Of a stretch of 64,000 bases of DNA, positions 1 through 64,000 are shown piece after piece. This DNA comes from Cyanobium sp. WAJ14-Wanaka (GTDB lineage Bacteria > Cyanobacteriota > Cyanobacteriia > PCC-6307 > Cyanobiaceae), in NCBI RefSeq assembly GCF_024345375.1, contig NZ_JAGQAZ010000001.1:558001-622000 (forward strand). Reading direction: 5' to 3'. The notes beneath the pieces are model-generated. The model saw only the letters and a program-made list of their open reading frames with translations. It had not been told where the DNA came from and made no database searches. Position 1 is the stretch's first letter. The number at the start of each line of letters is the position of its first letter. The position numbers were made by a program, and so were the translations under genes.

Positions 1-369
1 GAAGTCTTCCACCAGCGACTCAAGGCGATCCCTACGGATTGATTTAGGCGTCGCACTCCCATCTAGGGCCAATCTGAGGTTATCCCTAACCGAGAGTTGC
101 CTGAAAACACTCGGCTCCTGGGGTAAGTAGCCGATACCTAGACGGGCCCGCTGGGGCATCGATAGGGATTGAACGTCAGTCCCGTCCATTAAAATTGTGC
201 CCGAATCGGGCCGCAGCAGACCCGTGACAAGCCCAAAGGTTGTGGTTTTACCTGCTCCATTTGGACCCAGCAGGCCCACCACCTCGCCTGGCGATAGTTC
301 CAGGGAAACATTATCAACCAGAACACGACCCTGGATAGCCAGTACTACATCCTTGAGTTGCAGACTCAT
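1..369 (-). CDS. lptB: LptB, LPS export ABC transporter ATP-binding protein (3' end off window)
   Basis: ATPase of the Lpt machine that drives lipopolysaccharide transport from the inner to the outer membrane. Only the first 123 residues lie in the window. The Walker A motif GPNGAGKTT is at about residues 35-43, and the Q-loop region YLPQEPSVF is at about 81-89. The signature, Walker B and H-loop fall beyond the left edge. The start is an ATG sharing an ATGA overlap with the stop of the upstream LptA-like gene, which implies translational coupling and supports LptB over a generic ABC ATPase. Identification rests on the strong N-terminal match and this pairing. Confidence 0.93.
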   Translation of the reverse strand, partial: MSLQLKDVVLAIQGRVLVDNVSLELSPGEVVGLLGPNGAGKTTTFGLVTGLLRPDSGTILMDGTDVQSLSMPQRARLGIGYLPQEPSVFRQLSVRDNLRLALDGSATPKSIRRDRLESLVEDF

Positions 370-884
370 GGGGCCTTAACCGCCTGGGTAGGAGCGGAGT
401 TGAGTCGATACTTCGACACCACCTGGCCCCCAGCTAGGGGCTGGGCTACAAGCCGCTCACGCTCAACTAGATACACCACCTGTTCAGCCCTAATCGAGTG
501 CCCATCTGCCTGAACCACGTCCACATCGCCGCTCAGGACTACTCGATTCTCCTTGGAAAAGTATTGGGCTTGGCGGGCAGTTGCGATAACTCGCTGGTCC
601 GGATAGACGATTTTTACATTGCCAGTGGCAGTTACCACCCCAGTTGAGTTGTCTGCCTGCTGAAGATCAGATTCAATGCTGACAAGTCCCGTAGTAGGTG
701 TAACGATCCGCTGCTCGGCTGGAACTGCTGAAGCAGCCGTGGCCAGGCCCATGCCATGGAAGGCAAAGGTGGCAACACCTATGGCGACCAGTCGTTTCAG
801 CACAGAAGCCAACGGGTATGCCGCCCTAACGGCATTCAATCTACAGAATGGGTAGCTGCAATCTATGGTCCTATACATAGTCAC
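366..884 (-). CDS. LptA/OstA-family periplasmic LPS transport protein
   Basis: 172-residue protein with an N-terminal hydrophobic export signal (about residues 28-52, ending near ATAASA) followed by an OstA-type beta domain. The domain pattern is visible as TGNVKIVYPDQRVIATA, then LSGDVDVVQADG, then IRAEQVVYLVE. The family bridges the periplasm for LPS transport. The start is GTG at 884, with an ATG two codons later as an alternative. It overlaps the DUF309 stop by GTGA and the lptB start by ATGA, so the three genes form one operon. Whether it acts as canonical LptA is inferred from its neighbour LptB. Confidence 0.88.
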   Translation of the reverse strand: MTMYRTIDCSYPFCRLNAVRAAYPLASVLKRLVAIGVATFAFHGMGLATAASAVPAEQRIVTPTTGLVSIESDLQQADNSTGVVTATGNVKIVYPDQRVIATARQAQYFSKENRVVLSGDVDVVQADGHSIRAEQVVYLVERERLVAQPLAGGQVVSKYRLNSAPTQAVKAP

Positions 885-1237
885 TCTTGTTGCGCTGCAG
901 TCAATTTGGGCTGATCAATGCCAACCAGGGAGCTCTGCCTATGCAGTGCATCGAGGCGACCAGCGCCGGTGACCTGCAGGGCCTTCAGATCAAGGCCAAG
1001 GGCTTGGTCGGGGGCGGTTTTCAAGCGGCCAAGGGCCTCACCCAGCAGAAGCGTGGCACCGCGCAAATTCCCCCTTTCCAGGTGCAGCTCGGCCACTGCC
1101 ATCTGTAAAACTCCGTGAAGTACTGGTCGCATTGGGCCAGCAGTTTCATGCCAAAGCTCTTCGAGGCAGTCGTGGCAGGCATACCACTCGCCTTGATTGA
1201 AGAGTTCGATAGCCCTGCCAAGCCTGGGATCGGCCAT
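881..1237 (-). CDS. DUF309 domain protein
   Basis: Small protein of about 118 residues with the DUF309 signature: LFNQGEWYACHDCLEELWHE near the N-terminus, then VLHGVLQMAVAELHLERGN. DUF309 proteins are all-helical and of unknown function. The start at 1237 is chosen over the longer reading frame (1279) because a strong Shine-Dalgarno AGGAGG (1246-1251, minus strand) lies 8 bases upstream of ATG. In the longer frame those bases would encode the Glu run. It is the first gene of the DUF309-lptA-lptB overlap operon. Confidence 0.85.
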   Translation of the reverse strand: MADPRLGRAIELFNQGEWYACHDCLEELWHETAGPMRPVLHGVLQMAVAELHLERGNLRGATLLLGEALGRLKTAPDQALGLDLKALQVTGAGRLDALHRQSSLVGIDQPKLTAAQQE

Positions 1238-1297
1238 CAAGAGTTCCTCCTCTAGGCAGGATCCATGGGGAGAAGCCATAGCTTGCGCCTATCCCCC

Positions 1298-3106
1298 CTA
1301 GCGCTTTGCCACCTTCTTGGCAGGAAGCTTTCTAAGCCGGATTGACTCAGGGGTTACCTCAAGCATTTCGTCGGGTCCGATGTACTCAAGGGCCCGCTCC
1401 AGGGTCATCTGGATCGGTGCCTGGAGGGTGTCGAGCACCTCAGCGCCGGCGGAGCGGATGTTTGTGACCTGCTTGGCCTTGCAGACGTTGAGCTCGAGAT
1501 CCGGTGGCCGGCTGTGTTCACCCACAATCATGCCCTTGTAGACCTTTGTGCCAGGGGTAATAAAGAATTGACCTCGATCTTCAGCGCCCTTAAGGGCATA
1601 GAAGGTGGCTGTGCCTTCCTCAAAGGCCACCAATACGCCATTGCGGCGGTTGTCCATGTCCCCCTGCATGCGCCGATAGTCAAGGAATGAGTGGCTCATG
1701 ATTCCCTCACCACGAGTAGCCCTGATGAAGTCTCCACGGAAGCCGATCAGGCCCCGTGATGGCACAACAAACTCCAGCTGGGTGCGGCCATCGTTTGTAT
1801 TTTCCATATTTTGCATTTCACCCTTGCGCGTTCCGAGGCGCTCAATACAGCCCCCTACAGCGGCCTCAGGCACGTCCATCACGAGGGTTTCAAATGGTTC
1901 GTGGGGGCTGTCGTTGATCGTGCGGAAGATCACCTGGGGCTGGCTCACCTGGAATTCGTAGCCCTCCCGGCGCATTGTTTCGATTAAGATGCCGAGGTGT
2001 AATTCACCCCGGCCGCTAACGGAGAACCGGTCAGGGGAATCGGTGTCTTCGACCCGAAGCGCCACGTTTGTTAGTAACTCGCGCTGGAGGCGATCCCTGA
2101 GCTGGCGGCTGGTTACGAACTTTCCTTCCTTACCTGCGAAGGGTGAATCGTTGACCACGAAGGTCATCTGCAGGGTTGGTTCATCAACCTTGATCAGGGG
2201 CAGGGCTTCGGGGTTGTCGGGGCAGGCAATGGTTTCGCCAATGTTAACTTCGTCAAATCCGGCCACTGCCACTAGGTCGCCGGCCCGGGCCTCCTCAATT
2301 TCTACCCTCTGGAGACCCTTAAAACCCAGCAACTTGCTAATCCGACCGCGTTTGATGCTGCCGTCATCACGAATAAGGGCAGCTGGTTGCCCGGCCTTAA
2401 TTGTGCCGTTGTGGATCCGGCCAATCATGATCCGCCCCAGAAAGTCGCTGTAATCGAGGGTGGTTACGTGCAGCTGCAGGGGCTTTGTGGGATCTCCGAC
2501 GGGGGGTGGTACATGGCGGAGGATCGCTTCAAATAGAGGCTTCATATTGTCGCTTTCTGTCTTCATGTCGGGCTTGGCATAGCCCGCCATGCCACTACCA
2601 AATAGGTAGGTGAAATCACACTGGTCATCATCGGCGCCAAGTTCTAGAAAAAGATCAAGAACCTTGTCCACGGCAATTTCAGGATCGACCCGAGCCCGAT
2701 CAATTTTGTTGACAAAGACAATTGGGCGTAGACCCTTTTCAAGTGCCTTCTTCAATACAAATCTGGTTTGGGGCATGGGCCCCTCATTGGCATCAACAAT
2801 CAGTAGGCAGCCATCGACCATCCCCAAAACCCGCTCAACCTCACCGCCAAAGTCGGCGTGGCCAGGCGTATCAACGATATTGATTCGGATCCCTTCGTAA
2901 TCGACGGCAGTATTTTTAGACAGAATTGTGATCCCCCTTTCCCGCTCAAGATCGTTTGAATCCATTACACAGGTGGGAATCGCTTCACCCTCGCGAAAAA
3001 TGCCAGATTGATTCAACAGGGCATCCACCAATGTGGTCTTGCCATGGTCAACGTGGGCAATAATCGCAATATTGCGAATAGGCGTGCCTGGATGTGCGCC
3101 GCTCAT
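1298..3106 (-). CDS. typA: TypA/BipA ribosome-associated GTPase
   Basis: 602-residue translational GTPase of the EF-G-like family that binds ribosomes and supports growth under stress and 50S assembly. The GTPase motifs are in order: G1 AHVDHGKTT (17-25), the ERERGIT switch region (about 54-60), DTPGH (79-83) and NKID (133-136). The C-terminal TypA-specific region is intact ([10 protein letters not shown], then a basic tail [10 protein letters not shown]). Length matches the family. It is transcribed separately from the downstream lpt genes. A 13-base palindrome sits in its 90-base upstream gap. Confidence 0.97.
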
Positions 3107-3196
3107 GCGTTGAAATTCCTAGAAGTTATTTAAAGCTCGTCAGCCCGTTTCAAGCCTTGAAGCCGAGGATGCACTGTATCTCTTCGTCCGATCACT

Positions 3197-5764
3197 TCAG
3201 CTGCGGCCCTTGAGGCTTCCCCTAGTAACCCCAAGTCGACTTTCCAGCCGTTCCCGCTGCCACAACTCCCGTCCGGAGATCTCTCCCTTCAGCGCTGCCC
3301 CGTACTGGCCAACCCTTTGACGGGCCTCTGCGGCGGATTCGTTGAGCATTTCAAGGCGGAAATGCCTCACCCCAGCCCTCTGCAGGGCCGGCAGGGCTTC
3401 GGCGGCTGTCTGGGCAGTGCCATTGAACAATGTGTTGCGACAACCCAGGTCTGCCCTTAGGGGGTGTTCGCTGCCACTGCGATCACGGAGCAGCACCTGG
3501 TGTGTCTCGCAGGGACGCCCGCAATCTGTGTGGTCGTGGCCGTCCGAGAGGAAGGCACAAAACAGGCAATGCTCCATGTGGAAGAGGGGCATGTGCTGGT
3601 GCACGGTCACCTCAACGCAACCTTTTGGTATCTCGCCCACCAGCTCAAGCAGTTGCTCAAGGCAGAGGTCGTAGCTGGCGGTGACCCGTTCCAGTTGCCA
3701 TTCCTGGAGATACCAGGCGGCAGTGATCGGATTGGCCACATTCAGCGAAAAATCGCCCACACAAGGGGCGATTGGGGTGAGCAATTCCAGTTGATCGGCA
3801 TTGCGCACCAGATAGCCATCGGCAGCGGCCTGGATCAGGGGTTCGATTGTCCAGCTTTCATTGGGCCTAGTTATGCGGGCACCGGCCAGCCACAACCCGC
3901 CTGGCCAGCAGCCCCTGCCCAGGGCAACAGCCTCCTTCAGCTCGTGGGGTTGCTCCAATTCGGCGATCACCCTTTGCAGTGGCAGATCCCGTAGGGCTTT
4001 TAGTTGCTCGAGGCTGCGCACCAGGACCACTAACCCGGCCTCCAGTTCCGGACTCGGCTCCGGCTGATCATCCGGACTGCTTGCATGGGCAATTGATACC
4101 CCCAATGATCTGATCAGCCCGGCAATCTCTTGCCTGTTATGGCTGAGGCTCTCAACCAGTTCTGGCGCCTGGGGTTCGCCAACATTTGCCAGTTGCTCAA
4201 CAATCTGCCTGCGCAGTCTGTTCAGCTCACTTATCGGCAGGAACAGGCCGGGTTCCAGATCCAGATCGAGGCTTTCCAAGAACCAGGGCGTGCCTCCCAA
4301 TCTCCCCAATTGGCTCTCCAACCGATTGCGGTCTAGGGCCTGCCCCATGGCTGGTTCCAGATCTGTGGAGGATCGCCATTCAGAGCATCCATGCCCTTCC
4401 CCCAGCAGGTAAACCACAAGCGGCATCCCTTTTTTGCCTACGACCTTCAGGTGGAGGGGCTGGGGCGACTCAGCGGTGGGGGTTTGGGCCAGGCGTTGCC
4501 AATGCTTCTCAAAGGCAGGGTCGCTGGTCAGCCAGCAGGGACTGCCCTTTTGCAGGCCCCTAGCGTCGATCCTGCCTGGGCCCATGCGCAGGGCCAGCAA
4601 CCGGGATGTACGCCGCTCAACCACCATCACTCGACCACCGATTTCCTTGGGCACCTCCAGGGCTGTTGGCGATGGACATTCCCAAACCAGGCCATCCCCG
4701 GGCTTGAGGTTTGCTGAGGTTTCAAGTAGCCACCAACCATCCTTTTCGATGCTCTTGAGCTGGCCGACTAGGGGCCCACGCTTTTTGCTCCAGCGGCCAT
4801 GGACCAATTGCCTGTGGTCCACCCCCCCTAGCCAACCCGTGCCCAGGCCCCGGGAAAAGCTGAGCTCCATGCTTTGCCTATGGATTGCCCGCTGCTCCTC
4901 TCGCATGCCCCCCAGCTCGATCCGATCAAGGCTTCGGCGGTAGAGATCCGTGACTGCTGCCACATAGGCGGCGTCCTTGAGTCTTCCCTCAATTTTTAGG
5001 CTGGCAATGCCGATACCTGCCAGCTCAGGTAGAAGTTCCCAGGCGGAAAGATCCTGGGGGGAAAGCAGATAGCGCTGGTCGCCGAGATCCTGCTCCTGGC
5101 CATCGACGATCAGGGCATAGGGAAGCCTGCAGGCCTGGGCACACTCCCCCCTGTTGGCACTGCGCTGGCCCAGGGCCTCGCTGGTGAGGCACTGGCCTGA
5201 ATAGGCCACACATAGTGCTCCGTGGACAAACACCTCCAGGGGCATCGCCAACTGGCGTTGCTTGAGTTGGTTCTGGATCCTGCCCAAATCCTTCAGGGCC
5301 AGCTCCCGGGCCAGCACCACCCGCACACAACCGAGGGCGGCGGCCTGGGCCACCCCTGCCGCACTGGTGATCGACATCTGGGTGGAACCGTGGATTGCCA
5401 GGCCTGGAGTCAGGGATCTGGCAAGCATCGCCAGGCCTATGTCCTGGACAATTAGGGCATCCACCTGCGCCGTCGATGCAGCCAGTAGCAACTGGGCCGC
5501 TTCCTCTAGCTCAGCTGTAAAGACCAGCACGTTGACCGTCAAGAAACCCTTCACGCCACGCCGGTGCAGCCAATCCATTACGGCTGGCAGTTCGGCTAGC
5601 TGGAAATTTGCGGCCCGCATCCGGGCGTTGAAGACCTCAACTCCGAAATAGACGGCGTCGGCCCCATTGGCCACGGCTGCCTTGAGTGCATCCCAATTGC
5701 CTGCAGGTGAGAGCAGTTCAGGGGTGAAGGCTGCGGAAGTAGGCGTTGGTAGCTCAGCCATCAT
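3197..5764 (-). CDS. U32 peptidase-family protein (RlhA/YhbU-like)
   Basis: 855-residue member of the collagenase-like U32 family, whose studied bacterial members are Fe-S enzymes acting in RNA hydroxylation or ubiquinone synthesis rather than proven proteases. The N-terminal barrel begins ELLSPAGNWDALKAAV. The family signature EVFVHGALCVAYSGQC is near residue 180, followed by RGECAQACR. These cysteines are the usual cluster ligands. A C-terminal extension carries another Cys-rich patch (CLFCAF, CGRPC) as in DUF3656-type members. Two ATGs (5764, 5761) overlap the stop of the VanY-like gene. The substrate is not deducible. Confidence 0.88.
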   Translation of the reverse strand: MMAELPTPTSAAFTPELLSPAGNWDALKAAVANGADAVYFGVEVFNARMRAANFQLAELPAVMDWLHRRGVKGFLTVNVLVFTAELEEAAQLLLAASTAQVDALIVQDIGLAMLARSLTPGLAIHGSTQMSITSAAGVAQAAALGCVRVVLARELALKDLGRIQNQLKQRQLAMPLEVFVHGALCVAYSGQCLTSEALGQRSANRGECAQACRLPYALIVDGQEQDLGDQRYLLSPQDLSAWELLPELAGIGIASLKIEGRLKDAAYVAAVTDLYRRSLDRIELGGMREEQRAIHRQSMELSFSRGLGTGWLGGVDHRQLVHGRWSKKRGPLVGQLKSIEKDGWWLLETSANLKPGDGLVWECPSPTALEVPKEIGGRVMVVERRTSRLLALRMGPGRIDARGLQKGSPCWLTSDPAFEKHWQRLAQTPTAESPQPLHLKVVGKKGMPLVVYLLGEGHGCSEWRSSTDLEPAMGQALDRNRLESQLGRLGGTPWFLESLDLDLEPGLFLPISELNRLRRQIVEQLANVGEPQAPELVESLSHNRQEIAGLIRSLGVSIAHASSPDDQPEPSPELEAGLVVLVRSLEQLKALRDLPLQRVIAELEQPHELKEAVALGRGCWPGGLWLAGARITRPNESWTIEPLIQAAADGYLVRNADQLELLTPIAPCVGDFSLNVANPITAAWYLQEWQLERVTASYDLCLEQLLELVGEIPKGCVEVTVHQHMPLFHMEHCLFCAFLSDGHDHTDCGRPCETHQVLLRDRSGSEHPLRADLGCRNTLFNGTAQTAAEALPALQRAGVRHFRLEMLNESAAEARQRVGQYGAALKGEISGRELWQRERLESRLGVTRGSLKGRS

Positions 5765-6573
5765 TTGGCAAGACGCTGGGCCGGCTCAAAGACCTTCAGG
5801 GCATCCGTACTGCCCTCATAGCGCCAGTGCCAGGGCTCGTAGTTGACCCCTTGGGCATTGGATCTGGGGAAGGAAAGGGCGAATTGATAGCGGGCCGCAT
5901 TGGCCTGAAGCCAGGCAAAGGCTGCGGTCTGGTCAAACGACTGGGACAAATTTGTACCAGCCGCATTGCCGTCACCGATGTCGAGGGCAAAGCCCGTGGC
6001 GTGCTCTGAATAGCCAGGAGGTGCACTGACGAGGGCCCTTTCGCGGGCGGTCTGGTTCCGTTCAGCCTTGACATCAAAAAAGAGGTGCTTTTGCAGGGAA
6101 GTTGATCTATAGCCACTTAAAACCACCAAATCCATACCTTCAGCAGCTGCCGCTGCCTGCATGGCGGCGAAGGATTCAGCCGCATCCCGTTGGAGCTCAA
6201 TACCGGGCGCAATCGGCGTCAATTCGCGGCTCCTGATCTCGCCATAGGGAAAATGTCCGAGCAAGCGACCATCTATGCCAGGGCGGGCATTGAGCCCCTG
6301 GATGGGGGGTGGCCCCAGTAGACGCCGCAGGGGCTGGGGGAAAATCAGGGCCAACGCAGTCAGCACCACCACCATTGCGGCCACTGCGTTAGCCAGCGGT
6401 GAAAATCCGCTGGCCCGGCTGGAGGATTTTGGGGTAGAGCGATGGGCTACGGGGATGTCGTCGACACCCTGCTGTGCTGCTCGCCCCCGCTTGGCACCAT
6501 TCACCTGAGCTGCGCCCAAAGCAGTAAAGATCCTAGGTGGGAAGCCCCGATTGCCCAGCAGTGCATGGGGCAT
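5761..6573 (-). CDS. D-alanyl-D-alanine carboxypeptidase, M15B (VanY) family
   Basis: Zinc carboxypeptidase that trims the terminal D-Ala of peptidoglycan stem peptides. The VanY zinc-site motifs SEHATGFALDIGDG and PWHWRYEG are both present in the C-terminal half. A single transmembrane segment (FSPLANAVAAMVVVLTALAL) in the N-terminal third anchors the domain outside the membrane. The start is uncertain: ATG at 6573 follows a GGAAG, while GTG at 6504 would leave more room for the divergent chlP promoter. The frame continues to 6654, but that would overlap chlP. It is followed directly by the U32 gene. Confidence 0.85.
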   Translation of the reverse strand: MPHALLGNRGFPPRIFTALGAAQVNGAKRGRAAQQGVDDIPVAHRSTPKSSSRASGFSPLANAVAAMVVVLTALALIFPQPLRRLLGPPPIQGLNARPGIDGRLLGHFPYGEIRSRELTPIAPGIELQRDAAESFAAMQAAAAAEGMDLVVLSGYRSTSLQKHLFFDVKAERNQTARERALVSAPPGYSEHATGFALDIGDGNAAGTNLSQSFDQTAAFAWLQANAARYQFALSFPRSNAQGVNYEPWHWRYEGSTDALKVFEPAQRLAK

Positions 6574-6620
6574 CGGTGTTAGCTTCCACCCCGACTGAAT
6601 TAAGGCGGAGCGGTTTTCTG

Positions 6621-7976
6621 ATGTTGCGTGTCGCAGTGGTTGGCGGCGGTCCAAGCGGCTCCTGTGCGGCTGAAGTGCTCGCCAAGGCGGGCATTGCGAC
6701 CTGGATCTTTGAGCGCAAGCTCGACAATGCCAAACCCTGCGGTGGTGCCATACCGCTCTGCATGGTTGACGAGTTTGAACTTCCAGACTCGATCATTGAC
6801 CGCAAGGTTAGAAATATGAAAATGATTTCCCCCTCAAATCGGGAGGTGGATATCAATCTAGAAAACGAAGGTGAATACATCGGCATGTGCCGCAGGGAAG
6901 TGATGGATGCCTTCCTCCGTAATCGGGCCGCCGATCTAGGAGCCCAACTGGTTAATGGCTTGGTTACAAAAATAGATACGGGTAGCAAACGCCAGGGCCC
7001 CTATACCCTGACCTACTCAGATTATGCTTCAGGAGAAGCTACCGGCGAGGCAAAAACCCTCGAGGTAGACGTAATCATTGGAGCCGATGGTGCCAATAGC
7101 AGAGTTGCCAAGGCCATGGATGCTGGCGATTACAACGTGGCGATTGCGTTTCAGGAGCGCATTAAGTTGCCCCCCGAGGAAATGAAATATTATGAAAGTC
7201 TGGCTGAGATGTATGTGGGCACAGACGTATCTCCGGATTTCTACGCCTGGGTATTTCCTAAGTACGACCACGTGGCAGTCGGTACTGGCACCATGCAAGA
7301 GAATCAATCTCTCATCAAAAGCCTTCAGGTGGGCATCCGGGAGCGTGCCAAAAAACGGTTGCTCAATGGCGAAGTCATCAAGGTAGAAGCCCACCCAATT
7401 CCAGAGCATCCCAGGCCCCGCAGGGTCGTGGGCCGCATGGCACTGGTGGGGGATGCCGCTGGCTACGTAACTAAGAGCTCTGGCGAAGGCATCTATTTTG
7501 CCGCCAAGAGCGGCCGCATGTGCGCCGAACAGATCGTGGCTGCCAGTGCCAACGGTTCAAAGGTTCCCACTGAAAAGGATCTGAAGGTCTACATCAAAAA
7601 ATGGGATCGCCAATATGGCGCCACCTATAAAGTGCTGGAAATTCTGCAAAATATCTTCTATCGCAACGACGCAGCCCGCGAAGCCTTCGTGGAAATGTGC
7701 GACGACAAGGATGTACAGCGTCTCACCTTTGATAGCTATCTCTATAAGCGCGTGGTGATGATGAATCCGTGGCAGCAAATTAAGTTGTCCCTGCTGACCC
7801 TCGGCTCGGTGCTTCGGGGAAATGCCCTAGCCCCCGCTTCCTACAAGCCGGTGGCCAGTGCGGTGCGCACCGAGGAAGATGCCATGGCAATGCTCGCCCT
7901 AGGTGCAATTAAGGGAGGCATCAAGGTGCCCGCCCAAACCGATGAGAGGGAGCCTGTACTGGCGGGCAAGGGCTAA
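6621..7976 (+). CDS. chlP: Geranylgeranyl reductase ChlP
   Basis: FAD enzyme that reduces the geranylgeranyl chain to phytyl for chlorophyll a and tocopherol, at the thylakoid membrane. The 450-residue frame has the Rossmann motif VAVVGGGPSGSCAAEV at the N-terminus, a central GADGANSRVAKAM, and LVGDAAGYVTKSSGEGI for the second FAD-binding motif. The ATG at 6621 is chosen because the Rossmann strand begins there. The open frame to 6537 only adds sequence overlapping the divergent VanY-like gene. It is convergent with glyS, with a short hairpin between them. Confidence 0.97.
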   Translation: MLRVAVVGGGPSGSCAAEVLAKAGIATWIFERKLDNAKPCGGAIPLCMVDEFELPDSIIDRKVRNMKMISPSNREVDINLENEGEYIGMCRREVMDAFLRNRAADLGAQLVNGLVTKIDTGSKRQGPYTLTYSDYASGEATGEAKTLEVDVIIGADGANSRVAKAMDAGDYNVAIAFQERIKLPPEEMKYYESLAEMYVGTDVSPDFYAWVFPKYDHVAVGTGTMQENQSLIKSLQVGIRERAKKRLLNGEVIKVEAHPIPEHPRPRRVVGRMALVGDAAGYVTKSSGEGIYFAAKSGRMCAEQIVAASANGSKVPTEKDLKVYIKKWDRQYGATYKVLEILQNIFYRNDAAREAFVEMCDDKDVQRLTFDSYLYKRVVMMNPWQQIKLSLLTLGSVLRGNALAPASYKPVASAVRTEEDAMAMLALGAIKGGIKVPAQTDEREPVLAGKG

Positions 7977-7980
7977 TTAA

Positions 7981-7996
7981 AGGTGGCCAACCACCT
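7981..7996. terminator. Possible short hairpin between convergent chlP and glyS
   Basis: AGGTGG-CCAA-CCACCT forms a perfect 6-bp stem with a 4-base loop in the 28-base gap between the two convergent stops. There is no clear T-run on either side, so it is at best a weak bidirectional terminator. Confidence 0.35.
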
Positions 7997-8004
7997 AGCC
8001 CTGA

Positions 8005-10194
8005 TCAGCCACTGATGCGGCTAAAATCCGCTAATACGGCTGCTTGGTTAGTAAGTACGCCAAGAAGATTGAGCCGGTTGGCCCGCACCGCCGGCACATC
8101 GGCCAGCACCATCACGCTTTGATCGCCATCAAAAAATGCCGCTAGGGCCCCGCGGCTAGCGGCAAGAACCCTTGCCAATTCGGCGTAGCGAGCCACGCCT
8201 TGGCTGGCGGCGATGGGTGCCAGTTGTTCGAGCACCTCGAGCATCGCTGCCTCACTTGCCTTCTCAAACAGGAGCGGATCCACCAGGCCTTGGGGGCTAA
8301 TGACTGATCCAGCCAGGTTCCCCTTCTCGGCCAGGCGGGCGGCCCGGTTCACCACGGCCTGAACACTTGTCAGTTCACCGCTCTTTCTAAGGGCCGCAAG
8401 TAGGTCGGCGCGTGCACGGGCATCGGCCGGATCGACCAGCACCCGATCAATGTCCACTCCCTCACCAGCCACTGCTTGGAGCAAATCCAGGTCGCAGCCC
8501 TGCTCCTCTAGCAGGCTGACCAGTCGCAGGCGCAGGAACTCGCCCAGTTCCGCTGCCAGGCCAGGGGCATCCACTGTGAAATGGCTAAACAGTTCGCTCC
8601 AACGGGCCGTTGAGCGCCGCAGAACACTCTGTATATCAAGGCGCCAGCTGCGATCCCAGAGGATTTGCAGGATTCCATTACCAGCGCGCCGCAGGGCATA
8701 GGGATCGGAGGAGCCGCTTGGGCGCTCCCCCTTGGCATAAATGCTCAGGAGCAGCTCGAGTCGCTCCGCCAGGGCCACCACGGCACCGGCATCGGAGCCC
8801 GGCAGGGCATCACCCGCGCCCCTGGGCAGGTAGTGCTCAAGTACCGCCAGGGCCACCTGCCGCTGTTCACCCTCGGCCAATAGGTACTTGCCGCCCATTA
8901 CCCCCTGAAGTTCTGGAAATTCGCCCACCATCTGGCTAACCAGGTCGTGCTTGCAGAGATGGGCAGCCCTGCGCGCATGGCCTGCCGTATAGCTTGGCAG
9001 GGCTAGTTGCTCAAGCAATAAATCGGTGAGCCACTCCAATCGTTCGGTGCGATCCCTCAGGCTGCCCAAGCCCTCAGCAAAGGTGACCCTCGCTAATTTT
9101 TCTCGGCGATCGATGCTGGCTGTGGCCAGATCGGCCTCGACAAAAAACTGGGCATCGTCGAGCCGGGCCCTCAGGACCCTCTCATTACCTCGGCGGACGG
9201 TATCGGCCGCATCGGCTGAGCCATTGCCAATGCACAAAAACTGGGGTAACAGGGTGTCTCTGGCATCGGGGGCGAGGGGGTCTGGAGCGTTGCCGGGGCG
9301 ATAAAGGGGCACATAGCGCTGGTGGGAGCGCATCACCGTGCCCAGCACCTCGGCGGGAAGGGCCAGGTAATGGTCGTCAATTTGGCCTTCGATCAGCAGC
9401 GGGGCCTCCACCAGATCAGTCAGTTCATCGGCCAGGGAGGGGGGGAAATCTGCTACGGCCGAAAGGCGCCCAGCCGCTTCAGCCACAGCGTTATTGATCA
9501 GGTTCGAGCGGCCACTGCGGCTGACCAGCACCCCAGCCTGCTGAAGCACAGATTGGTACTGATCTGCCGAGGGCAAATCAACGGCCCCGCAGCTGAGTCG
9601 GTGGCCTCGGCTCTGGCGACCACTGCTGATCGGGGGATCACAATCGGCCAGGGTGAGCGGGATTACGTCGGCATCCAGGAGTGCCACCAACCAGCGCAGC
9701 GGACGGGAAAAGCGGGCGTCACCCTCCCCCCAACGCATGAAGCGCCGCCCCTGGAGGGCCAGCAGCCACTGGGGAATCAACTCGGCAAGAACCTCAGCAC
9801 TGGGCCTTCCCGGCTCCAGGCAACGGGCAAAGACAAAGGGACCCTTGGGCGTTTCGCGCACCTCTAGATCTGATGGCTCAACTCCACAGCGACTGGCGAA
9901 ACCCAGGGCGGCCTGGGTGGCATTTCCGTCCTTAAAGGCCTGGGAGGCCGGCGGCCCCTTGCGCTCCTCCTCCAGATCGGGCTGGGCTGCCAGCAGCCCG
10001 CTCACCACCACCGCCAATCGGCGCGGGGTGCTGGTGCAATCCAGCTCTGCGTGCGACAACCTGGCGGTTCCGAGATCCCTGCGCACCAGGGCCTCCAACT
10101 GGGGCAGGGCCAGGCGGGCAAAATCTGCGGGCAGCTCCTCGGTCCCGATCTCCAGCAGGAAGGTCGACAAGCGGCTCAAGACATCAACCAACAA
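8005..10194 (-). CDS. glyS: Glycyl-tRNA synthetase beta subunit
   Basis: 729-residue beta chain of the tetrameric (alpha2beta2) glycyl-tRNA synthetase, needed for tRNA-Gly recognition. It has the hallmark N-terminus FLLEIGTEELPADF, then TPRRLAVVV, and the helical anticodon-binding C-terminal half. No ATG is available near the N-terminus: TTG codons at 10194, 10191 or 10170 are the possible starts. The partner glyQ is not in the window. Confidence 0.97.
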   Translation of the reverse strand: MLVDVLSRLSTFLLEIGTEELPADFARLALPQLEALVRRDLGTARLSHAELDCTSTPRRLAVVVSGLLAAQPDLEEERKGPPASQAFKDGNATQAALGFASRCGVEPSDLEVRETPKGPFVFARCLEPGRPSAEVLAELIPQWLLALQGRRFMRWGEGDARFSRPLRWLVALLDADVIPLTLADCDPPISSGRQSRGHRLSCGAVDLPSADQYQSVLQQAGVLVSRSGRSNLINNAVAEAAGRLSAVADFPPSLADELTDLVEAPLLIEGQIDDHYLALPAEVLGTVMRSHQRYVPLYRPGNAPDPLAPDARDTLLPQFLCIGNGSADAADTVRRGNERVLRARLDDAQFFVEADLATASIDRREKLARVTFAEGLGSLRDRTERLEWLTDLLLEQLALPSYTAGHARRAAHLCKHDLVSQMVGEFPELQGVMGGKYLLAEGEQRQVALAVLEHYLPRGAGDALPGSDAGAVVALAERLELLLSIYAKGERPSGSSDPYALRRAGNGILQILWDRSWRLDIQSVLRRSTARWSELFSHFTVDAPGLAAELGEFLRLRLVSLLEEQGCDLDLLQAVAGEGVDIDRVLVDPADARARADLLAALRKSGELTSVQAVVNRAARLAEKGNLAGSVISPQGLVDPLLFEKASEAAMLEVLEQLAPIAASQGVARYAELARVLAASRGALAAFFDGDQSVMVLADVPAVRANRLNLLGVLTNQAAVLADFSRISG

Positions 10195-10265
10195 CTCTAT
10201 GTTTTGGTGCCCTAAAGCCCCATTGGTTCGCTACGGTCGATCGAAATCGATGCTCTGTAAGCGCT

Positions 10266-12017
10266 GTGGATAAGGGGCAAAGCGCAGCAGATATTGGCTC
10301 CGCCACTGCACCAACAAAGTTTGAGCAGCTCAAGGCCGCCAGTGGCCATCTCAAGGAACCGCTCCTGAGTGAGTTGGCCAATGGAGCTCCCAACTTCACC
10401 GAGGGGGCCGTCCAAATCCTGAAGTTTCACGGCAGTTATCAGCAGGACAACCGGGAGAACAGACGCAAGGGCGAGGAAAAGGACTGGCAGATGATGCTGC
10501 GCCTCCGCAGCCCCGGCGGCCGCATCCCTCCGTCGCTTTATTTGGCGATCGATACCTTGGCGGAAGAGCTCGGTAACGGCACCCTCAGGGCCACCACCAG
10601 GCAGGCATTCCAAATGCATGGAATTGCCAAGGCTGATCTCAAGGAGGTGATTGGCACAATCGTGCGTCACATGGGCTCCACCCTGGCGGCCTGTGGGGAT
10701 ATCAACCGCAATGTGATGGCTCCCGCCGCCCCCTTTGAACGTGGTGGCTACCCGGCTGCCCGTGAATTAGCGGATCAAATTGCCGACCTGCTCACACCCC
10801 AGGCAGCGGAGGGCTCCTACCTCGACCTCTGGGTAGATGGGGATCTCAGCTACAGAATCAAGCCGGCAGCAGCAGTTAAGAAGGTCAAGGCACGCCAGCA
10901 GGAAGGTGCGGTCTTCAGTGGCGATGGCTCTGAACCCCTCTACGGCAGCACCTACCTGCCCAGAAAATTCAAGGTGGCCGTCACTGTGCCGGGCGACAAC
11001 TCCGTGGACCTGCTCACCCAGGACATCGGGCTGGTGCTGTTTTGCGATCCCCAGGGCCGGCCCCAGGGTTGCAATGTCTATGTGGGCGGTGGCATGGGCC
11101 GCACCCACAACAAGGAGGAGACCTTTGCGCGCACGGCGGATCCCCTGGGCTACGTGGCCTACCCAGATGTGCTCGATTTAATTCAGGCAATCGTTGCCCT
11201 TCAGCGAGATTTCGGAGACAGGCAACAGCGCCGCCATGCCCGGATGAAATATCTGATTCAAGATCGGGGCGTCAACTGGTTTAGGGCTGAATTAAAGGAG
11301 AAATACTTCAAGCACCCCATCAAGGGGATGCGGGTAGAGCCAAAGGCCAAGCTCGAGGATTACCTGGGTTGGCAGCGCCAAAGTGCGGGCCTTTGGTTCA
11401 TTGGAATACCAATTCTCTGCGGCCGCCTGGCGGGTGACTTGAAGCGGGGCCTGAGGAGTTTGGTTGAGACCTACCAACTAGAGGTGCGCGTAACCCCCAA
11501 CCAAGACCTACTCCTCTGCAACATCGGTAATGCCCAGCGCAAAACCGTGCGCGACGCCCTAGTCAAGCTTGGCTTTGAAGCGCCTGATGCACCGGCACCC
11601 CTCGCCCGCCATGCCATTGCCTGTCCGGCACTACCGCTCTGTGGCCTAGCCGTTACGGAGGCTGAACGCATCCTTCCAAGCGTTTTGGAGCGCCTGGAGC
11701 GCCAATTCGCCAGCCTTGGCATTGAGCGGTCCGTACTGGTGCGCATGACCGGTTGTCCCAATGGCTGCGCCCGCCCCTACATGGCCGAGATTGGATTGGT
11801 GGGCAGCGGGCTAGATCAATACCAGCTTTGGCTGGGGGGCACACCCAACCTCAGCCGGCTGGCCGAGCCTTACCTCGAGAAAATGCCCCTCGACCAGCTG
11901 GAAACCACCCTTGAGCCCCTGCTTAGGGCCTGGAAGGATGCCGGCGGACGCCGCAGTTTCGGGGAATTTGTTGAGCGCTCGGGTCGCCCCGCCGTCGAGC
12001 AGCTGCTGGCCCATTAG
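10266..12017 (+). CDS. sir: Ferredoxin-dependent sulfite reductase
   Basis: 583-residue siroheme/[4Fe-4S] enzyme that reduces sulfite to sulfide with electrons from ferredoxin. It shows the two-repeat sulfite/nitrite reductase fold: RATTRQAFQMHG and GDINRNVMAP in the first half, and the cluster cysteines in ACPALPLCG and MTGCPNGCARPYMAE in the second. The overall pattern, including the SLYLAIDTLAEELGNGTLR region, fits Sir better than NirA. The start is GTG at 10266. It is divergent from glyS across about 70 bases. Its stop overlaps the convergent VanX-like stop by 4 bases. Confidence 0.93.
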   Translation: MDKGQSAADIGSATAPTKFEQLKAASGHLKEPLLSELANGAPNFTEGAVQILKFHGSYQQDNRENRRKGEEKDWQMMLRLRSPGGRIPPSLYLAIDTLAEELGNGTLRATTRQAFQMHGIAKADLKEVIGTIVRHMGSTLAACGDINRNVMAPAAPFERGGYPAARELADQIADLLTPQAAEGSYLDLWVDGDLSYRIKPAAAVKKVKARQQEGAVFSGDGSEPLYGSTYLPRKFKVAVTVPGDNSVDLLTQDIGLVLFCDPQGRPQGCNVYVGGGMGRTHNKEETFARTADPLGYVAYPDVLDLIQAIVALQRDFGDRQQRRHARMKYLIQDRGVNWFRAELKEKYFKHPIKGMRVEPKAKLEDYLGWQRQSAGLWFIGIPILCGRLAGDLKRGLRSLVETYQLEVRVTPNQDLLLCNIGNAQRKTVRDALVKLGFEAPDAPAPLARHAIACPALPLCGLAVTEAERILPSVLERLERQFASLGIERSVLVRMTGCPNGCARPYMAEIGLVGSGLDQYQLWLGGTPNLSRLAEPYLEKMPLDQLETTLEPLLRAWKDAGGRRSFGEFVERSGRPAVEQLLAH

Positions 12018-12733
12018 GCAGGAGCCCTGCCGTAGCAGGCCATGGGTTGTTTACTGCGCCAGGCCCACAGCTGGTCCCCATGGCTGAAATGCCACCACTC
12101 ATTGGGGTGTTGGGCAAAACCAGCCGAGGCCATGGCGGCCGCAAGCAATTGCCTCTGCCGGTGCCACTGGCCTTCAGGAGATTCCGGATTGGTTATCGCC
12201 ATGGTGCCGTAGTGGTTTGGTTCGGAAATCGAACCAATCGCATCGATGTCGCCCCCCATCGTGAGAGGTCGGCCATCGATTTCAGCCAGGGTGAGATCAA
12301 CCGCAGCCCCAGTGCTATGGGGTGGGGGGCTGAGGGGATCTTCGCTGGCCGGTGCCCAAAAGCGCCCAATCTCCGCTCTCACCGCATCGAGTGCCGCTGG
12401 GCTGCTTTGCAGGCCCAGGCCGCGGCTAGCGCATTCCGTTTGAAACGCATGCTCCACCATGAAGGCCTGTACCTCCACCGGGCGCCAACCATCAAAAATC
12501 GCCAATCGCCAATCTGGATGGTGGGATTGCAATTGGGCCTGGGCGGCAAGCAGCCTTTGCACCACCCCTTGGCGAAGCCGAAAGGGACTTAAGCCCCGGC
12601 CATAGGGCGCACCAAGGGATTGATAGGGGTGGGGTTCAAGCCGGTGGAATTGGCTGGGGATATCAATTAACGGTTCCCCACTTTCGGCTATCTCAACCTG
12701 GTGCCAGGGCCTGACATTTGGGGCATTTGCCAT
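12014..12733 (-). CDS. D-Ala-D-Ala dipeptidase-like protein, M15D (VanX) family
   Basis: 239-residue zinc dipeptidase family member. Visible family motifs are the substrate arginine region FDGWRPVEVQ, the metal-site HSTGAAVDLTL (His and Asp), MGGDID, and the C-terminal NEWWHFSHGDQ with the catalytic Glu and metal His. There is no signal peptide, so cytoplasmic action on D-Ala-D-Ala is likely. In non-resistant bacteria the family usually serves peptidoglycan dipeptide recycling. It overlaps sir tail to tail by 4 bases. Confidence 0.85.
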   Translation of the reverse strand: MANAPNVRPWHQVEIAESGEPLIDIPSQFHRLEPHPYQSLGAPYGRGLSPFRLRQGVVQRLLAAQAQLQSHHPDWRLAIFDGWRPVEVQAFMVEHAFQTECASRGLGLQSSPAALDAVRAEIGRFWAPASEDPLSPPPHSTGAAVDLTLAEIDGRPLTMGGDIDAIGSISEPNHYGTMAITNPESPEGQWHRQRQLLAAAMASAGFAQHPNEWWHFSHGDQLWAWRSKQPMACYGRAPA

Positions 12734-12754
12734 GGCGGCGATGGTTGGTGACTA

Positions 12755-15313
12755 TCAGTTGAGTCTTGAGGCCTGTTCAATGTGGCGCCGGCGTTGGTCG
12801 GCAAGGGCCCCGGCCAAACCCTGATGGGAGGTCAATTCGGGATCCTGAGATGTGATCTGCTGGGCCACCTGGCGGGCCAACTCCAGGACTTCCCCATCAT
12901 CGGTGAGGCTGGCAAGGGCGAGATCTGGCAGGCCAGATTGGCGGGTTCCCAAAACCTGGCCAGGTCCCCTAAGGCGCAGATCCATTTCGGCGATTTCAAA
13001 GCCATCACTGGTGCGCACCAGGACATCAAGTCGTTGCCTGGCCTGGGGATTGCTGCTGTCGTTGATCAATAGGCAGTAGGAGGCGGCTGCGCCCCGGCCC
13101 ACCCGGCCCCGCAATTGGTGCAATTGGGCCAGGCCAAAGCGCTCTGCGTGCTCGATCACCATCACGCTGGCCTCTGGCACATCCACTCCCACCTCCACCA
13201 CGGTGGTACTAACCAAAACCTGGGTTTCGCCCCTGGCAAAGGCGCCAATGGCCGCCTGTTTATCGGCACTATTCAGCCTGCCGTGTAGCAGGCCCACCCT
13301 GAGATCCGGGAATATCTCATCACGCAGTTGGCGGTGCACCTCCACGGCCGATCGCAGGTCAAGCTTTTCCGATTCATCCACCAGCGGCAAAACCACGTAG
13401 GCCCGCTGACCCAGATTCACCTGCTCCCTAACCAGGCCATAGGCCTGCTCCCGTCTTCCGCCCTTGAGCATCAGGGTCTTGATTGGCTGGCGACCTGGCG
13501 GTAGTTCGTCTATTTGACTCACATCCAGGTCGCCATGAACTGAAAGGGCCAGGGTCCTCGGTATGGGTGTGGCGGTCATGGTCAGCAGATGGGGCTGGAG
13601 GCCCTTGGCCAGCAACCGGTTGCGTTGGCGCACCCCAAAGCGGTGCTGCTCATCCACCACCACCAAACCAAGGCGGGCAAATTGAACCGGATCCTCCAGC
13701 AGGGCATGGGTGCCCACCAGGAGTTGGAGCTGGCCATTGACTAGGTCCTGAAGCAATTCCCGGCGGCGGGCAGCCGGCGTTGATCCCGTAAGCAGGGCTG
13801 TTGTCACATGGAGCTGGGGCAGCCACTCCGCCAGTTTCTGGAAGTGCTGTTCCGCCAGCACCTCCGTGGGCGCCATCAGTGCCCCCTGGCAACCGGCCTC
13901 AATGGCACTGAGGAGCGAGGCCAGGGCCACGACGGTTTTACCGCTGCCCACATCCCCCTGGACCAGCCGGGCCATGGGCTGGGGTCGCAGCAGATCCTGG
14001 CGAATCTCGGCCAGCACCCTTTCCTGGGCGCCGGTGAGGGCAAAGGGCAACAGCTCGAGAAAACGTTGGACGAGGGCATCACGGCCAGGGGCAATACTCA
14101 GGACTGGGGCCGGCCGCTGGCGCAGCTGGTGCCTGCGCTGCAGCAGGCCGAGTTGGAGCAATAGGAATTCGTCAAAGATCAGGCGGCGACGGCTGGCCTG
14201 CAGATTTACCTGGTCTTTTGGCTGGTGGATTAGTTGGAGTGCCTCCGACCTGCCAATCAGGCCCTGGGCCAGTTTAATGGCCTCTGGCAGGGGATCTGTC
14301 CAGCCCCGCACCAGGGGCAACACTGAGGAAAGGGCTGAGCGCAGTCGATCGGCCCCCAGCCCCTCGGTGAGGCCGTAGACCGGCAGAAGCCTGCCGATAC
14401 TTTCCGACTGCACTGGAGCATTGGGACTCTCCAGCACCTCCATCAGGGGATCGGTAAAACCAGGGCCGTAGGGGGTTTCCTTGACTAAGCCACTTACGGC
14501 CACGGTGGCCCCGGGGGGAAACAGCCGTTGCTGACCCTTTAGCCAGGCTGGTGTGGAGAAACGCTTGCCCGCAAAAAAGCGGCTGACCCGGATTTTGCCT
14601 GTGATGTCGGCGAGATGGAGCTCCAGGATCGAGAGGTTGGGATTGCGGGGGCTGGCGAATGCATTACTGCGCCGCACCGTGGCGACGATGGTGGCGGTAC
14701 GGCCTGGCTCCAGCTGCATGATCCTGACCAAATTGCCGTAGTCGAGATAGTCGCGCGGGTAATAGTGCACCAAATCTCTGACTACAAACAGACCAAGCTG
14801 GGCTAGCCGAGTGGCTGTTTTTGGCCCGACGCCCTTGATCTCTGCCAAGGGGGCATCGGGATCAAGGTTGCCCCAGGAGTTCGTGCCCCCCGCTCCCTTG
14901 GCTGGGCCATTTATGTGCTCGGGCAGGCGCAACCTTGGCGGCCCAACTGGGGATGGGGGCTGCAGGACCTGGCGCAACTGGTGCAGCCGCTCCCGGCTTT
15001 GGCGCACCAGGGTCTGGCGCCTCGAAAGAGACTGGGATTCATAGGCCTGAAATGCTGCACCCAGCTCCCCTAGGCGCAGGAGCGCCGCAGCGACCTCAGG
15101 CCTTAGCTCCGATGCGGTTAATTGCAACCCAGCCAGCGGCGGACCGTCGCCAAGGCAGCGGACCATGAAGCTGTTAAATCGCTCCTGCCGCCCCTGGAGA
15201 TTGGTAAAGCCCCTATCTGCCTCCAGTTGGAGGGCCTGCTGAAGGGTTTTAAGCCAATCGTTTAGCGGCTGGGCACCTAGGAGTTCTTGGCTGTGGAGAT
15301 GTCCTGCAGCCAA
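12755..15313 (-). CDS. recG: ATP-dependent DNA helicase RecG
   Basis: Branched-DNA helicase acting in replication-fork reversal and recombination. The 852-residue frame contains a cyanobacterial N-terminal extension, then the wedge domain (LAEIKGVGPKTATRLAQLG and the DLVHYYPRDY region). The helicase core has GDVGSGKT near residue 454, DEQHRFG near 554, and motif VI LHQLRGRVGRG. The start is a TTG at 15313 overlapping the upstream unknown gene by 37 bases. No earlier ATG exists, and the next is at 15166, so the first 50 residues are less certain. Confidence 0.95.
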   Translation of the reverse strand: MAAGHLHSQELLGAQPLNDWLKTLQQALQLEADRGFTNLQGRQERFNSFMVRCLGDGPPLAGLQLTASELRPEVAAALLRLGELGAAFQAYESQSLSRRQTLVRQSRERLHQLRQVLQPPSPVGPPRLRLPEHINGPAKGAGGTNSWGNLDPDAPLAEIKGVGPKTATRLAQLGLFVVRDLVHYYPRDYLDYGNLVRIMQLEPGRTATIVATVRRSNAFASPRNPNLSILELHLADITGKIRVSRFFAGKRFSTPAWLKGQQRLFPPGATVAVSGLVKETPYGPGFTDPLMEVLESPNAPVQSESIGRLLPVYGLTEGLGADRLRSALSSVLPLVRGWTDPLPEAIKLAQGLIGRSEALQLIHQPKDQVNLQASRRRLIFDEFLLLQLGLLQRRHQLRQRPAPVLSIAPGRDALVQRFLELLPFALTGAQERVLAEIRQDLLRPQPMARLVQGDVGSGKTVVALASLLSAIEAGCQGALMAPTEVLAEQHFQKLAEWLPQLHVTTALLTGSTPAARRRELLQDLVNGQLQLLVGTHALLEDPVQFARLGLVVVDEQHRFGVRQRNRLLAKGLQPHLLTMTATPIPRTLALSVHGDLDVSQIDELPPGRQPIKTLMLKGGRREQAYGLVREQVNLGQRAYVVLPLVDESEKLDLRSAVEVHRQLRDEIFPDLRVGLLHGRLNSADKQAAIGAFARGETQVLVSTTVVEVGVDVPEASVMVIEHAERFGLAQLHQLRGRVGRGAAASYCLLINDSSNPQARQRLDVLVRTSDGFEIAEMDLRLRGPGQVLGTRQSGLPDLALASLTDDGEVLELARQVAQQITSQDPELTSHQGLAGALADQRRRHIEQASRLN

Positions 15314-16395
15314 AGCTTTTCCGCCTCCAATGCTTGGACCCGCCGCTCAAGTCGACGATATTGCTGGGCCATTCTGCGTACCTCCTGGCGGTGCTGTTGG
15401 AGTCGGGAACGGCAGGTGCGCAATTTGGGCTGGTCTTGTTCAAGATCAGCAAGCCGCAGCAAAACTGCAACCGATTCCATGGAGGGTGCCGAATCCTCGG
15501 CCATCAGGGGCAGCTGTAGACGCAGCACATTTGCCGGTGCCGTGAGGGGATCCATTTGCCCCTGCAGCACGGCATCCAGCAGTGAAACCGGCAACAGGCT
15601 GGAGGTGACCTCCTGGCGCAACAACTCCACATTCACGGCATGGGAAAGGTTGCGCAGCCGTTGGACCAGGGCCCGCTCGTAGCCCTCTAGCCAGCGCAGC
15701 AGGGTGGCTGGATTAACTGGCAATTGCCCCCCATCCCAGGGGGTGATGGCCTCAGGGGAATCATCGAAGCTGGAAAAGGCCTCACTAAATACTGCCGCCA
15801 TCGCCTCGAGTGCGCCCGGCTGGTCAATCACCGGGAGTTCATCCTCCTGGGGGCCATCGGAGCGGAGCCGATCGACACCTTCGCTGGGCATTAAGGCTGC
15901 CAGGCCGGTTTCGCCCAAAAAATTGCGCCCCAGGGGCAGGGCCAGGCCCAGGTTTACTGATCCCTCTGGTGGTCTAAAGGATGGATTAAGGGAGTTGCCA
16001 TGGCCCTGGGAGGAAATCTGCCCATCGTTGGTGCCTTGACCCTGCAGGGCCTCAAACAGCCTTTGCTGGCGGTTGCGGTGGCTGCGGAGCCGATTTTTAT
16101 GCATTTGGTTGGCTAGCTGGCAGAGCTGCTCAACCGTGAGCAGGCTGCTGGCGCGGCTTGCCAGGCTGATTAATCGCAGGTGAAGATGCTGCCGCCGCCG
16201 CTGCGATAGCTGCAAATACCGCTGGGGATCAATCTGGGTTGAGACATGAAAACAGGCCTGCTGAAGCGAGTTCAACAGGCCTTGACGCAGGACTTGAAGG
16301 TAGAGGGCCAGATGGCGATAGAGCTCGGGATTGCTGCTACTCAGCTGCTCACCAAAGCGCTCCAGCTCCAGCCTGGCATCGACGAGCAGATCCAT
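15277..16395 (-). CDS. Conserved cyanobacterial-type unknown with C-terminal coiled coil
   Basis: 372-residue protein I do not recognise. The first 120 residues are Leu/Gln/Arg-rich and helical. A low-complexity Gly/Asn/Ser linker lies around residues 125-165. The last 60 residues, from LRLADLEQDQPKL to the end, are strongly heptad-like and charged (RRLERRVQALEAEKLWLQ). There is no signal peptide or membrane segment. It overlaps recG by 37 bases, suggesting coupled expression. A structural or DNA-associated role is only a guess. Confidence 0.7.
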   Translation of the reverse strand: MDLLVDARLELERFGEQLSSSNPELYRHLALYLQVLRQGLLNSLQQACFHVSTQIDPQRYLQLSQRRRQHLHLRLISLASRASSLLTVEQLCQLANQMHKNRLRSHRNRQQRLFEALQGQGTNDGQISSQGHGNSLNPSFRPPEGSVNLGLALPLGRNFLGETGLAALMPSEGVDRLRSDGPQEDELPVIDQPGALEAMAAVFSEAFSSFDDSPEAITPWDGGQLPVNPATLLRWLEGYERALVQRLRNLSHAVNVELLRQEVTSSLLPVSLLDAVLQGQMDPLTAPANVLRLQLPLMAEDSAPSMESVAVLLRLADLEQDQPKLRTCRSRLQQHRQEVRRMAQQYRRLERRVQALEAEKLWLQDISTAKNS

Positions 16396-16437
16396 ATCAG
16401 GAAGCTCAGTGGCGATGCAGGAGGTAAATGGAAGCTA

Positions 16438-17097
16438 TCAAGAAGCGCCGCCCATGGCGGCAACCTCAGCGGCGAAGTCCATTTTCTCAACCTCAATCCC
16501 CTCTCCCAGGGTGAAGCGGGTGAAGCGACGCACCTGGATGTTTTCTCCCACCTTGCCCGCCACCTGCTTGACCAATTCGGAAACGTTGATGGTGCTGTCC
16601 TTGATGTAGGGCTGGTCCAGCAGGGCCAGTTCCTTCAGCCGCTTGCCAATGCGGCCTTCGACGATCTTCACCTTCATCTGTTCGGGCTTGCCGTCTAGGT
16701 CGTCGCGGCCCATCTCGATTTTCTTCTCGCGATCGGAGACCGCTGCTGGAATCTCATCTACGGAGACATATTCCACGTTGGGGCATGCCGCAATCTGCAT
16801 CGCCACATTGCGCAGCAGTTCCTGGAAGGCCTCGCCACGGGCGACGAAGTCGGTTTCGCAGTTGACTTCGACCAGCACGCCAACCCGTGCACCGGTGTGG
16901 ATATAGCTGCCAATGGAGCCCTCAGCGGCGGTGCGGCCAGCCTTCTTCTCCGCAGTGGCAATGCCCTTTTGGCGCAGCCATTCGGTGGCCTTGGTGGTAT
17001 CCCCGCCATTTTCGGACAGGGCTTTTTTGCAGTCCATCATTCCTGCGCCCGTTTTGTCGCGCAGCTCTTTTACTAATTTCGCTGAAATCTCAGCCAT
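16438..17097 (-). CDS. tsf: Translation elongation factor Ts
   Basis: Nucleotide-exchange factor for EF-Tu. The 219-residue protein starts [17 protein letters not shown] with the EF-Ts signatures [12 protein letters not shown] and [20 protein letters not shown], including the TDFVARG segment. The frame extends two codons further to 17103, but the ATG at 17097 matches the family. It lies 55 bases downstream of rpsB, the usual rpsB-tsf operon order. Confidence 0.97.
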
Positions 17098-17152
17098 GGT
17101 CATGGGGTGGATTGAAGTGGATTAGATCCGACAATAAGAATTAGATGGTTAC

Positions 17153-17866
17153 TCAGGCGTCGTCGTCGCGGCCCTGCTCATTGGAGCCATGGCGGCCTTC
17201 GTTAATCGCATCGGCCAGGCGACCCAGCACTAACTGCACGGAACGAACGGCGTCGTCGTTGCAGGGAATGGGCACATCGCAGAGGTCGGGATCACAGTTG
17301 GTGTCGAGCATCGACACCAGGGGAATGTCGAGCTTGCGGGCCTCGAGCACGGCGGTCGACTCTCGGCGCTGGTCAACCAGCACCACCACATCAGGCAGGC
17401 GGCGCATGTTTTTCAGGCCACCGAGATACTTCTGGAGGCGCTCCAGCTCCCGGCGCAGCACGGCAGCTTCCTTCTTGGGACGCATCGCGATGGCACCGGA
17501 GCTCTCCATGCGCTCCAGATCTTTGAGGCGATCAATCCTGGCCCGCATTGTGGTCCAGTTGGTGAGCATGCCGCCCAGCCAGCGCTGATTCACATAGGAG
17601 GCACCACAGCGGGTGGCCTCCAGGGCAATCACTTCAGAGGCCTGCTTCTTGGTGCCGACAAACAGAAAACGCTTGCCGCTGCGGGCGGCACTGCGGGTCC
17701 ACTTGTAGGCGTTGTTCATGCAAACGGCGGTTTGCACGAGGTCAATGATGTGGACACCGTTGCGCGCGCAGTAGATGTAGCGCGACATCTTCGGGTTCCA
17801 GCGGCGAGTTTGGTGCCCAAAGTGGGCACCAGCCTCCATCATTTCGGCGAGAGTTACGACAGCCAT
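17153..17866 (-). CDS. rpsB: 30S ribosomal protein S2
   Basis: 237-residue S2, starting [20 protein letters not shown] with the family signature [20 protein letters not shown]. It also contains [11 protein letters not shown] and [10 protein letters not shown], and ends in a short acidic tail (RDDDA). It precedes tsf. A 111-base stretch separates its start from the end of the upstream glycosyltransferase gene on the same strand. This would be the place for any S2 leader, but I could not identify a structure there. Confidence 0.98.
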
Positions 17867-17977
17867 GGTTTCAAGGGTTTCGGGTTTGCCTCCACCTGCC
17901 AGGGACGGAACACGAAAAGCGTGCTGCCATCACCCGAAACATGCAGGTGTGCGGTGTGTTGGGACTAGTTCAAGTTA

Positions 17978-18913
17978 TCAAATGGTGGGGCTAGCCGCCT
18001 TTGCCTGCCTGTAGATGGCCCGCACTCCTATGCGGTTGAGGGGCAGTCGCAACAACTCCATGGCCCAGGAGGCCTGGCCGCGGCGAATCAACCACCCCAG
18101 TAGGGGCCTCAAACTGCGCTCATTGAGCAGTCCGCCAAGGGTGAGGAGCTCCCACAGAAGAAAGTGCAAACGGGTGTACTGGATGATGAACCGCACCCTC
18201 CAGGTGGGGTGTTTGCGGAAGAAGACCAGGGCCATCTTTGATCGTTCCTGCTCGACCCGGATCAGATCTGGAATTTGCTCCAGGCCCAGGGCTGGGTGCC
18301 AGTGATAACCAACCGCCTCTGGGCATCGCACCAGCACAACTCCTAGGCGGCGCAGTCGTTCCCCCAATTCCAGGTCTTCCCAGCCATAGAGGTGAAAGCG
18401 CGGATCAAAAAGGCCGGAGCGCTCTAGAAGCTGGCGATCAATGGCCACATTGCCAGTGGCGAAATAGGCCCAGGAAAGGTCACGCAGCTTGTGGGGTTCA
18501 CTGCTGGGGGAAGCAAAATTTGCGGTATTGATCACCGCCCCGTAGGTAAAGCAGAGCCTGTTGGCCTGCTTCTGCCATTGGCGCTCAAGGCCCCTGGCAT
18601 GGGCCAGCAGGAAGTCATCCTCCACCACCAAATCGCTGTCTATAAAGACGATCACATCGCCTTGGGCATGCTCCACCCCCCTGTTGCGGCCCTGGGCTGG
18701 TCCGCCGTGGCTCTGCTTAATCAGGCGCACATGGGGAAGCTCGTGGGCGCTTTGGGTCAACCAATCAACCGTGGCGTCGGTGGAACCGTCGTCGACGAGC
18801 ACCACCTCGTACCCATCGATGGGTGCCCCAATCTGCTGGTTTTCTAGAGCCGCCAGGCACTTCTGGAGTATTGGCAGGCGGTTGTAGGTGGGTATGACAA
18901 CGCTGATGAACAT
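17978..18913 (-). CDS. Family 2 glycosyltransferase
   Basis: 311-residue GT-A transferase. It has the N-terminal fold start ISVVIPTYNRLPILQKCL, then VLVDDGSTDATVDWL, the metal-binding DxD in VIFIDSDLVVEDDF, and GWEDLELGERLRRLG for the acceptor/catalytic loop. There are no obvious membrane segments, and the acceptor is unknown (cell-surface polysaccharide is likely). ATG 18913 is chosen because the longer frame (to 18958) would run through a strong terminator hairpin and adds no conserved sequence. Confidence 0.88.
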   Translation of the reverse strand: MFISVVIPTYNRLPILQKCLAALENQQIGAPIDGYEVVLVDDGSTDATVDWLTQSAHELPHVRLIKQSHGGPAQGRNRGVEHAQGDVIVFIDSDLVVEDDFLLAHARGLERQWQKQANRLCFTYGAVINTANFASPSSEPHKLRDLSWAYFATGNVAIDRQLLERSGLFDPRFHLYGWEDLELGERLRRLGVVLVRCPEAVGYHWHPALGLEQIPDLIRVEQERSKMALVFFRKHPTWRVRFIIQYTRLHFLLWELLTLGGLLNERSLRPLLGWLIRRGQASWAMELLRLPLNRIGVRAIYRQAKAASPTI

Positions 18914-18928
18914 GGCCGCTGTGGGGGC

Positions 18929-18956
18929 AAAAAAAAGGAGATCCCGCAGGATCCCC
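18929..18956 (-). terminator. Rho-independent terminator of the 51-aa basic protein gene
   Basis: Read on the minus strand: GGGGATCC, loop TGCG, GGATCTCC (8-bp stem with one G-U pair), then eight T. It lies 80 bases after the stop at 19036 and only 16 bases before the ATG of the glycosyltransferase. Confidence 0.8.
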
Positions 18957-19035
18957 AACTAGGTAACTGAATCTGATCAAAGGGGGCTGTAGAGCCAATT
19001 GCCTCTGCAAAGCCCATTGGCTTTGAAAAGCCAGA

Positions 19036-19191
19036 TCAATCGGCAGCGCCGCCGTTGTTGGCAGTGCCGGTCACGCCGTTGCCTGCACCTTCACCGCGGC
19101 CATCGTTGCGGAGCTTGCGCTTCTTGAACTTGCGGGCGTAGGCGCGGTTGCGCTCCTGCTTTTCCTTCTTCAGGTTCCTGCGCTTGGACAT
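19036..19191 (-). CDS. Small highly basic conserved cyanobacterial protein (51 aa)
   Basis: The frame reads MSKRRNLKKEKQERNRAYAR, continuing KFKKRKLRNDGRGEG and ending in a Gly/Ala/Asn-rich tail. About half of the first 30 residues are Lys or Arg. I recall similar short basic proteins in marine Synechococcus and Prochlorococcus, without an assigned function. The composition suggests RNA or ribosome binding, which is inference only. It is a stand-alone gene with a strong terminator (18929-18956) downstream and devA ending... upstream on the same strand, 37 bases away. Confidence 0.8.
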   Translation of the reverse strand: MSKRRNLKKEKQERNRAYARKFKKRKLRNDGRGEGAGNGVTGTANNGGAAD

Positions 19192-19227
19192 GCGAGCCGT
19201 GTACTCAATGAAATTCCAAATCCCATC

Positions 19228-19920
19228 CTAGCCAATGGCGAAGGCCCCAAGGCGCAGCTGCCCATCCTCCATCTGCACAAGCCGGTCGGCCACATCGACA
19301 ATCCGGGGATCGTGGGTGACCATCAACACCCCGCAGCCCTGTTCCTTGGCCAGGCCCTTGAGCAGCTCAACCACCTCACGACCGGTGCGCGAATCCAGGG
19401 AGGCGGTGGGTTCGTCCGCGAGAAGCAACTGGGGCTTGGCGGCCAGGGCCCTGGCGATTGCCACCCGTTGCTTTTGCCCGCCAGAGAGGTCATGGGGCAG
19501 CTTGTCCATTTCGTCACCCAGGCCAACGGCCCGCAGCCAATGGCGGGCCATATCCCGGCGGGCGCGATAGCCAGGGCCCTTGAGAAGGTCCGCACCCATC
19601 TGCACGTTTTGCTCAGCCGTGAGGCAGCGCAGCAGGTTGTGGCCTTGGATGATCATGCCGATGCGGCGCCGTAGGCGCAGGCGGCGGGACCGACTTGCCC
19701 CCCGCAGCTCCTCGCCAAAGACCTGAACAGAACCTTCCTGTACCTGTCTCAGAGCCCCAATCAAGGTTAGGAGGGTTGTTTTGCCGCAGCCTGAAGGGCC
19801 CGTGAGCAACACCACCTCACCAGCTTCAACTTTGAGGTTGATGTCCCGAAGCACCTGCCGGCACATGGCACCGCTGCCATAGCTGTGGACCAAACCAGTG
19901 AGCTGAACCATCGCGGCCAT
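19228..19920 (-). CDS. devA: DevA-type ABC exporter ATP-binding protein
   Basis: 230-residue ATPase of the DevBCA/MacB-like exporter class. Walker A TGPSGCGKTT, signature LSGGQKQRVAIARAL and Walker B LLLADEPTASLD are all present. The start ATG at 19920 overlaps the devC stop by one base (TGATG), and the long frame to 19986 is inside devC. In heterocyst formers DevBCA exports glycolipids. In unicellular species it is thought to export lipids or other envelope components, so the name reflects family rather than proven substrate. Confidence 0.9.
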   Translation of the reverse strand: MAAMVQLTGLVHSYGSGAMCRQVLRDINLKVEAGEVVLLTGPSGCGKTTLLTLIGALRQVQEGSVQVFGEELRGASRSRRLRLRRRIGMIIQGHNLLRCLTAEQNVQMGADLLKGPGYRARRDMARHWLRAVGLGDEMDKLPHDLSGGQKQRVAIARALAAKPQLLLADEPTASLDSRTGREVVELLKGLAKEQGCGVLMVTHDPRIVDVADRLVQMEDGQLRLGAFAIG

Positions 19921-21107
19921 CAGAAAATCTCCGCCGGGTCCGCATCGGCCAGTCGTCGCATCGCCAGGGTGGCCGAACCCATACACATCACCAAAATCAT
20001 CACAAAGACAGTCACAGCTCGGGTCGTGTCCATGGCAACTGGCAGTTGGGTGGCATTGCGCACCAATAAATAGAGGCCCTGGCCCGCGGCATAGGCAGGC
20101 AGATAGCCAAAGGCAGCGAGGAGCAGTCCTTCCCGGGCCACCACCCCCACAAGGCTGGAGAGCGGATAGCCCATGGCCATCAGGGTCGCGTATTCAGGCA
20201 GGTGGTCACTGACGTCGGAATAGAGCACTTGGTAGACAATCACGCAACCCACCACAAAGCCCATGGCGGCTCCCAGGGTGAAGATGAAACCGATCGAGGT
20301 GCTGGTTCGCCAGTAGTCCTGCTCGAAATCAATGAAGCCCTGCTTGGTGAGCACCTTCACATCCGCCGGCAGGCGTTTTTTCAGACGGGCCAAAACCGTC
20401 TGGGGGTCGGCTCCAGGCTGCAGCCGTATGAGGCCCACCTCGATGCTGCCGGGGGGGGTATTTGGCTGCAGGGAAAGAAAGGTTTCACTGCTGGTGAGCA
20501 AATTGCCGTCGGCGCCAAAGGAGGTGCCCAATGCCACCAGCCCGCCAACCCGGACCCGCTTGCCTGAGATTTCGCTCTCCACGGTGCGCCCAGATTTAAA
20601 CCAGCTGCTCACCGGACCGAATTCCGGGCGGGAAAGTTCGTCGAATAGGACCCGCCCCTTTTCCGTCAGAACCCTGGTCTTGGGCGCCAAATCAGATCCT
20701 AAAAAAAGGGTGTCATTGGGTTCAAAGCCCAGGGCCAGAATTGATCTGGTGGCACGGGTTTCGGGATTACGCCAAAGCAATAGGTTCCAGTGCACCGGAG
20801 TAATGCCCTCCACGCTCGGATCGGCCATGGCTTGTACAAGGCGCCGCCGGGGGAAGCCCGCCATGCTCACGGAGCTGCTGGAACGGGGGCTAATCAGCAC
20901 TAAATCGGCGTCAAATAGCCGGTGGATGGTGACGCTGGCGTCGAAAAGCCCATCGCGAAAGCCGAGCTGCATGAACATCAGAATTCCGGCGAAGCTGATG
21001 CCAGCCAGGGCCACCGCCAACCGCACGGGCTGACGGGTAAGTAGCAGCATTGAAAGGGGAATACCCCGCCCAGCCCATCGGGCCCTTAGCCAATTGAGGG
21101 GGTTCAC
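19920..21107 (-). CDS. devC: DevC-type ABC exporter permease (FtsX/MacB fold)
   Basis: 395-residue permease. The N-terminal helix (VRLAVALAGISFAGILMFMQ) is followed by a large extracytoplasmic domain and three C-terminal helices: the SIGFIFTLGAAMGFVVGCVI region, LVGVVAREGLLLAAFGYLPA, and AVTVFVMILVMCMGSATLAM. This is the FtsX topology of DevC. It overlaps devB by ATGA and devA by TGATG, so the three subunits are made together. Confidence 0.92.
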   Translation of the reverse strand: MNPLNWLRARWAGRGIPLSMLLLTRQPVRLAVALAGISFAGILMFMQLGFRDGLFDASVTIHRLFDADLVLISPRSSSSVSMAGFPRRRLVQAMADPSVEGITPVHWNLLLWRNPETRATRSILALGFEPNDTLFLGSDLAPKTRVLTEKGRVLFDELSRPEFGPVSSWFKSGRTVESEISGKRVRVGGLVALGTSFGADGNLLTSSETFLSLQPNTPPGSIEVGLIRLQPGADPQTVLARLKKRLPADVKVLTKQGFIDFEQDYWRTSTSIGFIFTLGAAMGFVVGCVIVYQVLYSDVSDHLPEYATLMAMGYPLSSLVGVVAREGLLLAAFGYLPAYAAGQGLYLLVRNATQLPVAMDTTRAVTVFVMILVMCMGSATLAMRRLADADPAEIF

Positions 21108-22027
21108 GGCTGGAAGCGGACGATCACCTTTAGGCCCGTGAGGCGCTGCACCCTTTCTGCTCCAACAGGATCAAGGCTGATGCGCACTTCCACCACCCGG
21201 GCATCGGCATCACCGGTGGGGTCCGTGGAGAGCATCTTTCGCTGGCGAACCTGGGGGGCAATGCGAACCACCCGCCCCCTAATGGTTCCTTCAAAGCCGC
21301 CGTTTTCACTGATCAATTTCACGGGTTGCCCCAATCGCACCCGGCTGATGTCGCTTTCGTAAACCTCAGCCACCGCTTGCATCTGGTCGGTGGCACCCAG
21401 TTCCAAAATGCCCTCACTGCCGGGTCGCTCCCCGGGCCTGGCCAGGATTCGCAGCACCCGGCCGTCAATGGGCGATAGCAACTCGCTCTGCACAAGTTCA
21501 GTCTGGGTCTTACGCAATTGATCCCGGGCCTGGGCCAGCTGGCCCCGCAGCTCGAGCAGCTTCACCTCCCGGTTATCCAGGTCGCCGGAGGGTGTGGCGC
21601 CGCTCTGGGCCAGGCGGCGATAGCGGTTGGTATCCCGCTCCAGTAATCGGAGTTGCTGGGTGGTATTGAGGATTCGGGTTTGCAGCAACGACTGATCTGC
21701 AAGTAGGCCGGGCCGGCTGTCGAAGCTGGCCAGGAGCTGGCCCCTAACCACTGGGTCCCCTTCCTGGACAAGCAATCTGGCAATCCTGGGGCTACCCCCC
21801 ATGGCGCCAAGGGGGGCAGCCAATTTGTGAATATCGCCATCAGGCTCCAACCGACCTAGTGCGGATACGGACTCAGGCAGGGCGGCCGCCTTCGGGGAAG
21901 GTGCTGAGGCCTGGGGCTTGGGAGCTAGTTGGGCCCTCAAACCAGCAAGCAGCAGGCCAAGCAAAACCAACGAGCCAGTGGCAAGGGCAACTTTCTTGGG
22001 GCTTTGGCGCAATTGATCGAACATCAA
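21104..22027 (-). CDS. devB: DevB-type membrane fusion protein (HlyD family)
   Basis: 307-residue periplasmic adaptor of the DevBCA exporter. One N-terminal membrane helix (VALATGSLVLLGLLLAGL) precedes a barrel-sandwich hybrid split by a coiled-coil hairpin (NTTQQLRLLERDTNRYRRLA to RDQLRKTQTELVQSEL). The lipoyl half LLSPIDGRVLRILARPGERP and the beta-barrel domain follow. Its ATG overlaps the pcyA stop by ATGA, tying it to the bilin reductase gene. Confidence 0.92.
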   Translation of the reverse strand: MMFDQLRQSPKKVALATGSLVLLGLLLAGLRAQLAPKPQASAPSPKAAALPESVSALGRLEPDGDIHKLAAPLGAMGGSPRIARLLVQEGDPVVRGQLLASFDSRPGLLADQSLLQTRILNTTQQLRLLERDTNRYRRLAQSGATPSGDLDNREVKLLELRGQLAQARDQLRKTQTELVQSELLSPIDGRVLRILARPGERPGSEGILELGATDQMQAVAEVYESDISRVRLGQPVKLISENGGFEGTIRGRVVRIAPQVRQRKMLSTDPTGDADARVVEVRISLDPVGAERVQRLTGLKVIVRFQP

Positions 22028-22779
22028 ACCGGGGGGAGGGGATCGTCGAAAAGCAGTTCCTCGATATAGCGATCAGCCCAAGCGGGATTGAAGGCCTTCT
22101 CTAAAACCCTGCGGGTCTTGTCGTTTTGCTTTTGCTGCTGGCAGTAGCGCAGTTGGCCCCGCCAACGCTCAATGCTGGCGGGTGCATCGGGGGCATCGGG
22201 GCTGGTGCCGTCAATGGCCGAGGCCAGGGCGTCGATGAAATCGCCCACCTCATCGATGAACCAACCCTCCTCCTCGACGGTGGAGGGCCTTACAAAGCAG
22301 ACGTGGGGAGAAAAAATTGAACCCCAGGGCGGCAACTCCCGGCGCTGGGAATAGCTGCGAGCAGGCCTCCTGGCTAGGGCCTCGTCGACTAAAGGGGGCA
22401 ATTTCCCGCAAACAGGAGAAAGGTCCACAATCGCCGCGGAAATGCCCGCGGGACCGGCGACGATGTCTGCCCCGAACACGGGCAGATCAAAGCAGGGGTC
22501 AGGGAAAAGCACGCAATGGAGAATCTGGAGGCCTACTCCGAGCCTGGCCGTTTCTAGATGCAATTTGCGCAGGCCATGGCACCGGCGCAGCTCATTGCTG
22601 ATGAAGAGGGCATTGCCGTCGAGTTGGCCGGTGATCTCCTCCAGCTCAGGATCAATGCTGAGCTCCTCAAGGCCAGGCAAGCTTTGCCAGCGATGGCGAA
22701 TCTGGCCTGCCAGGGCATCCACCAAGGGATGGACGCTGCCTTTGCCGGATAGGGGCCTGGGGGAGGGGGCAGCGCTCAC
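22024..22779 (-). CDS. pcyA: Phycocyanobilin:ferredoxin oxidoreductase
   Basis: 251-residue ferredoxin-dependent bilin reductase that converts biliverdin IXa to phycocyanobilin, the phycobilisome and phytochrome chromophore. Family motifs include RKLHLETARLGVGLQILHCV, LPVFGADIVAGPAGISAAI and VDLSP. Glu63, His74 and Asp105 sit at the places of the catalytic Glu/His/Asp of known PcyA. The start is GTG at 22779. It is the first gene of an overlapping pcyA-devB-devC-devA unit and is divergent from an M16 peptidase gene across 47 bases. Confidence 0.95.
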   Translation of the reverse strand: MSAAPSPRPLSGKGSVHPLVDALAGQIRHRWQSLPGLEELSIDPELEEITGQLDGNALFISNELRRCHGLRKLHLETARLGVGLQILHCVLFPDPCFDLPVFGADIVAGPAGISAAIVDLSPVCGKLPPLVDEALARRPARSYSQRRELPPWGSIFSPHVCFVRPSTVEEEGWFIDEVGDFIDALASAIDGTSPDAPDAPASIERWRGQLRYCQQQKQNDKTRRVLEKAFNPAWADRYIEELLFDDPLPPV

Positions 22780-22826
22780 GAACGGCTTGCAGCCAGCAGA
22801 ATGCAGATCTTGCCACGGTTGCTGTC

Positions 22827-24095
22827 TTGTCCACGGCTGAAGCGATCACCCTCCTGCCTGGCCTGAACCAGCCCCACGAGTGGGTGCTTGGCAATGGGGC
22901 CCGGGTAGTAAGTCTGTCGATGGAAAGCGCACCCCTTGTCTGCATTGATTTTTGGTGCCGGGCTGGCAGTGCCTTCGAGGGCCCAGGGGAAAGCGGCATG
23001 GCCCACTTCCTTGAGCACATGGTTTTTAAGGGCAGTCGCACCTTGGCCGCTGGGGAATTCGATCGGCGCATCGAGGCCCTGGGAGGCCAAAGCAATGCGG
23101 CCACGGGTTTTGATGATGTGCACTTCCATCTGCTGATTCCCCCAGTGGCGGCAGCCGAAGCACTGGAGCTGTTGATGGAGCTGGTGCTGGAGCCGAGGCT
23201 TGATCAAGAGGCCTTCAACATGGAGCGCCAGGTGGTTCTTGAGGAATTAGCCCAAAGCCAGGATCAGCCCGATGAGGTGGCCCTGCAAACGCTCCTGAGC
23301 ATGGGCTGTCCGAACCATCCCTACGGCGAGGCAATCCTGGGCCAAAGGGAGGCCCTGCTTGGCCATACCCCGGCGGCGATGGGGGCTTTTGGTCAACGTC
23401 TGTATGGGGCCAATCGCTGTGTGTTGGCCATGGCCGGCCAGCTGGAGGGCCTCGAACTTGAACAACATCTCAACTCCAGCGCCCTGGCCAGGCTGAAGGT
23501 GGTGGATGGGCCCCCGCCGGGGCAAATGCTGGAGGTGGCAGCTGGCCAACACCGCATTTCCCTACCGCGGTTGGAATCGGCCAGGCTTCTGATGCTTTGG
23601 CCGATGCCCAAGGCCTCCGAGCTGGAGGCCGTTATGGGAGCCGACATCCTCACCACGGTGCTGGCGGAAGGCAGGCGCAGTCGCCTGGTGGATCGGCTGC
23701 GTGAACAGCTGCGCATTGTTGAGAGCATCGACCTCGAATTGCATGCCCTAGAAAGCGGCAGCTTTGCCCTGCTTGAAGCGGTCTGCGACGTGGAGGACCT
23801 GCCCGCCGTAAGGGACGCCATAGGCCAGGTATGGCAAGAGTTAATGGAGCAACCCCTGGGTGAATCCGAGTGGCAACGGGCCCAGCGGCTGGTGGCAAAT
23901 GGCTATCGCTTTGGCCTCGAGGCACCCGGGGGAGTGGCCGGTTTGATAGGCAGCAATGCCCTCTGGGGCAGGCCCCCTGCCCTGGAAACGCCCCTGGCCC
24001 TGCTGGAGCGATGGAGTGCCGAAAGGTTGCACAACCAGATGCTGCCTTGCCTTGATCCCCAGCGAGCCTTTGTGCTGGAGGCCCTGCCCGCGTGA
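22827..24095 (+). CDS. M16 family zinc metallopeptidase (catalytic partner)
   Basis: 422-residue pitrilysin-family peptidase with the inverted zinc motif HFLEH (His60, Glu63, His64). The downstream Glu helix NMERQVVLEELAQSQDQPDE supplies the third ligand. There is no signal peptide, so it is cytoplasmic or membrane-peripheral. The start is TTG at 22827. It overlaps the following M16 gene by 4 bases. In bacteria such pairs form heterodimers, with one active and one substrate-binding subunit. The substrate is unknown; oligopeptide or presequence-like clearance is likely. Confidence 0.9.
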   Translation: MSTAEAITLLPGLNQPHEWVLGNGARVVSLSMESAPLVCIDFWCRAGSAFEGPGESGMAHFLEHMVFKGSRTLAAGEFDRRIEALGGQSNAATGFDDVHFHLLIPPVAAAEALELLMELVLEPRLDQEAFNMERQVVLEELAQSQDQPDEVALQTLLSMGCPNHPYGEAILGQREALLGHTPAAMGAFGQRLYGANRCVLAMAGQLEGLELEQHLNSSALARLKVVDGPPPGQMLEVAAGQHRISLPRLESARLLMLWPMPKASELEAVMGADILTTVLAEGRRSRLVDRLREQLRIVESIDLELHALESGSFALLEAVCDVEDLPAVRDAIGQVWQELMEQPLGESEWQRAQRLVANGYRFGLEAPGGVAGLIGSNALWGRPPALETPLALLERWSAERLHNQMLPCLDPQRAFVLEALPA

Positions 24096-25366
24096 ACAAT
24101 TGGAACCAGGAAATACTTGAGGGTGGATTGCCCCTTATATGGCAAGACCGCCCGGGCCCCTCGATCGTTGCTGCCAGGCTTTGGATTCGGGGTGGTAGCA
24201 GCGGCGATAGGCCTGGCCAGCGTGGCGCCCACCAATTACTAGCGGGCTCCATGGCCCGGGGCTGTGGAAGCTTGGATGCAAATGCCCTGGCCGATCTGGT
24301 CGAGGGCTATGGGGCAGGCCTTCGCAGTGAGGCCAGCGAGGACAGCCTGGTTTTAAGTCTCAAATGTGCGGCCAGCGATGCCCAGACCCTCGTGGGCCTG
24401 CTGCTGTCGATGGTGCTGGAGCCCTTGCTCGAACAAGGCCAAGTGGCCATTGAACGGGACCTAAACCTGCAGGCCCTGCAGCGCCAACAGGAAGATCCCT
24501 TCCAGCTGGCCCACGACCAAATCCGATCCCAGCTCTTTGGCAGTGGTCCCTATGGCCACGATCCCCTGGGAATCGAGCCGGAGCTTGCCCTGCTGGGCCG
24601 TGAGCAACTGCTTACCCTGCTGCCCTCTCTGGGTGAAGAAGGGGCCCTATTGGTGCTTACCGGATCTGTTCCCTCCGAGCTCCCGCAACAACTGAACAGG
24701 CAATTAAAAGATCGCCCTTGGCATACCCAGATGCCAAAGGCCAGTGTAGAAAAATCCTCTTTTGAGAAGGAAAAAAAGGGCCTGGCTGGGCTGGAGCAGG
24801 ACACGGAGCAACTGGTGCTGATGCTCGGTGTTGCGACCGTTCCCCTGGGCCATCCAGATGCCTTGGCCCTGCGCATCCTCCAGGCCCATCTAGGGATGGG
24901 AATGTCGAGCCGTTTGTTTGTGGTGATGCGAGAGGAGCACGGTCTTGCCTACGACGTGGGGGTGCACATGCCCGCCCGTCGAGGCTCCACCCCCTTCCTC
25001 TGGCACCTATCCACTTCCCTTGAGAGGGCATCTGAGGCCTGCGGCTGCCTACTTGATGAGTGGCAAAGGATGCTGAATGAGCCCCTTGGCGCTGCTGAGT
25101 TCGAGCTAGCCAAGGCCAAATACCGGGGCCAGGACGCCATGGGGCGCCAGACATGCGGGCAAATTGCCGACCGCCAGGCCCTTGTGCTCGGCCACGGCCT
25201 ACCTGCCAGCTTCATTGAGGAGAACCTTCAGCGCACCGAAACCCTTACCCCTGCAGCCCTGCTTGATGCAGCCCAAAGGCACCTTGCCAAGCCCTGTCTG
25301 AGCCTTTGCGGTCCGGGGGAGGCGATCAGCCAGGCCAGCGCCTGCTGGGATGGGAGGTCTTGGTAG
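24092..25366 (+). CDS. M16 family protein lacking the zinc site (non-catalytic partner)
   Basis: 424-residue M16 fold protein. Where the partner has HFLEH, this one has AHQLLAGS, so the catalytic Glu and second His are missing. It keeps the substrate-binding Arg/Tyr signature, seen as SSRLFVVMREEHGLAYDVG near residue 270. This is the usual division of labour in bacterial M16B heterodimers. The GTG start overlaps the previous stop (GTGA), so the two chains are co-translated. Confidence 0.9.
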   Translation: MNNWNQEILEGGLPLIWQDRPGPSIVAARLWIRGGSSGDRPGQRGAHQLLAGSMARGCGSLDANALADLVEGYGAGLRSEASEDSLVLSLKCAASDAQTLVGLLLSMVLEPLLEQGQVAIERDLNLQALQRQQEDPFQLAHDQIRSQLFGSGPYGHDPLGIEPELALLGREQLLTLLPSLGEEGALLVLTGSVPSELPQQLNRQLKDRPWHTQMPKASVEKSSFEKEKKGLAGLEQDTEQLVLMLGVATVPLGHPDALALRILQAHLGMGMSSRLFVVMREEHGLAYDVGVHMPARRGSTPFLWHLSTSLERASEACGCLLDEWQRMLNEPLGAAEFELAKAKYRGQDAMGRQTCGQIADRQALVLGHGLPASFIEENLQRTETLTPAALLDAAQRHLAKPCLSLCGPGEAISQASACWDGRSW

Positions 25367-25397
25367 GAAGGGATTTTGTTGGTAATCGGTCGGAGCG

Positions 25398-25628
25398 CTA
25401 GGGCACCTCAATCGCGGGTCCCAGGTCAGCGGCATCAATCAAAAAAGTGCCCCGACGAAACCGTACCGCCACCTGGTTGATTGCCCTAAGCGCCACAACT
25501 GCACCCGTCTCCTCGAGGTCGACCAGGTCCGGGGGACGCAGCATCGGCATGGGATCAGCTGTCTTTAAAAAAGAGGGTTGCTTCAACAAGCGAACATTGG
25601 CGCCGATGGTCAGGGGAAGATCTTCCAT
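25398..25628 (-). CDS. sipA: SipA, NblS-interacting DUF3148 protein
   Basis: 76-residue protein with the family core VRLLKQPSFLKTADPMPMLR followed by PPDLVDLEETG and VAVRFRRGTFLIDAADL. SipA binds the ATP-binding domain of the sensor kinase NblS (Hik33), which controls high-light and phycobilisome-degradation responses. The same family is also annotated as an NDH-assembly factor (CRR42-like). Family membership is clear and the role is from the literature. It is divergent from bioY, with about 80 bases between likely starts. Confidence 0.85.
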   Translation of the reverse strand: MEDLPLTIGANVRLLKQPSFLKTADPMPMLRPPDLVDLEETGAVVALRAINQVAVRFRRGTFLIDAADLGPAIEVP

Positions 25629-25709
25629 GGATCGAAGCCTTTGTTCGGCGAACTTAGGTGCGGATCGCGCTTAAGACCCCAAACTGGTATTCAGTGGATA
25701 GATGAGCAA

Positions 25710-26282
25710 TTGCGGTCCCTGGCCATCTGGAGCGGAGCCATCGCCGGCCTCCTGCTGATCTTGGTGGGCAGCCTCATCCAGGCGGCCTTCCCCCTGCCGA
25801 GCAGTACGGGCATCACGATCACGAACCTGCCGGTAACGCTGCAAGTACCGGCCCTCCTGCTCACGGCCCTGGTTTGCGGCCCCCGCAGTGCCCTTCTGGC
25901 GGCGGTGGCCTATTTGAGCCTGGGCCTGCTCCAGTTGCCGGTTTTCCAGGGAGGTGGTGGGGCCAGCTATGTGCTGGATCCTGGCTTTGGCTACCTGGCC
26001 GGCTTTGTACCGGCAGCCTGGATTACGGGAAAACTGGCCCGCCAGAGCGGCATGGGGGACCTGATCGGCTTGCTTGGGGCCAGCCTGGTGGGTCTGGCCG
26101 TGCTGCAGGGATGCGGGCTGCTCAACCTCTTACTGGGTTCCCTGGTGGGAAATTGGGGGGGAAATCTGGTGCCCCTGCTGATTAGCTACAGCCTGGCCCC
26201 CCTGATTCCCCAGATTTTGGTTATTTGCGCCGTAGCTCCCCTGGCCCTTGGCCTGCGCCGCTTTGTGCTGATCGAAGCGTGA
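25710..26282 (+). CDS. bioY: BioY, biotin transporter S component
   Basis: Membrane protein of about 190 residues with six hydrophobic segments and the BioY motifs NLPVTLQVPALLLTALVCGP, YLSLGLLQLPVFQGG and FGYLAGFVPAAWI. BioY binds biotin as the S unit of an ECF transporter, and no EcfA/EcfT genes are seen here. No ATG is available. TTG at 25710 is the most likely start because upstream sequence in frame is the sipA promoter side and antisense to sipA. Its stop overlaps the lspA start by GTGA. Confidence 0.88.
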   Translation: MRSLAIWSGAIAGLLLILVGSLIQAAFPLPSSTGITITNLPVTLQVPALLLTALVCGPRSALLAAVAYLSLGLLQLPVFQGGGGASYVLDPGFGYLAGFVPAAWITGKLARQSGMGDLIGLLGASLVGLAVLQGCGLLNLLLGSLVGNWGGNLVPLLISYSLAPLIPQILVICAVAPLALGLRRFVLIEA

Positions 26283-26746
26283 GACGCTCCCGGCCCCTCG
26301 TCTACGGCCTGGCCATTTTGGTGGCTTTGCTGGACCAGCTCTCAAAGCTATGGGCTACCACAAACCTTCTGCCGCAGAGGCCAGTGCAGTTTTTACCTGG
26401 CCTGCTGGACCTACAGCTGACCCACAACACCGGCGCTGCCTTCAGCCTGTTGACCGGCTCAACTAAACCCTTGGCCGTGGTCAGCTTGGCGGTGGCCATA
26501 GGGGTGGTGGTCTGGTGTGAGCGCCACGGATCGATCACCCTGCTCAGGCAACTGGGGACTGCCCTCGTGCTAGGTGGGGCAATCGGCAATGGGCTTGATC
26601 GTTGGAGAGCTGGAGCAGTTGTGGATTTCCTAGCCCTGGTGCCCATCCACTTCCCAATTTTTAATGGGGCTGATGTGGCCATCAACCTGGCCGTGCTGTT
26701 TTTTGCCATCGACTTATTGAGGGGCCATGGCAAATCCCACCCTTGA
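26279..26746 (+). CDS. lspA: Lipoprotein signal peptidase (signal peptidase II)
   Basis: 155-residue membrane aspartyl protease that removes signal peptides from prolipoproteins. It has four hydrophobic segments and conserved blocks LTHNTGAAFSLL, GGAIGNGLDRW, and the catalytic Asp pair in AVVDFLAL and FNGADVAINLAV. The start is GTG at 26279, overlapping the bioY stop. The frame extends upstream to 26225, but that part lies inside bioY. The 3' end overlaps the next gene by 20 bases. Confidence 0.95.
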   Translation: MRRSRPLVYGLAILVALLDQLSKLWATTNLLPQRPVQFLPGLLDLQLTHNTGAAFSLLTGSTKPLAVVSLAVAIGVVVWCERHGSITLLRQLGTALVLGGAIGNGLDRWRAGAVVDFLALVPIHFPIFNGADVAINLAVLFFAIDLLRGHGKSHP

Positions 26747-28886
26747 GCGGCTTCGCCGCCGCTGGCTGAGGTTCCGCGAACCGGCCCAGGTGCAGGTGCT
26801 GATCCATCTGCCCGGTCAACCCAGCCATCCCATCGCAGTGCATGGCGGGGCCTATCGGATCGGACGGGGCAGTGATTGCCAGATCACGATCGAGCACAAC
26901 GCCGTGAGCCGTAACCATGCCCTGCTCGAGCGGCAGGGCCATCAATGGCTGCTCAGTGACCAGGGCTCAACCAACGGGATCTGGTGGCGCAACAGGAGGG
27001 TGCGGGATTTGTTGCTGCGGGATGGCGACAGCGTGCGCTTTGGACCAAGCCAGCAGGCAGGCCTTCCGGAATTGGAATTCCAAATTCGGCCGATGCCCCA
27101 ATGGCAAAGGGCGATTCGCACCGCAAGCCTGGTGGGGGCAGGCATTGCCGGCAGTGGCCTACTGCTACTTGGCCTATCGCTGGTTCAATCGCCGATTCGT
27201 GGAAGCCTGGCGGCGGTGCGGGGCCCCCTGGTGCTCTATGACCGCCAGGGCAAGCCGATCACATCCGCCGATGCCCTGCGGCATCGAGAGCCCAATGGCC
27301 TGCGCCACTATCCCGGTGTGCTGATTGATGCGTTGCTGGCCAGCGAGGACAGCCGCTTTTGGTGGCATCCGGGGGTTGATCCCGTTGGTACCGCCAGGGC
27401 CCTGGTCATCAATCTGCTGGGCGGCAGGGTTTTGGAGGGGGGCAGCACCCTCACCCAGCAACTGGCGAGAACCCTCTATCCCGATGAGGTTGGCCAGGGC
27501 GAAACCCTTGAGCGCAAGTGGAGAGAGCTGCTGGTCGCCTTACAACTGGAGGCCCGCTTCAGCAAAAGGGACCTGCTGCTCAGCTATCTCAACCGGGTTT
27601 ACCTCGGCGTGGGCTGGGGCTTTGAGGATGCCTCCCGCCATTACTTCGGCAAACCCGCAGCCCAACTCCAGCTACCAGAAGCGGCCCTGCTGGTTGGACT
27701 CCTGCCCTCACCCAATGGCTATGACCCCTGCTTCGATCCCTCCGCAGCCCTGGCGGCACGCAACGCAGTGCTGGCCAAGATGGCTGATACGGGTCGGATT
27801 TCGGATGATCAGGCCAGGCAGGCCCGCCGCAGCGCCATTGCCCTCTCGCCGGATGCCTGCAAGAGCAGTCAGAGGCTGCGGGGTGCACCGTTTTATACCG
27901 ATCAGGTGCGCCGAGATCTTGATCGGGCAGTTGGGAGGGAGGTGGCAATTGAGGGCAATTTCCTAATCGACACTTACCTGGATCGGCCCCTGCAGGAGCA
28001 GGTGGAAAAACTGCTTCGCCAACGGCTTAACGCCAGCAAGGCAATGGGTGTTATGGAGGGGGCGGTAGTGGCGCTCGACTACCGCAATGGCGGAATTCTG
28101 GCGATTGCCGGTGGCCGCGACTACCAACAAAGCCAATTCAATCGAGCTTCGATGGCCCTGCGCCAGCCTGGAAGCACCTTCAAATTGGTGCCCTATTTGG
28201 CGGCCCTGGAAAGGGGGGCCAGCCCCGAAGACGCGGTTAGCTGTTCCCCCCTCAATTGGCTTGGCCAATCGTTTGGCAGTGATTGCCAGGGCCGCATCAG
28301 CCTGCGCTCCGCCTTTGCCCGCAGCAGCAATACCGCGGCCCTGCGCCTTGCCCAGCGGGTGGGCCTGGAAACGCTTGTGCAGAAAGCAAGGGATCTGGGC
28401 ATCACCACCCCCCTGGCCGCCGTTCCTGGGGTGGCCCTTGGCCAAAGCGAGGTCACCCTGCTCGAACTCACGGCCGCCTATGGCGCCGTAGCCAACAACG
28501 GCCTGTGGCATGCCCCCACCAGCATTCGCCGCCTCACCGATGCGGAGACCTGTTCGACTGCAGGGGCCAGCAATTGCCGCCAAAACCCTGCAGCCACTCC
28601 ACCGGGGAGGCGGATCAGTTCCCAGGCCACCGCCAAGACGATGCAGCAGCTGCTGAGGGCCGTGGTGCAAAGCGGAACTGGCCAGGCCGCATACCTGGGG
28701 GGCCAGGAAGGTGGCAAAACCGGCACCACCAACTCCGGCCGTGATTTGCTCTTTGTGGGCTACGAACCCAAACGGCATTGGGTGATCGGCATATGGCTGG
28801 GCAACGATGACAACAGTCCAACCGCGGCCAGCAGTGCCCTTGCCGCCCAACTCTGGGGCGAGATCATTCGATCAAACCATTTGTAG
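26727..28886 (+). CDS. Class A penicillin-binding protein with N-terminal FHA domain
   Basis: 719-residue bifunctional peptidoglycan synthase. A cytoplasmic FHA domain (about 25-105: YRIGRGSDCQITI, VSRNHALLE, DQGSTNGIW) precedes one membrane helix (about 133-153). The GT51 glycosyltransferase follows (ASEDSRFWWHPGVD with the catalytic Glu, then EGGSTLTQQLAR). The transpeptidase has STFK near residue 480, SSN, and KTGTT near 663. FHA domains bind phosphothreonine, so Ser/Thr kinase control of wall synthesis is implied but no kinase gene is nearby. The 20-base overlap with lspA suggests coupling. Confidence 0.93.
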   Translation: MANPTLERLRRRWLRFREPAQVQVLIHLPGQPSHPIAVHGGAYRIGRGSDCQITIEHNAVSRNHALLERQGHQWLLSDQGSTNGIWWRNRRVRDLLLRDGDSVRFGPSQQAGLPELEFQIRPMPQWQRAIRTASLVGAGIAGSGLLLLGLSLVQSPIRGSLAAVRGPLVLYDRQGKPITSADALRHREPNGLRHYPGVLIDALLASEDSRFWWHPGVDPVGTARALVINLLGGRVLEGGSTLTQQLARTLYPDEVGQGETLERKWRELLVALQLEARFSKRDLLLSYLNRVYLGVGWGFEDASRHYFGKPAAQLQLPEAALLVGLLPSPNGYDPCFDPSAALAARNAVLAKMADTGRISDDQARQARRSAIALSPDACKSSQRLRGAPFYTDQVRRDLDRAVGREVAIEGNFLIDTYLDRPLQEQVEKLLRQRLNASKAMGVMEGAVVALDYRNGGILAIAGGRDYQQSQFNRASMALRQPGSTFKLVPYLAALERGASPEDAVSCSPLNWLGQSFGSDCQGRISLRSAFARSSNTAALRLAQRVGLETLVQKARDLGITTPLAAVPGVALGQSEVTLLELTAAYGAVANNGLWHAPTSIRRLTDAETCSTAGASNCRQNPAATPPGRRISSQATAKTMQQLLRAVVQSGTGQAAYLGGQEGGKTGTTNSGRDLLFVGYEPKRHWVIGIWLGNDDNSPTAASSALAAQLWGEIIRSNHL

Positions 28887-28901
28887 GGGTACCCCAGAGC
28901 T

Positions 28902-30455
28902 TTGAAGTTGCGCACCCGCCTGTGGTTGATTGCCGGCCTAGCTGTGGCGGCATTGGTTGGCCTGGGGATGGTGCTGCAGCTGGTTAACCAGCTGACCTGG
29001 CAACTCAGTTCGTTTTTGCCCTACGGCCTGGTCGGGCCGGTGATGGCGATCATTTTTTTGGGTGTTGTGCTGCTGGTGGCCCAGCTGGCCTGGCCCTGGA
29101 TCACCTCGGCAATTAATCGGCGCAACGGCAGGCAGGCCTCGGCCCGGCCGCCAACTGCCGCAAATACGACCCGGGAGGCGGCGAAACAAAATCTCGAGGC
29201 GATTGAGCAAACCCTTGAGCGGGTTAGGGATGCGGTCGAGCGAGAGGCCCTGAAACAGGAGCGTGAACGGATGCAGGAGGAGCTGGAGCGGGGCGATCTG
29301 GTGATCGTGGTCTTTGGTGCCGGCTCCTCTGGCAAGACCTCCCTAATTCGCGCCCTGCTGCGGGAATTGGTGGGCAAGGTGGGGGCTGCCATGGGCAGCA
29401 CCGACCAATCCCAGCGCTATCGGCTCAGGCTGAAGGGATTGCAGCGGGCGGTCTGGCTGGTGGACACCCCGGGGATTTTGGAAGCGGGCAGCGCTGGCCA
29501 CGAAAGGGAACGACTATCCCGCCAGCAGGCAAGCAAGGCGGATCTTCTGCTTCTAGTGGTGGATGGCGACCTGCGGGCAGCAGAAATGGAGGTATTCACC
29601 ACCCTTGCTGAGCTGGGCAAGCGCCTGATCCTGGTGCTCAACAAATGCGATCTCAGGGGCGAGCGGGAGGAGCAGAGGTTGCTTGAACTGCTGCGCGAAC
29701 GCAGCCGCGGCAAAATCGAGAGCGCAGATGTAATTCCAGCCAGCGCAGCACCCCAGAGCTTGCCGATGCCTGGGGCGAGGCCGCTGCAACCCGCACCAGA
29801 GGTGGAGGCCCTGCTGGTGCGGATCGCCGCCGTGCTCCATGCAGACGGTGAAAATCTGATCGCCGACAACCTGCTGCTCCAATGTCGCCAACTCAATCAA
29901 TCGAGCAGGGACCTACTTGCCGAGCAAAGGCGCAGGGATGGCGAGGTGGTGGTGGATCGCAACATGTGGATCGGCGCAGGGGTGTTGGCAATTACGCCAA
30001 TCCCCGGTATCGACTTGCTCGGGGCAGCCGCGGTGAATGCCCAAATGGCGGTTGAGATAGCCAAGATCTATGGCATCAGCCTCAGCCGCCAAAGTGCCCA
30101 GGAGCTGGCCCTTTCGGTTGGCAGAACCCTCGCCGGCCTCGGGCTGGTCAAGGGGGGCGTCGGCCTTATTACGGCGGCGATGAGCCTCAATTTGCCAGCG
30201 CTGGTGCTTAGCAGGGCAATCCAGGCCATAACTGCAGCCTGGCTGACCCGGGTGGCTGGCCTGAGCTTCATCACCTACTTCGAGCGAGACCAGGATTGGG
30301 GTGACGGCGGTGTTGCCGAGGTGGTTAGGCAGCACTACGACCTAAGCCGTAGGGAAGGCGTGCTGAAACGTTTTCTGGAGGTGGCCTTCAACCGGGTGGT
30401 TGAACCTCTCTCGGAACGGGAGCGCCAGCTGCCACCGCGCCCGCCCCAGGACTAG
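28902..30455 (+). CDS. Membrane-anchored Era-like GTPase with DUF697 domain
   Basis: 517-residue protein with two N-terminal membrane helices (about 8-28 and 40-64) and a charged coiled stretch (LERVRDAVEREALKQERERM). The GTPase domain has P-loop GAGSSGKTS near 138-147, VDTPGI and LNKCDL. A C-terminal DUF697 region (MWIGAGVLAITPIPGIDLLG onward) has further hydrophobic segments. Such proteins are common in cyanobacteria, with unknown function; membrane remodelling or ribosome roles are only guesses. The start is TTG at 28902, 15 bases after the PBP stop. The tail overlaps an opposite-strand small gene by 68 bases. Confidence 0.85.
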   Translation: MKLRTRLWLIAGLAVAALVGLGMVLQLVNQLTWQLSSFLPYGLVGPVMAIIFLGVVLLVAQLAWPWITSAINRRNGRQASARPPTAANTTREAAKQNLEAIEQTLERVRDAVEREALKQERERMQEELERGDLVIVVFGAGSSGKTSLIRALLRELVGKVGAAMGSTDQSQRYRLRLKGLQRAVWLVDTPGILEAGSAGHERERLSRQQASKADLLLLVVDGDLRAAEMEVFTTLAELGKRLILVLNKCDLRGEREEQRLLELLRERSRGKIESADVIPASAAPQSLPMPGARPLQPAPEVEALLVRIAAVLHADGENLIADNLLLQCRQLNQSSRDLLAEQRRRDGEVVVDRNMWIGAGVLAITPIPGIDLLGAAAVNAQMAVEIAKIYGISLSRQSAQELALSVGRTLAGLGLVKGGVGLITAAMSLNLPALVLSRAIQAITAAWLTRVAGLSFITYFERDQDWGDGGVAEVVRQHYDLSRREGVLKRFLEVAFNRVVEPLSERERQLPPRPPQD

Positions 30456-30600
30456 GCAACAGGCCCATCGCCTCCGGTGGTGGGGGCTGCATCGGTCCTC
30501 GGCTATCGAGCACGGTGACCAGGGCCAGATAAAAAATGGCGATCAGCACAGAGATCACGCCGGTGACGATCGCCACCCAACGTTTTTTGGTATCAGCCAC
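30388..30600 (-). CDS. Small single-pass membrane protein, unknown
   Basis: 70-residue frame beginning GTG at 30600, overlapping the stop of the upstream decarboxylase gene by 8 bases. It reads VADTKKRWVAIVTGVISVLI, continues as one hydrophobic helix to about residue 30, then has a Pro/Gly/Ala-rich tail. The Lys/Arg-then-helix pattern predicts a cytoplasmic N-terminus. No family is recognised. The tail overlaps the opposite-strand GTPase gene by 68 bases, and the longer frame to 30657 is possible. Confidence 0.55.
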   Translation of the reverse strand: MADTKKRWVAIVTGVISVLIAIFYLALVTVLDSRGPMQPPPPEAMGLLPSPGAGAVAAGAPVPREVQPPG

Positions 30601-32023
30601 GCTGTCTAGCCCCACTTGCACTAAGCGAAGCCTGAAGGATGCGCGCCAGTTGCTCAAGGTGGCTCGACTGGGTGTGGGGGTTGCCGAGCACGGCCTTGAG
30701 ATGGTGGTGGCCCTGATACAGCGGCCTTGAAAGCATTAGCTGGTGGGAGAGCAGGTCCTGGCGGGTCTGCTCACTCCAGATCCCGGCCTGTTCGGGGCTT
30801 AACCCTGCCGGGGTAAAGGCCAGCAAATGCGTGGCTCCGCCCACCTGCCTCAGGCCCGATTCCCCAGCCAACAGAGCTGAAAGCTGACGGCGCCGGTCGA
30901 TGGCGCCATCAAGAATCGCTCCGATCCCCTCCATGCCCAACTGGCGCAGCCCCAGCCAGAGCTTGAGGATTTCGGCGGGTCTACTGCCCTGCAATCCCCT
31001 CTCGCCACCATGGCCCCCCCCCCAACTGGGCTCCATGTAGGGCAGCCCGGTGTGAAAGACATCGGAGAGCAACTGGGGCTCTGCCAGCAGCAACACCGAT
31101 GAGGTCTTGGTGATGCCCAGCAGCTTTTGGGGATTGACCGTGAGCGAATCAGCCCTACCGATGCCCTCGACCCGATGGCGGTGGTTAGGCGCCAGGCCAA
31201 ATACGGCTCCAATCGCCCCATCCACATGCAGCCAAACCCCGTGCTGATTACAAAGGGTGGCCATGGGCTCCAGCGGATCAACCGCTCCCCGCACGGTGGT
31301 GCCTGCCGTTGCCACGACAGCCAATACGGGCACACCCTGCAGGCGCAATTGCTGCAGCACCTGCTCCAGCTGATCGCAATTGAGGCGGCCGTCGCCATCG
31401 ATCGGAATGGCCCGCAGGGCCTGCCGGGGCAGCCCCATCACCATTAGGGCCTTAGCCAGGGACACATGGGCATCGGCGCTGGCCAAGACCACCGCGTCCT
31501 GGCGGCCCTGTAGACCCCGCGCGGCCCTGGCCACCACAAGGGCGATCAAATTTGAAAGGCTTCCCCCACTGGCGGCCACCCCGCCAGTGCCCTCGGGCAA
31601 CCCCAACTGGGAGGCAAGCCAGGCAATCACGCTTGTCTCCAGGCGACTCAGGCTCGGCGCCAGTTCCTCGGCCAGCAGGTTGTTGTTCAAGCCGGCGCAG
31701 ATCAGATCAGCCACCACAGATCCGGTCAGGGGAGGCGGATCGAGGTGGGCAAGGGCTCCAGGGTGGCCCGGGTTGTAGGCCCCCTCCATCACCAGTTGCA
31801 GGTCGGCCAGCAGCTGGTCCTGGCCCAGTCCCTGCTGTTGGGGCTCAATTTCTGGCAACACACTGAGGCCTGGCAGGGGCGGCCGGCTATCTGCCGACCC
31901 CAACCACCTACACAGCTGGCTACTGGCCTGCTCCAGAAACAACTGCAGGGCGGGATCGAACTGGGCAGGGTTGGCAAAGGGCAGCGACTGGCAAACCTGG
32001 TGGGCCGGTTTAGCGCTCGCCAA
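30593..32023 (-). CDS. Group II pyridoxal-dependent amino acid decarboxylase
   Basis: 476-residue PLP enzyme of the glutamate/aspartate/diaminobutyrate decarboxylase superfamily. The recognisable blocks are GGVAASGGSLSNLIALVVAR (phosphate-binding region), ATAGTTVRGAVDPLE, LHVDGAIGAVFG (the Asp that pairs with the pyridine nitrogen) and LTVNPQKLLGITKTSSVLL with the Schiff-base Lys. The usual DxHKW is replaced by NPQKLLG, so the substrate cannot be assigned. GABA, beta-alanine or a polyamine precursor are possible products. It is followed by an overlapping small membrane gene. Confidence 0.85.
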   Translation of the reverse strand: MASAKPAHQVCQSLPFANPAQFDPALQLFLEQASSQLCRWLGSADSRPPLPGLSVLPEIEPQQQGLGQDQLLADLQLVMEGAYNPGHPGALAHLDPPPLTGSVVADLICAGLNNNLLAEELAPSLSRLETSVIAWLASQLGLPEGTGGVAASGGSLSNLIALVVARAARGLQGRQDAVVLASADAHVSLAKALMVMGLPRQALRAIPIDGDGRLNCDQLEQVLQQLRLQGVPVLAVVATAGTTVRGAVDPLEPMATLCNQHGVWLHVDGAIGAVFGLAPNHRHRVEGIGRADSLTVNPQKLLGITKTSSVLLLAEPQLLSDVFHTGLPYMEPSWGGGHGGERGLQGSRPAEILKLWLGLRQLGMEGIGAILDGAIDRRRQLSALLAGESGLRQVGGATHLLAFTPAGLSPEQAGIWSEQTRQDLLSHQLMLSRPLYQGHHHLKAVLGNPHTQSSHLEQLARILQASLSASGARQRG

Positions 32024-32080
32024 CGGTGAAATGTCAGGTCAAACCATTCTCGCCTGTGGAGGTTGGGCTACAAGTGGCCC

Positions 32081-32599
32081 ATGGTTTACGGCTCGACGAT
32101 CCCCCCACAGGAGCTTGAGCTCTGGATGGCACGCCTGCTGCGCTACGGCGCCAGGGTGGGCCAGCAGGGGGAAATCCCAGTGGCAGCAGTCGTTCTTGAT
32201 GGCCAGGGCCGCTCCATGGGCTGGGGCAGCAACCGCAGACACCTCCACAACGACCCGTTGGGCCATGCCGAGCTATCGGCCCTAGGCCAGGCGGCCCGAC
32301 TGCGGGGTGAATGGCGCTTCAACGATTGCACCCTGCTTGTAACCCTCGAACCCTGTCCGATGTGCGCCGGAGCCCTGGTGCAGGCCCGCATGGGTCGGGT
32401 GATATATGCAACAGCCGATCCCAAACGGGGCGCCCTAGGTGGCTGCCTAGACCTGGCCGGCCACCCCAGCGCCCACCACCAGATGGAGGTGGAGGGGGGC
32501 TTACTTGAGGAGAGGGCCAGGGATCAACTGGAGGCCTGGTTCAAACAGCGGCGGCAACAGGGGCGGAGCCCCGGAAGGCCGGCAACTCAGTCTCAATGA
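32081..32599 (+). CDS. tadA: tRNA-specific adenosine deaminase TadA
   Basis: 172-residue zinc deaminase that converts A34 to inosine in tRNA-Arg(ACG). Catalytic signatures are GHAELSAL (His ligand and proton-shuttling Glu) and EPCPMCAGALVQARM (two Cys ligands). GEIPVAAVVLD at the N-terminus is also typical. ATG 32081 is preferred over TTG 32063. The C-terminal tail is Arg/Gln/Pro-rich and overlaps the convergent aminotransferase gene by 59 bases. Confidence 0.95.
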   Translation: MVYGSTIPPQELELWMARLLRYGARVGQQGEIPVAAVVLDGQGRSMGWGSNRRHLHNDPLGHAELSALGQAARLRGEWRFNDCTLLVTLEPCPMCAGALVQARMGRVIYATADPKRGALGGCLDLAGHPSAHHQMEVEGGLLEERARDQLEAWFKQRRQQGRSPGRPATQSQ

Positions 32600-33731
32600 G
32601 GTTGAGGAGCCGATCCACATTGGCCCTTTGGCTGTTGTAGCCCATCAGCCCCACACGCCAAACCTTGCCGGCCAGGGCACCCAGGCCACCGCCCACCTCG
32701 ATGCCGTGCTCGTTCAGCAGGTGCTGGGTGAAGGCCTTGCCATTGACCCCCTCAGGGATTCGCACGGTGGTGAGGGTGGGCAGGCGCAGGTGCTCTGGGG
32801 CATGCATTTCCAAGCCCAGGCCCTCCAGGCCCGCCCACAAATACTCAGCATTGCTGCGATGGCGGCTCCAGGAGGCCTCTAGGCCCTCCTCGGCCAGCAG
32901 GCGCAGGGCTTCGCGCATGCCGAAATTCATATTTACCGGTGCCGTGTGGTGATAGACCCGATCGCTACCCCAGTACTGGTTAAGCAGGGTCACATCCAGA
33001 TACCAGTTGGGCACCTTCCCAGAGCGGCCCATCATCTTGGCCTCGGCCCTTGGTCCCATGCTGAAGGGGCCCAAACCAGGGGGGCAACTGAGGCCCTTCT
33101 GGCTGCAGCTGTAGGCCAGATCCACCTTCCAATCATCTAGGTAGAGGGGCACAGCCCCCAGGGAAGTGACCGTATCTAGGAGCAGCAGACAGTCGTATTT
33201 ACGGCAAAGATCACCGATGCCATCCATCGGCTGGCAAATGCCAGTGGATGTTTCGGCATGGACGATTGCAAAAATTGCTGGGCGATGGGTTTCCAGGGCC
33301 TGTTCAATCTCTTCTAGGCTGAACGCCTCGCCCCAGGGGCGCTCAATCGTGACCACATCGGCCCGATAGCGGCCCGCCATGTCGGCCAGGCGCAGGCCGA
33401 AGTACCCCTTGATCGCCACAAGAACCTTGTCTCCCGGTTCGATCGTGTTGGCGAGGGTGGCCTCCATGGCCGCACTGCCGGTGCCGCTCATGGGAATGGT
33501 GAGGCGGTTGTCTGTCTGCCAGGTGTAGCGGAGCAGTTCCTGGACCTCCCCCATCAGCTCCACATAGAGGGGGTCCAGGTGGCCGATGGGCATGCGGGCC
33601 ATGGCCTGCAAGACCGTGGGATGGGCATTCGATGGGCCCGGGCCCAGCAAAAGCCTTTCTGGCGTGGCGATCGGATCGAGCGTGCGGCGATGGGAATCGT
33701 TAATGGGTTGCTGCACGGAAATAGGAGCCAA
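32541..33731 (-). CDS. Alanine/serine-glyoxylate aminotransferase family protein
   Basis: PLP enzyme of class V of up to 396 residues that transaminates glyoxylate to glycine, the photorespiratory step. The blocks are LLLGPGPSNAHPTVLQAM, MSGTGSAAMEA, LLLDTVTSLGAVPL, SQKGLSCPPGLG with the PLP Lys, and KVWRVGLMGYNS near the C-terminus. Alanine or serine as donor cannot be separated from sequence alone. The start is TTG at 33731, or GTG at 33716. It is convergent with tadA. Confidence 0.92.
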   Translation of the reverse strand: MAPISVQQPINDSHRRTLDPIATPERLLLGPGPSNAHPTVLQAMARMPIGHLDPLYVELMGEVQELLRYTWQTDNRLTIPMSGTGSAAMEATLANTIEPGDKVLVAIKGYFGLRLADMAGRYRADVVTIERPWGEAFSLEEIEQALETHRPAIFAIVHAETSTGICQPMDGIGDLCRKYDCLLLLDTVTSLGAVPLYLDDWKVDLAYSCSQKGLSCPPGLGPFSMGPRAEAKMMGRSGKVPNWYLDVTLLNQYWGSDRVYHHTAPVNMNFGMREALRLLAEEGLEASWSRHRSNAEYLWAGLEGLGLEMHAPEHLRLPTLTTVRIPEGVNGKAFTQHLLNEHGIEVGGGLGALAGKVWRVGLMGYNSQRANVDRLLNLIETELPAFRGSAPVAAAV

Positions 33732-33773
33732 AGACCTGTCGGAATGGATTGAAATCGAGATTAGTCAGCGGCT

Positions 33774-34292
33774 CTAGCGGGCGCCAACGTTTGTGGCAGC
33801 AAGGCCACGGCAGAGATGCTCGAAAGGGGCTCGCACTACTGAGCTGGCCTCCAGGCCCTCTTCTGAAAGCTTTTCGCAGACCACATCCGCCAGCAGGGAA
33901 ATGCTGCGCACGGTTGGTCCCGTTGGCACGCCCAGGCTCTTATAGGTGTCATCGAGGCCATTGAGGACCCGCTCGTTGAGGATCGTCGAATCGTCAGCGA
34001 TCAGGGCATAGCTGGCATAACGCAGGAAGTAGTCCATGTCCCGCAGGCAGGCCGAGAGTCGGCGGGTGGTGTAGGCGTTTCCACCCGGCAGGATCAACTC
34101 AGGATCCTCCAGCCAGAGGCGCTGGGCAGCTTCCCGCACGAGTTCCGTGGCCTCGCGGTTGATCAATTCGACGGCCGCCAGGCGCAGGGCCGACTCCGAG
34201 TAATAGGTGGAAATCCGATCGATCGCGTCTCGATCGAGGTAGCGGCCCAGCTGGTCGTAACGGCCAATCAAGCCGGTAATGGCATCGCGCAT
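33774..34292 (-). CDS. apcF: Allophycocyanin beta-18-type core subunit ApcF
   Basis: 172-residue phycobiliprotein beta-type subunit of the phycobilisome core, where it partners the core-membrane linker ApcE in terminal energy transfer. Bilin-attachment Cys lies in RRLSACLRDMDYFLRYASYA, preceded by PGGNAYTT. The sequence RYDQLGRYLDRDAID, LNERVLNGLDDTYKSLGVPT, and a C-terminus more divergent than ApcB favour ApcF. It stands alone and divergent from glnA across 209 bases, which hold at least the glnA control region. Confidence 0.9.
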   Translation of the reverse strand: MRDAITGLIGRYDQLGRYLDRDAIDRISTYYSESALRLAAVELINREATELVREAAQRLWLEDPELILPGGNAYTTRRLSACLRDMDYFLRYASYALIADDSTILNERVLNGLDDTYKSLGVPTGPTVRSISLLADVVCEKLSEEGLEASSVVRAPFEHLCRGLAATNVGAR

Positions 34293-34415
34293 GGCGGGAG
34301 TGAATCGACGCAGCTGCGAGTTGAAACTAGCACCTACATTTCGCCAAAACCCAGGCCAGATAGGGGATTTGGGGAATCTGACAGAAACGGTTACGCAAGC
34401 ACCAGCTGGAATTTT

Positions 34416-34429
34416 GTTACGACAGATAC
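34416..34429 (+). promoter_or_regulatory. NtcA binding site upstream of glnA
   Basis: GTTACGACAGATAC matches the NtcA consensus GTA-N8-TAC at all but the third base and fits the relaxed GT-N10-AC. It lies 22 bases upstream of a TACGTT -10 element, the standard spacing for NtcA-activated class II promoters, and glnA is a classic NtcA target. Confidence 0.8.
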
Positions 34430-34451
34430 AAAACCGAGTTCGGTGGGTACT

Positions 34452-34457
34452 TACGTT
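34452..34457 (+). promoter_or_regulatory. -10 element of the glnA promoter
   Basis: TACGTT fits TAN3T. It is placed 22 bases after the NtcA box and about 45 bases before the glnA ATG. No matching -35 is seen, as expected when NtcA replaces it. Confidence 0.65.
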
Positions 34458-34501
34458 CCCGTCAACGCCGCATCGGATCGGCTTTTCCCTTCCCTTTAGA
34501 C

Positions 34502-35920
34502 ATGGCCAAAACAGCCCAAGAGGTCCTGCGTCAAATCAAGGACGAGGGCATCGAACTCATCGACTTGAAATTTGTCGACCTACACGGCAAGTGGCAACAC
34601 CTCACCGTCTGCAACGACCTAATAGACGAAGAGTCGTTCACCGAGGGGGTTGCCTTTGATGGCTCCTCGATTCGGGGCTGGAAGGCCATCAACGAATCGG
34701 ACATGGCAATGGTGCCCGATCCCAACACCGCCTGGATTGACCCCTTCTACAGCCACAAAACCCTCAGCCTGATCTGCTCCATTCAGGAGCCGCGCAGCGG
34801 CCAACCCTATGGCCGTTGCCCCCGGGCCCTGGCCCAGAAGGCCCTCAATTACCTGGCCTCCACCGGCATGGCAGACACTGCCTTCTTCGGCCCGGAACCC
34901 GAATTTTTCATCTTCGACGACGTCCGCTACAAGAGTGCCAACGGCTCGAGTTTTTACAGCGTTGATTCGGTTGAGGCCCCCTGGAACACCGATCGGCTTG
35001 AGGAGGGCGGCAACCTTGCCAACAAAATCCAGCTCAAGGAGGGATATTTCCCGGTCTCGCCAAACGACACTCTCCAGGATATGCGCAGCGAAATGCTGCT
35101 GACCATGGCTTCCCTGGGCGTCCCAGTTGAAAAGCAGCACCATGAGGTGGCAACTGCCCAACACGAGCTCGGGATCAAGTTTGCGGAGCTGATCAGCGCC
35201 GCCGACAACGTGATGATTTACAAGTACGTGGTGCGCAACATTGCCAAGAAGTACGGCAAGACAGCCACCTTCATGCCCAAGCCGATCTTCGGAGACAACG
35301 GCAGTGGCATGCACGTGCACCAGAGCCTCTGGAAGGGTGGAAATCCCCTTTTCTTTGGCGAAGGCACCTACGCCAATCTTTCTCAGACCGCCCGGTGGTA
35401 CATCGGTGGCCTGCTGAAGCACGCCCCCAGCTTCCTGGCCTTCACTAACCCCACCACCAACAGCTACAAGCGGCTGGTGCCGGGCTTCGAAGCCCCCGTA
35501 AACCTGGTTTATTCCCAGGGCAACCGCTCAGCTGCGGTTCGCATTCCGCTCACCGGCCCAAGCCCCAAGGCCAAGCGCCTTGAATTCCGCTCCGGTGATG
35601 CCCTCTCCAACCCCTACATCGGCTTCTCGGCGATGTTGATGGCGGGAATCGATGGCATCAAAAACCAGATCGACCCGGGCGATGGCACTGACGTGGACCT
35701 ATTCGAACTCTCGGCTGAGGAGCTGGCAAAAATCTCGACCGTGCCCTCCTCCCTCAACGGGGCCCTGGAAGCCCTAAAGGCAGACAAGGATTACCTGTTA
35801 GCCGGTGGTGTCTTCTCGGAAGACTTCATCGACAACTGGATTGCCCTGAAATACGAGGAGGTGCAGCAGCTGCGTCAACGGCCCCATCCCCACGAGTACA
35901 CGATGTACTACGACGCCTGA
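34502..35920 (+). CDS. glnA: Glutamine synthetase type I
   Basis: 472-residue GSI that fixes ammonium onto glutamate and is the entry point of the GS-GOGAT cycle. It shows [20 protein letters not shown], the ATP-binding block [34 protein letters not shown], and NRSAAVRIP. The length is standard for type I. NtcA-box promoter upstream and a strong terminator downstream make it a single-gene unit. PII-linked inactivating factors (gifA/gifB) are not in the window. Confidence 0.98.
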
Positions 35921-35950
35921 TCAAGCCAGCCAATTCAGCTAGTTGGTTCC

Positions 35951-35976
35951 AGCCCCGGCGATCCCGGGGCTTTTTT
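35951..35976 (+). terminator. Rho-independent terminator of glnA
   Basis: AGCCCCGG, loop CGATC, CCGGGGCT (8-bp perfect stem), followed by a T-run. It is 30 bases after the glnA stop. Confidence 0.92.
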
Positions 35977-36018
35977 GTTGGAATGGGTGCACAGCAAACA
36001 GCTCCGCAAGACGACGCC

Positions 36019-37080
36019 ATGCCCGATCAGCTCACCAAGCTGGCTTACCAAACCATGCAGCAGGGCAAGAGCCTGCTGGGTTTGGCCCATAAGGAGGTGA
36101 GCACAAAGTTGATGGGGGTGCTTGCCCCCGAGGGCACTCCCAAAACGGTTCCGGCGCCCCCGGAGCTAATGGGCAGGCTCAAGGCTTCGATGGAAACGCT
36201 GCAGGAGCGCGATTGGCAGGAGGCTGAGCAGGGCCTCTATCCGACCTCCCTGCTCTTTGCTGCGCCGTGGCTGGATTGGGCCAGTCGCTACCCCCTGATC
36301 TGGCTGGACATGCCCAGCACCTGGAATCGCCGCAAGGAGCGAAATGTGCGTGACCTGCCAGATGATGTGGACCAGGGCGATTTTCCCGACTACTACCTAC
36401 AAAATTTCCATCACCAAACCGACGGCTACCTGAGCGACCACTCGGCAGCCCTCTACGACCTACAGGTCGAAATTCTTTTCAACGGCACCGCCGATCCGAT
36501 GCGGCGCCGGGTAATCGCCCCCCTGCTGCAGGGTCTCAAGGCCTTTGCTGATCGACCGGCCGGCCAGATTCGGGTCCTTGACGTGGCTACCGGTACCGGC
36601 CGCACCCTGAGGCAATTGAGGGGGGCCCTGCCCAAGGCCCAAATGGTCGGGCTGGATCTTTCAAGCGCCTATCTGAGGCAGGCCAACCGTTGGCTGAGCG
36701 AATTGCCCGGTGAACTACCCCAGCTTGTGCAGGGTAATGGCGAGGCCATGCCCTTCGCCGACGGCTCCTATCAGGCCATTACCTGCGTATTTCTGTTCCA
36801 CGAACTACCGGGCGAAGCCCGCCAAAACGTCCTCAACGACTGCTTCCGGCTGCTGGAGCCCGGGGGAGTGCTGGTATTGGCCGATTCAGTCCAGCTGGCC
36901 GATTCGCCCCAATTCAGCACGGTGATGGAAAACTTCAGGCGTGTCTTCCATGAGCCCTACTACCGCGACTACATCAGCGACCCGATTGACGATCGCCTTA
37001 AGCAGGCCGGATTCGAGGCTGTGGCGGGGGAATCCCACTTCATGACCCGCATCTGGACTGCCCGCAAACCGTCAAATTGA
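36019..37080 (+). CDS. Class I SAM-dependent methyltransferase
   Basis: 353-residue protein with an N-terminal helical region that mentions no known domain (MPDQLTKLAYQTMQQGKSLL, RYPLIWLDMPSTWNRRKERN). A Rossmann methyltransferase domain follows, from about residue 190: RVLDVATGTGRTLRQL (motif I), MVGLDLSSAYL, AMPFADGSYQAITCVF, LLEPGGVLVLADS. The substrate is unknown; the layout resembles lipid or quinone-type methyltransferases. ATG 36019 is preferred over 35983, which lies only 7 bases after the glnA terminator T-run. Confidence 0.85.
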   Translation: MPDQLTKLAYQTMQQGKSLLGLAHKEVSTKLMGVLAPEGTPKTVPAPPELMGRLKASMETLQERDWQEAEQGLYPTSLLFAAPWLDWASRYPLIWLDMPSTWNRRKERNVRDLPDDVDQGDFPDYYLQNFHHQTDGYLSDHSAALYDLQVEILFNGTADPMRRRVIAPLLQGLKAFADRPAGQIRVLDVATGTGRTLRQLRGALPKAQMVGLDLSSAYLRQANRWLSELPGELPQLVQGNGEAMPFADGSYQAITCVFLFHELPGEARQNVLNDCFRLLEPGGVLVLADSVQLADSPQFSTVMENFRRVFHEPYYRDYISDPIDDRLKQAGFEAVAGESHFMTRIWTARKPSN

Positions 37081-37084
37081 AGAC

Positions 37085-37360
37085 CTAGCGATTCAGCAAA
37101 AGGGCAACTAGGAAGCCGCCCGTGCCCCAGCGCAGCGAACGCCAGAACAAGGTCTCACCCTGGTTTGGGGGCACCAGTTCTAGCGGTAAGGGATCCAAAA
37201 GCCGCTGGGCCATGGCCAGTCTTTGGCGATGGCGGCGTTGGTTGGAGCCACTGCAGTTCTTTGCCAGGGCCGCCTGGGTCAGGAGCCCATCTAGGAGGTG
37301 GAAAAGCCGCACTGGTTGGCGCACAGACTGGCGCAGCGAATGCCTTACGGGTCTGACCAT
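37085..37360 (-). CDS. Unknown small protein with C-terminal hydrophobic segment
   Basis: Up to 91 residues. The N-terminal half is Arg/Gln-rich (HSLRQSVRQPVRLFHLLDGL), and the C-terminus is a short hydrophobic helix (RWGTGGFLVALLLNR) that may anchor it. An internal ATG (residue 50, MAQRLLDPLPLELVPPNQGE) could be the true start, giving about 42 residues. It is the last gene of a minus-strand run gun4 - rsbW - 97-aa unknown - this. No family is recognised. Confidence 0.5.
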   Translation of the reverse strand: MVRPVRHSLRQSVRQPVRLFHLLDGLLTQAALAKNCSGSNQRRHRQRLAMAQRLLDPLPLELVPPNQGETLFWRSLRWGTGGFLVALLLNR

Positions 37361-37410
37361 GACAACGCAATCGATCTACGGCCAGGATGGGGCCTGCCGA
37401 GTAGCTCCGT

Positions 37411-37704
37411 CTAGTGGCCCAAAGCCGACCCCATGCCTGCTGGCCCGAGGGCAGCCGCGAATTGGCCGAACAGTTGCAGCGCCAATTGGTAATCGGCGAG
37501 CGTGACTGGCACGCCCTCAAACACCAGCGCCCCCGCCGGGGGGCTGAGCAACTGGCTGCCGCCCTTGTACTGCTGCTGCATGGCGATGAACCTGGCCACA
37601 GCCGGCCCACCGAGGCCCGTGAGCGCGCCATTGCCTTGACCGAACATGCCCTGCAATGGCTTAGGGCGGAGGTTAGTGATCCCGGCTGCCCCAGCCACGG
37701 CCAT
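37411..37704 (-). CDS. Unknown 97-aa protein coupled to the RsbW-type kinase
   Basis: Gly/Ala/Gln-rich protein: the N-terminus resembles a weak signal or hydrophobic patch (MAVAGAAGITNL), followed by MFGQGNGALTGLGG and LVFEGVPVTLADYQLALQLF. The ATG overlaps the stop of the kinase gene by one base (TAATG), so its translation is likely coupled to it. There is no recognisable STAS, sigma or anti-sigma antagonist signature. Function is unknown. Confidence 0.65.
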   Translation of the reverse strand: MAVAGAAGITNLRPKPLQGMFGQGNGALTGLGGPAVARFIAMQQQYKGGSQLLSPPAGALVFEGVPVTLADYQLALQLFGQFAAALGPAGMGSALGH

Positions 37705-38111
37705 TAGCAGGGCCGCTCGCGCCTTACGGCCAACTGCACCCTGTTGCCCTGACGACTCCAGCGCACATCGTCAAAACAGTGGTGAATCAGAAAGAGGCCC
37801 CGGCCATGGGAGGCATCTAGCTGCCCACAAAGATCGGCCCTGCGGCAATGGGGGGGGATGCCTGGCCCCTCGTCCTGGACCTGCCAAACCAACCAATTGG
37901 TGGTTTCTGTGCGGCGAATCCGGACGGATTTTTCAGGATCATTGCCATTGCCATGGCGCACTGCATTGACGAGGGCCTCATGTAATCCCAAATGCAACTG
38001 GGCCTGCAGGTTGGGGCAAGGCACAGGGTTCAGGAGCAGCTCCACAAGGGTGCCCAGCTGAAGGGTGGATGGAGTTGTGAAATTCAACCAACGCAGCACC
38101 GTCTGCTCCAA
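37704..38111 (-). CDS. RsbW-type anti-sigma serine kinase (HATPase)
   Basis: 135-residue GHKL ATPase of the SpoIIAB/RsbW class. The N box is HEALVNAVRHGN, the G1 box DEGPGIP and the G2 box GRGLFLI. In partner-switching systems such kinases sequester a sigma factor or phosphorylate an anti-anti-sigma protein. Neither is encoded beside it, so its partner must be elsewhere or be the coupled 97-residue unknown. It is 20 bases downstream of the gun4-type gene on the same strand. Confidence 0.85.
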   Translation of the reverse strand: MEQTVLRWLNFTTPSTLQLGTLVELLLNPVPCPNLQAQLHLGLHEALVNAVRHGNGNDPEKSVRIRRTETTNWLVWQVQDEGPGIPPHCRRADLCGQLDASHGRGLFLIHHCFDDVRWSRQGNRVQLAVRRERPC

Positions 38112-38131
38112 GCTCTGGAGAGATCAAAACC

Positions 38132-38854
38132 CTAGGTCTTGATCCGCTGTTGCAAGGCGGGTTGCTGAAGCAGGGCATCCATGAGCCGAACGCCCCGCAA
38201 TTGGTTTACCAGGGGCATATGGCCCTCTGGGGCCCCAATTGACCAATCAAAACTGGCCGGATAGCGGGTCCAAATGCCCCCCTGCTTCCACCCAAGCTTG
38301 AGCCATAGGTCCTCCCAGCGGCCGTTACAGGCCCCCAGCAGACGCCCTTGAACGGAAAAACCAAATCGCCCCCTAGAGAAGCAAACCCAGAGACGATCAA
38401 GATTCTCCAGATCTGCCGCTCCCATGGCAGCCACCTCGCTGTAATAGACGTAGCCGCGCCTAACGGCTTCTCCACCAGCCAGCTCCCGCAGGATCGAGCT
38501 GGTGAGTCGGTCTGCCTCCTCCCACTGCTGCAAAACAAGGGCTTTTTGCAGGGGGGCGTAATCAATGCCCTGGGAGCTGGGGGTTGCCAGCCAGCCGGAG
38601 GGATATTGGCCAAAAAATTGATCTCGTTCGTACCCTGGCTCGGCCACCAGCCACTGGATCAATAGGCCGGCGGCCCAATCGTCGCCGGTGGCATCGAATT
38701 GATCGAGCTCGCCCGCCAGCAGTGGCTGCAGCTCAGGCAGCCTCTGCTCAAGCTGGGTAATCAGGGCACGCTTCTGGCGCTGGGAGGCTGCCCTAAAGGT
38801 GTCAAGCAGCGCTTCTGGGCTAGCTGTTGCCGTGACCTGGGGGCCAGAAAGCAT
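38132..38854 (-). CDS. gun4: GUN4-domain protein, Mg-chelatase regulator
   Basis: 240-residue protein. The N-terminal helical bundle (QRQKRALITQLEQRLPELQP) precedes a GUN4 porphyrin-binding domain starting GIDYAPLQKALVLQQWEEAD and containing LWVCFSRGRFGFSVQGRL and WKQGGIWTRYPASFDWS. GUN4 binds protoporphyrin IX and Mg-protoporphyrin and activates Mg-chelatase. Cyanobacteria often have several GUN4-domain proteins, and this one has the full N-terminal extension expected of the main gun4. It leads the minus-strand cluster with the RsbW-type kinase. Confidence 0.88.
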   Translation of the reverse strand: MLSGPQVTATASPEALLDTFRAASQRQKRALITQLEQRLPELQPLLAGELDQFDATGDDWAAGLLIQWLVAEPGYERDQFFGQYPSGWLATPSSQGIDYAPLQKALVLQQWEEADRLTSSILRELAGGEAVRRGYVYYSEVAAMGAADLENLDRLWVCFSRGRFGFSVQGRLLGACNGRWEDLWLKLGWKQGGIWTRYPASFDWSIGAPEGHMPLVNQLRGVRLMDALLQQPALQQRIKT

Positions 38855-38915
38855 GGGTACCGAAAGTGCTCGTGCCTCGTATGGCCCACTATGTCAGCAG
38901 AGATAGGGGCCCGTG

Positions 38916-39971
38916 ATGGAAGCCGACTGCCCGCGGTTGTCGGTCGAAAGTTTCCTCCAGGAACCTGGGCCGATCATTGATGTGCGCAGCCCAGGAGAAT
39001 TTGGCCAAGGCCACATTCCCGGGGCCCGCAACCTGGCGCTCTTCTCTGATGAGGAAAGGGCCCTGGTGGGCACCGCTTACAAGCAGCAGGGCCGAGCAGC
39101 GGCTGTGGGACTCGGGCTGGAGTTGGTGGGCCCGAAATTGGCCGAGCTCGGCAGAGCCCTTGCCGGCCATCAGTCTGACCCGGACCAAAGCCAGGAAGCC
39201 CTGCGGATCCACTGCTGGCGGGGTGGCATGCGATCAGCCAGCGTTGCCTGGCTGGCGGGGGTTGGGGACCAACCCTGCCTATTGCTTGAGGGGGGTTACA
39301 AGGCCTATCGACAATGGGTTTTGGCGAGCTTGGAGCAACCCAGGCGACTGCTTTTGCTCAGTGGCCGGACCGGCACGGGCAAAACCGATCTTCTATTGGC
39401 CCTGAGGGACCAGGGCCAGCAGGTGTTGGACCTCGAGGGACTGGCGAACCACCGCGGCAGCAGCTTTGGCGGGCTGGGTCAGGCGCCCCAGCCAAGCAAT
39501 GAGCACTTCGAAAACGAATTGGCCTCCGTGCTCGATGGCTGTCGAGATGACAGCTGGATCTGGGTTGAGGCGGAGAGCGCCCAGGTGGGGCGATGCCGGA
39601 TCCCAACCGCCATCTGGCGCCAAATGCAACAGGCCCCAACCATTGAAATCCAGCGGCCCATGGTCGAACGATTGGAGCGGCTAGTGGCCGTTTACGGCCC
39701 CCACGACCGGGGCGAACTTGCGGAGGCAACCGAGCGCATTTCCAGGCGCCTGGGCCCCCAGCGAACGGCCATCGCCCTTGGGGCCATCGCCACGGGCAAC
39801 CTGCAGGAAGCCTGTGGGCAGATGCTCGATTACTACGACCGCTGCTACGACCACGAACTGGCCCGCCGCCAGCAGCCGGCCCTGGCCAGCCTCGATCTGG
39901 CCGGTCTTGACGACCAAGAAGCTTCTAAACAACTACTGGCGCAGGCCCTTGTCGCAACCAGCCACCTTTAA
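38916..39971 (+). CDS. mnmH: tRNA 2-selenouridine synthase (MnmH/SelU) family
   Basis: 351-residue protein with an N-terminal rhodanese domain ([20 protein letters not shown], catalytic Cys in [10 protein letters not shown]) and a C-terminal P-loop domain ([17 protein letters not shown]), the MnmH architecture. MnmH replaces sulfur by selenium at the wobble 2-thiouridine through a geranylated intermediate. No selD is in the window. ATG 38916 is preceded in frame by GTG 38913. It is divergent from gun4. Confidence 0.92.
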
Positions 39972-39994
39972 GATCATTTTTTGATCCGGTTGCT

Positions 39995-40378
39995 ATGGGC
40001 GCTGCCATTCAGTTCTTCCAAGGGGTGGATGAACCGGTCGTGCCCGACATCCGCATGACCCGCTCGCGGGACGGCCGCACCGGCCAAGCGATCTTTGTTT
40101 TTGAGCAGCCTGAGGCCCTAGCCCCAGAAGCAATGGGGGATATCGGCGGCATGTACATGCTTGATGAGGAGGGCCAGATGGTGACGAGGGAGGTCAACGC
40201 CCGGTTTGTCAACGGCAAGGCTGCGGCCCTAGAGGCCACCTATACCTGGAAGACAAGCGCAGATTTCGAGCGCTTCATGCGTTTTGCCCAGCGCTACGCC
40301 GAAAGTCACGATCTCGGCTTCGCCGGCAAGGAGGAAGAGGCCGAACAGGAAGGGGGCCAGGAGCCCGAAGGGGACTGA
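39995..40378 (+). CDS. psb28: Photosystem II assembly protein Psb28
   Basis: 127-residue cytoplasm-side assembly factor that binds the CP47-containing PSII intermediate. It has the family pattern [43 protein letters not shown], and [24 protein letters not shown] (written here with a break). The C-terminal 25 residues are strongly acidic, longer than in many homologues. It is 24 bases after mnmH. Confidence 0.96.
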
Positions 40379-40382
40379 TCCT

Positions 40383-41471
40383 TTGAAATTCGGCCAATGG
40401 CTAGGGATTCTTGCCTTGGTGGCAGCCGCCACCTTGCTCTGGAGCCTGCGCCAAAGCCTGATCATCCTGTTTGCCGCCGTAGTGGTGGCCATAGCCCTTT
40501 GCACCCTGGTCAATTGGGTGCGCCAAAGGCTTGGCTGTGGCCGCCCAGTGGCCCTGGCCCTAGGGCTCGGACTGATCCTGCTGGCGGCATTGCTAATTGC
40601 CACGGTGGTGATCCCTCCTTTTGTGGGGGAATTCAGCCAACTCCTGGCCAAGCTGCCTGATGCCGCAGCCACCCTGGCGCAACTACTGCGCACCGGCCTA
40701 AGCAATGTCGGTCAGATGATCTATGGCCAGGGAGATGGAAATCTCAGCTGGCTTAGGGACCGGTTCGGCAATGTAGAGCTTGGCAAAATCAATTTCGGCG
40801 GCCAGGACGCTGGCCGAACCAATTGGCTGGCCAGCCTGATGGGTCTCCTGGGCCTGGCAAGTGGCCTGGGTGGCGCCGTATTGCAAGGTCTGTTCGTGGC
40901 CGCGGTTGGCCTAATGGTCGCCATTCAGCCAACCCCCTATAGGGAGGTGGTCGTACTGCTGGCTCCATCCTTTTACCGACGCCGGCTGCGCCAGGTATTG
41001 ATCCTCTGCGGTGATGCCCTCAGTGCCTGGATGGTGGGGGTGCTGATCAGCTCCCTTTGCGTGGGCACGCTGGCGGCCATTGGCCTAAGCCTGCTGGGGG
41101 TGAAGCTGGTGGCAGCCAATGCCGTGCTGGCCGGCCTGCTCAACATCATTCCCAACATCGGCCCCACCCTGAGCACGGTCTTCCCCATGGCCGTCGCCCT
41201 GTTAGACGCGCCCTGGAAGTCGTTGGCCGTGTTGCTGCTTTACATAACCGTCCAAAACCTGGAGAGCTATGTAATTACCCCATCCGTGATGCACCACCAG
41301 TTGAGGTTGCTGCCGGGCCTAACCCTGGCTGCCCAACTGCTTTTCACCGTGATCTTTGGCCCCCTGGGTCTGTTGCTGGCCCTACCGATGGCCGTATGCC
41401 TGCAGGTGATTGTGCGGGAGGTGCTAATCCGTGATGTGCTGGATCCCTGGAAAAGGATGCGCCCGACATGA
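40383..41471 (+). CDS. AI-2E/PerM family permease, first copy
   Basis: 362-residue membrane protein with about seven to eight hydrophobic segments and a hydrophilic middle stretch (VELGKINFGGQDAGRTNWL). The family region GLLNIIPNIGPTLSTVFPM is followed by the C-terminal blocks ENLESY-like VQNLESYVITPSVM and GPLGLLLALPMAV. The family includes Na+/H+ antiporters and a proposed AI-2 exporter; the substrate is unknown. The start is TTG at 40383, just after the psb28 stop. It overlaps the second copy by ATGA. Confidence 0.88.
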   Translation: MKFGQWLGILALVAAATLLWSLRQSLIILFAAVVVAIALCTLVNWVRQRLGCGRPVALALGLGLILLAALLIATVVIPPFVGEFSQLLAKLPDAAATLAQLLRTGLSNVGQMIYGQGDGNLSWLRDRFGNVELGKINFGGQDAGRTNWLASLMGLLGLASGLGGAVLQGLFVAAVGLMVAIQPTPYREVVVLLAPSFYRRRLRQVLILCGDALSAWMVGVLISSLCVGTLAAIGLSLLGVKLVAANAVLAGLLNIIPNIGPTLSTVFPMAVALLDAPWKSLAVLLLYITVQNLESYVITPSVMHHQLRLLPGLTLAAQLLFTVIFGPLGLLLALPMAVCLQVIVREVLIRDVLDPWKRMRPT

Positions 41472-42469
41472 ACAACAGGGCTCTGCTTGGCCTGCTGGCG
41501 CTTGTGGTGCTGGGCCTGCTGGCCTGGGAACTGCGCTGGGTGCTGCTGGTTTTGTATGGGGCGGTGGTTCTTGCGGTGGCCCTGGATGTGCCAATCACCC
41601 TGTTGCGTCGAATCCTGCCCCTGAATCGACCGGCCGCCCTGGTAAGCGTGATCGTGGCGATCGTGGTTGTTGGGGGTTGGCTGGGACGGCTGCTAATTCC
41701 TGAGCTTCTCGATCAAATCAACCAGCTTTCGATCCTGATCCCGGTGCTGTCTCAGCGAATAGTGGCGATGGCCAGCCATGTGAACTGGCTGCCCTCAATA
41801 GAAAACCAGTTGCTTCAACCCGGACTACTGGAAAAATTACAGCCGGTGGGCAGCCAGCTGCTGGGCCTGGCGGGCGGGGCCGCAAACACAAGCATTCAGT
41901 TGCTATTGATGGTCTTACTTGCCCTGCTGTTGGCATTAGATCCTCGCAATCATCAAAACCTCCTAATTGCGATCACCCCAAAGCTCTGGAGATATAAGAC
42001 CAAGGAAGTGCTTGGGGAGTGCCGCGTAGCCCTGGGTGGCTGGCTAGCCGGCATGACAATTTCGGCGGCAAGCGTCTTCCTACTTACCTGGGCAGGCCTG
42101 TCGCTTTTAAAGATACCCCTGGCCCTACTGAGCGCCTTGGCCTGTGGTCTGCTCACCTTTGTGCCCACCATTGGCCCTACGGTGGCCACCTTGCTACCCC
42201 TTGCGGTGGCTCTGCTGGTATCACCAACAGCCCTAGTTCAGGTATTGATTCTAAGGCTGATCATTCAGAATGTTGAAGCATTCCTAATCACGCCAATACT
42301 GCTAAGCCGCACGGTTAACCTGCTGCCCACTGTTGCCCTGATGGCCCAGTTGTGCCTAGGGGCCCTACTGGGGCTGCCGGGGGTGCTGCTTGCCCTGCCC
42401 CTGGTAGTTGTCTTACAGGTAATATGCGAAGAAGTGATCGTCAAGGAGCTAATGGATCGCTGGGCCTGA
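41468..42469 (+). CDS. AI-2E/PerM family permease, second copy
   Basis: 333-residue paralogue of the preceding gene. It has the equivalent segment ALACGLLTFVPTIGPTVATL and the C-terminal IIQNVEAFLITPILLSRTVN. It lacks the long hydrophilic insert. The ATG overlaps the previous stop (ATGA), so the two may form a heteromer; this is inference. Identity between the copies is modest by eye, so the duplication is old. Confidence 0.88.
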   Translation: MNNRALLGLLALVVLGLLAWELRWVLLVLYGAVVLAVALDVPITLLRRILPLNRPAALVSVIVAIVVVGGWLGRLLIPELLDQINQLSILIPVLSQRIVAMASHVNWLPSIENQLLQPGLLEKLQPVGSQLLGLAGGAANTSIQLLLMVLLALLLALDPRNHQNLLIAITPKLWRYKTKEVLGECRVALGGWLAGMTISAASVFLLTWAGLSLLKIPLALLSALACGLLTFVPTIGPTVATLLPLAVALLVSPTALVQVLILRLIIQNVEAFLITPILLSRTVNLLPTVALMAQLCLGALLGLPGVLLALPLVVVLQVICEEVIVKELMDRWA

Positions 42470-42473
42470 TCAA

Positions 42474-42659
42474 CTAGCGATATCGACGTATTAACGACGG
42501 CATTAACACCAGCACAGCAATGGCCAAAGGATGGGTTGCAATTCCCGTTGCCAAGCTAGTAAATGTGAAGTGATCTAGTAGCAGCACCAACTCGACTCGT
42601 AAATCAAGAATTGCCAGAACCGCCAAAAAAAATGGCAGCCAGCGAAGTGGCTGATTCAA
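42474..42659 (-). CDS. Small membrane protein coupled to secF
   Basis: 61-residue protein with two hydrophobic helices (PFFLAVLAILDLRVELVLLL and THPLAIAVLVLMPSLI), ending in RRYR. The TTG start overlaps the secF stop by TTGA, implying coupled translation. The topology and position are suggestive of a Sec-associated or general small membrane protein, but no family is recognised. Confidence 0.65.
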   Translation of the reverse strand: MNQPLRWLPFFLAVLAILDLRVELVLLLDHFTFTSLATGIATHPLAIAVLVLMPSLIRRYR

Positions 42660-43633
42660 TTGCGGGGCCTAGAAAGCACTGGCAAAAGTGTGGGGGCAAC
42701 ACCGATACTTGACCAACTGCCCACGGCAATACCTATGGTCAGCGCCACCGCAAACCAGAAGAGACTAGCGCCGCCAAATAATATCAAGCCCAGCAGGGGT
42801 AAAATGGTGGTCAGAGATGTGTACAAGGATCTGGTGAGGGTTGCATCAACAGCCACATCCACCTGTTCAACTAGCGGCAAATCGGCAAGGGTTGTGCGCT
42901 GTTCACGGATCCGGTCAAAAACCACAACTGTGTCAGTTACCGAATAGCCAGCAACCGTAATTAGGGAAACGGCAAAAAGGGAATCCACTTCCACACCGGC
43001 TAATAAGCCAAGCCAGGCAAAGGCTCCACAGGTAAGCAAAACATCGTGGCCAAGGGTGAAAAGGGCCAGGAAGGCAAAGACACCGTTGTAGCGAAAAGTG
43101 ATATAAACGGCGATGGCGGCAAAGCTCACCAAAAGGGAAAGAACGCTGCCCTGCAGTAATTGTTGGCCAAGGGTTGGCCCGATCGTGTCCACAGAAATGC
43201 CATTTGGATCAAGGGGACCCACAATTTTTGGCATCTGCTGCACCAGGGCTGCCGTCTGGATGGGGCCCAGATCCTGGAGCCTCATGACTAGGGAGTGGCC
43301 CTGATCAAGTACCTGAACCACCGCATTGGCCAGGTTTGGGGCCGGCTGGCCGTCCTGGGCGGGCAGGCTCAACTGGGCAAGGGCCGCCTGGATCTCAGGG
43401 GCACTGATCCCAGAGCAGGCTTGCTGGTCACAGACCCGTTCCAGCTGGATCTGGGTGCCGCCGGTGAAATCAAGGCCAGGCTTGAGGGGCGCCTGAATAG
43501 ATGGGTTTAACCAGCAGAGGACCAGGCCGACCACACTCAAAATGGCGGCCACACCGGAACCCCACCAGGCCGTATGCCGGTGGCGACTGATCCGAAAACG
43601 GGGCTGAGAAGGGGTGGAAGCTGAAGAAATCAT
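42656..43633 (-). CDS. secF: Protein translocase subunit SecF
   Basis: 325-residue proton-driven Sec accessory membrane protein. It shows the N-terminal helix, the periplasmic P1 region (GLDFTGGTQIQL), and the five C-terminal helices with VAGYSVTDTVVVFDRIRE and TTILPLLGLILFGGASLFWF. Overlap with secD is ATGA, in the usual secD-secF order. Confidence 0.96.
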   Translation of the reverse strand: MISSASTPSQPRFRISRHRHTAWWGSGVAAILSVVGLVLCWLNPSIQAPLKPGLDFTGGTQIQLERVCDQQACSGISAPEIQAALAQLSLPAQDGQPAPNLANAVVQVLDQGHSLVMRLQDLGPIQTAALVQQMPKIVGPLDPNGISVDTIGPTLGQQLLQGSVLSLLVSFAAIAVYITFRYNGVFAFLALFTLGHDVLLTCGAFAWLGLLAGVEVDSLFAVSLITVAGYSVTDTVVVFDRIREQRTTLADLPLVEQVDVAVDATLTRSLYTSLTTILPLLGLILFGGASLFWFAVALTIGIAVGSWSSIGVAPTLLPVLSRPRN

Positions 43634-45108
43634 CCGGCTGCTTTGACGGGCAATTGGTTGGCGGGTAGGAAATAGTTGGGCTGGCGCAAAGCGCCGTAGC
43701 TGAGCAACAGTCGCAGGATTGTGCGGGTGCAGGTGAGGGCGGTGAACAGGCTCAGCAGCAGACCGATTGCCAGGGTTACGGCAAAGCCCTTAACCAGGCC
43801 AGTGCCCAGGGCAAATAGGGCCACGCAGCTGATCAGGCCCGTCACATGGCCATCAATGATCGAAGAGAAGGCCAGGGAAAAGCCGGTGTCCATTGAGCGA
43901 ATCAGGGTGTTGCCCGAGCGCAATTCCTCCTTGACCCGCTCAAAGATCAAAACATTCGCATCCACTGCCATGCCGATTGAGAGGATGAATCCCGCGATCC
44001 CCGGCAGGGTGAGGGTGACTGGAATCAGTGAGTAGATGGCCAGGTTGAACAGGGCGTAGAGGCTCAAGGCGATCACCGCCACCACCCCAGGCAGGCGGTA
44101 CACAACCACCATGAACAGGGCCACTAGGGCCAAGCCAGAAAGGGCCGCCACCAGGCTGCGGCGCACGTTTTCAGTGCCCAGGGTTGCCCCAATGGTGCGC
44201 TGTTCGATCACCCGCACCGGTAGGGGCAAGGAGCCACCCTTGAGCTGAACCTCCAGATCCCGGGCCTCCTCTGAGCTGAAATTGCCCGTAATGCTGGCGG
44301 CACCTCCGGTAATTCCTGCCACCTGGAATTGGGGCCCCACGCTGGCCTCACTGATTGAGCGTCCATCCAAAACGATGCCGAGCAAACGGTTGCTACCGGC
44401 AATCGACTTAGTTAGTTCTGCGAACTTTTCGCCGCCCTCACGGTTGAAAGTCAGGGTCACATCCCAGCCGTTGCCAGTTTGCTGCTGCTGCCGGCCCGCA
44501 CCCACCAAATCCTTGCCGGTGAGCTGGGAGGGCTCATAGAGGCCAACGATCTTAGTGTTAACCGTTGCCAGCAACAGCTCCAGTTGATCGGTTTCACTGC
44601 TGCCTGGGGGCACGGCAATGCCCAGGGCCTTCAGGGCGTCCGCCAGTTCCTCTGCCTTGATTTTCGTGTCGGGCGATGGATCTTCACTGGCCACCTTGAT
44701 CCGGGCAGCAGTGGCCTGGCGCTTGAGTTTCAACAGGCCCTGCATTTCCGCATCGGTGCCAGCTTTTTGGGCCCGAAATTCAAGTAGGGCAGTGGTGCCA
44801 AGCACCTTGGCAGCCCTACTGGGGTCCTGCTCGCCTGGCAGTTGCAGGATCAGCTGGTCATTGCCAACGGTTTGCAGAGTTGATTCGGATACCCCGAGTC
44901 CATTAATGCGCCGATCCAAAACCTCCTTTACGGATTCCAGCTGTTCCTTTTCCACCTTCTTGATCGCCCCACTGGGGAGCACCTGGAGGGTGAGCTGGCT
45001 TCCACCTTGGAGATCCAGGCCCAAGGGCGGCGGCACATTTAGGACCAGGGCTCCTGCCGCAATCGCCAGGGCCAAAATCAGGGCAAACCACCCCTGCTGA
45101 CGTGCCAT
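43630..45108 (-). CDS. secD: Protein translocase subunit SecD
   Basis: 492-residue partner of SecF. It has the N-terminal helix, LGLDLQGGSQLTLQV, DRRINGLGVSES, and the proton-pathway helices with GIAGFILSIGMAVDANVLIF and FSSIIDGHVTGLISC. It lies two bases downstream of the pdhB stop on the same strand, so the operon is probably pdhB-secD-secF-small membrane protein. Confidence 0.97.
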   Translation of the reverse strand: MARQQGWFALILALAIAAGALVLNVPPPLGLDLQGGSQLTLQVLPSGAIKKVEKEQLESVKEVLDRRINGLGVSESTLQTVGNDQLILQLPGEQDPSRAAKVLGTTALLEFRAQKAGTDAEMQGLLKLKRQATAARIKVASEDPSPDTKIKAEELADALKALGIAVPPGSSETDQLELLLATVNTKIVGLYEPSQLTGKDLVGAGRQQQQTGNGWDVTLTFNREGGEKFAELTKSIAGSNRLLGIVLDGRSISEASVGPQFQVAGITGGAASITGNFSSEEARDLEVQLKGGSLPLPVRVIEQRTIGATLGTENVRRSLVAALSGLALVALFMVVVYRLPGVVAVIALSLYALFNLAIYSLIPVTLTLPGIAGFILSIGMAVDANVLIFERVKEELRSGNTLIRSMDTGFSLAFSSIIDGHVTGLISCVALFALGTGLVKGFAVTLAIGLLLSLFTALTCTRTILRLLLSYGALRQPNYFLPANQLPVKAAG

Positions 45109-45109
45109 C

Positions 45110-46093
45110 TCAGATCTGGCCTGTGTGGAGTGCCTTGGCAGCTTCCACGATTTGGTGGGGCTGAATGATCGTCAGGTTCTCCAGGGTGCCGTTGTAAGGG
45201 GTGGGGATGTCCTGGGAAGAGAGCCGGATCGGGCGGGCGTCTAGGTCGTCGAAGCAATGCTCCGTAATCAGGGCAATTAATTCGGCTCCAATGCCACCGG
45301 TCTTCATGCATTCCTCCACCACAATCACCTTGTGGGTCTTACGGATCGACCTGGCAACGGTCTCCATGTCGAAGGGCTTGAGGCTGATCAAATCGATCAG
45401 CTCCACATCGACACCCTCCTGCTCCAGTTGCTGCACTGCCTTTAAACAGTGCTGGCGCATGCGCGAGTAGGTCAAAACCGTAACGTCCTTGCCCTCCCTG
45501 ACCACCTCAGCCTGATCAAGGGCACAGATGTAATCACCTTCAGGGATTTCCTCCGAGAGGTTGTAGAGGAGCACGTGCTCAAAGAAGAGCACGGGGTTGT
45601 TGTCGCGAATCGCCGCCTTCATCAGGCCCTTGGCGTTGGTGGGCGTACTCACCGCCACAATCTTGATGCCCGGAACCGCGTGGAAATAGGCCTCTAGCCG
45701 CTGGCTGTGTTCCGCACCGAGCTGGCGCCCCACACCCCCGGGTCCCCGAACCACGGTGGGGATCGTGTAATTGCCGCCACTGGTGTAACGGAGCATCCCC
45801 ATGTTGTTGGAGATCTGGTTGAAGGCCAGGAGCAGGAAGCCCATGTTCATGCCCTCGACGATTGGGCGCAGCCCCGTCATGGCGGCACCTACCGCCATGC
45901 CCGTAAAGCCGTTCTCGGCAATCGGGGTGTCGAGCACCCGCAGCTCGCCATATTTTTCGTAGAGGTCCTTGGTCACCTTGTAGGAGCCGCCGTATTGGCC
46001 GACGTCCTCTCCCATCACACATACGTGGGGATCGCGGGCCATTTCCTCGTCGATGGCGTCGCGCAGGGCGTTGAACAGCAGCGTCTCTGCCAC
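45110..46093 (-). CDS. pdhB: Pyruvate dehydrogenase E1 component, beta subunit
   Basis: 327-residue beta chain of the heterotetrameric E1. It has [34 protein letters not shown], the [16 protein letters not shown] thiamine-site region, and the C-terminal transketolase domain [22 protein letters not shown] at 46093 (reading [12 protein letters not shown]) is chosen because homologues start there, and the frame also allows TTG 46120. E1 alpha and E2 are not in the window. Acetyl-CoA feeds fatty acid and TCA pathways. Confidence 0.95.
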
Positions 46094-46157
46094 GAGTTGG
46101 CTTGAACCGGTTGGGGTCAACCTATCTCAGCCACTCACACCCCTGGCAAGCGAGGGG

Positions 46158-46487
46158 CTAGGCCGATTCTTCGGCCTTAATCGGCAACAGGCTGCGGATG
46201 AAGACTAAAAACAGGCCGATGGCGATGAAGCCAAAACTAAAGGTGGCAAGGAAACACATGCCCACAGCCAGGGTTTTGATGGCAGTGGCAATGCTTTGGG
46301 CGAAGGCGGCCGCAAAAACCGGCGGATGCAGGGCGTAATGGGCCACAACCCGCTGGCTCAACCCCAGACAAAGCCAGCCCAGCAAAGCTGCCGTGATCGA
46401 GCCGGAAAGAAAACTGAGGGGCCCCTTGCGGGGCGGCCCAGCCTCCTGGGGGGCAGGTGGGTTTTGATCAGTATTCATATCTGCCAT
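46158..46487 (-). CDS. DUF3082 membrane protein
   Basis: 109-residue protein with a polar Pro-rich N-terminus and two hydrophobic segments (GSITAALLGWLCLGLSQRVV and AVGMCFLATFSFGFIAIGLF), ending LPIKAEESA. This matches the cyanobacterial DUF3082 family of unknown function. The start overlaps the ispE stop by one base (TGATG). Confidence 0.8.
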   Translation of the reverse strand: MADMNTDQNPPAPQEAGPPRKGPLSFLSGSITAALLGWLCLGLSQRVVAHYALHPPVFAAAFAQSIATAIKTLAVGMCFLATFSFGFIAIGLFLVFIRSLLPIKAEESA

Positions 46488-47452
46488 CAGATCAGGCTGA
46501 CACCCACCGGGTTAAAAGAGCAGCACCAGGCCTCAAATCCTGCCGTCTCAAGGGCATTCGCCAAGAGGCCGTGGGCGGCCGTCGCCTGGCCCAGGTCAGC
46601 AAAGAGGGCAAAACAACTCGGCCCCGAACCGCTCATCGCCACGGTCAGGGGTGAGGAAAGCTGGGGGTTTGCTGTTTGGGAGCCATTAGATAGCTGGGCC
46701 AACAACGCCAGGGCACCGCGGACACTCTCCACCTCCGGCTCCACCAGTTGCTGCAAATCATTTCGCAGCCTGGGGGGGCAGCGCCCCTCGGCCAATTGGG
46801 CCAGTAGGGGGTTCTGGCGCAGGGCATCGCGGCGCTGGGCAAATTCCTGCTCTTCGCTCAGGTAGAAGTCGCCGCGCAGCTCCCTGCTGCGGCCGTAGGC
46901 CCAGGGGGTACTGACGTGGGCCTCGGGCTGCTTGATCAACAGCACGGCCAAGGTGTCTGCGGCAGCAGGCAGCACGGGCTCAAGCAATTCACCCCGGCCA
47001 AAACAAAGCTGAGTGCCGCCTGCCATGCAAAAGGGCATGTCTGAGCCAAGTTCTGCGGCCATGGCCGTCAGCTCTGGAGCCTCAAATCCCAGGCCCCAGA
47101 GCCGATTCAGGCCGAGCAGGGCGGCCGCCCCATTGCTCGACCCCCCGGCCAGGCCAGCACCGATCGGAATGCGTTTATCCAGCTGAATATGGGCGCCCAG
47201 TTCGGGGAAACCAGAGCGGGCCCTTAGCAACTCCCCCGCCCGCACAACCAGGTTGCTGGCATCGGTGGGCAGGTCAGGGCGGCTGCACTCCAACTGGATC
47301 TGGCCGTCCGCCGTGGTTTTGAACCTGAGGGTGTCGGCCAAATCAATGGTCTGCATGACCATCGCCAACTCGTGGAAGCCATCGCTGCGCTGGCCCAACA
47401 CCTCGAGATGGAGGTTGATTTTGGCGGGGGAAGAAACCGTCAGCTGGGCCAT
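46487..47452 (-). CDS. ispE: 4-diphosphocytidyl-2-C-methyl-D-erythritol kinase
   Basis: 321-residue GHMP kinase of the MEP isoprenoid pathway that supplies carotenoid and phytyl precursors. It starts with [20 protein letters not shown], has the ATP-binding [20 protein letters not shown], and the C-terminal [12 protein letters not shown]. It lies 9 bases downstream of rsmA, the conserved rsmA-ispE order in cyanobacteria. Confidence 0.97.
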
Positions 47453-47461
47453 GGCGCCGCT

Positions 47462-48283
47462 CTATCCCAGGTCGGAAGTGCTGTGATTCAAGCCGGCCGC
47501 CAGGGCCACCCACTGGGAGGGGGTCAGCTCCTGGGGCCGTTGCTGCAGGCTTACACCAGCTTCAGATACCAGGGCCTCCAGCCGGGCTTCTGGCTGAAGG
47601 CCCGCGAGGGTATTGCGCAGCATCTTGCGACGGGCCAGGAAGCAGCGCTTAAGCAGTTGTTCGACGGTGCGAGCTAGTGCTGGGGCCAGCCGTTGATCAG
47701 CCGGTAGGGGATCGATGGCAATCACCTCTGACATCACCTTGGGGGGTGGCTGAAAGCAGCGAGGCGGCACGGGGCAGATGCTCTGGCAATGGCCCAGCAA
47801 TTGCATCCGCACACTCAGGGCTGAATAGTTGCTGCTGCCCGGCATGCAGCGAATTCGCTCCCCCACCTCCTGTTGGACCAGCAGCACCAGCCTTTGATAG
47901 GGCCGCTCCACGGGTCGATCCAACCGACCCACCAGCCGCTCCAATAGGGGGCCAGTGATGTTGTACGGGATGTTGGCCACCACCTTGGTGGCCTGCGGCA
48001 GCGGCACCGCCAACACGTCGCCCTCCGTAAGGCTGAAGCGGGGCTCCCCCCCAAATCGCCCGCTCAGGCCGACCACGAGATCCCGGTCCAGCTCCACCGC
48101 CGCCACCGCAGCAGCCGGGGATTCCAGCAGTTTTTCCGTGAGGGCGCCCCTGCCAGGCCCCACCTCTAAAACCCGATCCCCAGCACCTAGCTGGGCAGCA
48201 GCCACAATCGCCCTGAGCACACCTTGATCCACCAACCAGTGCTGGCCGAAACGTTTGCGGGCGCGGTGTGCGGCAAAGCCCAT
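47462..48283 (-). CDS. rsmA: 16S rRNA dimethyladenosine transferase RsmA/KsgA
   Basis: 273-residue methyltransferase that dimethylates two adjacent adenosines near the 3' end of 16S rRNA. It has RKRFGQHWLVDQGVL, motif I VLEVGPGRGALTEKLL, and the catalytic NIPYNITGPLLERL. The KMLRNTLAGLQPEARLEAL tail is standard. Confidence 0.97.
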   Translation of the reverse strand: MGFAAHRARKRFGQHWLVDQGVLRAIVAAAQLGAGDRVLEVGPGRGALTEKLLESPAAAVAAVELDRDLVVGLSGRFGGEPRFSLTEGDVLAVPLPQATKVVANIPYNITGPLLERLVGRLDRPVERPYQRLVLLVQQEVGERIRCMPGSSNYSALSVRMQLLGHCQSICPVPPRCFQPPPKVMSEVIAIDPLPADQRLAPALARTVEQLLKRCFLARRKMLRNTLAGLQPEARLEALVSEAGVSLQQRPQELTPSQWVALAAGLNHSTSDLG

Positions 48284-48322
48284 GGCTGTTAACTTCTCGC
48301 CCCAGATTGCCTGGCGAAGTAA

Positions 48323-48685
48323 CTAATGTCCCCAGCGGATCCAACGCACTGGCCTTCTTACCGGTGGAAGGGGCACCAGGGCCACCACCAGTTCCAGGGT
48401 GCTGTGTTGCCAGTGGGGATGCTCCGCCAGCCAACAACTAAAGGCCCTCTCCAGGCGCTTGCGCTTGAGAACATTGATGGCAGCCAATCCCCAGCCATCT
48501 CGGCCACTGCTGCTGCGACCCTTCACCTCCACCAAAAGCAACCGACCAGCCTTATGGAGCAGTAGGTCGATTTCCCCCCAGCGGCAGTGCCAGTTGCGAT
48601 CGAGCATTTGCCAGCCGTTTTGACGCAGGAGCCCCAGGGCCCGCTGCTCGGCCCAACCACCGCCAATTTTTGGGGGCAAGGCCAT
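48323..48685 (-). CDS. YraN (UPF0102) family nuclease-like protein
   Basis: 120-residue protein with the restriction-nuclease-like core: GWAEQRALGLLRQNGWQMLD, NWHCRWGEIDLLL, and LLLVEVKGRSSSGRDGWGLA (the E-V-K triad). Cellular role is unsettled. ATG 48685 is chosen because the longer frame (to 48757) would overlap the opposite-strand pentapeptide gene start and adds only unconserved sequence. Confidence 0.85.
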   Translation of the reverse strand: MALPPKIGGGWAEQRALGLLRQNGWQMLDRNWHCRWGEIDLLLHKAGRLLLVEVKGRSSSGRDGWGLAAINVLKRKRLERAFSCWLAEHPHWQHSTLELVVALVPLPPVRRPVRWIRWGH

Positions 48686-48755
48686 CGGAAAATTGCCGCT
48701 AGCCCATGGTTCCCACGGGGAAGGTTCGTAGGCTGGGGTTTGTTGCACAGCCGCC

Positions 48756-49247
48756 ATGGCCCGCCGCCACCGCCCTGTTTGGGGGCTGCTTTGTGCCCTA
48801 TGCCTGCTTCTCTCAGGCGCTTTTGCCCAGCCCGCCTACGCGGCCATGGACGTGGCCAAGCAGGTATTAATTGGGGCCGATTTCAGCGGCCAGGAGCTGA
48901 GGGGAGCCACCTTCAATCTCACGAACCTGAGGGATGCAACCTTTGCCGGTTCTGACCTGCAGGGGGCAAGCCTCTTTGGCGCGAAATTGCAGGATGCGGA
49001 CCTAAGCAACACAAACCTGAAGGAGGCCACCCTCGATTCAGCGATCTTCGATGGCACCAACCTCACCAATGCCGTGCTCGAAGACGCCTTTGCGTTCAAC
49101 ACCAAATTCAAGAATGTAGTGATCGAGGGCGCCGATTTCACCAATGTGCCCCTGCGCGCCGATGCCCTGAAAACCCTGTGCGCCAGTGCCCATGGCAGCA
49201 ATTCAGTGACAGGTCGCAGCACCCGCGACACCCTTGGGTGTAGTTGA
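48756..49247 (+). CDS. Thylakoid-lumen type pentapeptide repeat protein
   Basis: 163-residue protein with a cleavable signal (RRHRPVWGLLCALCLLLSGA, cleavage near QPAYAA). About ten A(D/N)LXX-type pentapeptides follow: ADFSG QELRG ATFNL TNLRD ATFAG, then SDLQG ASLFG and onward. This predicts a right-handed quadrilateral beta-helix. Two Cys near the C-terminus (TLCASA, TLGCS) could pair. It resembles lumenal TL17/TL15-type pentapeptide proteins of unknown function. Confidence 0.88.
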   Translation: MARRHRPVWGLLCALCLLLSGAFAQPAYAAMDVAKQVLIGADFSGQELRGATFNLTNLRDATFAGSDLQGASLFGAKLQDADLSNTNLKEATLDSAIFDGTNLTNAVLEDAFAFNTKFKNVVIEGADFTNVPLRADALKTLCASAHGSNSVTGRSTRDTLGCS

Positions 49248-49259
49248 GCGGAGTGTGCC

Positions 49260-49685
49260 ATGAGCTTTGACGCCCACAGCCTGGAGCGGCTTAAGGAGCT
49301 GGGCCGCAGCCTGCCTAAAGCCCTGCCTACACCTGTCAAAAACAGCGACATCCCCAGCCAGTCTGCTGCAGGCACCAAGGCCAGTGAGAGGCGCCATCGG
49401 GTCGAAACCGAAGAGGACCCGGATGCCCTTTTTCGCGAATTGATGCAGGTAAGCCCCGATGGAACGGTGCCCCCCCATCTGCTGGAAAGACTCAAAAAGG
49501 CCGAGGGGCAGCGGGCCACCGCAGTGGCTCCTCCCCAAGCAGCTCTCCCGAATAAAGCTGCTTCAGGGAAGTCCCCCACCAACACGGGGAAACCCAAGCG
49601 GGCCCCTGGCATGGGGGACGCCGAGCTTTACACCGTTTTTCAGCAATTGCTACTCGAAGACGATGACCTAGGAGAAAGCTCCTAG
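49260..49685 (+). CDS. Unknown, probably disordered, 141 aa
   Basis: A short helical N-terminus (MSFDAHSLERLKELGRSLPK), a conserved-looking acidic stretch (DPDALFRELMQVSPDGTVPP HLLERLKKAE, spaced here), a Pro/Ala/Lys-rich linker, and a helical C-terminus (GDAELYTVFQQLLLEDDDLG). Two helical ends with a low-complexity middle suggest an adaptor. It is 13 bases after the pentapeptide gene. No family is recognised. Confidence 0.65.
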   Translation: MSFDAHSLERLKELGRSLPKALPTPVKNSDIPSQSAAGTKASERRHRVETEEDPDALFRELMQVSPDGTVPPHLLERLKKAEGQRATAVAPPQAALPNKAASGKSPTNTGKPKRAPGMGDAELYTVFQQLLLEDDDLGESS

Positions 49686-49701
49686 GTTGGTTTTTGACTA
49701 G

Positions 49702-50712
<1,011 letters not shown>

Positions 50713-50751
50713 GACAGGTGTGGCACAGGTAAGGGTGTCGCTCCTTGCCCC

Positions 50752-51087
50752 GTGGGTCCAAAAGCCATCCTTACCTTCAGCAGCCAGGGCTCCCAGCCGC
50801 CCCTAAACCTGCTGCTCCCTGCCGGCCGGCCCCAGGATGTGGCTGCCTGGCTGGCAGCCACCATCGCCTGCGAAGGCCTGCTGCCAAGTGAGATCAGGGG
50901 GCAGGCATGCGGTATCGACTGCAGTTATCAATACCGCCTGGAGCAGAAAGCCAACGGCATCAGCCTTGAGTGCTGGCGGCGCTACCCCAATTCAAGTAAC
51001 TGGCAGCGCCGCTGTGGGCCAATGCAGCTCGAACAATTCATCCAGCGCTTTCAGCCAACCTGCGCCGCTCACCATGCATCCAGCTGA
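50752..51087 (+). CDS. Unknown 111-aa protein downstream of gap1
   Basis: Starts GTG at 50752, 39 bases after gap1. It is a small mixed alpha/beta-looking protein with GRPQDVAAWLAATIACEG, four cysteines ([31 protein letters not shown]) and no signal or membrane helix. It overlaps sdhB tail to tail by 50 bases. The Cys pattern could bind metal, but no family is recognised. Confidence 0.55.
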   Translation: MGPKAILTFSSQGSQPPLNLLLPAGRPQDVAAWLAATIACEGLLPSEIRGQACGIDCSYQYRLEQKANGISLECWRRYPNSSNWQRRCGPMQLEQFIQRFQPTCAAHHASS

Positions 51088-51796
51088 TCCAATCGGCGGA
51101 AATCTGCTTGGGGCAAACCGCTTCACATTCGAGCTGGCTACTGCAACTTCCAAAACCTTCCTTCAACATCTGCCGCTGCATCGCTTCAGCCCTGGTCGCG
51201 CGCTCAGGTTGCCCCTGGGGAAGCTGGGCCAGGTGGGCCAGCTTGGCGGCCACAAACAGGCTGGCGGATGCGTTGCGGCAACTTGCTACGCATGCGCCAC
51301 AGCCGATGCATGTGGCGGTTTCAAAGGCTGAACTGGCCTGCTGGCGGCCCACCAATAGGGCATTGGCATCTGGGGCACTGCCGGTATTTACTGAGCAAAA
51401 ACCACCTGCCTCGATCAGATGATCAAGGGCGCCTCGATCCACGGCCAGGTCTTGGATCAAGGGGAATGCCTTCGCCTGCCAAGGTGCAAGGGTGAGGGTG
51501 TCGCCGTCCTTGAAACGGCGCAGATAGAGCTGGCAAACGGTGGTAGCCGCCTGGGGACCATGGGCCTGACCATTGACCAGGAAGCCGCAGCTGCCGCAAA
51601 TTCCCTCGCGGCAATCGTGCTCAAAAAGCACCGGCCGCTCGCCCGACACGATTAATTGCTCATTGAGTAGGTCTAGAGCTTCAAGCAGGGAGAGATCTGC
51701 CGAGACCTGCTCCAGCCGATAGTTGACGTAGCTGCCAGGCAGGTCAGCCCTTTCCTGACGCCAAATCCGCAGGTTTAGGGAGAGCGGATTACTCAT
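51038..51796 (-). CDS. sdhB: Succinate dehydrogenase/fumarate reductase iron-sulfur subunit
   Basis: 252-residue protein with all three cluster motifs: [2Fe-2S] in [15 protein letters not shown], [4Fe-4S] in [11 protein letters not shown], and [3Fe-4S]/[4Fe-4S] ligands in [13 protein letters not shown]. It passes electrons from SdhA flavin to the SdhC quinone site. Its start overlaps the sdhA stop by ATGA. Confidence 0.95.
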
Positions 51797-53715
51797 CGGT
51801 AGTTGCGGGTGCTGGGCTGGAGCTGGCTGAAGGCAAGGGGCTCCTGGTGCCTGATTGGATCAGCGCCCTGCCGATATTCCCAGGCCGCAATGTGGGCAAA
51901 GTTTTTGTCGTCGCGGACGGCCTCACCTTCCGGGCTCTGGTGCTCCTCCCGGAAGTGGGCCCCGCAGGATTCCTCCCGGGCCAGGGCATCCCGGAGCATC
52001 AACTGGGCCAGACCAAAGAAATCACTGAGCCGTAGGGCCTTCTCCAGCTCCGCATTGGGCTCCAGCGCCTCGCCTGGCACCCGAACTTCCCGCTGAAAAC
52101 GCCCTTCCAAATCGGCCACTGCCACCAGAGCGGCCCGTAGGCCAGCGGCGCTGCGACTAATACCGCAGTGTTCCAGCATTAAATGGCCCAGCTCACGGTG
52201 GAAGCTGTCGACGGGCCTATCGCCAGCCACGGCCAGCAAACCATTTATACGCAGCCCAGCCCTGTCCATCGCCTCCCGGCAGGCCTCCTGGAGCGGGGAA
52301 TCCCCCTGGCCCAGGGCACCGGCCTCGGCCAGCCAGGCCGTGACGGTTGCTGGCGCAATGAAGTAGCCATCGGCCAAACCCTGCATCAGGGCACTGGCTC
52401 CAAGCCGATTGGCGCCATGCTCCGAAAAATTGGCCTCACCGAGTACAAACAACCCCGGAATCGAGCTCATTAGGTGATAGTCCACCCACAGGCCTCCCAT
52501 CGTGTAATGGGGTGCGGGATATATCCGCATCGGTGATCGCATCGGATCGTCACCTGTGATCCGCTGATACATCTCAAATAGGTTGCCGTAACGCGCCCCA
52601 ATCACCCCTGAACCCTGGCTTTGGATGGCGTCGTTGAAATCTAGATACACGGATCGGCCACCGGGACCCACCCCACGGCCGCCATTGCAGAGCTCCCTGG
52701 CCCGTCTCGAGGCCACATCCCGGGGCACCATGTTGCCGTAGCTGGGGTATTGACGCTCTAGGAAGTAGTCCCTTTCTGCCTCGGGAATCTGGTCGGCCTG
52801 GCGGCAATCCCCAGGGGTGAGCGGCAACCAGACCCGGCCATCGTTGCGCAGGCTTTCACTCATCAAGGTGAGCTTGCTTTGGTAGGCATCACCACTGGGA
52901 ATGCAGGTGGGATGGATTTGGGTAAAACAGGGATTGGCAAACAATGCCCCCTGCTGGTGGGCGCGCCAAATCGCACTGGCATTGGACTTCAGGGCATTGG
53001 TTGAGAGGTAATAGACGTTTGTATAACCACCACTGGCCAACAACACAGCGTTGGCGGTGTAGCTCTCAAGCGCTCCCGTTAGCAGGTTGCGGCAGACCAC
53101 GCCGCGGGCGACCCCATCAACCTTGACCAGCTCCAGCATGTCGCGCCGGGTTAGCAACTCCACCCGCCCTGCTGCCACCTGGCGCATCAGGGCCTGGTAA
53201 GCCCCATAGAGCAATTGCTGGCCGGTTTGACCCCGGGCATAAAAGGTGCGACTGACCAGCGCACCGCCGAAGTTGCGGTTGGCCAAGGTGCCGCCGTACT
53301 CCCGGGCGAAGGGCACTCCCTGGGCCACACATTGGTCAATGATTGAGCCGCTGATCTCGGCCAGGCGATAACAACCTGCCTCCCGGGCCCGAAAGTCGCC
53401 GCCCTTGACCGTGTCGGCAAAAAGGCGCTCCACGCTGTCGCCATCGTTGGCGTAGTTCTTGGCGGCATTGATCCCCCCCTGGGCTGCCACCGAATGGGCC
53501 CGGCGGGGACTGTCGTGGAAGGTGACCAGCTGCACCTGGTAGCCCTGTTCGGCCAGGGTGGCCGCCGCCGCTGATCCGGCCAGGCCACTGCCAACCACCA
53601 GGATCCGCAATTTGCGCTTGCGCAGCGGACTGATCAGGGGCAGGCCAGCCCGGGTGCGGCGCCAGGCCGTGGCCAGGGGGCCATCGGGAATGCGGGGATC
53701 GGGCAGGCCACTCAT
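51793..53715 (-). CDS. sdhA: Succinate dehydrogenase/fumarate reductase flavoprotein, type B
   Basis: 640-residue flavoprotein. It has FAD Rossmann [20 protein letters not shown], the covalent-FAD His in [25 protein letters not shown], the active-site Arg region [19 protein letters not shown], and [11 protein letters not shown]. The pattern follows the Bacillus/Bacteroidetes-like type B clade. ATG 53715 is used because it forms ATGA with the sdhC stop. The frame continues to 53724. Confidence 0.94.
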
Positions 53716-54362
53716 CCCAGCCACCCCGCGGCCCTTCCGCTTAGCAACACCGGCACCAGGGCGAAACCACCACCCACCAGCAGGGCCACCAGCCTCGATC
53801 CGAGGCGAATCGCCTGGGCATTAGCGGGATCCAGCAGGCCCAGGCTGCGGTGGGCCGCTTCGCCGCCATGGAAGAGGTGAAACCCCGCCGCCAATCCGGC
53901 CAGGCCATAAAGCAGCAGGCTCCAGGGGGTACTGAGCACCTCGAGCAGCCTGGCCAACTCCAGGCCTGCCGGCGGCCTGGGCCAACGCAGCTGCCAGAGG
54001 TGCACCGCCATGAACAGCAGCAGAATCCCAGCGCTAAGGGGCAGGCTGCGGGCCGCCAGGGCGCCCCAGCCATCGGGCCGCCGACTGACCAACTGGGCAC
54101 GGTTGCCCGCCCGACGGTTGGCCATCACCTTCACGGCCGTCAGCGTTAGGTGGCCCAATAGGGCAGCCGTCAGCAGGCCCTCTGCGGGCAGCAACCAGGG
54201 GCTTTGGTGCAGCGAGGTGGCATAGGCCTCAAATGCCGTCGGTTGCAGCAGGGCCAGGCTTACCCCGGCCAGATGTAGCAATAAAAACAGCACCAGGAAC
54301 AACCCCGAGCGGGCAATCCAAGGCGCAACAGCTGATGGGATCACTACAAATCGAGCTATCAA
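53712..54362 (-). CDS. sdhC: Di-heme cytochrome b subunit SdhC of a type B complex
   Basis: 216-residue membrane anchor with five hydrophobic helices. His30, His71, His121 and His162 (in LLLHLAG, LLGHLTL, AVHLWQL and GFHLFHGG) lie in separate helices, as expected for the two hemes of a type B single-chain anchor. The start is TTG at 54362, with GTG 54344 possible. It heads the sdhC-sdhA-sdhB operon, joined by ATGA overlaps. There is no sdhD. Confidence 0.88.
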
Positions 54363-54401
54363 GCTGGAGCCAGATAGCCATTATCGCCTAACTTCCTGGC
54401 C

Positions 54402-54629
54402 ATGACAGGCAATCTTCAAGCCATCGGCTTTCTATTCAGCTGGGTGCTGGGCTGGGGCATTGGCGGCTCCTTGATCGATGCCGGCCTGATCAACGCCGGG
54501 ATCTATTCCCTGGAAACCGGCCAGCTCGGCACCCTCACCACCTTCGTGATCTGGACGCTGGCTTGGGGCGCCGGCGGCTTCGCCCTCTATCGCCGCTTCA
54601 CGGGTGGCAGCGACACCACACCAGAATAG
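54402..54629 (+). CDS. Small two-helix membrane protein, unknown
   Basis: 75 residues: MTGNLQAIGFLFSWVLGWGI, then a Gly-rich turn (GGSLIDAGLINAGIYSLETG) and a second hydrophobic helix (TLTTFVIWTLAWGAGGFALY) with a polar tail (RRFTGGSDTTPE). It resembles small cyanobacterial membrane proteins of unknown role. It starts 39 bases from the divergent sdhC, and its stop lies in the candidate SOS palindrome of umuDC. Confidence 0.7.
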   Translation: MTGNLQAIGFLFSWVLGWGIGGSLIDAGLINAGIYSLETGQLGTLTTFVIWTLAWGAGGFALYRRFTGGSDTTPE

Positions 54630-54642
54630 TTCAAATGAACTA
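54627..54642. promoter_or_regulatory. Candidate LexA/SOS-type operator upstream of umuDC
   Basis: TAGTTC-AAAT-GAACTA is a perfect 16-base inverted repeat with a 4-base spacer. Its inner AGTTC/GAACT differs by one symmetric base from the cyanobacterial LexA-type AGTAC-N4-GTACT-like box. It overlaps the upstream TAG stop and is 14 bases before the first possible umuD start. This is an inference from sequence and position. Confidence 0.55.
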
Positions 54643-54709
54643 GCGTCGGTTTGCGTTGGTGCTGGGCAGCGGTGTGAACGACGGGGTGGACCGAGAGGGT
54701 GAAGAAGCA

Positions 54710-55024
54710 ATGGGCATTGACCTGAACCAGGAATTGGTGCGCCACCGACAGGCCACCGTGCTGCTGCGGGTCAGCGGTGATTCGATGCAGGGGGCCGGCA
54801 TCCGTAGCGGCGACTGGCTGCTCGTAGACAGGGCCCTGGCCGCCCACCACGGCCACATCGTGGTGGCCCTACTGGCAGATGGTTTCACCTTGAAACGCCT
54901 GGTCCAAAGGGGCGAAAACTGGCTGCTGGTGGCCGCCAATCCCGCCTATCGAGATCTCCCCCTGACGGGCCGCGATGACGCACGGCTCTGGGGCGTCGCG
55001 ACCCAGCGCATCCACAGTTTCTGA
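54710..55024 (+). CDS. umuD: UmuD-like S24 protease-family protein lacking the cleavable arm
   Basis: 104 residues, starting MGIDLNQELVRHRQATVLLR. It contains the Ser nucleophile in VSGDSMQGAGI (Ser25) and the Lys general base in FTLKRLV (Lys62). Ser-Lys spacing is 37, equal to E. coli UmuD Ser60-Lys97. By that register the Cys24-Gly25 cleavage site would fall upstream of this start. Even the longest frame (TTG 54656) adds only about six residues before it, without a cleavage motif, and an in-frame TAG sits at 54641. It pairs with umuC, 7 bases downstream, as a pol V-type set. Confidence 0.85.
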   Translation: MGIDLNQELVRHRQATVLLRVSGDSMQGAGIRSGDWLLVDRALAAHHGHIVVALLADGFTLKRLVQRGENWLLVAANPAYRDLPLTGRDDARLWGVATQRIHSF

Positions 55025-55031
55025 GGTTGGG

Positions 55032-56336
55032 ATGGAGCCAAATCACCGCGGGCCCAGGCCAGTTGCCGTAGCCCTGATCGATGGCAACAACTTTTACGCC
55101 TCCTGTGAAGCAGTGGTTGACCCCAGCGTGCTGGGAAGGCCCTTGGTGGTGCTTTCCAACAACGATGGCTGCATTGTTTCCCGCAGTCGCGAAGCCCGCT
55201 CCCTGGGCATCGCCATGGGGGTTCCCTACTTCCAAGTGAAGCGGAGTCTCGAGTGCCAGGGCGTATTGGTGCGCAGCTCCAACTACGCCCTCTACGCCGA
55301 CATGAGCCAGCGGCTGATGGCCACCCTGGAGCGGTGGGTGGAGGAGCTGGAGATCTATTCGATCGATGAGGCCTTCGGCCAACTGCACCGCCCCCAGGGC
55401 GATGGTGATCTCAGCCAATGGGCCCTGCAGCTGCGCCATGCGGTGCAATGCCAACTCGGCCTACCGGTGGCGGTGGGGGTGGCCTCCACCAAGGTGCTGG
55501 CCAAGCTGGCCAACAAGCTCGCCAAGGGGAACCAGGTCCACGGAGGAATCCTTGACCTTGGGGCCATCGACGATCCCGACCCCTATCTAGAGGCGGTAGC
55601 CATCGAAGACGTGTGGGGGATCGGCCGCAAACTCTCTCGCTGGTGCCGGTTGAGGGGCGTTGCCGACGCCAGGGCCCTGCGCGACATGGCCAGCGGCGAA
55701 TTACGGCACAAATGTGGGGTAGTGGGGCTGCGTCTGCAACAGGAGCTGCGGGGCGTGGCCTGTCTGCCACTCACGGTGCTGCCAGCCGCCAAAAGGGAAA
55801 CCTGCGTGAGCCGCAGCTTTGGCCAGCCAATCCGCGAGCTGGGCCAGCTCAGGGAGGCGATCGCCACCTACCTGGCCCGGGCGGCAGAGAAGTTGCGCCA
55901 GCAACGCCAATGCACCGGCATGGTCACGGTGTTTGTACGCAGTAGCCCGTTCAATGGCACGAGCTTCTATAGCCGGGCTGCCACGGTGGGCCTGGCCGTG
56001 CCCAGCAACGACACCGCCGTGTTGCTGGCGGCAGCGCTGCCCCTGGCCGAGCAGCTCTTCCACCCCCACAAACCGCTGCAAAAAGCTGGGGTGCTGATGC
56101 AGCAGCTGGTGGGAGATGGGTTGTTGCAGCACCACCTGCTGGTCTCCTTATCGCCTGAACAACAACGCAAACGGGAGGTTTTGATGGCCACGGTCGATGG
56201 CCTTAACCACCGCTATGGCCAGGGATCGGTGCAATGGGCGGCCTGTGGTCTCAACGCCCCCTGGCGCATGGGCCGATCCCGCCTTTCCAGGGCTGCCACC
56301 ACCAAGCTCGAGGCCATTCCCACCGCCAGGGCCTAG
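55032..56336 (+). CDS. umuC: UmuC, Y-family DNA polymerase (pol V catalytic subunit)
   Basis: 434-residue translesion polymerase. The palm carries VALIDGNNFYASCEAV (first metal Asp) and YSIDEAFGQL (acidic pair), and STKVLAKLANKLAKG and IEDVWGIGRKLSRW lead into the thumb helices. The C-terminus has the DUF4113-like tail (GLNHRYGQGSVQWAACGL, WRMGRSRLSRAATT) of UmuC rather than DinB. ATG 55032 is used. It needs UmuD' for activity in known systems. Confidence 0.95.
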   Translation: MEPNHRGPRPVAVALIDGNNFYASCEAVVDPSVLGRPLVVLSNNDGCIVSRSREARSLGIAMGVPYFQVKRSLECQGVLVRSSNYALYADMSQRLMATLERWVEELEIYSIDEAFGQLHRPQGDGDLSQWALQLRHAVQCQLGLPVAVGVASTKVLAKLANKLAKGNQVHGGILDLGAIDDPDPYLEAVAIEDVWGIGRKLSRWCRLRGVADARALRDMASGELRHKCGVVGLRLQQELRGVACLPLTVLPAAKRETCVSRSFGQPIRELGQLREAIATYLARAAEKLRQQRQCTGMVTVFVRSSPFNGTSFYSRAATVGLAVPSNDTAVLLAAALPLAEQLFHPHKPLQKAGVLMQQLVGDGLLQHHLLVSLSPEQQRKREVLMATVDGLNHRYGQGSVQWAACGLNAPWRMGRSRLSRAATTKLEAIPTARA

Positions 56337-56349
56337 CTGGATAGGGGGC

Positions 56350-56592
56350 TCAAGCGAGGGCCTGCTCGATCATCTCTGCGGTCACAGGGATGGTCTCCAA
56401 CTCATCGGCGTTGTCTAGAAAAGCCTCAAAGGATTCATAACGCCTGATGCAGGGGGAAGCACCCGGGGCAGCGCAGGCTTCAGCCCAGGTGCCAGCCTCA
56501 GGCTTGACGGCCAAGTAGCCAGCAAGGGCTTCCTCAAGATCGCCGCCATCGCCGATGCCTTCTCCGTGCCAGAGCACCTCAAAAAAGGCCAC
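56350..56592 (-). CDS. Unknown 80-aa acidic protein
   Basis: Starts MAFFEVLWHGEGIGDGGDLE and is Glu/Ala-rich with one Cys pair (EACAAPGASPCIRRYESFEA). It ends as a helix (DELETIPVTAEMIEQALA). No membrane segment or signal is seen. It resembles short conserved picocyanobacterial proteins of unknown function. It is convergent with umuC, 13 bases apart. Confidence 0.6.
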   Translation of the reverse strand: MAFFEVLWHGEGIGDGGDLEEALAGYLAVKPEAGTWAEACAAPGASPCIRRYESFEAFLDNADELETIPVTAEMIEQALA

Positions 56593-56731
56593 AATTAAAG
56601 CTGATCAATAGAACCAAATGGTAGCCAGCAACGGGCGTTAAACCGCCCGCAGAAATACGGTTCTCCGTGCCCAGCGACACATCCCAAGCGCATAGATCGC
56701 GGTCAAGCTGGTGCTGTTGAAGTTGATATCC

Positions 56732-57001
56732 ATGCGCGACGTTGTTTTTGATTTACACAGTGAGGAGCCGGGTCAGCTGAGGGCCTCCGCCCAGTTAATG
56801 GCTTCCACCCAGTTAATTGTGGCTGCCACATATCCCAGGATTGAAATCGAAGCGGCATCCCTCGAAGAACTGCAGGAAGAAGCCCGCGATGCCCTGATGC
56901 ACCAACTGGGTGCCGCTTCAAACGCCTACAGGGTGCGACTAAACCGCAAAAGTCACTCGCCCCGCAGGTCGCCAGCCGCAGCCTGCACCACCTCTGCATA
57001 G
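56732..57001 (+). CDS. Unknown, possibly HicB-like small protein
   Basis: 89 residues from ATG 56732 (MRDVVFDLHSEEPGQLRASA). Beta strands then a helix: TQLIVAATYPRIEIEAASLE, ELQEEARDALMHQLGAASNA, YRVRL. This is vaguely like the single-domain HicB/partial RNase-H fold, but no toxin partner is adjacent and I do not claim it. The last 49 bases overlap the convergent dnaG. A hairpin (CGGGCG-TTAAAC-CGCCCG at 56632-56649) lies 80 bases upstream. Confidence 0.5.
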   Translation: MRDVVFDLHSEEPGQLRASAQLMASTQLIVAATYPRIEIEAASLEELQEEARDALMHQLGAASNAYRVRLNRKSHSPRRSPAAACTTSA

Positions 57002-59061
57002 CCGGCCCGGCGTCGGGCATCCAATTCCTCGAGGTAACGCCGTTCTTTGTAATAGAGCTCCTGAAAGCGCAGGGCGTCGCCATTTAGCTCTGCAAAGAGT
57101 CCTTCGATGCGGTTCTCCATGTCGCTCACCGGTGCCAGGCCGGATGGGGCTGCATGGGCCTCCTGCTTCTCGGTTTCCAGTAGCCGGGCGATGCAGCGCT
57201 CCAGGGTTTCCAAGCGCTGGCTGCTCCAGGCATCAAGCAGGTGGCGACATCGTTTCAGGCTGCGCTGGCGCTCTAAGGCCGCCGTGGCCCCCCGCAACTG
57301 CAGCAGGGGCTGGCTCAAGGCCATGCGCTGCAGCTCATTGGGTTCCAAAAGGGGCGTCAGACGGCTGAGCAGGGCGCTCTGCTCCACCAGCAATTGGTCG
57401 CTGAGCAGGTTGGGGAGATCCAGGTCCGCCAGCTCGTCACCGGGATCGCCACCCCGGTTGATCGCCTCAATGCGACCTGGGCCAAGGTTGTCCTCCTCAA
57501 GGCCACTGATCGCCGCCCAGAGCAAGCGGTGGTGCTGGAGGGCAAAATCCTCCACATCCCGTTGGCGCAATTCCCGGCGAATCGCAGGGCGATGGCTGGG
57601 GCAGTGCAAATAAAGCCGGAGCAGTTCAGCTTCAGCCCGCTCCCGCAGGCCGGCTTCTCCAGGCTGTTCCCATTTTTGAGAGCGGCCATGCCACCTCTGG
57701 CCCTTGACCTGTTGACGCAGGTCATCTTCGAGCTGCAGGGCCATGCGGGCCTGGCCGCCGGATAGGCGTTCCGCCACCCGCTGCAGGTAGTGGCTGCGAA
57801 CGGCGCTCTGGGGCAGCTTGCCAAGCAGCACCACCAAGCTGGATACGGCCTGCTGAAACTGATCGGCCTTAGCCAAATCACGATCGGCCAGCACCTGCTC
57901 GATCTGCCAATCCAGCCACAGCGGCGCCTGATCCAGTAGGGAGCGGTAATCACCAGCGCCGTGGTCCTTGAGGAATTCATCGGGATCCTTTCCCGATGGC
58001 AAATGGAGCACCCTCAGCTCCAATTGGCCCTGTAAGGCCAGCTGTTCCACCTCGCCAATGGCCCGCTGGGCCGCCCGCACCCCGGCCCCATCACTGTCGA
58101 AATTGAGGATCAGCCTTCGACCTTCGCAGCAACGGCAGAGCTGGGTGATCTGCTGGCTACTGAGGGCAGTGCCCAGGGAGGCCACGGCATTGGTAATGCC
58201 GGCGGCGTGCAGGGCAATCACATCGAAATAGCCCTCCACCACCACGGCCCGATCGTCCTTGCGAATCGCACTGGCGGCCCGTTCCAGGCCGAATAGGTTC
58301 TTACCCTTTTCAAATACCTCGGTCTCGGGGGAATTGAGGTATTTAGGCTCACCGCCATCGAGGCTGCGGCCGCCAAAACCAATCACCCGGCCCTGGCGGT
58401 CCCTGATCGGCACCATCACCCGGTGCCGAAAACGGTCGTAAAAACCCTGGCTGGTCTCACCGGAGCGGGCCTTACGGGGCACCGCCAGACCCGCCGCCTC
58501 CAGGAGCTCAGGTCCCAAGCTGTGCACCTGCTGCAGATGGTTGAGCAGGCCATCCCACTGGTCGGGGGCGTAGCCCAACTCAAAGGCCTCCAGGGTTGCT
58601 TCGCTCAGACCTCGGGCCTCCCGCAGGTAGGCCAGGGCACCGGCCCCCTCCGGACTGCGCAGCTGGCCCCGAAACCAACCTGCCGCCAGGGTCAGAACCC
58701 TGTGCAGCTGCTCCCGTCGGGAGAGTTGCTTGCGCAGCCGTTCCTGCTGGGGGCCATCGAGGGTTTCGATCGGCAGTTGGTACTTGCGGGCCAGCTCCAG
58801 CACCACGTCGCTGAAGCTGTTGCGCTGAAGCTCCATCAAAAACTTGATGGAGTTGCCGCCGGCACCACAGGAAAAGCAGTAGTAGAACTGCTTGGCCGGA
58901 GAAACCGTCATTGACGGTGAGGTGTCGTCGTGGAAGGGGCAAATCCCGACGTACTCCCGTCCCTTTTTCTTGAGCACCACGTGCTCGCCCACCACATCAA
59001 CGATGTCAGCACGTTCCTTGACGGCCTCAATCGTGCGGGGGTGGAGACGGGGCAAGCTCAA
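56953..59061 (-). CDS. dnaG: DNA primase DnaG
   Basis: 702-residue primase. The N-terminal zinc-binding domain has CPFHDDTSPSMTVS and YYCFSCGAGG. The RNA polymerase core/Toprim has FYDRFRHRVMVPIRDRQGRV, VVEGYFDVIALHAAGI and LNFDSDGAGVRAA. The C-terminal helicase-binding region is long and Gln/Leu-rich (about 430 onward). Start GTG/ATG is at 59061. Divergent from an EamA transporter. Confidence 0.97.
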   Translation of the reverse strand: MSLPRLHPRTIEAVKERADIVDVVGEHVVLKKKGREYVGICPFHDDTSPSMTVSPAKQFYYCFSCGAGGNSIKFLMELQRNSFSDVVLELARKYQLPIETLDGPQQERLRKQLSRREQLHRVLTLAAGWFRGQLRSPEGAGALAYLREARGLSEATLEAFELGYAPDQWDGLLNHLQQVHSLGPELLEAAGLAVPRKARSGETSQGFYDRFRHRVMVPIRDRQGRVIGFGGRSLDGGEPKYLNSPETEVFEKGKNLFGLERAASAIRKDDRAVVVEGYFDVIALHAAGITNAVASLGTALSSQQITQLCRCCEGRRLILNFDSDGAGVRAAQRAIGEVEQLALQGQLELRVLHLPSGKDPDEFLKDHGAGDYRSLLDQAPLWLDWQIEQVLADRDLAKADQFQQAVSSLVVLLGKLPQSAVRSHYLQRVAERLSGGQARMALQLEDDLRQQVKGQRWHGRSQKWEQPGEAGLRERAEAELLRLYLHCPSHRPAIRRELRQRDVEDFALQHHRLLWAAISGLEEDNLGPGRIEAINRGGDPGDELADLDLPNLLSDQLLVEQSALLSRLTPLLEPNELQRMALSQPLLQLRGATAALERQRSLKRCRHLLDAWSSQRLETLERCIARLLETEKQEAHAAPSGLAPVSDMENRIEGLFAELNGDALRFQELYYKERRYLEELDARRRAGYAEVVQAAAGDLRGE

Positions 59062-59113
59062 AGGCGATCAACCAAGCGAGGCAGGCCCGGATTCTGACCG
59101 GCGTCGCCTGGCC

Positions 59114-59989
59114 ATGCTGCACATGGTGGCCAGCGCCTTCAGCTTCAGCCTGATGAGCCTCTGCGTAAAACAAGTGGGCACGCGAATTCCGGCGGCGGAA
59201 GTGGTGCTTGCCCGCAGCCTGTTGAGTGTGGTGTTGAGCTGGTGGTTGCTAAAGCGGGCGGCCATATCGCCCTGGGGAAATCGCAGGGGCCTGCTGGTTT
59301 GGCGCGGATGCGTAGGTACGGGAGCGCTGTTGTGCGTTTACAGCGCCCTTGCCAGCCTGCCCCTGGCCTCTGCCACGGTTTTGCAGTACCTCTATCCGAC
59401 CTTTACGGGGGTGCTGGCCTGGGTGGGTCTTCGGGAACACCTCAGCAAGCGGTTGGTGGCGGCCATTGCCATCGGCTGGCTGGGCGTGCTGATAGTGGCC
59501 CAGCCGGCGACCCTGTTTGGCGGCTCCATGCCCCTACCGCTCATACCGGTTTTAGTTGGCATCTGTGGCGCCCTCCTAACGGCCATTGCCTACGTGAGCG
59601 TGCGCTCCCTGGCCAACACCGAGCACCCTCTTGTGGTGGTGTTCTATTTCCCCCTGGTTGCCCTGCCGATGAGCATCCCGCTGGTCTGGCTGGATCCGGT
59701 TCTGCCCACCCCTGTGGAGCTGATCTGGCTGGTGGGAGTAGGCCTTTTCACCCAGATCGGCCAGGTGTACCTGACCCGCGGAATCATGGCCCTGCCGGCG
59801 GCCAGGGCCACCGCCATCAGCTACGTGCAAGTAATTTTTGCTGGCCTATGGGGCTGGATCGTGTTTGGGGAAACAATCAACCGGTGGACCATCACCGGCG
59901 CGCTGCTGGTGATGGCTGCCACCCTGATCAGCCTGAGCAGTCCCCACCGCCCCGCCAACGGCGAACTCAAACCGGCAGGGGATCGGTGA
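59114..59989 (+). CDS. EamA/DMT family transporter
   Basis: 291-residue transporter with ten hydrophobic helices in two EamA repeats, beginning MLHMVASAFSFSLMSLCVKQ. The first repeat is near ALCVYSALASLPLASATVLQ and the second near FTQIGQVYLTRGIMALPAAR. The substrate is unknown (drug/metabolite superfamily). ATG 59114 is preferred because the open frame further upstream (to 58892) lies antisense to dnaG. Overlaps the convergent lipoprotein gene by 23 bases. Confidence 0.87.
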   Translation: MLHMVASAFSFSLMSLCVKQVGTRIPAAEVVLARSLLSVVLSWWLLKRAAISPWGNRRGLLVWRGCVGTGALLCVYSALASLPLASATVLQYLYPTFTGVLAWVGLREHLSKRLVAAIAIGWLGVLIVAQPATLFGGSMPLPLIPVLVGICGALLTAIAYVSVRSLANTEHPLVVVFYFPLVALPMSIPLVWLDPVLPTPVELIWLVGVGLFTQIGQVYLTRGIMALPAARATAISYVQVIFAGLWGWIVFGETINRWTITGALLVMAATLISLSSPHRPANGELKPAGDR

Positions 59990-60461
59990 TCCATTGCTGG
60001 TTGCCTTTGTTTGGGCTGTCAGTTTCGGGAGTTAGGGGATCCTGATCGCCACGGGGTCGGGCCAAACGCCAGCTCTGGCCGCGCTCACCCCGCTGCAGAT
60101 AAATCTCGAAGGGGCTATCAACCCGCACGGGGTCGCCGGGAAGGCGCCAATCAAATTGGCCCTCCACCCGCACGCCCCGGCCAGCACCGATGGCCAGGCC
60201 CTGCCGTTGCTCGACCCTTACCCGGCTCACCTCTGGGCTGCCAGGGGGTTTCACCTGAAGCGCTTCGGAAATATCGGCCTGGGTCAGTTCTATCTGGAGC
60301 TTCAAAGCGCTCTGCACCACTGCAGTTGGCGGCTGGGAGCGACCATCGCAGCCAGCCAAACCCAGGGCCAGCCCGAGGTAGAGCAGCCATGCCACCACAA
60401 CGGCCAGGAGCCGGGCCTGGGGGCTGGAGCGCTGGGCAGGATCGGCTACGGAGTGCAGCAT
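59967..60461 (-). CDS. Putative lipoprotein, unknown function
   Basis: 164-residue protein with a signal helix (ARLLAVVVAWLLYLGLALGL) and a lipobox LAGC (Cys38). The mature part is a beta-rich domain (LKLQIELTQADISEALQVKP, VRVEQRQGLAIGAGRGVRVE, DSPFEIYLQRGERGQSWRLA). ATG 60461 is used because the signal starts close to it. The frame to 60644 is antisense to ruvA. Its start faces the ruvA ATG (60483) with only 21 bases between. No family recognised. Confidence 0.72.
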   Translation of the reverse strand: MLHSVADPAQRSSPQARLLAVVVAWLLYLGLALGLAGCDGRSQPPTAVVQSALKLQIELTQADISEALQVKPPGSPEVSRVRVEQRQGLAIGAGRGVRVEGQFDWRLPGDPVRVDSPFEIYLQRGERGQSWRLARPRGDQDPLTPETDSPNKGNQQWITDPLPV

Positions 60462-60482
60462 GGGGAGCCATTCACTGCTCCC

Positions 60483-61145
60483 ATGATCGGCTGGCTGCAA
60501 GGCGAACTGGCTGATCCGTGGCAGCTCGACAAGCGTTACGGGCTCCAACTGCGCTGCCAAGGGGTGGGCTACGACGTGCTGATCACCCAGAGGCAGTGGC
60601 TGAAATTGCCCCCAGCGGGAACAAACCTCAGCCTCCATATCCACCCCTCAATCCGGGAAGACGCCTGGACCCTATTTGGATTTGGCGAACGCCACGAGCG
60701 GGATTTATTTCGCGAACTAGTAGCCGTAAGTGGGGTTGGCCCACAGATGGCCATGGGCCTCTTGGGAACCCTGGAGCCGGCTGTCCTGATCAAGGCAATC
60801 GTCCATGCCGACCTGCGCCAGTTGACCCAGGCGCCTGGGGTCGGCAAGCGCACGGCCGAGCGACTCGCGGTGGAGCTGCGCACAAAACTGCAACAGAGAT
60901 ATGCGGCATCACTCGATCCCTCGGGGCCTGAAGGCTTCGGCGGCGAGGCAGAAATTAGCGACGGTTCGGGCCCGGAGGGGAGCGATCGCGAGGCAGTGCA
61001 AATAACCCTGGGCGCCCTGGGCTACGAGGTGCTGGAAATCCACCGCGCCATCAGGGCCGTGGCGGGCATGGGCCTAACGGAAGCCCCGACTGCCGATGAT
61101 TGGATTCGCGAATGCCTGCGCTGGCTTTCTCGCGAAGTGGCTTGA
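60483..61145 (+). CDS. ruvA: Holliday junction branch migration protein RuvA
   Basis: 220-residue DNA-binding subunit that loads the RuvB motor on Holliday junctions. It starts MIGWLQGELADPWQLDKRYG with domain I, then helix-hairpin-helix motifs LVAVSGVGPQMAMGLLG and LTQAPGVGKRTAERLAVELR, and C-terminal domain III (ITLGALGYEVLEIHRAI). An acidic linker separates domains II and III. RuvB is not in the window. Confidence 0.95.
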   Translation: MIGWLQGELADPWQLDKRYGLQLRCQGVGYDVLITQRQWLKLPPAGTNLSLHIHPSIREDAWTLFGFGERHERDLFRELVAVSGVGPQMAMGLLGTLEPAVLIKAIVHADLRQLTQAPGVGKRTAERLAVELRTKLQQRYAASLDPSGPEGFGGEAEISDGSGPEGSDREAVQITLGALGYEVLEIHRAIRAVAGMGLTEAPTADDWIRECLRWLSREVA

Positions 61146-61221
61146 CCGCTGGACGTTAAGATGTTGCATTGCACCGTAGGTTCCCGAAACGGGGCCCAGC
61201 CTGCGTTTTCTTTCCCAGCCC

Positions 61222-61491
61222 ATGCCGCTCACCATCACCCAAAAGCAGGAACTGATCAACGGCCACCAAACCCACGGCACCGACACGGGTTCGGTCGAGG
61301 TTCAGGTGGCCATGCTCAGCGAGCGGGTAACCCAGTTGACTGGCCATCTGCAGAAGAACAAGCACGACTTCTCCTCCCGCCAGGGGCTGCTCAAGATGAT
61401 TGGCCGCCGCAAGCGCCTGCTCGGCTACCTGCGGGGCATCAGCCAGGAGCGCTACTCCAAGTTGATCAGCAAGCTGGGCATCCGCGGCTGA
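61222..61491 (+). CDS. rpsO: 30S ribosomal protein S15
   Basis: 89-residue S15: [71 protein letters not shown]. The length and signature are standard. It follows ruvA by about 75 bases and precedes the Pam68-like gene. Confidence 0.98.
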
Positions 61492-61512
61492 TCCCTCCCC
61501 GGAGTTCTGGCA

Positions 61513-61986
61513 ATGGCCGGCAAAGGCATGGCAGGTAAAGGCATCGGAGCTACTGGCACCGGTGCCAGTAAGTCGGCACCAAAAACAAGTAAGGCACCCA
61601 AATCCCTTGGCCCTGCAAAGGCCAGGCGCCAGCCCGGTATTCCCGATGCAGTGGCGAATCGCATGGCTAGACGCATTGCCATCGCCACTGGCATCCCCAC
61701 CTTGATGGGTATGGGGGTCTTTATCGGCAGTTACCTGCTGGTTACCCGCCAAATCGTTGAATTGTCCACAGGCGTAACCCTGACGGCATCGGGGGGATGT
61801 TTTTTGCTGGGTGTCCTTGGCCTCAGCTATGGAGTGCTCTCCGCCAGCTGGGAGGCCGAGCCAGGGACCCTTCTAGGAAGCGAACAAATCGGTGTGAACA
61901 TCAGCCGAATCCGAGGCTCAATTCGGGCCATGAGAGATCCTTCAAGGCCCAATCCAGCTTCTATGCCGAAGCCAGAAGACCGCTAG
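61513..61986 (+). CDS. Pam68-like protein (DUF3464), PSII assembly
   Basis: 157-residue membrane protein. A Gly/Ser/Lys-rich basic N-terminus is followed by PDAVANRMARRIAIATGIPT, then two hydrophobic helices (LMGMGVFIGSYLLV and TLTASGGCFLLGVLGLSYGV) and SWEAEPGTLLGSEQIGVNI, the DUF3464 signature. The plant homologue PAM68 aids CP47 synthesis and PSII assembly. Its stop overlaps the convergent dnaE stop by 4 bases. Confidence 0.9.
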   Translation: MAGKGMAGKGIGATGTGASKSAPKTSKAPKSLGPAKARRQPGIPDAVANRMARRIAIATGIPTLMGMGVFIGSYLLVTRQIVELSTGVTLTASGGCFLLGVLGLSYGVLSASWEAEPGTLLGSEQIGVNISRIRGSIRAMRDPSRPNPASMPKPEDR

Positions 61987-64000
61987 GCCGCAACAAGTGG
62001 CGAAGTGATGCGGGCCTGGAAATCCGCCAAAGTGAGCGTGCTGAGGGCAGCGTTGACATCACCCACACAAAATTGAGGGCCAAGCCTGACAAAGCGGGTC
62101 TGATCCTCAAAACGCACTAGGGCGACGACCGGGACCCTTGACCCCACCTCATCCTGGGGGGGCCGGTGCTGGTGCAGGCATTCGCGCAGCCGGTGCTGAA
62201 TGGCGATGTCAGCGGCCTGGTCTGCTGGTAGCTCCACCATCAGCAGCTGGAGGTCATCGATGCTGCGGCAGTCATCGACAATCAACTGAACCCGCTCATC
62301 GCGGCGGTCGACCGAGGCCCATACCAGCAGCCTGGAATCCACCATCAGGTGGTCGGCGAGACGGGCGTAGGACTTTGGAAACACCACGGCCTCGCAGCTG
62401 CCGGTGAGATCTTCTAGCTGTAAAACAGCCATGCGATCGCCCTTGCGGGTGGTGACCTGGCGAATCTCCGGCACCATCACCACTGCGCTGACCTTCGACT
62501 TATCCGCACATTCATCCAGGCTGCCCAGGGAAATCGGTGAAAGCAATTTCACCTGCTTGGCCAGCTGTTTGAGCGGGTGATCGGAGAGATAGAAGCCCAC
62601 CAATTCCTTCTCGAGGCGCAACTTTTCAGTGGGGGGGTAATCACGAACCGGCGCCGCCTTGGGGGCAGTGCTCAGGTCGCCCACGACGCTGGTTGGGACG
62701 CCGGAATCGGGGCCAGAGCTCAGCAAATCAAACAGATTGCCCTGACCGCTCGCCCGGTCCTTGGCCCGCGAACTAGCCCAATCAACCACCAAATCCAAAT
62801 CGGCCATCAATTGGGCACGATTCGCACCAGGCTCAAGGCTGTCGAGGGCACCGGAGTGAATTAAGGCCTCCAGGGCCCGACGGTTTAATTGCTGGCCAGG
62901 GATGCGATCACAAAGTTCTGCCAGGCACACAAAGGGGCCATCCGTCTGGCGGGCCTCAATCAGCTGGCGAATCGCCCCATCGCCCAAATTGCGCACGGCA
63001 GAAAGGCCAAAGAGAATTCGATCACCGACCGGGGTGAAGTCGATGCCGGAAGCATTCACATCCGGGGGCAACACCTCAATACCCATGGCATTGCAGTTTG
63101 CGATATAACGCTGAACCTTGTCACTGGCGCCCGCATTTACCGTGAGTAGGGCGGCCATGTAGGCCACTGGATAGTGGGCCTTTAGGTATGCGGTCTGATA
63201 GGTGACGGCACCGTAGGCAGTGGAGTGACTTTTGTTAAAACAATATTCTGCGAACAGAACCATTTGCTCAAAAAGTGACTCTGCCACCTGGGAATCCACA
63301 CCCCTTGCCGTAGCCCCGTCAACAAAGAGGCTCTGGTGTTTTTCCATCTCACTTTTCTTCTTCTTACCCATGGCCCGGCGCAAGAGATCCGCCTCGCCTA
63401 GGGAATAGCCAGCCAGGTCCTGGGCGATCCTCATGATCTGCTCTTGGTAGACCATGATTCCGTAGGTCTCTTGAAGAATTGGCTCCAACTTTGCGTGGGC
63501 AAATTCAATGCGCTCGCGGCCGTGCTTGCGGTTGATAAATTTGGGAATCAGACCCGCATCCAAGGGGCCAGGGCGGTAGAGAGCCAAAATCGAAGAGATA
63601 TCTTCGAGAGATGAGGGCTTGAGATCGCGCACGATCTGGCGCATGCCACTCGATTCCAACTGGAAAATACCCTCCAGATCACCCCTCGCCAAAAGCGCAT
63701 AGGTGCCTTCATCGTTTAGGGGAAGGGCATCAGGATCAACCCTTAAACCACTACTTTGCTCAACCAAATCGACTGTTTTGTCGATCATGGTGAGGTTTTT
63801 AAGGCCCAAAAAGTCCATTTTCAACAGGCCCATCGACTCCACATCTTCCATGAAGTATTGGGTGATCACCTGACCGTCGTTGTTGCGCTGGAGGGGCACC
63901 AGTTCATCTAGGGGCTCGGCTGCAATAACCACACCGGCTGCATGGACCCCGAAGGTCTTGTTGGTGCCCTCGATGCGCATGGCCATGTCAACCCAGCGGG
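61983..64000 (-). CDS. dnaE: DNA polymerase III alpha subunit, C-terminal part (5' end off window)
   Basis: The last 672 residues of the replicative polymerase are in the window, entering as RWVDMAMRIEGTNKTFGVHA at the right edge. The catalytic palm and PHP domain lie beyond it. Visible parts include HAAGVVIA, LGLKNLTMIDKTVDLV, YRPGPLDAGLIPKF, YGIMVYQEQIMRIAQDLAGY and the tail with the OB-fold (KGDRMAVLQLEDLTGSCEAV). The AEY-CFN junction that carries the split DnaE intein in many cyanobacteria is continuous here (63240-63248 region), so the gene is a single open frame. Confidence 0.96.
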   Translation of the reverse strand, partial: RWVDMAMRIEGTNKTFGVHAAGVVIAAEPLDELVPLQRNNDGQVITQYFMEDVESMGLLKMDFLGLKNLTMIDKTVDLVEQSSGLRVDPDALPLNDEGTYALLARGDLEGIFQLESSGMRQIVRDLKPSSLEDISSILALYRPGPLDAGLIPKFINRKHGRERIEFAHAKLEPILQETYGIMVYQEQIMRIAQDLAGYSLGEADLLRRAMGKKKKSEMEKHQSLFVDGATARGVDSQVAESLFEQMVLFAEYCFNKSHSTAYGAVTYQTAYLKAHYPVAYMAALLTVNAGASDKVQRYIANCNAMGIEVLPPDVNASGIDFTPVGDRILFGLSAVRNLGDGAIRQLIEARQTDGPFVCLAELCDRIPGQQLNRRALEALIHSGALDSLEPGANRAQLMADLDLVVDWASSRAKDRASGQGNLFDLLSSGPDSGVPTSVVGDLSTAPKAAPVRDYPPTEKLRLEKELVGFYLSDHPLKQLAKQVKLLSPISLGSLDECADKSKVSAVVMVPEIRQVTTRKGDRMAVLQLEDLTGSCEAVVFPKSYARLADHLMVDSRLLVWASVDRRDERVQLIVDDCRSIDDLQLLMVELPADQAADIAIQHRLRECLHQHRPPQDEVGSRVPVVALVRFEDQTRFVRLGPQFCVGDVNAALSTLTLADFQARITSPLVAA

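Follow-up and report, generated by a model that had tools for sequence, protein, structure and literature searches.

Which proteins does an RsbW-type serine kinase work with when none of its customary partners is encoded beside it? The question is raised by a 64-kb window (the whole stretch of DNA analysed here), positions 558001-622000 of contig C1 in the 2.14 Mb genome of a Cyanobium strain (G000), where such a kinase gene lies directly behind gun4. A sequence-only reading had taken the locus for a minus-strand run of four genes, namely gun4, the kinase, a 97-residue protein joined to it by a TAATG overlap and a 91-residue protein, and had proposed an orphan or noncanonical partner-switching module, possibly linked to tetrapyrrole supply, with the 97-residue protein as candidate partner. 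Here we argue that the kinase probably belongs to a partner switch whose genes are scattered over three unlinked loci. Joint loss of these genes might bring together two strands of research on high-light acclimation that have so far run apart, and is of relevance to a large family, the Cyanobiaceae, which includes small marine types by genome-size reading.

Gene layout of the locus

That gun4 lies on the minus strand next to the kinase is confirmed (Table 1), and the two form a same-strand pair; the remainder of the supposed run breaks up, with a DUF6439 gene on the opposite strand separating the kinase from the 91-residue gene. The plus-strand open reading frame scores 58 bits against a DUF6439 (PF20035) gathering cut-off of 27, and the 97-residue frame is its antisense shadow. 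Across 14 relatives the DUF6439 frame has no stops and its substitutions fall by codon position as 281/297/690, whereas the minus frame has 10 stops and a distribution of 667/266/274, biased towards position 1; no match in those relatives has a methionine at the aligned start. A search of 16 genomes of the genus matched the 97-residue frame in 15, seven of these with internal stops, and the plus strand over the same stretch is open in 15/15 loci of the genus set. At 58 relative loci, representing 55 genomes (three represented twice), DUF6439 is open in every case, compared with 20 for the antisense frame. What looked like a TAATG join has arisen by chance where the convergent kinase and DUF6439 genes overlap at their ends, and the 97-residue frame, antisense and not conserved among relatives, was rejected as a partner of the kinase: a false gene is removed, and with it a plausible but wrong partner.

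The 91-residue frame had rightly been called a gene, with 0 stops and substitutions of 399/219/722 by codon position in the same number of relatives; no Pfam or NCBIfam family scored over its cut-off for the protein. As a partner it was set aside, lying as it does beyond an opposite-strand gene and being matched by tblastn in only 13 of the 34 other kinase-bearing loci fetched. It is kept in the genus; the small genomes examined from g8 and g29 gave no match.

Table 1. Coordinates, strand and supporting evidence for the features discussed (window coordinates unless a contig is given)
Feature	Position	Strand	Evidence and remarks
Class I methyltransferase (flank)	35983..37080	plus	PF13649 E 1e-19
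91-aa conserved protein	37085..37360	minus	Divergent from DUF6439; 0 stops, position-3 bias in 14 relatives
"97-aa unknown", antisense shadow of DUF6439, no gene	37411..37704	minus	Stops and codon-position pattern
DUF6439 gene	37414..37707	plus	PF20035 E 1.3e-15; convergent with kinase, ends overlap by 4 bp
RsbW/SpoIIAB-type serine kinase (HATPase_c_2)	37704..38111	minus	PF13581 E 6.8e-21
gun4	38132..38854	minus	PF05419 E 1.1e-51; 20 bp upstream of kinase ORF
mnmH, tRNA 2-selenouridine synthase (flank)	38913..39971	plus	NCBIfam NF008750 E 2e-116, above cut-off
Second switch set: isoamylase, two STAS, kinase, HAMP-PP2C	contig C3, 22-38 kb (L024: 4209-7562, 18398-19912)		

Class of the kinase

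The kinase gene is real and of the RsbW type, with N, G1 and G2 boxes intact, as had been noticed from the letters alone. The residues of the N box (E45, N49), G1 (D80, G82, G84) and G2 (G103-R104-G105) are invariant in 11 aligned sequences and show no variation across 18 cyanobacterial sequences either; the catalytic role among the conserved Glu and Asn is assigned by reference to SpoIIAB. The open reading frame begins with TTG at 38111, and an in-frame GTG at 38099, giving a protein of 131 aa, appears the likelier start because relatives begin, in the alignment, near the equivalent of residue 4-5. An AlphaFold model (mean pLDDT 82.3) was obtained from an input alignment of 22 sequences, which took in 21 of the 80 named loci described below. 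Its top Foldseek match is SpoIIAB (1l0o, E 6.4e-08), and VIA-align gives Z 16.0 and rmsd 2.3 over 127 aligned positions for that protein, Z 14.1 for SenB of 9qih and Z 14.0 for RsbW, against Z 8.9 or less for histidine kinases. The neighbours of the gene are gun4, DUF6439, the methyltransferase and mnmH; the linkage to STAS and sigma genes usual in the RsbW class is missing, and a survey of neighbouring reading frames with Pfam bore out the earlier observation that no sigma, STAS or PP2C gene adjoins the kinase. No phage copy of the kinase was matched in the phage sequence collection.

Conservation of the gun4-kinase pair

Within the Cyanobiaceae the surroundings of the kinase are constant. 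At all 48 loci checked (that of the window, 13 from its genus and 34 more, covering 30 of 31 sampled genera) gun4 is followed in tandem by the kinase, which converges with DUF6439. Between the gun4 stop and the first aligned position of the kinase there are about 20-150 bp at every one of them, and the tails of the kinase and DUF6439 genes overlap at 39, by up to 83 bp; at locus L098 DUF6439 is 1.1 kb away, and at L116 (G082) the kinase is truncated. Of the four-gene order that had been put forward for comparison, it is the gun4-kinase pair that is conserved, and not the 97-residue frame or the 91-residue gene, on the counts given above.

Outside the family a different neighbour is met. The kinase profile matched 52 of 107 genomes in a sample of the phylum; among the matches listed, all 45 genomes of the same class outside the Cyanobiaceae were strong (72-105 bits), and the 20 listed among the 55 genomes without a match all lie outside the class. 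Of the named loci outside the family (the best 80 of 565), 74 have RlmD no more than 1.5 kb upstream of the kinase and 66 have a convergent DUF6439 at a distance of up to 1 kb, whilst gun4 occurs anywhere in the flanks (up to 6 kb) in three; tblastn found no gun4 at 27 kinase loci outside the Cyanobiaceae. RlmD was identified at locus L141 by TIGR00479 (401 bits) and elsewhere by similarity to the L141 gene, and the position that it holds upstream of the kinase is occupied by gun4 in the window. Kinase and DUF6439 together look like the older arrangement, with the gun4-kinase pair apparently specific to the Cyanobiaceae; as a tandem it is rare or absent outside. DUF6439 may itself be functionally linked to the kinase, the two being convergent neighbours outside the family also. 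The gun4 linkage is real and conserved within the Cyanobiaceae, but may amount to shared expression only, and the suggested tie between kinase and tetrapyrrole supply seems to consist in adjacency, within the family and not at the outside loci examined.

Candidate partners at distant loci

A Pfam search of G000 returned three STAS genes and two SpoIIE PP2C genes, of which one STAS and one PP2C lie off contig C3. The STAS gene is found beside carA and an RNase III-domain gene; its product is assigned to the TIGR00377 anti-anti-sigma family (56.5 bits, against a cut-off of 53.45), carries a D-S-S-G-L motif with both serines invariant in six sequences, and has TM1442 and SpoIIAA as its best PDB matches. 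The PP2C gene is found between ftsY and argH, the gene directly upstream being an SRP54-type ftsY (SRP54/SRP54_N); its product matches PF07228 (SpoIIE) at E 2.7e-54, and its best PDB match is Rv1364c, an RsbU/RsbW protein. No Pfam GAF match was obtained for three stretches of the PP2C N-terminus at E up to 5.

The remaining two STAS genes and the other PP2C belong, with a further kinase, to a second set on contig C3, where the PP2C lies about 11 kb further along from the cluster of isoamylase, STAS and kinase genes. When the genus was searched with the carA-linked STAS, a second STAS match appeared only in G000 (C3, E 1.4e-5), and the C3 set may be an acquired island.

Shared presence and loss across the family

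Do the distant genes keep company with the kinase? Among 131 Cyanobiaceae genomes of at least 95% completeness and 1.6-4.0 Mb, the kinase was matched in 124 and is absent from seven, all of genus g5; the carA-linked STAS was matched in 123, being absent from the seven g5 genomes and G045; and the PP2C was matched in 123 at E<=1e-30, a family-wide threshold that weaker homologues in g5 could escape, being absent from the seven g5 genomes and G009. All three are present at near full length in 120 of the 131, the exceptions being the seven g5 genomes, G009, G082, G045 and G057. Many kinase profile rows of this survey contain stops; tblastn of the fetched loci places none inside the kinase.

Two lineages have lost, or are losing, the three genes together. 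Firstly, all three are missing outright from the seven sampled g5 genomes. At their gun4 loci (L078-L081, L083, L085, L086) DUF6439 comes immediately after gun4 and mnmH is retained, and the absence of the kinase is not an assembly gap, because these genes are present around the deletion. Secondly, G009, a genome of 1.8 Mb and 99% completeness in the window's own genus (contig C4; loci L027, L040), has about 284 bp between gun4 and DUF6439, and all that remains of the kinase there is a fragment (profile positions 2-60); its STAS gene is interrupted by three TAG stops, and no PP2C was matched even at E<=0.001. In two 10-kb stretches compared with G015, the kinase of G009 is 43% identical with gaps and the well-identified neighbouring genes are intact and 82-98% identical. 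That comparison took 23 mechanically chosen reading frames of at least 90 aa, two of them without a match. Besides the kinase and STAS, three have one stop: the DUF6439 frame, which was read from an upstream start; carA, with its stop at residue 10 of an over-long start; and a small frame that overlaps a longer one and is 78% identical. Another small frame is 77% identical. G009 gives the impression of a genome in which the switch is being lost whilst its neighbours stay intact. In the genus as a whole (16 genomes), the STAS gene is found in all 16 (with the three stops in G009), the kinase in 15 (in G009 as the fragment; G010, which is 85% complete, has none) and the PP2C in 14 (none in G009 or G010).

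Three genomes break the pattern, with one gene missing or broken in each, and this counts against a common switch. In G082 (L116, contig C1, about 2938-3230) the kinase is without about its first 55-58 residues, including the N box, and STAS and PP2C match well; G045, an assembly in 380 contigs, has no STAS match; and in G057 the PP2C is split over two frames. The truncation in G082 could mark the onset of loss, or reflect a faulty assembly. On balance, the coincidence of two losses is strong evidence, short of conclusive, that the three genes belong together.

A proposed scattered partner switch

We favour the reading, at a probability of about 0.7, that three genes at unlinked loci make up one partner switch, in which the window kinase plays the RsbW part. 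What carries this reading is observed: the protein families, the catalytic residues, the predicted fold, where the genes lie, and how they are present or lost together. Its parts would be the kinase after gun4, the RsbV-type STAS protein beside carA, and the RsbU-type PP2C (probably HltA) between ftsY and argH. The kinase would phosphorylate a serine in the D-S-S-G-L motif of the STAS protein, and the PP2C would remove that phosphate once its N-terminal part senses a signal, presumably of light or redox state. The dephosphorylated STAS protein would then capture the kinase and so release a further target of that kinase (probably a sigma factor), which would in turn change the expression of photosynthesis genes. 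Such a switch would explain at once why no partner gene adjoins the kinase, why the three genes are lost jointly, and why two of the presumed parts have high-light phenotypes. The kinase is probably not an orphan, because a STAS and a PP2C gene elsewhere share its pattern of presence and loss, and this comes close to the pairing with a distant STAS or sigma gene that the sequence-only reading had itself set against its proposal.

The principal competitor treats kinase, STAS and PP2C as independent regulators whose joint absence reflects genome reduction. There are only two triple losses, both lineages may be losing many genes, and G009 has 1.8 Mb where other genomes of the genus at least 90% complete have 2.1-3.2 Mb. 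Against it, the 11 sampled genomes of genus g8, at only 1.6-1.7 Mb, keep all three genes; in G009 the genes around the broken ones are intact, and g5 retains gun4, DUF6439 and mnmH around the kinase deletion. We regard this explanation as unlikely. Slightly more unlikely still is that gun4 and the kinase form a functional unit, with the kinase acting directly on Gun4 or magnesium chelatase, outside any sigma pathway. The seven g5 genomes and G009 have retained gun4 although their kinase is absent or incomplete, gun4 is at 0/27 loci outside the family by tblastn and 3 of the best 80 of 565 named loci, and the kinase has the fold of STAS-directed kinases, all of which weigh against the invariable same-strand tandem (48/48) that recommends the idea.

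A kinase working mainly with icfG-type STAS proteins, and not with the carA-linked one, we consider improbable. In the genus search a second STAS match appeared in G000 only (although the carA-linked query picks up distant STAS proteins poorly), and the kinase and the carA-linked STAS co-occur throughout the genus; on the other side, contig C3 does offer two further STAS proteins and a PP2C, which makes cross-talk possible, and PmgA of Synechocystis interacts with several STAS proteins according to a figure legend (PMC12329169). As for an orphan kinase switched by the 97-residue protein, for which the TAATG overlap at 37704 spoke, a reading frame that is antisense to DUF6439 and not conserved leaves it next to no chance.

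Possible links to high-light acclimation

The scattered switch that we prefer has two presumed parts with possible counterparts in the literature. Slr2031 was also considered as a lead for the phosphatase, and it was passed over in favour of HltA, which fits by its ftsY neighbour. In the passages available, Slr2031 is called an RsbU homologue (PMC10068330) and slr2031 serves only as an insertion site (PMC6058365). HltA is a GAF-PP2C phosphatase of Synechococcus elongatus UTEX 2973 connected with high-light tolerance and growth (PMC9430166), and the distant PP2C is probably HltA because ftsY adjoins both, flanking hltA in Synechococcus elongatus 2973 by the legend to Fig. 5 of that paper. Orthologues were reported there in 400 of 410 cyanobacterial genomes, the ten without one called, at a 50% identity cut, being mostly Prochlorococcus and Synechococcus. 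In the same paper the hltA neighbourhood offered no target candidate, and its authors speculate on a partner switch with an RsbV-like protein elsewhere (PMC9430166).

For the kinase, the RlmD neighbour outside the Cyanobiaceae hints at PmgA of Synechocystis, since RlmD lies upstream in 74/80 loci (best 80 of 565) and Sll1967 is one number away from PmgA. We take sll1967 and sll1968 to be neighbours from their locus numbering, not from sequence. No Synechocystis locus is among the best 80 of 565 named kinase loci. PmgA is Sll1968 (PMC11782454) and Sll1967 is an RlmD homologue (PMC12475003); no literature text naming both sll1967 and sll1968 was found among the passages available. PmgA has been reported to bring about the decrease of photosystem I in high light (PMC3443226), and it also phosphorylates Ssr1600, whose phosphatase is described as unsolved (PMC12329169). 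Titles, abstract openings and passages, a body of text with subscription papers mostly outside its scope, yielded no work joining a PmgA-type kinase with a STAS protein and HltA, or reporting the gun4 linkage.

A wider proposal may be put tentatively, at odds that we would set a little below even. PmgA and HltA, high-light regulators each known independently through mutant phenotypes, could be the opposing enzymes of one ancient switch, kinase and phosphatase, with the carA-linked STAS protein as their target; the kinase would have come to lie behind gun4 in Cyanobiaceae, such that the setting of the switch and chlorophyll synthesis are co-expressed; and the whole switch would have been discarded at least twice. 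With HltA having no known target and the Ssr1600 phosphatase unsolved in the sources as available (PMC9430166, PMC12329169), co-loss nominates candidates for both.

Comparison with known systems

The proposed switch resembles the RsbU/RsbV/RsbW and SpoIIAA/SpoIIAB systems of Bacillus in the fold of its kinase, the serine of its STAS protein and the class of its PP2C. It differs in that the genes are linked there and scattered here, in that it has no linked sigma gene, and in that its kinase is short (131-135 aa). Among cyanobacteria, Slr1861/Ssr1600/SigC is a described switch, with Slr1861 the kinase of the icfG cluster (PMC12329169). Slr1861 belongs to the same superfamily as the window kinase, and the set on contig C3 is of similar composition to the icfG cluster (PMC12329169). 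The window kinase, however, appears to stand apart from the C3 kinase and 16 other cyanobacterial paralogues with a tree support of 87/88, which is below the tool's 95/80 mark, in a tree of 35 rows where the C3 kinase sits on a very long branch and paralogue loci L246 and L247 (2 of 18) and most family members were left out.

The nearest likenesses are to PmgA, Ssr1600 and HltA, with which the genes here are compared by neighbours and descriptions, not by sequence. An RsbW-type kinase and an RsbV-type STAS protein occur in both settings (PMC12329169, PMC11863333), the STAS protein has paired serines here as in Ssr1600 (S59, S60), and the RlmD neighbour of the kinase family matches Sll1967, next in number to Sll1968. 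The kinase lies behind gun4 in Cyanobiaceae, which sets it apart from PmgA, and where the phosphatase is unsolved for PmgA and Ssr1600 (PMC12329169), an HltA-like PP2C is nominated here by co-loss. That PP2C resembles HltA in its RsbU-like SpoIIE type, its length of about 450-460 aa and its position beside ftsY, and differs from it in the GAF domain, present in HltA and without a Pfam match in the N-terminus here. The neighbourhood of hltA gave no target; in the Cyanobiaceae, co-loss supplies two candidate partners.
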